Of a stretch of 22,641 nucleotides of DNA, positions 1 through 22,641 are shown one piece after another (within the stretch, counting starts at the first letter, position 1; every line of letters starts with the position of its first letter). The position numbers and the translations under genes are program-made. Origin of the DNA: a virus. Below the pieces are notes generated by a model, which was not told the origin of the DNA, did no database searches, and saw only the letters and a list, made by a program, of their open reading frames with translations. The stretch lies in IMG/VR virus record IMGVR_UViG_3300035438_000133, positions 1-22,641 of that record; one strand, 5' to 3'.

Positions 1-1
1 T

Positions 2-406
2 CCAAAAGTAAAAAAGTTTTTGCATAGTTTGATGCCATCGTTTATCAAACAGTTGGGATTGGTTAACAGCAAACGAGCAGTCCTAGTAAAGGTTACTAAA
101 GATTTGGAAGATGATTTCCAAGGTGCTACAATGAATATTGAGCTAGCCGATTGTATGATGGTATTGATTAAAGCACCAAAACGCCTTACACCCATAACAT
201 TAATGGAAATGTCTACTACATTAGCACACGAAATGGTGCATGTTAAACAATTGGCTAAAGGGCAAATGAAATTCCTCCCAAATGAAGCTAGGATTTGGAA
301 AGGTAAACGCTATTCCAAAAAAACAAAGTATTTGGACCAGCCTTGGGAATTGGATGCGTTCTCAAAACAAGAAATCCTGTTACGCAGGGCAATTGACACA
401 AAATAG
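2..406 (+). CDS. Putative zinc metallopeptidase-like protein, 5' end cut by window
   Basis: The frame is open to the left edge, so the gene probably begins upstream. Internal possible starts are TTG at 20 and ATG at 32, neither with a clear ribosome binding site. The protein carries HEMVHVKQ at 227-250, a classic HExxH zinc-binding and catalytic helix. About 35 residues later comes PWELDAF, whose Glu could be the third zinc ligand, as in SprT- or gluzincin-like phage peptidases. The N-terminal half is mixed and has no signal peptide, so a cytoplasmic or virion-associated role is more likely than export. I do not know its substrate. The next gene's promoter overlaps its last codons. The HExxH motif is clear; the enzyme assignment is inference. 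Confidence 0.6.
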   Translation, partial: PKVKKFLHSLMPSFIKQLGLVNSKRAVLVKVTKDLEDDFQGATMNIELADCMMVLIKAPKRLTPITLMEMSTTLAHEMVHVKQLAKGQMKFLPNEARIWKGKRYSKKTKYLDQPWELDAFSKQEILLRRAIDTK

Positions 407-421
407 AAGTTAGTGTATAAT
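393..421 (+). promoter_or_regulatory. Sigma70-type early promoter
   Basis: TTGACA (393-398), a 17-nt spacer and TATAAT (416-421) form a perfect consensus promoter. The upstream gene's stop codon (404-406) lies inside the spacer. Start of transcription is expected near 428, about 17 nt before the ATG at 445, whose TAGGAG ribosome binding site is at 434-439. The sequence from the -35 box onward closely resembles the promoters at 18592, 18872, 19249 and 22551. Confidence 0.8.
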
Positions 422-444
422 TACATTTTTACCTAGGAGTAAGT

Positions 445-1641
445 ATGGTTACAAAGAAACCCGTTAAACAAGTAAGCACAGATAAATTGGCATGGCGCTT
501 TGAGCCTCCTGCCAAAACAGTTGTTTACAGAGAAGTTGACGTAAAGTATGTCGGTGATGAACCCGTTTATCCTAGTCTAGAAGAACAGCAAGCCTGGACA
601 GACAGCGAGTATCGCACACAGGTCATGCGCTCACTTAATTGGTATGCCCACACACAAGACAAAAAGAAAAGTGCAGAATGGCTTAATCAATTTCTTGCCC
701 GTAATCCACGTCGTCAAAAAATAGCAGACGCAGTTAAGCGTGGCGACATTTGGCCCGGTCCCACAGTTGGCTTTGCGCTAAGAGCAGGTCGTGTTGGACT
801 AGCACTACGTTTTGGCACACTACGTACTTTGGTTAAACAACTTAAACAAGCAGACAAAGGCATTGACACTTCTAATCAAGTTGTAGAAGTTGTTATAGAT
901 GACAAGCCAAAGTTCAACATCCAAGAACGCATGGCAGAAAAGACAGCAGAGTTTTTGGGAGAACTAGAAGGTCGCTTTGATGACTTTACACTAGAGTTCA
1001 AAGGTGAGCCCAAGCTGGTAGAGTTGATGACACAGATGAACGTTCCGGCAGTACAGGTTAAGACTGTAACAGAGTTCATCGGCAAAAAGATTGCAGAGTT
1101 TGAGGAAGTTAACTCTACTAAAGATAGTCAACTATTAGAAGCATACAAGCATTTAGGCAAGCGTCAAATTACTGCTATGATTAAATGGTGGACACAGGCA
1201 TTGTCAGATGCTAACAGTTACAATGTAGTTAAGAAAGCTAGCAAGGCTCCTCGTAAAAAGAAAGCAGTACTGCCAGAAAAGGTTGTTGCCAAATTAAAGT
1301 ATGCAAAAGAGTTTAAAGAGCTGGCACTTAAAAGTGCGGATCCAACTACAATTCTTACAGCACAAGAACTTTGGATTTACAATACTAAGACACGTAAGTT
1401 GGGTATCTACATTGCAGACCAATATGCAGGTGTATTGACAGTTAAGAACAGTTCTATTATGGGATTTGATGCTACGGCAAGTGTGCAAAAGACGCTACGT
1501 AAGCCAAAAGATCAACTTAAAGAGTTTACAGCAAATGGCAAGCCAGCCGCTAAGAAATGGTTTAAAGGAATTAAAAGCACAGAGATCAAACTTAATGGAC
1601 GCATAAGTACTGATGTAATTTTATTAAAGGTATACAAATGA
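445..1641 (+). CDS. Conserved T4-like phage protein of unknown function (398 aa)
   Basis: Soluble, Lys-rich protein with no signal peptide or membrane segment. The N-terminal part has a helical stretch with LNWYAHTQDKKKSAEWL, resembling a family I remember from marine T4-like phages (an LNWY followed by a Lys-rich segment); that recollection cannot be checked here. A middle helical region (about residues 155-265) is followed by a basic linker containing APRKKKA. A beta-rich C-terminal domain (about 285-398) ends on VILLKVYK. The ATG has a TAGGAG ribosome binding site and a perfect consensus promoter just upstream, implying expression early in infection. Its stop overlaps the start of the lipoprotein gene (ATGA), suggesting one operon through 3249. 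I cannot assign a function. Confidence 0.75.
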   Translation: MVTKKPVKQVSTDKLAWRFEPPAKTVVYREVDVKYVGDEPVYPSLEEQQAWTDSEYRTQVMRSLNWYAHTQDKKKSAEWLNQFLARNPRRQKIADAVKRGDIWPGPTVGFALRAGRVGLALRFGTLRTLVKQLKQADKGIDTSNQVVEVVIDDKPKFNIQERMAEKTAEFLGELEGRFDDFTLEFKGEPKLVELMTQMNVPAVQVKTVTEFIGKKIAEFEEVNSTKDSQLLEAYKHLGKRQITAMIKWWTQALSDANSYNVVKKASKAPRKKKAVLPEKVVAKLKYAKEFKELALKSADPTTILTAQELWIYNTKTRKLGIYIADQYAGVLTVKNSSIMGFDATASVQKTLRKPKDQLKEFTANGKPAAKKWFKGIKSTEIKLNGRISTDVILLKVYK

Positions 1642-1811
1642 AATATTTAATTTTAAGTTTAGTAGTAGCATTAACAGCCTGTGGAGGCTCTGGAGAAACA
1701 GCACAGACTAATCCCTTTCAAGAAGTGTTGGGAAAAGCCCTACCAACACAACCAACTGTACCTACACCAACAGATCCATTTGCACCTGTATTAAAAAAGA
1801 ACGGAGGCTAA
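1638..1811 (+). CDS. Small secreted lipoprotein (57 aa)
   Basis: The ATG at 1638 overlaps the previous stop as ATGA. The protein starts MKYLILSLVVALTACGG: a Lys, a hydrophobic core and the lipobox LTAC, so Cys15 should be lipidated after signal peptidase II cleavage. The mature part, about 43 residues, is rich in Pro and Thr (PTQPTVPTPTDPF) and looks unstructured. GGAGG just before its stop serves as ribosome binding site for the next gene, which starts 1 nt after this stop. The layout indicates translational coupling with the exported FG-GAP protein. A membrane-anchored partner of that protein is inference. Small envelope lipoproteins in phages are sometimes Rz1-type spanins or superinfection-exclusion factors. 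No Rz partner is visible nearby, so I do not call it a spanin. Confidence 0.75.
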   Translation: MKYLILSLVVALTACGGSGETAQTNPFQEVLGKALPTQPTVPTPTDPFAPVLKKNGG

Positions 1812-1812
1812 G

Positions 1813-3249
1813 ATGAAACACATAAACAAATTATTTTTAGCATTACTGGTTTTTTTATCACCAAACGTTTATGCAACAGACACTTATAATCATGTAAACA
1901 ATCAACTAACTATTCCAGCAGTAGTGTTGGCGGATACAATTTATCGTGATGTAGTTATTACAGTGGGTCCTATCTTAACAGTAGGCGGTTCAAATTTAGA
2001 TTCTAAATATGTTCCTAAACCTAGCACAACTTTTGATTTATATGATCCATATAAAAATCAACTTACGATTCCTAATGTAAGTGCTTATGGTTTTGTTTAT
2101 TATGATGTTGTTGTTAATGTAGGCGTAGTATTAGCAGTTGGTTCAAGTGAACCAGTTGTTAAGCCCCCTATTGCACTACAGAAGTCGTCATATTTAAACA
2201 CAAAAAATGTTGGACTATCTAGAATTAATTTTCCAGAGTCTTTGAGATCGGTTACTCCTGACCAGCCAATGGCGTGGAGTGCCGGCGATTTCTTTAAAAA
2301 TGGAACCATCGACTACTTTACAGCTAAACAAAATTATTCAATGGACTTAAATAAGTATCCTACATCTACTGTACTGGCAGATGAGAAATATAATAGTGAT
2401 TTCCAATTTTGGAGAAAAGATGCTAACGGCAATTTAACATTATTATTAACTTACAAAGGATGCTTGCACCCCCGCAAGGCACTGGTAAATGATTTTAATC
2501 AAGACGGCTATCCGGATGTGTTTGTAGCATGTCACGGTTACGACGGAGTCGTTAACGGAAAAATGTTAGGTGAAAAAAGTAAGATCTTGATTAACAATGG
2601 CAAAGGTGGATTCACAGTTTCAGATGCCACCGAAAATGCATTTATTCATGGCGCTTCTAGTGCCGACGTAAATGGCGATGGATATCCGGACCTTGTTGTA
2701 GCTGACTTGTTTAATCAAATGAAACCCGGCGCAAATGGTAATAATATGCTTTTCTTAATAAATCAAAAGAATGGTATGTTTGCTCCAGATAATACTAGGA
2801 TCAATGGATTGACACCGTGGGTAGGATATTGGAGTGTTGAATTAGTCGATGTAAACAACGACGGTATTTTAGACTTAATTGCAGGCGGCGATGATAAAGA
2901 CAAAGGCAATGCGGTTATCTTGTACGGATCTGCAAATGGTACGTTCGGAAGTACAAAAGAAGTTATCCCATCGGTTCCAGGTAGGGGCACTATTATGGAC
3001 TTTACATACGTTGTTAATAACGGTAAGAGAACATTATATATTGGTAGAACCGCTGACGGAACTGATTCACAGTCTTGGTATAGTACTATTACACTTCAAG
3101 CATATGATTTAAATTCAAAAATCGCCACAGTAGTAATGGATAAACTTAAAACAATTTGGGAAGCATGGTGGTTGCCGGTTACTCGTAACGGGCAAAACGG
3201 AGTAACTTCTTATACTAGTTTTAGAGAAGATATCTTTATCTATCAATAA
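1813..3249 (+). CDS. Exported FG-GAP/VCBS-type beta-propeller protein
   Basis: 478 aa. Residues 1-21 form a Sec signal peptide (basic start, hydrophobic core, cleavage near VYA). Two tandem repeats of about 35-40 residues follow (near 28-60 and 77-112), sharing NQLTIP and YxDVVVxVGxxLxVG. Calcium-binding FG-GAP loops of the form DxNxDGxxD sit at residues 227, 285 and 346, about 60 residues apart, as expected for successive propeller blades. The product should act outside the cytoplasm, perhaps in adhesion or binding. I recall similar NQLTIP/DVVVxVG repeats from Burkholderiales and freshwater beta-proteobacteria, which would suggest capture from a host; this needs a search. The gene is last in the early operon and is followed by a hairpin. 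It could be a host-surface modifier or a fitness gene; its role is unknown. Confidence 0.7.
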   Translation: MKHINKLFLALLVFLSPNVYATDTYNHVNNQLTIPAVVLADTIYRDVVITVGPILTVGGSNLDSKYVPKPSTTFDLYDPYKNQLTIPNVSAYGFVYYDVVVNVGVVLAVGSSEPVVKPPIALQKSSYLNTKNVGLSRINFPESLRSVTPDQPMAWSAGDFFKNGTIDYFTAKQNYSMDLNKYPTSTVLADEKYNSDFQFWRKDANGNLTLLLTYKGCLHPRKALVNDFNQDGYPDVFVACHGYDGVVNGKMLGEKSKILINNGKGGFTVSDATENAFIHGASSADVNGDGYPDLVVADLFNQMKPGANGNNMLFLINQKNGMFAPDNTRINGLTPWVGYWSVELVDVNNDGILDLIAGGDDKDKGNAVILYGSANGTFGSTKEVIPSVPGRGTIMDFTYVVNNGKRTLYIGRTADGTDSQSWYSTITLQAYDLNSKIATVVMDKLKTIWEAWWLPVTRNGQNGVTSYTSFREDIFIYQ

Positions 3250-3265
3250 CCAAATTTATAAAACT

Positions 3266-3301
3266 AAAATCTCCCGCTAAATATAGTTAACGGGAGATTT
3301 T
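3266..3301 (+). promoter_or_regulatory. Hairpin enclosing a late-promoter core and sequestering the gp13 ribosome binding site
   Basis: A perfect 11-bp inverted repeat (3266-3276 with 3291-3301) surrounds a 14-nt loop. The loop contains CTAAATAT (3277-3284), close to the T4 late core TATAAATA. The right arm contains GGGAG (3292-3296), the ribosome binding site for the ATG at 3305. A late start near 3290 would leave out the left arm. Read-through RNA would fold, hiding the site. The right arm ends in TTTTCTT, so the hairpin may also stop the upstream early transcript. Confidence 0.6.
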
Positions 3302-3304
3302 CTT

Positions 3305-4051
3305 ATGAGTGTAAAAGACGAACTGATTAGTGAAATAGAATTACGCCTAGGTGGCGGTATGGTTGATGTTGAATTGGATTCGGCACACTATGAACTTGCT
3401 ATCAATAAAGCACTTCGTAAGTATCGTCAACGTGGCAGCAGAGCAGTTATTGAAAAATTCCTTAAATTAAATATCTATACTGAACAACAGGAATATCAAC
3501 TTCCGCAACAAGTAGTCAACATTCGTGATGTATTTTTACGCCACACTGGTGCGTTTGGTATTAGTGCTACTGGTGTAGATTTTGAGCCATTCAACACAAT
3601 GTACTTGAGTAATATGTTATTGCAAAGTAATACAAACTTCTCAGGTTTATTAAACTACGAACTATACGCAGATCGTAGGGAACTTTTAGCACGTATGTTC
3701 GGAGCATACTGCACTTTTACATGGAACCCCGGTGATCGTAAATTATTCATTCATCGTAAGTTTAGAGCAGATGATGAAGTTTACTTATGGGCATTCGTTG
3801 AAAAAGCCGACGACGAATTATTAAATGATGTTTATTGCGGTCCGTGGATCAAAGATTATGCCATGGCACAGGCCAAGTTTATCTTAGGTGAAGCACGTAG
3901 TAAGTTTAGCACTATTGCAGGCCCGCAAGGTGGTACAAGTTTAAATGGTGATAACTTGAAATCAGAAGCGCAAGCAGAGATCGAAAAGTTAGATAGAGAT
4001 TTAGAATTATATGTAGACGGTAGCGATCCAATGGGGTTTATAATTGGATAA
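3305..4051 (+). CDS. gp13: Neck protein, T4 gp13-like
   Basis: 248 aa; T4 gp13 is somewhat longer (about 309 aa). In T4 the gp13/gp14 neck closes the filled head and forms the site where the tail attaches. The sequence starts with a helical region (KDELISEIELRLGGG, then ALRKYRQRG), followed by beta-rich segments. It ends with a long helix and DGSDPMGFIIG, a C-terminal pattern I associate with gp13 of marine T4-like phages. GGGAG lies 8 nt upstream of the ATG, inside a hairpin. The late-type promoter core and the structural neighbours fit late expression. gp14, usually next, is not in this window; the genes that follow are enzymes of nucleotide metabolism. gp13 is favoured over gp14/gp15 by pattern memory only. 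Confidence 0.65.
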   Translation: MSVKDELISEIELRLGGGMVDVELDSAHYELAINKALRKYRQRGSRAVIEKFLKLNIYTEQQEYQLPQQVVNIRDVFLRHTGAFGISATGVDFEPFNTMYLSNMLLQSNTNFSGLLNYELYADRRELLARMFGAYCTFTWNPGDRKLFIHRKFRADDEVYLWAFVEKADDELLNDVYCGPWIKDYAMAQAKFILGEARSKFSTIAGPQGGTSLNGDNLKSEAQAEIEKLDRDLELYVDGSDPMGFIIG

Positions 4052-4235
4052 AGACACTCTTCGCAAACTTGCTGGCATTGATAAGAATGCAGAAAGTCCT
4101 ATCACCGGCGAGATCGGAACAGACAAAGGTGAGTATATGCGTAAGAATAACATTCGTCCGGGCACTGACGAATGGTTTAAGTTATGGTTTGCCAGACCAA
4201 AATTAACTGGCGAAAATCCCACACCTAAAAAGTAA
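4044..4235 (+). CDS. Small conserved phage protein, TTG start, with LRKLAGI motif
   Basis: 63 aa. An in-frame stop (4041-4043) directly precedes TTG at 4044, and no earlier ATG is possible. GGGG at 4033-4036 lies 7 nt upstream and overlaps the end of gp13, so TTG is the likely start, with translational coupling. The protein starts MDKDTLRKLAGI and later has TDEWFKLWFARPKLTGENP. The LxxLAGI element recurs in the large acidic protein at 11335. No catalytic motif or export signal is visible. Its place after gp13 suggests a small virion or assembly protein, but this is inference. A promoter for the next gene lies just beyond its stop. Confidence 0.6.
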   Translation: MDKDTLRKLAGIDKNAESPITGEIGTDKGEYMRKNNIRPGTDEWFKLWFARPKLTGENPTPKK

Positions 4236-4243
4236 AATATTCA

Positions 4244-4272
4244 TTGACAACTAGATTCTAATGCTATATACT
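4244..4272 (+). promoter_or_regulatory. Sigma70-type promoter with transcription start at the AUG
   Basis: TTGACA (4244-4249), 17-nt spacer, TATACT (4267-4272). The expected start of transcription, 6-8 nt after the -10 box, falls on or next to the ATG at 4279. No Shine-Dalgarno sequence is present, so the mRNA is probably leaderless or has only one or two leader bases. Confidence 0.7.
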
Positions 4273-4278
4273 AGCACT

Positions 4279-4764
4279 ATGAATATATATTTAGACATGG
4301 ACGATGTAGTAGCAGACTGGATGGCAACTGCTAGAGAAATGGTCAAACGTGACTGGAATTATGGTGAACGTATTCCAGACAGTGACTGGAAAAAACTTCA
4401 AACACGACAACGTTTTTATCGAGACTTGCCAAAAAAAGAAGGCGCCGATGAACTTGTACAATGGTGTAGAGATTATAAAGATAGAACAGGCTGTGGTTTG
4501 TTCTTCTTAACAGCACTACCTCATGATTACACCATGCCCTATGCTGCCAGTGATAAAGTATGGTGGGCACATGAACGCTATCCTGATATCACAGTATTCT
4601 TTGGACCGTTTAGTCACGACAAATATCGCCATTGTCAAGAAGGCGATATCCTTATTGACGACAGAACAAGTAATTGTAGTGAATGGCGTAGTGCTGGCGG
4701 GTTATCTCATATATACAAACAATGGCCCGAATGTAAACAATGGCTGGAGGAGACATTAAAATGA
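4279..4764 (+). CDS. 5'(3')-deoxyribonucleotidase, HAD superfamily (NT5C-like)
   Basis: 161 aa from ATG 4279. A longer reading from ATG 4261 would place the start inside the -10 box and add residues before the conserved core, so I reject it. HAD motif I is LDMDDVVADW, with the nucleophile Asp6 and acid/base Asp8. Motif II is FFLTALP, and motif III/IV is DILIDDRTSN, followed by WRSAGG as in the NT5C family. The family removes phosphate from deoxyribonucleoside monophosphates in the cytoplasm. With the kinase that follows (ATGA overlap), it would tune the dNMP pool or recycle host nucleotides. The fold is confident; the exact substrate is not. Confidence 0.75.
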   Translation: MNIYLDMDDVVADWMATAREMVKRDWNYGERIPDSDWKKLQTRQRFYRDLPKKEGADELVQWCRDYKDRTGCGLFFLTALPHDYTMPYAASDKVWWAHERYPDITVFFGPFSHDKYRHCQEGDILIDDRTSNCSEWRSAGGLSHIYKQWPECKQWLEETLK

Positions 4765-5393
4765 TTATCGGAGTATGTGGTTTTATTGGCAGCGGTAAAG
4801 ATACTATTGCAGACTATCTAGTAAATGTTCACGGATTTCGTCGTGAAAGTTTTGCTAACACATTAAAAGATGCAGTAGCCGCAGTGTTCGGTTGGGACAG
4901 GGTTATGCTCGAAGGTCGTACTAAAGAAGCACGTGAATGGCGAGAACAAGTTGATCCATGGTGGGCAGAGCGATTAAACATTCCTAATCTAACACCACGT
5001 TGGGTATTACAGCAATGGGGTACGGAAGTGTGCAGACGAGGCTTTCATGACGACATTTGGATTGCCAGCGTAGAAAACAAATTACGCAGAAGTAAAGATA
5101 ATATTGTTATCAGTGATTGTAGATTTCCTAATGAAATAGCCAGTATTAAAAATGCCAGCGGCATTATTGTTTGTGTTAACCGCGGAGAATTACCTAGTTG
5201 GCATATTATGGCTGCCAAAGCAAATGATGGAGATGTATTTGCTGCCGAAAAGCTCAAAGCATTGGGAGTTCATGCCAGCGAAACAGCGTGGGTAGGAACT
5301 AAATTTGATTACATGTTAGATAATAACTCAACTCTAGATTCGTTGTTTAATCAAGTGGAAACAGTGGTGCAACCCGAACCTGTGAAAATATGA
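4761..5393 (+). CDS. gp1: Deoxynucleoside monophosphate kinase, T4 gp1-like
   Basis: 210 aa. I chose ATG 4761 because GGAGG (4745-4749) is well placed and the protein then begins MIIGVCGFIGSGKDT, a P-loop at the extreme N-terminus as in T4 gp1. An earlier in-frame ATG at 4740 adds seven residues and overlaps the ribosome binding site. Lys13 should contact ATP phosphates. WVLQQWGTEVCR and DNIVISDCRFPNEI (nucleotide-binding and Walker B-like strands) match the dNMP kinase family, which converts dNMPs to dNDPs for phage DNA synthesis. The stop of the deoxyribonucleotidase overlaps this start, so the two are cotranscribed. It is somewhat shorter than T4 gp1 (241 aa). Confidence 0.75.
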   Translation: MIIGVCGFIGSGKDTIADYLVNVHGFRRESFANTLKDAVAAVFGWDRVMLEGRTKEAREWREQVDPWWAERLNIPNLTPRWVLQQWGTEVCRRGFHDDIWIASVENKLRRSKDNIVISDCRFPNEIASIKNASGIIVCVNRGELPSWHIMAAKANDGDVFAAEKLKALGVHASETAWVGTKFDYMLDNNSTLDSLFNQVETVVQPEPVKI

Positions 5394-5410
5394 ATTCCGC
5401 TAAATAGCCG

Positions 5411-5458
5411 GTTTTCTCCAAAATAGTATAAATATGTATAACCTATAGAGGAGAAAAC
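5411..5458 (+). promoter_or_regulatory. gp18 late promoter inside a ribosome-binding-site-sequestering inverted repeat
   Basis: TATAAATA at 5427-5434 is a perfect T4-type late promoter core. It is flanked by a 9-bp perfect inverted repeat: GTTTTCTCC (5411-5419) and GGAGAAAAC (5450-5458). The right arm contains the GGAG ribosome binding site of gp18 (ATG 5461). A late start near 5441 leaves out the left arm, freeing the site. A second core, CCGCTAAATA, lies just upstream at 5397-5406 and matches the one before gp13. Confidence 0.7.
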
Positions 5459-5460
5459 AA

Positions 5461-7890
5461 ATGGCACTAACATCACCAGGCGTAGAAGTTTCGATTATTG
5501 ATCAAAGTCAGTACGGAGCGGCAGGCCAAGGAACAGTTCCTTTAATCATTTTAGCCACACAATCTAATAAAGATAACGTAAGTGGTACAGGCTTTGCAAC
5601 AGGAACAATTCCTGCGAATGCAAATTCACCATATTTATTAACAAGTCAACGTGAACTTGTTGAACAATTTGGTCAGCCTAACTTTAAAACAATAAACGGT
5701 ACAGCAGTACACGGATCAGAACTCAACGAATACGGACTAATGGCAGCTTATAGCTACTTAGGTCTTGCTAATCGCGCTTATGTTTTACGTGCAGATATTG
5801 ATTTGCTACAATTAGAACCCAGCGATATCGAACCAGCAGGCGCACCAGCTAACGGTACATACTGGTTAGATTTAACTAATACAAGTTGGGGCATTTTTGA
5901 AGCATCTGCAACTGGTACATCTAATTGGGTTGCAAAAACACCTTTAGTAGTTACTGATTTAGCTGATACTGCCAGCGGAGCAGGCTTAGTTCCTGACAGT
6001 ACAGTCGGCAGTAATGGAGACTATGCAGTTATAGCAACTTCTGTAGTTTCTAGTTATCAAGCATATAAAAAAGTATCAGGTAATTGGGAAATATGTACAA
6101 CTGCAAACACAGCGATCCCTACAGTTTTTGTTGCACCTCACTATAATATCCCTACAGCAACAGCTTCGGGTGATATATGGTTAAAGACTACAAATCCTAA
6201 TAATGGTTTAAGTTTAGCAGTTAAAAAATATGTAAGTGCTAATATTCCAGATAGCAGTCCTTGGGTAGTTGTAACAACTCCAATTTATGCCAATGACACC
6301 GCTGCCACTACAGGTTTTGATAGTGCGTTATCTGCAGGTAAAGTATATGCCAAGGCAGACACTGGAAGTGCCAATGTACAATTACGTTACTATGATGGTA
6401 GTAATTGGACAACATTAGATGAACAAGCCGGGGCTAGTGCTCCAGCAGGTGCTACAGTAGACGGCACTTTATGGTACAATACTAGTTTAGCAGTTGACTT
6501 ATATGTAAAAGCAAATAGTCAATGGGAACCAGTAAGCAGTGATATTACTATTGATTCCACTGCTCCTACTAGCCCAGCAAATGGCGACTTTTGGATCGAC
6601 AGTAGTGATGTAGAAAACTATCCTGCAATTTATGAATATGATGGTAGTTCTTGGATTTCTCGCAATGTAACAGATCAAACTACTCCTAATGGCGTTGTAT
6701 TTGCTGATTTAACATATACTCCTAGCGATACTACAAACGGCACAGGTGGTGCTTCAGCAGTTGACGAAAATGCTCCAGATCCATTATTATATCCAAACGA
6801 TATTTTATTATGGAACAGCATGGTATCTACAGGTAATGTTAAACAATACAGTAATGTTTTAGATGCTAACGGTGTTGCTACTGGCGACAAAGCATGGTTC
6901 ACATTAAGCGGTAACAAAGAAGATGGTAGCCCATATATGCTACGTAAAGCACAACGTCGTGCAGTAGTTAAAGCATTACAAGGCGCAGTAGCATCTAATG
7001 AAACAATTCGTGAAGAAATGACTTACTTTACTTTGATTGCGGCTCCTGGTTATCCAGAACTAATCGACGAAATGTTGTCATTAAATACAGACCGTAAAGA
7101 AACAGCATTTGTTATTGTCGATACTCCAATGCGTTTAGCCCCACAAGGTCAAACTTTAATTAATTGGATGAGCGGCAATGGCGCGGCAAGTACAGGCGAA
7201 GATGGTTTAATCGTCAGTGGTGGTGCGGCTTATCAAGCGGCCTGTTATTATCCTAGTGGCCTTTCTACAGACTTATCAGGCAACGACGTAGTTGTTCCGG
7301 CAAGTCACATTGTATTACGTACTTTTGCTTATAATGACCAAGTTAGCTATCCATGGTTTGCACCAGCTGGTTTAACTCGTGGTGTTGTAACTAATGCAAG
7401 TAACGTAGGTTACATCAATGGCGAAGGCGAATTTATTCCAGTAGCATTGACAACAGGTCAACGTGATACGTTGTACGGTGATGGTAGCAGAGTTGGTTTA
7501 AATCCTATTGCACGTTTCCCAGGCCAAGGAGTTTATGTTTTTGGACAGAAGACATTGCAAATTGGTTCTAGTGCTTTAGATAGAGTTAACGTTGCTCGTT
7601 TATTAGCATACTTGCGTGAGCGTTTTGATCCACTTGCTCGTCCGTTCATCTTTGAGCCAAACGACAATATCACTCGTGCTAACGTAAAACAAGTTTTTGA
7701 TAGTTTCTTAGGCGAGTTATTGTCTAAACGTGCTATCTATGACTTCATTGTTGTTTGTGATGAAACAAATAACACACCTGCCAGAATTGACAGAAATGAA
7801 TTATATGTAGATGTAGCTATTGAGCCTGTTAAGGCAGCTGAGTTCATTTATATCCCAGTTCGTGTTGTCAACACAGGCGAGTTATCATAA
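5461..7890 (+). CDS. gp18: Contractile tail sheath protein, T4 gp18-like, with large repeat insertion
   Basis: 809 aa, against 659 in T4. Sheath subunits polymerise around the tube and contract to drive injection. The N-terminus (SPGVEVSIIDQSQ) is typical of sheath N-terminal strands, and the C-terminal 250 residues carry the conserved core (RVGLNPIARFPGQGVYVFGQ, LRERFDPLARPFIFEPND). It ends in strands (ELYVDVAIEPVKAAEFIYIPVRV) that interlock neighbouring subunits in known sheaths. Between about residues 125 and 425 lies an insertion of six related beta units. Each starts with a G-x-[WY] pattern, such as GDIWLKT, GTLWYNT or GDFWIDS, and usually has a later G-x-x-W. T4 sheath domains exposed on the outside also vary, so the insertion is likely displayed on the tail surface. 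Late promoter and hairpin lie upstream. Confidence 0.92.
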   Translation: MALTSPGVEVSIIDQSQYGAAGQGTVPLIILATQSNKDNVSGTGFATGTIPANANSPYLLTSQRELVEQFGQPNFKTINGTAVHGSELNEYGLMAAYSYLGLANRAYVLRADIDLLQLEPSDIEPAGAPANGTYWLDLTNTSWGIFEASATGTSNWVAKTPLVVTDLADTASGAGLVPDSTVGSNGDYAVIATSVVSSYQAYKKVSGNWEICTTANTAIPTVFVAPHYNIPTATASGDIWLKTTNPNNGLSLAVKKYVSANIPDSSPWVVVTTPIYANDTAATTGFDSALSAGKVYAKADTGSANVQLRYYDGSNWTTLDEQAGASAPAGATVDGTLWYNTSLAVDLYVKANSQWEPVSSDITIDSTAPTSPANGDFWIDSSDVENYPAIYEYDGSSWISRNVTDQTTPNGVVFADLTYTPSDTTNGTGGASAVDENAPDPLLYPNDILLWNSMVSTGNVKQYSNVLDANGVATGDKAWFTLSGNKEDGSPYMLRKAQRRAVVKALQGAVASNETIREEMTYFTLIAAPGYPELIDEMLSLNTDRKETAFVIVDTPMRLAPQGQTLINWMSGNGAASTGEDGLIVSGGAAYQAACYYPSGLSTDLSGNDVVVPASHIVLRTFAYNDQVSYPWFAPAGLTRGVVTNASNVGYINGEGEFIPVALTTGQRDTLYGDGSRVGLNPIARFPGQGVYVFGQKTLQIGSSALDRVNVARLLAYLRERFDPLARPFIFEPNDNITRANVKQVFDSFLGELLSKRAIYDFIVVCDETNNTPARIDRNELYVDVAIEPVKAAEFIYIPVRVVNTGELS
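5854..6666 (+). repeat. Six diverged protein-level repeats inside tail sheath
   Basis: Units begin near sheath residues 132, 185, 237, 293, 335 and 375, with 40-56 residue spacing. Signature: G-[DTK]-x-[WY]-x-[DKN], variable residues, then Y-x-x-[DS]-G-x-W. The fourth and sixth units (RYYDGSNWTTL, YEYDGSSWISR) are the clearest. DNA copies are diverged, so this is an old duplication or a convergent family, not a recent tandem repeat. Confidence 0.65.
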
Positions 7891-7891
7891 T

Positions 7892-7899
7892 GATAAATA
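7892..7899 (+). promoter_or_regulatory. Probable late promoter core (GATAAATA) for tail tube
   Basis: GATAAATA directly follows the gp18 stop and lies 30 nt upstream of the tube start. It fits the NATAAATA form proposed for late promoters of marine T4-like phages. A perfect 7-bp DNA palindrome (7882-7888 with 7890-7896) overlaps it. GGAG at 7911-7914 is the ribosome binding site. Confidence 0.6.
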
Positions 7900-7921
7900 A
7901 CATAGCCGAAGGAGAAACAAC

Positions 7922-8533
7922 ATGGCAGATTTAACACAATTTGGAGTTCCAACAACAGGCACTAATTCAATGGTGATGCCTAAACTCCAATATAGATTCA
8001 GAGTTAACTTATACGACTTTGGTAGAAACAATGGTAGTACGGTCGAAATGACACAAAACGTAGTTAGTGTTACTAGACCTAGTATGACACACGATGAAGT
8101 TACATTAGATGCGTATAACAGTCGTGCTTACCTTGCTGGTAAGCACACGTGGGAACCAGTTACTTTAACATTACGTGACGACATTAACGGTACAGTTACT
8201 AAGCATGTAGCTAGTCAATTACAAAAGCAATTGAACCAAGGTTTACAAAGTGCCCCAACAGCAGGACGTGACTATAAGTTTGGTATGGTAATCGAACAAC
8301 TAGATGGCAGCCAGCCTGGCTTAGTATTGGAAAGCTGGAGTTTAAATGGATGTTTCATTCAAAACGTAAACTACGGCGAAAACAACTATGCAACTAGTGA
8401 TGTAATGCAAATCACACTACAGATCCGTTATGATGCAGCCGACATCCATAGTGAAGCAGTTGGATCAGCTACAACACAAGGTGGATTGACTACTGGTACA
8501 ATGGCCATTGGTGCAGGCAACTCTGCTCTATAA
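7922..8533 (+). CDS. gp19: Tail tube protein, T4 gp19-like
   Basis: 203 aa (T4 gp19 is 163 aa). Tube subunits stack as hexamers inside the sheath and form the DNA channel. The sequence has the family pattern: KLQYRFRVNLYDF near the N-terminus, then VTRPSMTHDEVTLDAYNSRAYLAG. WEPVTLTLRDDING and LESWSLNGCFIQNVNYGENNYATSDVMQITLQIRYD follow. The last 25 residues are a Gly/Thr/Ala-rich extension absent from T4. It lies immediately after the sheath, the usual order, with GGAG 7 nt before the ATG and a late promoter core behind the sheath stop. Confidence 0.88.
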   Translation: MADLTQFGVPTTGTNSMVMPKLQYRFRVNLYDFGRNNGSTVEMTQNVVSVTRPSMTHDEVTLDAYNSRAYLAGKHTWEPVTLTLRDDINGTVTKHVASQLQKQLNQGLQSAPTAGRDYKFGMVIEQLDGSQPGLVLESWSLNGCFIQNVNYGENNYATSDVMQITLQIRYDAADIHSEAVGSATTQGGLTTGTMAIGAGNSAL

Positions 8534-8542
8534 GGATCGTAA

Positions 8543-9430
8543 ATGGCGGCATTAACTGACGCTATGAAATGGTACAATTTAGGCGGGCTCAAAGCAGCTC
8601 GCCTAAAGTTTCATTTTAAAGTAGAAATCTTCAGCGCACAATATACAGCACAGCTTCAAAATCCCGCAAGGTTGATATTTGATGCTGTTCGCACGATTGA
8701 ACTTCCTAAGTACAGCATCGAAACAGAAGTAGCAAACGCTTGGAATGTACGTCAACCTATACCGACAAAAATAAACTTCGAACCTCTCAGCATCTCATTC
8801 ACCGATACATTAGATAATAGATTTCAAACTTTTATTAAAAATTATATGGAAATAATCAGCGGCAGTTTTGCACCGCAGACAAAATCGATGCGTAAAGGGT
8901 TCGATGGTTTTGGTATTAAGATGTTAGAAAGCGGCAAAGACTGCCCTATAGATAGAATTGTTATAACTAGATTTTATGGCTCTGATGCTGATAGAAAAAA
9001 TGTAGAAACTCCTAGTGTTGTTACATTATGGCGCCCGAAGATTGTTGATGTACAACACGATACATTAGATTATGCCGCCAGTGAAGCAGTTACATGGCAA
9101 ATAAGTCTACGTTATGAAAGTGTTACCTATTCTGATACTACATCTGAAACTGGCGGAAGTCAACAAGCAACTTCAGCCAACCGTGATAATTCTTACGCTA
9201 AAAAAGTTGAAGAACAAATTAAAACAACTAACACAATTCCTCCTAAAGATTTAAATGCAGAATTTGTCAAACAGGCACAGGATCAAGTTAAATTAAATAA
9301 CGCAATTCAAAATCAAATTTCATTACCTCAACCAGCCGCAACCTTGAATGGAATGTCTTTTAAAGATGCTTCGGCATTAGCAAATGCAAATCGAACTGGT
9401 GCAGGTAATCTTCCAGGCGGCGGTGTATAA
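8543..9430 (+). CDS. Second tail-tube-fold protein (tube initiator gp54-like or tube paralogue)
   Basis: 295 aa. The first 200 residues follow the layout of the gp19-like tube protein upstream: LKFHFKVEIFSA, then VRTIELPKYSIETEVANAWNVRQPIPTKINFEPLSISFTDTLDN. PSVVTLWRPKIVDVQHDTLDYAASEAVTWQISLRYESV follows. The extra 95 residues at the C-terminus are Gln/Asn/Ala-rich and probably helical or disordered. In T4 the baseplate protein gp54, about 320 aa, shares the tube fold and starts tube growth. Length and fold make gp54 the best guess. A second tube subunit is the alternative. AAGGATCG precedes the ATG; the gene is 9 nt behind the tube gene and overlaps the next by one base. Confidence 0.6.
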   Translation: MAALTDAMKWYNLGGLKAARLKFHFKVEIFSAQYTAQLQNPARLIFDAVRTIELPKYSIETEVANAWNVRQPIPTKINFEPLSISFTDTLDNRFQTFIKNYMEIISGSFAPQTKSMRKGFDGFGIKMLESGKDCPIDRIVITRFYGSDADRKNVETPSVVTLWRPKIVDVQHDTLDYAASEAVTWQISLRYESVTYSDTTSETGGSQQATSANRDNSYAKKVEEQIKTTNTIPPKDLNAEFVKQAQDQVKLNNAIQNQISLPQPAATLNGMSFKDASALANANRTGAGNLPGGGV

Positions 9431-9708
9431 TGTCATTGGAAGCGTCTAAATATGATGTATTGTATGGCAGATTGCTAAAATTAGGAATTGCCGTTGATCA
9501 AGCTAAAGCATTGGCAAAAGTGCTCTATGATATTAGCATAGAGCAAGGCGTCGCCACTGATGATTTATTGAAGTATGTAAATAGTAATGGACTTAGATTT
9601 GACAACGAAGTTTACGCTTTATTAAATAACGCAAGAACAACCAGCAGTCAAATTGGATTCATTGATCAAAACAATATACCGCCAGCAATAACAACTCAGG
9701 CGGTGTAA
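9430..9708 (+). CDS. Small conserved protein in tail/head-completion block (unknown)
   Basis: 92 aa, overlapping the previous stop by one base (TAATG), so translationally coupled. Predominantly helical: SKYDVLYGRLLKLGI, then AKALAKVLYDISIEQGV. LLKYVNSNGLRFDNEVYALLNNARTTSSQIGF is next, with a Pro-rich end. No known catalytic motif, signal or membrane segment. The position between tube-fold protein and gp4 suggests a virion or assembly component. Its function is not recognised. Confidence 0.7.
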   Translation: MSLEASKYDVLYGRLLKLGIAVDQAKALAKVLYDISIEQGVATDDLLKYVNSNGLRFDNEVYALLNNARTTSSQIGFIDQNNIPPAITTQAV

Positions 9709-10173
9709 ATGGCCTATAACTTTACACAGGGATATTTTACACCCACTAACCCAAGCAAATACATTGGCAGTAATAGCCCAAAATATCGTAGCAGTTGGGA
9801 ATTAACAGTGATGCGATTCTGCGATAACCATCCAGCAGTTATTGGTTGGGCCAGTGAAAGTTTACGCATACCATATCGTAATCCGTTTACAGGCAAAGAT
9901 ACTACATACTATCCGGACTTCTTAATAACTTACCAAGACAAGTCTGGTAATAAGATTAGTGAAATCATTGAAGTTAAGCCACGCAAACAAGCTAGACTAG
10001 ACGAAGCAAATACACAGCAGGAAAAAGCCGCAGTGGTGTTAAATATGGCTAAGTGGGAAGCATGTAGAGCATGGTGTCAACGACATGGCATGAAGTTTAG
10101 AATACTCACAGAAGAAGATATATACAATAACTGGCAACCGAGAACCGCTGCCAAAAGAACGAAAAAAAGATGA
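9709..10173 (+). CDS. gp4: Head completion protein, T4 gp4-like, PD-(D/E)xK nuclease fold
   Basis: 154 aa, about the length of T4 gp4 (150). It starts FTQGYFTPTNPSKYIG and has YRSSWEL (Glu31), YYPDFL (Asp70) and EIIEVKP (Glu88, Lys90). This E...D...ExK set is that of PD-(D/E)xK nucleases such as the TnsA N-terminal fold. T4 gp4 acts late in head maturation to make packaged heads fit for tail joining; loss of it gives defective heads. The ATG adjoins the previous stop, and the stop overlaps gp16 (ATGA), keeping it in the packaging operon. Confidence 0.85.
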   Translation: MAYNFTQGYFTPTNPSKYIGSNSPKYRSSWELTVMRFCDNHPAVIGWASESLRIPYRNPFTGKDTTYYPDFLITYQDKSGNKISEIIEVKPRKQARLDEANTQQEKAAVVLNMAKWEACRAWCQRHGMKFRILTEEDIYNNWQPRTAAKRTKKR

Positions 10174-10676
10174 CTAAAAAACTTGAAGACTTTTTTAATG
10201 TAGAAACAACAGAATCTGACGTAGAGGATCAATTGCCTTTGCAGTTTGAATCACCGCAGTCAATAGAAACAACTATAGCACTAGTTCACGAACAACTGAC
10301 CATAGCAGATAGAATTGATCAAGCACTTCCCACAGTTAGAGGCCTAGACACAGAAGACCGAGAATTAGATGAATATGCAGCCAGAGCAATGGATAGTTTT
10401 GACCGCTTAATGGATCTTGGCTACAACATGGATGATAGAAATGCTGGTAAAATCTTTGAAGTAGCCAGTACAATGATGGGTAATGCTATTACAGCTAAAA
10501 CAGCCAAACTAGACAAGAAGCTAAAGATGATTGACCTACAGCTAAAGGCAGCTAAACTAGCACAAACAGTCAAAACTGAAGACGACAACGGTCCACAGGG
10601 TCTAGGCGATTTAACCACAGACCGTAATGCCATACTAAATCTAATCAGCCAGAACCTTAAAAACAAAGATAAATAA
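10170..10676 (+). CDS. gp16: Small terminase subunit, T4 gp16-like
   Basis: 168 aa, close to T4 gp16 (164 aa). The family forms ring oligomers that recognise concatemeric DNA and stimulate the gp17 motor. Both ends look flexible. The centre has two long helices: LDEYAARAMDSFDRLMDLGY, and DDRNAGKIFEVASTMMGNAI running into KTAKLDKKLKMIDLQLKAAKL. This matches the T4 arrangement, where EVFATLMGQM occupies the place of EVASTMMGNA. It overlaps gp4 by ATGA and lies three genes upstream of gp17. Two unknown genes separate the subunits, whereas in T4 they adjoin. Confidence 0.75.
   Translation: MTKKLEDFFNVETTESDVEDQLPLQFESPQSIETTIALVHEQLTIADRIDQALPTVRGLDTEDRELDEYAARAMDSFDRLMDLGYNMDDRNAGKIFEVASTMMGNAITAKTAKLDKKLKMIDLQLKAAKLAQTVKTEDDNGPQGLGDLTTDRNAILNLISQNLKNKDK
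10668..10675 (+). promoter_or_regulatory. Probable late promoter core (GATAAATA)
   Basis: GATAAATA overlaps the gp16 stop codon. The stretch from GATAAATAA to GGAGAAAC and the ATG at 10694 closely parallels the one before the tail tube gene (7892-7924) in order and spacing. It would drive the 10694-14009 genes including gp17. Confidence 0.5.
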
Positions 10677-10693
10677 AGTATCGGAGAAACGAA

Positions 10694-11338
10694 ATGCCTA
10701 CTCTATTTGAATATATTGAACAATTAAAAGAAAAACACGAATTCCGTGTTAAATTCGCCTGCGAAGTAACGGACGAAATGATGGACAAGATTGAGCGTCA
10801 CTTGCAAAAGTATGACGCTGAAAAAGTCAGTAGTCCAAGTAAAACAATTTTACAAGCTCGTCCATTAGACTTTCCTAACTTAGATATGGGTGAGATTTAT
10901 ATTGTCGACTTTACTAGCAACTTGCCTGTAAGTAAAGAAATACTACATCAAGAATTAGCAAGACTATTAGATGTCAGCGAAGGACTTATTGTTGTTCGTG
11001 GTGCTAATGATGAGCGTGAAGTTGAACAAGAAGAAGATAAAGTGTTAAAAGAACCTAAAAAATTAGAAGCTAAAATTGGAACTGACTATAGTAAAGACGA
11101 AGCACCTGAACAAAAGGCTAGTGACTTATATGGTGACAAGTTTAATACAAGTTTATTAAAAGAACTTAAAAAGATTAGTGACAGCAAAAAGAAGGAAGCT
11201 AAAACTCCTAAGATTGCTAAAGATCCAGATGTACCAGCAAGCGCACCAGAGATCGGTGATAGCAAAGCAACAAATAAAACAAGTCCAGTGGTAAAAAGAA
11301 ATCCGTTGGTCGTTAAAGGCAAGGAAATAATGAAATGA
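10694..11338 (+). CDS. Unknown late protein: ferredoxin-like N-terminal domain plus basic tail
   Basis: 214 aa. By eye, residues 1-105 show a beta-alpha-beta-beta-alpha-beta order: EFRVKFAC, DEMMDKIERHLQKY, SKTILQARP, GEIYIVDFTS, SKEILHQELARLL, EGLIVVRG. This would suit a ferredoxin-like fold. Residues from about 115 on are Lys-, Glu- and Ala-rich, low in hydrophobics and probably disordered, ending RNPLVVKGKEIMK. No enzyme motif seen. GGAG at 10683-10686 and a late promoter core precede it; the stop overlaps the next ATG. It sits inside the terminase operon, between gp16 and gp17, so a packaging or head role is plausible but unproven. Confidence 0.7.
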   Translation: MPTLFEYIEQLKEKHEFRVKFACEVTDEMMDKIERHLQKYDAEKVSSPSKTILQARPLDFPNLDMGEIYIVDFTSNLPVSKEILHQELARLLDVSEGLIVVRGANDEREVEQEEDKVLKEPKKLEAKIGTDYSKDEAPEQKASDLYGDKFNTSLLKELKKISDSKKKEAKTPKIAKDPDVPASAPEIGDSKATNKTSPVVKRNPLVVKGKEIMK

Positions 11339-12477
11339 ACAGCTTACAAAATTTAATCCAAAGACTAACAGCCATCGGCCAAGTAACCGAAGCAGAAGAA
11401 AAAGTTGAAGAAGGTAAAAAGCCAGATGACGATAATGACGGCGTGCCTAATTGGGCTGATAAGAAGCCCGGCGCAGACGATAATGAAAAAGTTGACGAAG
11501 CCAAAAAACCAGATGCTGATGGAGATGACGAAGACTATGATGATTCGGGTCCTAAAGATCATTACGATCCTAACTCTAAGCCGCACCCAAAAGGTCACTT
11601 GAATAAGTTGCTACGTAAGAAATTAGACGAGCCTGAAGTAAAAGAAAGTGCAATGGATTCATTAAAAGCAATGGGCAAAAAGGCTTTAGATACATTAGGA
11701 CATGGCGATGATGAAGACTTGATTAAAGACATGCAAAAGAAAGCCGGCCTGCCACAGACAGGCAAAAAGCCAGGTCAAGAAGAAGAAGTTAAAGAAACAG
11801 CATTAAATCTTTTACGTAGATACGCTGGTATTCAAGAAGCAAAAATTAAAGAAGACGACGTTGAAGAAGGCAATGAGTTCAGTGGAGCATTGCAAAAAGC
11901 AAAAGCAACCGGTCAAGAAGAATTCGAAGTTGGTGGTAAGAAATATAAAGTAAACGAATGCGGTGATATGTCAATGGGCAACGAAATGAGTCCTATGACA
12001 GCAGTAGCAAACGGGGAGCCACACATGGGTATTCCAGCTCAAGTTATGGCACAAATGTCTGCCCCTGAACAAGGTCCGGAGATGGATCACCCTGAAATGG
12101 CAATGGCAGAACCTGAAGCACCAAAAGCTCAATATACATTGAATATTACTAATGGTGATAACAATTTAAGTATGACAACAGACATGCCTGATGAGATTAT
12201 TCACATCATGAAACTTGCTGGTGTTAACAAAGGTGCTGAAGTAACCAAAAAAGAAATGCCAGCAGGCGGTGAGCAAGAAGTAGAAGAGTCAGGTTATGAA
12301 AATACTCCTGATAATACCAAGGCTCGTGATCCACAAGCACATGGCGATATTCGTGACTGGGGTCAAAAAGGCACAGCCAAGGCCAGTACGCATTATACAC
12401 CAGCACAATCTGGCGACAACCCAATGAATGAACAACGTATGTTCCAGGATTATAAAAACTTTAAAGCAGGCAAATGA
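11335..12477 (+). CDS. Large acidic, mostly disordered late protein with TSP3-like calcium repeats
   Basis: 380 aa, rich in Asp, Glu, Lys and Met. Residues 31-67 contain DDDNDGVPNWADKKPGADDN and PDADGDDEDYDD, resembling thrombospondin type-3 calcium-binding repeats. Residues 159-166 (LLRRYAGI) and 291-297 (IMKLAGV) are short helices like LRKLAGI in the small gene at 4044. Residues 179-207 (GNEFSGALQKAKATGQEEF, then EVGGKKYKV) form a compact element I associate with other environmental phage proteins, from memory. A Met/Pro-rich stretch follows (about 215-265). The protein ends in FQDYKNFK. Position in the terminase operon with ATGA overlaps on both sides suggests a scaffold, capsid-internal or virion protein. 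Function not recognised. Confidence 0.7.
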   Translation: MNSLQNLIQRLTAIGQVTEAEEKVEEGKKPDDDNDGVPNWADKKPGADDNEKVDEAKKPDADGDDEDYDDSGPKDHYDPNSKPHPKGHLNKLLRKKLDEPEVKESAMDSLKAMGKKALDTLGHGDDEDLIKDMQKKAGLPQTGKKPGQEEEVKETALNLLRRYAGIQEAKIKEDDVEEGNEFSGALQKAKATGQEEFEVGGKKYKVNECGDMSMGNEMSPMTAVANGEPHMGIPAQVMAQMSAPEQGPEMDHPEMAMAEPEAPKAQYTLNITNGDNNLSMTTDMPDEIIHIMKLAGVNKGAEVTKKEMPAGGEQEVEESGYENTPDNTKARDPQAHGDIRDWGQKGTAKASTHYTPAQSGDNPMNEQRMFQDYKNFKAGK

Positions 12478-14009
12478 GCGGGCAAGCAGTTTTAGTAAAA
12501 CAGCCATACAAAAAAGAAAATTATACAGAGAATCAGATAGCGGAGATTGTAAAATCCGCTACTGATCCTATTTACTTTATTGGCGAATATATGTGGATTC
12601 AACATCCCACAAAAGGTCGTGTTAAGTTTGAACTATACGACTATCAAATTGAATTAATCAACGCTTATCAAAATCACAAGTATAGTATTAATATGCTTGG
12701 ACGACAAATGGGCAAGTCAACTTGTGCCGCAGGCTACTTGTTATGGTTCGCAATGTTTGTTCCAGACAGCACCATTCTAATTGCCGCACACAAATACACG
12801 GGCTCGCAGGAGATTATGCAACGTGTTCGCTTCATGTACGAAAGTTTGCCTGAGTGGATTAAAGCAGGTGCAGTAAGTTATAACAAGGGTAGTATCGACT
12901 TTGACAACGGCAGTCGTATTGTCAGTGCCACAACAACAGAAAACACTGGTCGTGGTATGAGTATTACCTTAGTATACTTAGACGAGTTTGCTTTCGTTCC
13001 GCCACGTATTGCTAAAGAATTCTGGACAGCACTAAGCCCAACACTATCAACAGGTGGTAAATGTATTATTACAAGCACACCTAACCAAGACAATGACCAA
13101 TTCGCACAGATTTGGAACGATGCCATTAAAAAGTTTGACGAGTTCGGCAACGACCGTGAAGTGGGTAAAAATGGCTTTAAGAGCATTAAGTACATTTGGA
13201 GTGACCATCCTGACCGAGACGAGGCCTGGGCAGACCACGAACGCAGTAAGATTGGCGGCGAACGTTTCATGCGTGAACATGAATGCTTGTTCATTACAGC
13301 AGATGAAACTTTAATCAGTAGTTTAGTTCTTACAAACTTACAGGGAGAAGATCCTTATGAGCGAGTAGGACAGCTTAGAGTTTATACTCCAATTGACAAA
13401 GATAAGATATATGTAGCGGCATGGGATCCTAGTTTAGGTACAGGTGGTGATGCAGCCGCCATAGAGATTTTTAGTTTACCTGACTTAGTTCAAGTAGCAG
13501 AGTGGCAACACAACAAAACAGATATACGTGGACAGCTAAGAAACTTTGTTAGTATTATGGACTGGCTGCGTGAAAAAGGCGTAAGCAATGATAACATCTA
13601 TTGGAGTGTAGAAAATAACACTCTAGGAGAAGCCGCATTAGTTGCTATACAAGAATACGGCGAAGAACGCATTGCTGGACACTTTATCAGCGAAGCAGGT
13701 GCTAAACGACGTGGCTTTAACACTACAAATAAAAGCAAGTTAGCCGCTTGTACTAAATTGAAATACTATATCGAAAGCAGTAAAATGCATCCAAAAAGTA
13801 AGAGCCTAGTTCAAGAATTAAAAACCTTTGTTGCTAAAGGTGCTAGTTTTGCTGCCAAAGAAGGCGAAACAGATGATTTGGTAATGGGAACGATTTTAGC
13901 AGTTAGACTAATTGAGTATGTTATGAAGTATGATGAAGCAACATATAATACTCTTGTTGAGCGTACTAGCGGTGATTACTTACAGCCCATGCCAATTGGA
14001 ATAATTTAA
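12474..14009 (+). CDS. gp17: Terminase large subunit, T4 gp17-like
   Basis: 511 aa; T4 gp17 is 610. This is the DNA-packaging motor and headful nuclease that docks on the portal. The N-terminal ATPase has Walker A GRQMGKST (76-83), Walker B LVYLDE with Asp170 and catalytic Glu171, and coupling motif TSTP (200-203). The C-terminal RNase H-like nuclease has Asp318 in AWDPSLGTGGD, Glu380 in SVENN and Asp467/468 in ETDDLVMG. This spacing is close to T4 D401/E458/D542. All key residues are present, so it should be active. The ATG overlaps the previous stop (ATGA). Three genes, two of them unknown, lie between gp4 and gp17. Confidence 0.95.
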   Translation: MSGQAVLVKQPYKKENYTENQIAEIVKSATDPIYFIGEYMWIQHPTKGRVKFELYDYQIELINAYQNHKYSINMLGRQMGKSTCAAGYLLWFAMFVPDSTILIAAHKYTGSQEIMQRVRFMYESLPEWIKAGAVSYNKGSIDFDNGSRIVSATTTENTGRGMSITLVYLDEFAFVPPRIAKEFWTALSPTLSTGGKCIITSTPNQDNDQFAQIWNDAIKKFDEFGNDREVGKNGFKSIKYIWSDHPDRDEAWADHERSKIGGERFMREHECLFITADETLISSLVLTNLQGEDPYERVGQLRVYTPIDKDKIYVAAWDPSLGTGGDAAAIEIFSLPDLVQVAEWQHNKTDIRGQLRNFVSIMDWLREKGVSNDNIYWSVENNTLGEAALVAIQEYGEERIAGHFISEAGAKRRGFNTTNKSKLAACTKLKYYIESSKMHPKSKSLVQELKTFVAKGASFAAKEGETDDLVMGTILAVRLIEYVMKYDEATYNTLVERTSGDYLQPMPIGII

Positions 14010-14018
14010 TTAAAATAG

Positions 14019-14025
14019 GTAAATA
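14019..14025 (+). promoter_or_regulatory. Possible late promoter core (GTAAATA)
   Basis: GTAAATA lies between the gp17 stop and ATG 14031. It matches the last six bases of the late core, but it is only 5 nt before the ATG, so transcription would start at or inside the gene. Chance occurrence is likely; recorded because every other late operon start here has a similar core. Confidence 0.2.
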
Positions 14026-14030
14026 AGTGT

Positions 14031-15299
14031 ATGGCTATAGATTATAACTCAGTTGCAGACAGAATATTTGACCAACTTAAAGGCTTTGGACACGACATCG
14101 TCATCTTTGATGATAAAGGTCGTCAAACAGCCAACGCTAAACAAGGACGTAGTTTTTACAGTAAAGATCAAAAGTTTACAGTAGAATTAGACGAAGATGA
14201 CAATGCTATCAAAATCAAATATGGCACAAGTACAGATGTTCCTCGGATTAAACAACTGGTAGATACAATTGGTGCTATAGCAAAGAAATACCCCCCATTG
14301 GGATTAGACAGATTACCTTATACAGGTAAAGAAATAGAATTAAAGGATGTAGAGAACATGGCAAAAGTCCAAGAGAGTTTAAGCCCAACAATGGGTTCAA
14401 CTAAAACAAGTTACCAACAAACCGAAGGTGCTAAACTAATCATTAGACATAACACCGCAGTAAACGAAGAAGTTCGTGGCAGCCGTAGTCGCAACATCAG
14501 CGCATTGTTTATTGAAAACGCACAAGGTGAACGTTTCAAGTATCCACACAATCACTTAACTGGTGCACGTATTATGACTCAGCACGTTGCTGAAGGTGGC
14601 ACGCCATACGATGAAGTTGGACAAAAGATTATTGGACTAAGCGAAGAGCGTACTCAGCTTTCACAAGTATCCAAGTATATTAGAAGCCAAGGTCTGCAAG
14701 AACAAGCCGGCGATGTACAATTTGCTGTTACTCAACGTCTAAGTGAAATTAAAGGCTTATTGGGAAGATACAATCCTACTAGATTTATGGAAGATAAATC
14801 CGAAGCCGACGAAACAAATCTGGAAGCACTACAAGAAAAACTAACCAAAAATGTATTTGACGAAAGCATTGGCACTCTATTACCAAAACTAAATGGCTAT
14901 GTAAAACAATATCAACAACAGATGGAAGCAAAACAAGAATTAGAAACTTTAAAAACTCAAATAGAAGAATCAACATCAATCCAAGTTAGTGCTATGCCAG
15001 ATTTAGAATTTTTAAGTATGATGGTCTACGAAAGTCCAACCGTCAACACCACACAATTAATCAATACAATTTTACCAGTGTTAGAAGATGAAGCAGTTAA
15101 AGCAAGTTTAACTCGCATAGCTGAATATGTTCAAGAAGGCAAATTGGATGCCATGGAAGTTGAAAACCTAACTCGTAGCATTATTGGTAAGAGTCAAGTC
15201 AAAGAAACAGAATACAAAATTGTACATCAATTAACAACAGTTGAAGAAGTATTCGAATCCGTTATGGCACGTTTTGAACTAAAAGAAATACTGAAATAA
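14031..15299 (+). CDS. Conserved late T4-like phage protein of unknown function (422 aa)
   Basis: Begins MAIDYNSVADRIFDQLKGFG. Residues 1-90 are mixed with FTVELDEDDNAIKIKYG. A central part has GSRSRNISALFIENAQGERF, then KYPHNHLTGARIMTQHVAEGG. That block looks well conserved and I recall related sequences in cyanophage and pelagiphage genomes, unverified. The C-terminal half is helical, with a likely coiled coil near residues 285-315 (QQQMEAKQELETLKTQIEE). No export signal or nuclease motif. Weak AGGT 10 nt upstream of the ATG. Directly behind gp17, so it is probably late and virion-linked. It is followed by the gp32 control region. Confidence 0.7.
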   Translation: MAIDYNSVADRIFDQLKGFGHDIVIFDDKGRQTANAKQGRSFYSKDQKFTVELDEDDNAIKIKYGTSTDVPRIKQLVDTIGAIAKKYPPLGLDRLPYTGKEIELKDVENMAKVQESLSPTMGSTKTSYQQTEGAKLIIRHNTAVNEEVRGSRSRNISALFIENAQGERFKYPHNHLTGARIMTQHVAEGGTPYDEVGQKIIGLSEERTQLSQVSKYIRSQGLQEQAGDVQFAVTQRLSEIKGLLGRYNPTRFMEDKSEADETNLEALQEKLTKNVFDESIGTLLPKLNGYVKQYQQQMEAKQELETLKTQIEESTSIQVSAMPDLEFLSMMVYESPTVNTTQLINTILPVLEDEAVKASLTRIAEYVQEGKLDAMEVENLTRSIIGKSQVKETEYKIVHQLTTVEEVFESVMARFELKEILK

Positions 15300-15302
15300 G
15301 AA

Positions 15303-15310
15303 TATAAATA
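15303..15310 (+). promoter_or_regulatory. Late promoter core TATAAATA upstream of gp32
   Basis: Perfect match to the T4 late core, just after the stop at 15299. Transcription is expected near 15317, at the base of the 10-bp hairpin at 15316-15349. It would give gp32 a late mRNA in addition to that from the sigma70-type promoter downstream. Confidence 0.6.
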
Positions 15311-15315
15311 TTTTT

Positions 15316-15349
15316 AACAGCAATTCAACCAAAAGGAAAAATTGCTGTT
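15316..15349 (+). promoter_or_regulatory. Perfect 10-bp hairpin between late and early gp32 promoters
   Basis: AACAGCAATT (15316-15325) pairs with AATTGCTGTT (15340-15349) across a 14-nt loop. The right arm ends inside the -35 box of the next promoter. There is no U-run, so an intrinsic terminator is doubtful. It would form a 5'-terminal stem on the late gp32 mRNA. Confidence 0.5.
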
Positions 15350-15377
15350 GACATAGCACTCGAGAGAGTGTTATAAT
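15348..15377 (+). promoter_or_regulatory. Sigma70-type gp32 promoter with operator-like repeat in spacer
   Basis: TTGACA (15348-15353), 18-nt spacer, TATAAT (15372-15377). The spacer holds a perfect inverted repeat CACTC-GAGA-GAGTG (15357-15370), which no other promoter in the window has. Start expected near 15384. Confidence 0.75.
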
Positions 15378-15381
15378 TGTT

Positions 15382-15403
15382 CACAAGATGAGAGTATCTT
15401 GTG
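15382..15403 (+). promoter_or_regulatory. gp32 mRNA leader hairpin, possible autoregulatory structure
   Basis: CACAAGAT (15382-15389) pairs with ATCTTGTG (15396-15403) around GAGAGT, beginning about where the mRNA starts. The loop can pair, with G-U pairs, to ACTTTT at 15417-15422, allowing a pseudoknot. A further CCAGG/CCTGG pair (15406-15410, 15428-15432) and an A/U-rich stretch lead to AAGGA (15441-15445) and ATG 15454. T4 gp32 represses its own translation by nucleating on a leader pseudoknot; this leader has the same general layout. Confidence 0.5.
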
Positions 15404-15453
15404 TTCCAGGCAACAAACTTTTTTAACCCTGGCATTTTATAAGGAAAAACATT

Positions 15454-16470
15454 ATGGCAACATCACTAGCAGAAATCCGCGCTCGCTTACTAGAGCAAGA
15501 CACACGTCAAAGCGGCAACAACAATCGCTCACAGGGCGACAACGGAATTTTTCCGTTCTGGAATATCCCAGAAAATTCAACTACAGTACTACGCTTTCTC
15601 CCAGATGGAGACGAGACAAATACTTTCCCATGGCGTGAACGCCAGATGATCCGACTAGAGTTCGCAGGAGTTCTGGGTGGAGACGAAAGCAAGAAAGTTA
15701 TTGTAACCGTTCCTTGTATGGAAATGTGGAAAGAAACTTGTCCTATCCATGCAGAGATTCGTCCTTGGTTCAAAGATAAATCTTTAGAAGATTTGGGTCG
15801 TAAGTACTGGAAGAAAAAATCTTATGTCTTCCAAGGTTTTGTAGTAGATACAAAACTACAAGAGGATACAACTCCGGAAAATCCAATCCGTAGATTCATT
15901 GTAAACCCAAGTATCTTTAACATTGTTAAAGGTGCGTTGATGGATCCGGAAATGGATAATCTGTTTACAGACTACGAGAACGGCACAGACTTCCGTTTGA
16001 CAAAGACAACTAAAGGTCAATACGCAGACTACAGCACAAGTAGCTTTGCTCGTAAAGAACGTGGCTTGAATGAAGTCGAACTACAGGCAGTTGCTGACAA
16101 AGGCTTGTTCAACTTGAATGACTTTATGCCTAAGAAGCCAACTAAAGAAGAAGTTGATATCATTTATGATATGTTCAAAGCCAGCGTTGATGGCGAGTTG
16201 TATGATCCTAAGCGTTGGGGTCAACATTTTAAACCAGCAGGTGTTAACCTTGGTAACTTAGGTGTAGCGTCAGATGTTGATGCCGCAGAGTCAAGTTTCA
16301 AAGCACCTGCTCCGGCAGCTCGTCCTAGTCCTGTAGCGGCTCCTAAGCCCACAGTAGTTGATGATGAAGATGACGCACCTTTTGAAACTGCTGATGCAAC
16401 AGCCGCACCAGAAGGCAAAAAGAATGTTAATGACATTCTTGCGATGATCCGTAATCGTCAGCAAAAGTAA
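15454..16470 (+). CDS. gp32: Single-stranded DNA-binding protein, T4 gp32-like
   Basis: 338 aa (T4: 301). It coats single-stranded DNA in replication, recombination and repair and works with UvsX/UvsY encoded just downstream. The N-terminus (SLAEIRARLLEQD) is the cooperativity segment. The OB-fold core includes GIFPFWNIPENSTTVLRFLPDGD and WRERQMIRLEF. A C88-x7-C96-x2-H99 cluster sits where T4 has its zinc site. RRFIVNPSIFNIVKGAL and DFRLTKTTKGQYADYSTSSF match the family. The C-terminal tail is Ala/Pro-rich then acidic (DDEDDAPFET), as expected for the partner-binding tail. AAGGA precedes the ATG. The leader carries promoter and hairpins, and a strong terminator follows. Confidence 0.92.
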   Translation: MATSLAEIRARLLEQDTRQSGNNNRSQGDNGIFPFWNIPENSTTVLRFLPDGDETNTFPWRERQMIRLEFAGVLGGDESKKVIVTVPCMEMWKETCPIHAEIRPWFKDKSLEDLGRKYWKKKSYVFQGFVVDTKLQEDTTPENPIRRFIVNPSIFNIVKGALMDPEMDNLFTDYENGTDFRLTKTTKGQYADYSTSSFARKERGLNEVELQAVADKGLFNLNDFMPKKPTKEEVDIIYDMFKASVDGELYDPKRWGQHFKPAGVNLGNLGVASDVDAAESSFKAPAPAARPSPVAAPKPTVVDDEDDAPFETADATAAPEGKKNVNDILAMIRNRQQK

Positions 16471-16471
16471 T

Positions 16472-16493
16472 AACAAGGGCTTCGGCCCTTGTT
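16472..16493 (+). terminator. Intrinsic terminator after gp32 (UUCG tetraloop)
   Basis: AACAAGGGC (16472-16480), loop TTCG, GCCCTTGTT (16485-16493): a 9-bp perfect stem closed by C-UUCG-G, the extra-stable tetraloop, with a short T-run overlapping its end. It starts 2 nt after the gp32 stop. Confidence 0.85.
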
Positions 16494-16532
16494 TAATCAA
16501 TGCTTAAAAAGCGTTTATTAACTAATAAGAAT

Positions 16533-16796
16533 ATGACACTACCAGACGAAAGATATCGGGCTGTAGCATCTGCCAGAGAATTGTTGATTGAAATAGCAAG
16601 CTCTAGTGGTAGATGGAAGCGTGTACCAAAAGAATTACGTGTATATTGTATGCATGCCTTACGCCATTATCCTACTCAGTATGATATGAAAGCCGCGGCA
16701 CGTGATGCACCTAATGTATTCCAAGAAAAAATAGAACCATTGACAAGAATGATTATGGTATACGATCAAGAACAAACGGAAGAAAAGGAAAATTAA
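16533..16796 (+). CDS. BPSL0761-family-like small protein
   Basis: 87 aa from ATG 16533. An earlier ATG at 16500 overlaps the end of the terminator, has no ribosome binding site and adds residues before the family start. MTLPDERYRAVASARELLIEI, followed later by ALRHYPTQYDMKAAARDAPNVF, strongly resembles the BPSL0761 family of short proteins in Burkholderiales. Those start MTMPDERTRAV and have a LLRHYP motif. I know no function for the family. The C-terminal extension (IEPLTRMIMVYDQEQTEEKEN) is acidic. The stop is 1 nt before uvsX, so the two are coupled. This is the best single clue to a beta-proteobacterial host. The match is from memory but covers most of the length. Confidence 0.7.
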   Translation: MTLPDERYRAVASARELLIEIASSSGRWKRVPKELRVYCMHALRHYPTQYDMKAAARDAPNVFQEKIEPLTRMIMVYDQEQTEEKEN

Positions 16797-16797
16797 T

Positions 16798-17874
16798 ATG
16801 ACAAAACCATTTGACGTAAGTAAATTTAGAAAAGAAATCACTAAGAGTATTGAAGGTCTTAGTATTGGTTTTAATGATCCTACAGATTGGATCAGCACAG
16901 GTAACTATACACTTAACTATTTGATTAGCGGCGACTTTTTCAAAGGCGTGCCTATGGGCAAGGTTACTGTATTTGCCGGAGAATCCGGTGCAGGTAAAAG
17001 TTATATCTGCTCAGGCAATCTTGTACGTCACGCACAAGAGCAAGGCATTTATGTTGTGCTTATTGATACAGAGAACGCACTAGACGAAGCGTGGCTTCAT
17101 GCACTTGGTGTAGATACCGGCGAAGATAAGTTGCTAAAACTTAATATGGCTATGATTGATGATGTGGCTATGACTATTACTAAGTTCGTAGCAGACTATA
17201 AGGCAATGGCAGAAGATGCTAGACCTAAAGTATTATTCGTAGTAGACAGTTTAGGTATGTTACTAACACCCACAGACGTTAATCAGTTCCAAGCTGGCGA
17301 TATGAAAGGTGACATGGGTCGTAAACCAAAAGCACTAACATCATTGGTTCGTAATACAGTTAATATGTTTGGCAACTTAAACATTGGTATGGTTTGTACT
17401 AATCACACTTATGCAAGTCAGGACATGTTTGATCCAGATGATAAGATCAGTGGCGGACAAGGCTTTATCTATGCAAGCTCTATTGTTGTTGCTATGCGTA
17501 AATTAAAACTTAAAGAAGATGAAGACGGCAACAAGACAGGCAGCCAAGTAATGGGTATTCGTGCTAGTTGTAAGATTATGAAAACTCGTTATTCTAAACC
17601 ATTCGAATCAGTTCATGTTAAGATTCCATATGCAACAGGTATGAGTCCTTACAGTGGCTTGTTTGACATGTTGGAAGAAAAAGGCAGTTTGAAGCGTGAA
17701 GGCAATAGTTATAGTTATGTAACTAAAGAAGGCGAGATCCTTAAGGCCATGCGTAAAGGTTGGAATAATGAGATGTTGGACAAAGCTATGGCAGATATTA
17801 TGCTTAGAGATTTGACAGCAGGAGTAAATACATCAGAAACAACACCCTTGGAGGATATTGAAGATGCTGTATGA
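16798..17874 (+). CDS. uvsX: UvsX, RecA-like strand-exchange recombinase
   Basis: 358 aa, against 391 in T4. It forms filaments on single-stranded DNA and catalyses pairing in recombination-dependent replication. Walker A is GESGAGKS (61-68), followed by an adenine-side region VVLIDTENALDEAWL. Walker B is VLFVVDS (Asp150). MGRKPKALTSLVRN and NIGMVCTNHTYASQDMFDPDDKISGGQG match the L1/L2 DNA-binding region of UvsX, where T4 also has few RecA-like residues. AAGGAAA lies upstream of the ATG within the previous gene. The stop overlaps the next gene's start region. Confidence 0.92.
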   Translation: MTKPFDVSKFRKEITKSIEGLSIGFNDPTDWISTGNYTLNYLISGDFFKGVPMGKVTVFAGESGAGKSYICSGNLVRHAQEQGIYVVLIDTENALDEAWLHALGVDTGEDKLLKLNMAMIDDVAMTITKFVADYKAMAEDARPKVLFVVDSLGMLLTPTDVNQFQAGDMKGDMGRKPKALTSLVRNTVNMFGNLNIGMVCTNHTYASQDMFDPDDKISGGQGFIYASSIVVAMRKLKLKEDEDGNKTGSQVMGIRASCKIMKTRYSKPFESVHVKIPYATGMSPYSGLFDMLEEKGSLKREGNSYSYVTKEGEILKAMRKGWNNEMLDKAMADIMLRDLTAGVNTSETTPLEDIEDAV

Positions 17875-18133
17875 TGAACAAGTTAATTTGATTGTAGATG
17901 TTTGGGCAACGGTTAAAACTTATATTGACAAGAAAGAACGCTATGATGCTGCCAGTGCATTTTTGCGTAGTTTAGAAAATCACTATGAAATGGATAGTGT
18001 TGCAGAAGAACTTCTCGGCAATGACGCTACATTGGATGCCGTAATTAAAGATTTGTATACTGCCGACGACATTGTAGATGACGAAGACAACTACGAAGAA
18101 GATAATTACGATTCAGACTACGACGACGAATGA
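17864..18133 (+). CDS. Small protein with highly acidic tail between uvsX and uvsY
   Basis: 89 aa from ATG 17864, which has GGAGG (17850-17854) 9 nt upstream inside uvsX; a TTG two codons earlier is less likely. Residues 1-70 are helical (YDEQVNLIVDVWATVKTYID, then DAASAFLRSLENHY). The last 25 residues are nearly all Asp, Glu, Tyr and Asn (DDEDNYEEDNYDSDYDDE), like a DNA-mimic or a gp32-style acidic tail. It overlaps uvsX by 11 nt and uvsY by ATGA, so it is co-translated with the recombination machinery. The function is unknown. A modulator of UvsX/UvsY/gp32 exchange on single-stranded DNA is an inference. Confidence 0.65.
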   Translation: MLYDEQVNLIVDVWATVKTYIDKKERYDAASAFLRSLENHYEMDSVAEELLGNDATLDAVIKDLYTADDIVDDEDNYEEDNYDSDYDDE

Positions 18134-18591
18134 GCACTTGGTATAGACGTGTTACTGGTAACTTAGGTGAGTTACCGGGTGCGATAGCCTACTACGAAAC
18201 CGAGTTACAAGATGCTAGGATTGAAACTAGTATCAAAGGTAATTTAGAATCTAATTCTAGACTTATGCCTGGAATAGTAGAACACAGATTTAACCAATTA
18301 CAAGAAGTCGAGGCTATACTTGAATTCCTAAACATCCAACTAAGAAAAAAACGAAGTGAGATGTTTAGGAAGTATACCGAAAACTACAATAGAACACTCA
18401 GTGATAGAAGCGCCGACAAGTATGTAGATGGCGATGATGAAGTAGTCGAGTGGCAAGTTCTTGTAAATGAGTTTGCTATGATTCGTAACAAGTATCTTGG
18501 CATCATGAAAGCCATTGATACCAAGCAATGGCAAATCACTAACATAGTCAAACTACGTGTAGCCGGTATGGATGATACGACTTTGGGTTAA
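18130..18591 (+). CDS. uvsY: UvsY-like recombination mediator
   Basis: 153 aa (T4 UvsY: 137). UvsY helps UvsX load on gp32-covered single-stranded DNA. The sequence is helical: RFNQLQEVEAILEFLNIQL, then RKKRSEMFRKYTENYNRTLS. SADKYVDGDDEVVEWQVLVN and EFAMIRNKYLGIMKAIDTKQ then WQITNIVKLRVAGMDD follow. The basic middle, the DRY-like region (here DRSADKYV) and the final helix align in order with T4 UvsY, and its location two genes behind uvsX supports the call. Overall identity to T4 is low, so the label rests on pattern and context. The TAA stop is joined directly to the next promoter's -35 box. Confidence 0.7.
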   Translation: MSTWYRRVTGNLGELPGAIAYYETELQDARIETSIKGNLESNSRLMPGIVEHRFNQLQEVEAILEFLNIQLRKKRSEMFRKYTENYNRTLSDRSADKYVDGDDEVVEWQVLVNEFAMIRNKYLGIMKAIDTKQWQITNIVKLRVAGMDDTTLG

Positions 18592-18620
18592 TTGACACAA
18601 AATCCTTTTTGCAGTATAAT
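18592..18620 (+). promoter_or_regulatory. Sigma70-type early promoter fused to uvsY stop codon
   Basis: TTGACA (18592-18597), 17-nt spacer, TATAAT (18615-18620). The -35 box follows the uvsY TAA with no spacing. Start expected near 18627. Confidence 0.85.
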
Positions 18621-18641
18621 ACATTATCGACAGCAAAAAGG
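18604..18641 (+). promoter_or_regulatory. Inverted repeat around -10 box, hiding ribosome binding site in read-through RNA
   Basis: CCTTTTTGC (18604-18612), in the promoter spacer, is complementary to GCAAAAAGG (18633-18641), which holds the AAGGA ribosome binding site for ATG 18650. RNA started at this promoter lacks the left arm; RNA reading through from uvsY contains both. Confidence 0.6.
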
Positions 18642-18649
18642 ACATCAAA

Positions 18650-18871
18650 ATGGAACTAGAAATCGGAACTAAAATTGTTTATACAAGTGCCGCAGGTACC
18701 CGTAATGCAGAAGTAGTTGGTATCAAAATTACCCCTACAGCAAAGCCAGGATTTCTTAATACTTTTGTTACACTTTTTGTCCCAGCACAAAACGGTGCCA
18801 AATTCGACACTCATACTACAATTTGTGCAGACAATGCCAGTCTCAAAATGTTTAAAGTAGCAGTCATTTAA
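18650..18871 (+). CDS. Small beta-rich early protein (73 aa), unknown
   Basis: Begins MELEIGTKIVYTSAAG. Alternating hydrophobic strands (KIVYTS, AEVVGIKI, FVTLFVP, MFKVAVI) suggest a small beta-barrel such as an SH3-like fold. No signal peptide; one Cys (Cys58). AAGGA sits 7 nt before the ATG in the right arm of the inverted repeat. It has its own consensus promoter, and its TAA stop is followed without spacing by the next gene's promoter. Such small early proteins often bind host factors. That is a general inference, with no direct evidence here. Confidence 0.65.
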   Translation: MELEIGTKIVYTSAAGTRNAEVVGIKITPTAKPGFLNTFVTLFVPAQNGAKFDTHTTICADNASLKMFKVAVI

Positions 18872-18900
18872 TTGACACAAATTGGTTTTGGTAGTATAAT
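18872..18900 (+). promoter_or_regulatory. Sigma70-type early promoter fused to stop codon
   Basis: TTGACA (18872-18877), 17-nt spacer, TATAAT (18895-18900), directly behind TAA 18869-18871. The -35 flank ACACAAATTGGT is shared with the promoter at 19249. Confidence 0.85.
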
Positions 18901-18930
18901 ATATACATACAGACACAAAAGGAGTTTACT

Positions 18931-19248
18931 ATGTTAGAAAGCACTAATATTTGGGGTATTAAACCTTTGCCTTTGGCAGAAGCAGTAGCCCGTGTTGAAG
19001 CAGGTCGTAAGCTCTATAATAAAAACACTGGAGAGCGTGTGGACTTTCGTGGCATAATTGAGATTATGGAAGAGAGTCAGCCAGAGTGCGGCACAGAACA
19101 AGACGCCGCTTGTCTTAATGCTTTAGGTAAAGACTATCAAAAAGCATTAAAACAGTTCCAAAAAGATTACCTTGCAAAATTGGCAAAAACAGCAGATCCT
19201 AAATTGGTCAAGTCTATTATAGAAGACCCGTTTGCGTTTGAAGAATAA
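18931..19248 (+). CDS. Small early protein (105 aa), unknown
   Basis: Begins MLESTNIWGIKPLPLAEAVA. Mixed fold: LAEAVARVEAGRKLY helix, short strands around RVDFRGII, then SQPECGTEQDAACLN with two Cys. A charged helical half (DYQKALKQFQKDYLAKLAK) ends DPFAFEE. No catalytic motif, signal or membrane segment. AAGGAG 8 nt before the ATG and a perfect promoter indicate strong early expression as a one-gene unit. Function not recognised. Confidence 0.65.
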   Translation: MLESTNIWGIKPLPLAEAVARVEAGRKLYNKNTGERVDFRGIIEIMEESQPECGTEQDAACLNALGKDYQKALKQFQKDYLAKLAKTADPKLVKSIIEDPFAFEE

Positions 19249-19277
19249 TTGACACAAATTGGTATCAGTGCTATAAT
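19249..19277 (+). promoter_or_regulatory. Sigma70-type early promoter fused to stop codon
   Basis: TTGACA (19249-19254), 17-nt spacer, TATAAT (19272-19277), directly behind TAA 19246-19248. The leader ends in AGGAGTTTTAAAATGGC (19299-19315), identical to that of the gene at 22609. Confidence 0.85.
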
Positions 19278-19310
19278 ACATACATAGCAACAAAACATAG
19301 GAGTTTTAAA

Positions 19311-20387
19311 ATGGCTAATGTAACTATTTTTGCAGGCGAGTATCGCGGCACAAAAGTTAAAAATGAAACATTCCGTTTAATGTCAGATGTTAAGACGGGT
19401 GCAAAAGGTTTGTATGTAACAGTACAAGACAATGGTACTCTTGGCTACAAAGGCAAGAGCGTTAAGGTTAAAATTAAAAGCATGGAGGATATCACAGTGA
19501 GTGGTCAAACTATTGCTGACATGTCAGATAGTCAGCGCAACAAAGCAAATAAAGACGTTAATGTCTTTTCTTTAGTAACTACTAAAGAGCCAGAAGTGTA
19601 CACAGAAACAGATGAGCAAGCTATTGAGCGCATCCGTGAACGCTTTGACATCCTAGATCAAATGGCAGAAGGCACTACAACAGGTGCAGTTCGTGCTATG
19701 ATTGTCAGTGGCCCTCCAGGCGTGGGTAAAAGCTACGGCGTTGAAAAGGTCTTAGAGCAAGCAAGTTTATTTGACAAAATGGCTAGCCGTAAAAACAGAT
19801 TTGAAGTTGTTAAAGGTGCAATGTCAGCATTGGGATTGTATGCAAAACTTTACAAGTTCTCAGACGAAGGTAACGTGTTAGTGTTTGACGACTGTGACAG
19901 CATCTTGCTTGACGACTTGTCGCTAAACATTTTGAAAGCCGCATTAGACAGTAGTAAGAAACGTTTCATCTCTTGGAACACTGACAGCAATATGTTGGGA
20001 CGTGAAGGCATTCCAGATCGTTTTGAATTTAAAGGTAGTGTGATTTTTATCACCAACATTAAGTTTGAGCACGTTCGCAGTAAAAAATTAAAAGACCATT
20101 TAGATGCATTGGAAAGCCGTTGTCACTATTTGGACTTGACAATGGACACACAACGTGACAAGTTCCTGCGTATTAAACAAATTGTACGTGACGGTATGTT
20201 GGACAGTTATGACTTTGAAGACCATGCCGCACAAGAGATTGTGGACTATATGTGGGAAATGAAAAGTCGTTTGCGTGAACTGTCATTGCGTACAGTTTTG
20301 AAGATTGCAGACTTGCGTAAGATGTCAGAACACAACTGGCGTCGTCTTGCAGAGACAACAATTTTGAAACGTGCAGAAGTGTGCTAA
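19311..20387 (+). CDS. AAA+ ATPase with beta-rich N-terminal domain
   Basis: 358 aa. Residues 1-75 are strand-rich (VTIFAGEYRG, GLYVTVQDNG, KVKIKSMEDI). The AAA+ module follows: Walker A GPPGVGKS (134-141), Walker B VLVFDDCD (Asp193/Asp194), sensor-1 Asn249 in VIFITN, and a likely arginine finger in LESRC (Arg270). In Walker B the usual catalytic Glu is Asp194. A helical lid with LRELSLRTVLKIADLRK ends the protein. It is a single-ring remodeller by family, substrate unknown. I recall similar ATPases in environmental T4-like phages. T4 gp44 clamp loader is an alternative, but the N-terminal domain and sequence do not fit. Own early promoter; terminator hairpin after the gene. Confidence 0.75.
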   Translation: MANVTIFAGEYRGTKVKNETFRLMSDVKTGAKGLYVTVQDNGTLGYKGKSVKVKIKSMEDITVSGQTIADMSDSQRNKANKDVNVFSLVTTKEPEVYTETDEQAIERIRERFDILDQMAEGTTTGAVRAMIVSGPPGVGKSYGVEKVLEQASLFDKMASRKNRFEVVKGAMSALGLYAKLYKFSDEGNVLVFDDCDSILLDDLSLNILKAALDSSKKRFISWNTDSNMLGREGIPDRFEFKGSVIFITNIKFEHVRSKKLKDHLDALESRCHYLDLTMDTQRDKFLRIKQIVRDGMLDSYDFEDHAAQEIVDYMWEMKSRLRELSLRTVLKIADLRKMSEHNWRRLAETTILKRAEVC

Positions 20388-20392
20388 ACAAA

Positions 20393-20428
20393 ACGAAGCC
20401 CAATTAATTGACGTTAATTGGGCTTTGT
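20393..20428 (+). terminator. Terminator-like hairpin carrying the next promoter's -35 box in its loop
   Basis: AAGCCCAATTAA (20396-20407) and TTAATTGGGCTT (20414-20425) form a 12-bp perfect stem with a 6-nt loop TTGACG. A G-U pair and two more base pairs can extend it to 20393-20428. The T-run is only three bases, so termination efficiency is uncertain. Confidence 0.6.
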
Positions 20429-20436
20429 GTTATACT
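20408..20436 (+). promoter_or_regulatory. Sigma70-type promoter for S8 protease
   Basis: TTGACG (20408-20413), 17-nt spacer, TATACT (20431-20436). One mismatch in each box, so weaker than neighbours. The -35 box is the loop of the preceding hairpin. AAGGAA lies before ATG 20466. Confidence 0.65.
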
Positions 20437-20465
20437 AACGTTATTAAACAACAAAAGGAATTCAA

Positions 20466-22550
20466 ATGAAATTCAAAACCACAGCAGTTACATTAGCAGT
20501 TTTAACATTGGCAGGTAGTGTGCAAGCACAAGTTTTTGCTAATAGAGAAGCAGAAACACAGACGAAATTTTTAACAGCCGTAGGTGCTCCGCAGGCATGG
20601 GCCCGTGGCATAACAGGTAAAGGTGTTATTATTGGTATCGTTGATAACGGTTTTGATCCGACTCACAGCGACATTAAAAAGAATGTTATCAGTCTTACTA
20701 ATACTAGCGCAATGAAGCTGGCCGCAGGTGTGCATGGTACTCAAATGGCAAGTATTGCCGCAGGATCCTTAGACGGTTGGGGAACTGTTGGCGTGGCACC
20801 CGATGCCAAACTAGTGTTGTTTCAAGCAGGAAGTTCCATTAGTTCGTCTACAGGCTTAGCAGGCACTGGTATCAACATGGAAGCAGTTCTTCGAGGAATG
20901 ACCTTGGCAGAACAGGCAGGCGCAAGTGTTATCAATCTTAGTTTAGGTTCAAACTTTGATCCTACTTTCCGTGCAACTACAGTCCAAGTTAGCCCAGGTA
21001 TCTTTCGAGCTCCTAGTAATTACAATAGTGTGTTTACAGGAGGCAAAAGTTATTTGTATGGTAACTCGATGAAAGATGTAGCGTCATTTGCTAACGCAAC
21101 TTCTAAGTCTGTTATTGTAGTGGCATCAGGTAATGCAGGAACAAAATATGCACAGGTGCCAGCGGCATTTGCCACACAAACTGATGCGAATGGTAACTTG
21201 CTCATGGGCGGTCGTGTGTTGATTGTTGGTAACGTGGTCGGTGACGGTAAAGGTGGCTGGACTATGAATGCTAGTAGCAACCAGGCAGGTACATTGTGTA
21301 ATAGTTTTACTGGCAATGTCTGTAATGACAAATACTATGTTAAAGACTTTTATGTAGTAGCACCAGGTACGGGTATGATGGGCGCGGTACCGGATGCGGG
21401 CAGAACTGCCGCGGCAATTAAAGCAGGTGGTACTAATGGCGTTGGTGGTGTAAGTGGTTCTAGTCCGGCAGCCGCAGTAGTAAGTGGTGGAGTCGCATTG
21501 TTAAAGCAAGCCTGGCCACAACTAAGTTCAGCACAGATGGTTCAGTTAGTTAAGACAACTGCCACAGACATGGGTGCTAAAGGCGTAGACGAAGTTTATG
21601 GTTGGGGCATGGTTAATTTTGATAAAGCTACACAGCCACAAGGTTTGCTTACTATTGCCAACTTTAAAGGTTACAATACAGCTATTCCTTTGACAGCCTC
21701 AGGTGTTGCGTCAAGCGGTAGTGCTAGTCTTAAAACGAGTAGTGTGCTACAGAATGTTCAAGGACTTGATAGTTACAATCGCAACTATACATTGGACATG
21801 ACCAAGGCAGTAATTGCTAATCCAGTGGCCGCATATCGTAGTTCTAGTTCTTATTTGGCAATGAGCCCAGCAGGCTACAATGAAGTGTCTGCTCCAGTAA
21901 ACGAAAACTACAGCATTAAGATGATGCAAAGCCAAACTGGTATTGCCAGTGAAGTTACTTACAGTGAACAAGGTGCTAGCTATAGTGTGCAGTTTGGTAG
22001 CATGACAGAGAAGTCAGGCTTCCTTGGCAACTACGGTAATGGTGCAATGGCATTTGGTGACAGCAGTACAAGTTATTTGCAATTAGGTACAGAACGTAAG
22101 TTTGGTAATGTAGCAGTATTTGGTAGTTATGGACTAGGTACCACCAGTACAGGAAGTGTGCAAGATAGTATGATCCAACTTGGTAACCGCATTAGTAGCC
22201 AAACTTGGAAACTAGGTGTTGCTAAGAACAATGTGTTCCAAGATAAAGATGCAGTGAGCCTAAGTGTAGTTAGTCCAGTAAGTGTGCGAAATGGTACGGC
22301 AACCGTAACAGGCGTCACTGGCTACGAGTTTACAGACAACGGCGATGGTGCAGATGCTAAGGCAATTGTTAGTACAGAGACAATCAGTCTGCGAGCACAA
22401 GTCAAGCCTATGGACTTGGTATTAGGTTATACTGTAATTGGTAAGGGCTATGACCGTGTAAATGTAAATGTTGCTAGACAATTTAACGTAGGCGGTATTG
22501 CAGGCAATACAGCTAACAGCATTGGTGTTATGGCAGTTAAATCGTTCTAA
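20466..22550 (+). CDS. Exported subtilisin-like (S8) serine protease with autotransporter-like C-terminus
   Basis: 694 aa. Sec signal peptide (MKFKTTAVTLAVLTLAGSVQA), cleavage near residue 21. S8 catalytic set: Asp60 in GIVDNGFD, His90 in GVHGTQMAS, oxyanion Asn223 in ASGNAG and Ser333 in GSSPAAAVVSGGVALL, where the usual GTS is GSS. The catalytic domain ends near residue 395 (GWGMVNFDKA). The remaining 300 residues are strand-rich, with alternating aromatic and small residues, and stop on GVMAVKSF. A terminal Phe is typical of outer-membrane barrels and autotransporters. It should act in the periplasm or at the outer surface of the infected cell. Roles such as trimming receptors or host defence proteins are inference. 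The promoter is sigma70-like; RBS AAGGAA. The stop is fused to the next promoter. Confidence 0.8.
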   Translation: MKFKTTAVTLAVLTLAGSVQAQVFANREAETQTKFLTAVGAPQAWARGITGKGVIIGIVDNGFDPTHSDIKKNVISLTNTSAMKLAAGVHGTQMASIAAGSLDGWGTVGVAPDAKLVLFQAGSSISSSTGLAGTGINMEAVLRGMTLAEQAGASVINLSLGSNFDPTFRATTVQVSPGIFRAPSNYNSVFTGGKSYLYGNSMKDVASFANATSKSVIVVASGNAGTKYAQVPAAFATQTDANGNLLMGGRVLIVGNVVGDGKGGWTMNASSNQAGTLCNSFTGNVCNDKYYVKDFYVVAPGTGMMGAVPDAGRTAAAIKAGGTNGVGGVSGSSPAAAVVSGGVALLKQAWPQLSSAQMVQLVKTTATDMGAKGVDEVYGWGMVNFDKATQPQGLLTIANFKGYNTAIPLTASGVASSGSASLKTSSVLQNVQGLDSYNRNYTLDMTKAVIANPVAAYRSSSSYLAMSPAGYNEVSAPVNENYSIKMMQSQTGIASEVTYSEQGASYSVQFGSMTEKSGFLGNYGNGAMAFGDSSTSYLQLGTERKFGNVAVFGSYGLGTTSTGSVQDSMIQLGNRISSQTWKLGVAKNNVFQDKDAVSLSVVSPVSVRNGTATVTGVTGYEFTDNGDGADAKAIVSTETISLRAQVKPMDLVLGYTVIGKGYDRVNVNVARQFNVGGIAGNTANSIGVMAVKSF

Positions 22551-22579
22551 TTGACATAAATTGAGTTCAGTGTTATAAT
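22551..22579 (+). promoter_or_regulatory. Sigma70-type early promoter fused to stop codon
   Basis: TTGACA (22551-22556), 17-nt spacer, TATAAT (22574-22579), immediately behind TAA 22548-22550. Same layout as at 18592, 18872 and 19249. Confidence 0.85.
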
Positions 22580-22608
22580 TAATTTTTAAACAAAACAGGA
22601 GTTTTAAA

Positions 22609-22641
22609 ATGGCAAAGAGTAATGTAATGGCACTTAAAGTG
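22609..22641 (+). CDS. Early gene cut by right edge (first 11 codons)
   Basis: ATG 22609 follows AGGAG and reads MAKSNVMALKV to the end of the window. The promoter and an identical 17-nt RBS/start block shared with the AAA+ gene show it is a real early gene. Too little is present to name it. Confidence 0.65.
   Translation, partial: MAKSNVMALKV

Follow-up and report, generated by a model that had tools for sequence, protein, structure and literature searches.

Large phages turn over many small accessory genes, and how they do so with expression kept intact is an open question. In the phage DNA analysed here, the stop codons of four genes are joined directly to the promoters that follow them. 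The window, meaning the whole stretch of DNA that was analysed, is an entire IMG/VR virus record of 22,641 bases. The record covers part of the genome of a T4-like myovirus bearing uvsX and uvsY, whose T4-type hallmarks comprise a terminase, a contractile sheath, a gp32-like single-stranded DNA-binding protein, UvsX, and UvsY. Because the window is the whole 22.6-kb record, relatives were used for the wider test. The AAA gene and uvsX each retrieved 80 loci, and nine long contigs from relatives, the largest of 233 kb, were analysed in full, with genes called by a home-made caller based on a codon-hexamer model.

Four stop codons in the window are fused to promoters

The window holds four copies of the string TAATTGACA, all on the plus strand (at 18589, 18869, 19246, and 22548), compared to a mean of 0.43 copies in shuffled sequence, where none of 100 shuffles reached four. 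In each copy the TAA is the in-frame stop codon of a gene (18130-18591, 18650-18871, 18931-19248, and 20466-22550), and TTGACA, a 17-nt spacer, and TATAAT adjoin all four stops with zero spacing, which confirms the fusions described in the earlier note. Perfect promoters of the form TTGACA-N15-19-TATAAT number six in the window against 0.01 expected, and four of the six are fused to stops. The two unfused ones begin at 393, where the promoter runs over the end of the preceding gene (TAG stop at 404-406), and at 15348, where it has an 18-nt spacer and lies 48 nt downstream of a stop. Chance placement of promoters is ruled out by these counts, together with those for upstream gene families given below. 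The features concerned are as follows.

391 to 444, plus strand: promoter of the same family, starting at 393, with CAA replacing TAA; kept in five relatives
18130 to 18591, plus strand: gene for a UvsY-like recombination mediator (PHROG 231, E 4.5e-18), conserved in relatives; left anchor of the variable array, with its TAA stop fused to linker 1
18588 to 18649, plus strand: linker 1, T-TAA-TTGACA-17-TATAAT-UTR-RBS
18650 to 18871, plus strand: cassette gene w73, 73 amino acids, no family match, flanked on both sides by linkers
18869 to 18930, plus strand: linker 2, joining the w73 stop to the w105 promoter; 18 nt identical to linker 3
18931 to 19248, plus strand: cassette gene w105, 105 amino acids, no family match, cleanly missing in relative L126
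19246 to 19310, plus strand: linker 3, joining the w105 stop to the promoter of the AAA gene
19311 to 20387, plus strand: gene for an AAA-ATPase-like protein (PHROG 1250), anchoring the array on its right side
20394 to 20436, plus strand: hairpin form of the element, AAGCCCAATTAATTGACGTTAATTGGGCTT (z = -4.8)
20466 to 22550, plus strand: S8 subtilase gene with a signal peptide and a predicted C-terminal barrel, its stop fused to linker 4
22547 to 22608, plus strand: linker 4 (TAATTGACATAAATTGAG...), preceding a gene cut by the window end

The earlier note had also placed a recurrence of the string at 20406, behind a hairpin. An element is present there, but it lies inside the hairpin, and the string is TAATTGACG at 20405-20413. 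Its -35 box, TTGACG, begins 20 nt past the stop of the AAA gene within the stem-loop and is followed by TATACT. In folding predictions the four fused linkers barely exceeded shuffled sequence (z -0.2 to -1.6).

The common element is a linker of about 60 nt that includes the stop codon

The repeat at the junctions is real, as first noticed, but confinement to 9 bp is ruled out: what unrelated genes have in common is a linker of about 60 nt that extends to the start codon, TTAA-TTGACACAAATTGG...TATAATACATACATAG...AACAAAACAGGAG-ATG. In an alignment of 58 distinct gene pairs (36 upstream and 45 downstream families), conservation sets in sharply at T(-4), which is T in 76% of cases and at background at other TAA genes. 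The sequence logo is strongly conserved from T(-4)TAA to TTGACAYAAATTGG and near background upstream, and across the 58 pairs the conserved order is TAA, TTGACA, CAAATTGG, a partly conserved spacer, TATAAT, ACATACATAG, and AACAAAACAGGAG. Spacer and leader vary much from one linker to another. Linkers within one contig were more alike than linkers from different contigs (0.726 versus 0.700, p = 0.002), which is a weak signal and not the strong concerted evolution within a genome that was considered.

Across ten contigs including the window, 55 promoters (at least 11 of 12 matches) begin right at the upstream stop, all of them at TAA; the next offset peak is at -4, where the stop is a TGA within TTGACA, and the remainder are scattered. 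In the larger set of nine relatives and about 120 shorter loci, each upstream gene family was counted once per offset, and the null was a uniform spread over offsets -20 to +60. Here 37 upstream families fall at offset 0 against about two expected, followed by 27 at -4 and 11 at +1, of 168 in the range. Promoters at random distances from stops, which the earlier note had set against its own proposal, are thus not what these genomes contain.

The TAA is kept even where it does not end a gene. In 19 family promoters the upstream stop is the overlapping TGA in TTGACA, and 10 of these still have TAA ahead of the -35 box; so do 16 of 45 promoters at other offsets, some of them in hairpins. A scan of IMG/VR in which the TAA was left unspecified placed it ahead of 23 of 29 AAATTGG sites. 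Since the TAA is kept when another frame supplies the stop, it is part of the DNA element, and its retention merely as a stop codon is ruled out. Judged from its sequence, the linker carries its own stop codon.

Gene content between linkers differs among relatives

The interval from uvsY to the AAA gene holds from none to about eight different small genes in relatives. Contents include w73; w73 and w105; w73 and c127; c129 and w73; c85 and c60; c92; c69, c52, and c51; and others. These small genes are mostly linked by linkers of 55 to 62 nt, and in closer relatives nearly all are. The earlier note had expected that relatives keeping the same genes in the same order would speak against cassette exchange, and the gene sets between uvsY and AAA differ instead. 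Sixty families were found in this interval, half of which (30 of 60) also occur elsewhere, one such location being a second linker-rich region in contigs G004, G009, and G001. Nine cassette-gene families were searched, with one match, to a PHROG of unknown function, and none in Pfam. Single genes are gained, lost, and replaced between TAATTGACA junctions, as a one-gene cassette system implies, but the unit is not always one gene: 37 of 64 intervals between successive linkers contain a single gene. Seventeen families have linkers on both sides.

Where the upstream protein was 80-90% identical, gene adjacency was kept across 14% of linkers, compared to 54% of promoterless junctions; most raw turnover counts stem from the uvsY junction. 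Averaged by family, adjacency was 0.39 at linkers versus 0.64 at non-linker junctions genome-wide (p = 0.004), and 0.53 at non-linker junctions within three genes of a linker, a difference that was not significant (p = 0.12). Because turnover at linkers does not significantly exceed that at nearby junctions, the whole region is plastic.

Homology to relatives often starts at the stop codon

Among alignments covering the downstream gene, 42% at linkers start within 3 nt of the stop, compared to 2% at other gaps of at least 20 nt. The commonest start at linkers is the first base of the stop codon, and in the window, homology to most compared relatives begins in linker 3 at the T of TAA (19246). 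Upstream, the place where homology is lost varies among several points inside the linker. At non-linker gaps near linkers, 21% of alignments start at the stop, which again points to a plastic neighbourhood.

The loss of w105 in relative L126 places one join precisely. Homology to the window covers 16179-18909 and 19246-22635 with a 41-nt overlap, and w105 is missing. The join falls in the 18-nt repeat that starts with TAATTGACA; downstream of the common 18 nt, TAATTGACACAAATTGGT, the L126 linker is linker 3 of the window except for three bases. Four distinct comparisons differ by the presence or absence of one cassette. In all four the leader of the joined linker is closer to the linker of the downstream gene, and in three the spacer is too, with one tie. 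The same holds for linkers at large: those with the same downstream gene have similarities of 0.52 (spacer) and 0.60 (leader), compared to 0.41 and 0.40 for linkers that share the upstream gene, and 0.42 and 0.35 for linkers that share neither. The linker tracks its downstream gene, and the exchanged unit therefore appears to be promoter, ribosome binding site (RBS), and gene, with the break near the 5' end of the linker. If selection keeps the fused stop and promoter while genes are exchanged by another route, alignments would be expected to begin at TAA as well. Of the cassette recombination that the earlier note proposed, the swaps, the breaks at TAA, and the L126 join within the 18-nt repeat are all seen; the recombination step itself we infer by comparison.

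Linkers following uvsY are predicted to mask the Shine-Dalgarno sequence in read-through RNA

In linker 1, which follows uvsY, the promoter spacer sequence CCTTTTTGC could base-pair with GCAAAAAGG at the Shine-Dalgarno sequence. The same pairing occurs after uvsY in L137 (TTGGACTC/GAGTCCAA) and in L128 (GGATCCTTT/AAAGGAGTCC). Predicted accessibility of the Shine-Dalgarno sequence in uvsY linkers is 0.37 in read-through RNA versus 0.54 with swapped spacers (sd 0.02), and 0.60 in RNA from the linker's own promoter; as the uvsY-linker sequences are related, this pairing effect is not fully independent evidence. Thus, the RBS is predicted to be masked in read-through RNA and free in RNA that starts at the linker's own promoter. 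The remaining linkers had no such effect (0.51 unpaired versus 0.49 with swapped spacers), and RBS sequestration as a general property of linkers is ruled out, since it is seen only on the uvsY side. Sequestration of the RBS in read-through transcripts has been described for T4 gene e, soc, and I-TevI (PMC3014915, PMC2988022). The uvsY linkers resemble these cases in having an RBS predicted to be hidden in read-through RNA. They differ in having sigma70-type promoters, in standing at the entrance of a cassette array, and in that their effect is a prediction only.

Proposed exchange at stop-containing linkers and alternative explanations

We favor homology-mediated exchange of promoter-RBS-gene units at the stop-containing linkers, to which we assign a probability of roughly 0.7. 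In each linker, TTAA would close the upstream gene, and the -35 box of a strong sigma70-like promoter would start at the base that follows; a conserved leader and a Shine-Dalgarno sequence complete the linker. A gene set between two linkers would therefore have a proper end and be transcribed and translated independently of the genes beside it. As the first 17-18 nt or so (TAATTGACACAAATTGG) are the same in all linkers, homologous recombination between two linkers, in one genome or in co-infecting phages, could delete, insert, or replace a promoter-RBS-gene unit harmlessly. Linker homology would then drive the exchange, probably via the phage's own UvsX/UvsY system. The sigma70-like consensus suggests that the promoters are early ones read by host RNA polymerase, and the cassette genes may be dispensable host-interaction genes. 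It is an even bet whether the fuller picture also holds, in which a self-contained stop-promoter-RBS linker, with a crossover repeat of about 18 bp comprising stop codon and -35 box, makes genes interchangeable single parts, at least 60 families of small genes move as a common pool among several array sites of this phage group, and the first linker past the recombination operon shields the array from read-through by masking the ribosome site.

Regulatory standardisation would account for the linkers differently: genes enter this plastic region by illegitimate recombination, and selection then converges on one strong and compact promoter-RBS design, with TAA adjoining the -35 box as TTAATTGACA because this is a preferred promoter context and because short genes shed spare sequence. 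Retention of TAA as DNA even out of frame fits this explanation, as do the plasticity of the entire region, at linkers and non-linkers alike, and the great differences in spacer and leader among linkers. Yet the non-promoter AAATTGG and leader motifs are conserved too, the joins in L126 and elsewhere fall within the common repeat, and linkers are slightly more alike within a contig; we regard standardisation as unlikely, if still worth weighing. In another explanation, TTAATTGACACAAATTGG is a DNA-binding site instead of a recombination element: it resembles an inverted repeat (AATT...AATT, with CCAATTAATTGACACAAATTGG in its hairpin versions) and would serve as operator for a phage-encoded regulator of a regulon of small genes, the position at the stop being a by-product. 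The half-palindrome around the -35 box is indeed conserved, and at some sites there are hairpin forms with complementary arms, but an operator alone leaves the exact stop fusion in 37 families and the turnover of single genes unexplained. We consider it improbable as the whole explanation; an operator role could coexist with linker exchange. Each promoter-gene unit could also be an independent acquisition of foreign origin, as lambdoid morons are, which agrees with the movement of the linker with its downstream gene. To our knowledge, however, morons have no single linker in common, whereas here 58 distinct gene pairs carry one and the same linker and different array sites have gene families in common, which makes separate insertion very improbable.

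Relation to known phage elements

T4-type phages reportedly carry promoter-early stem-loop (PeSL) cassettes, attributed to Arbiol et al. 2010 and Comeau et al. 2014; PeSL is said to be a repeated composite element, proposed as a recombination exchange point between small non-conserved genes. The RB49 elements, whose sequence we read, have a stem-loop in the promoter spacer (TTGACA-GGGGATC...GATCCCC-TATAMT) and lie 5-13 nt past the stop; small genes there are separated by about 60-90 nt. The window phage is likewise T4-like, its linkers repeat a sigma70-like promoter between small variable genes, and relatives differ by gene insertions, deletions, and swaps with breaks at the element. Unlike PeSL, four of five sites in the window have no stem-loop, only the element at 20394 having a strong hairpin, and the linker is dissimilar in sequence to that of RB49 and has the stop codon built in. 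The linker acts like PeSL but, without the stem-loop, is not classed as PeSL. Gene shuffling at such elements has already been described in kind; the stop-containing linker form is new. A passage of PMC4503421 cites the two papers named above on PeSL cassettes.

In Cluster K mycobacteriophages, start-associated sequences (SAS/ESAS) are short repeats located where small genes of different kinds begin, within the non-structural half of the genome, and they sometimes include the upstream stop codon (PMC3203893). The linker is similarly repeated ahead of unrelated small genes and holds the upstream stop. SAS differs in being a 13-mer centred on the RBS, in having no -35/-10 promoter joined to a stop, and in belonging to unrelated phages. 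The GGGATAGGAGCCC-type start-codon motif of SAS was not found in the linker, whose RBS region reads AACAAAACAGGAGTT.

Distribution of the linker

The system is unusually clean in its parts, with one short linker, a fixed insertion interval bounded by conserved genes, dozens of naturally occurring variants, and a putative crossover interval. The linker would also offer a handle for finding small phage genes that change fast, which are known to include many with host-takeover and counter-defence functions. We found no good match to the linker among 50,697 records of isolated phages and no match in 84,980 species genomes searched for cellular and prophage copies. The string TAATTGACA is absent from RB49, Phi1, and T4, and in PA5oct and 121Q it does not exceed the backwards control. 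The exact linker form with TATAAT is present in 83 stretches of IMG/VR, and KVP40 has six copies of TAATTGACA compared to two in the control.

A phage-encoded subtilase with a predicted C-terminal barrel

20466-22550 (+), phage-encoded S8 subtilase with a signal peptide and a predicted C-terminal barrel

The signal peptide of this protein is conserved, and phenylalanine is the C-terminal residue in all intact relatives. In the predicted structure, the subtilisin domain is followed by approximately 12 long strands that resemble an autotransporter barrel. The top PDB profile match was the Serratia autotransporter Ssp (8e7f). Phages do not usually encode proteases that are secreted or located at the surface.

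Other features of the window and its relatives

2-406, putative small metallopeptidase carrying an HExxH-like motif (L149:8055-8453 in a related contig)

The position of this gene is fixed in most relatives, but in L149 it lies within the variable small-gene array between uvsY and the AAA-ATPase-like gene and has a linker in front.

At two sites in related contigs (G001:102207 and G002:76112; L290 and L306), the spacer of the linker promoter contributes one arm to a hairpin resembling a terminator (AATTCTCTATAC...GTATAGAGAATTTTTT). Such a structure would end transcription arriving from upstream while sparing that of the linker promoter itself. Close to the AAA gene, the more distant relatives L181, L182, L184, L186, and L188 carry a different repeated promoter, possibly a parallel linker system, whose spacer contains the inverted repeat TTGACAATAAATCCAATTTATTGTATAAT.
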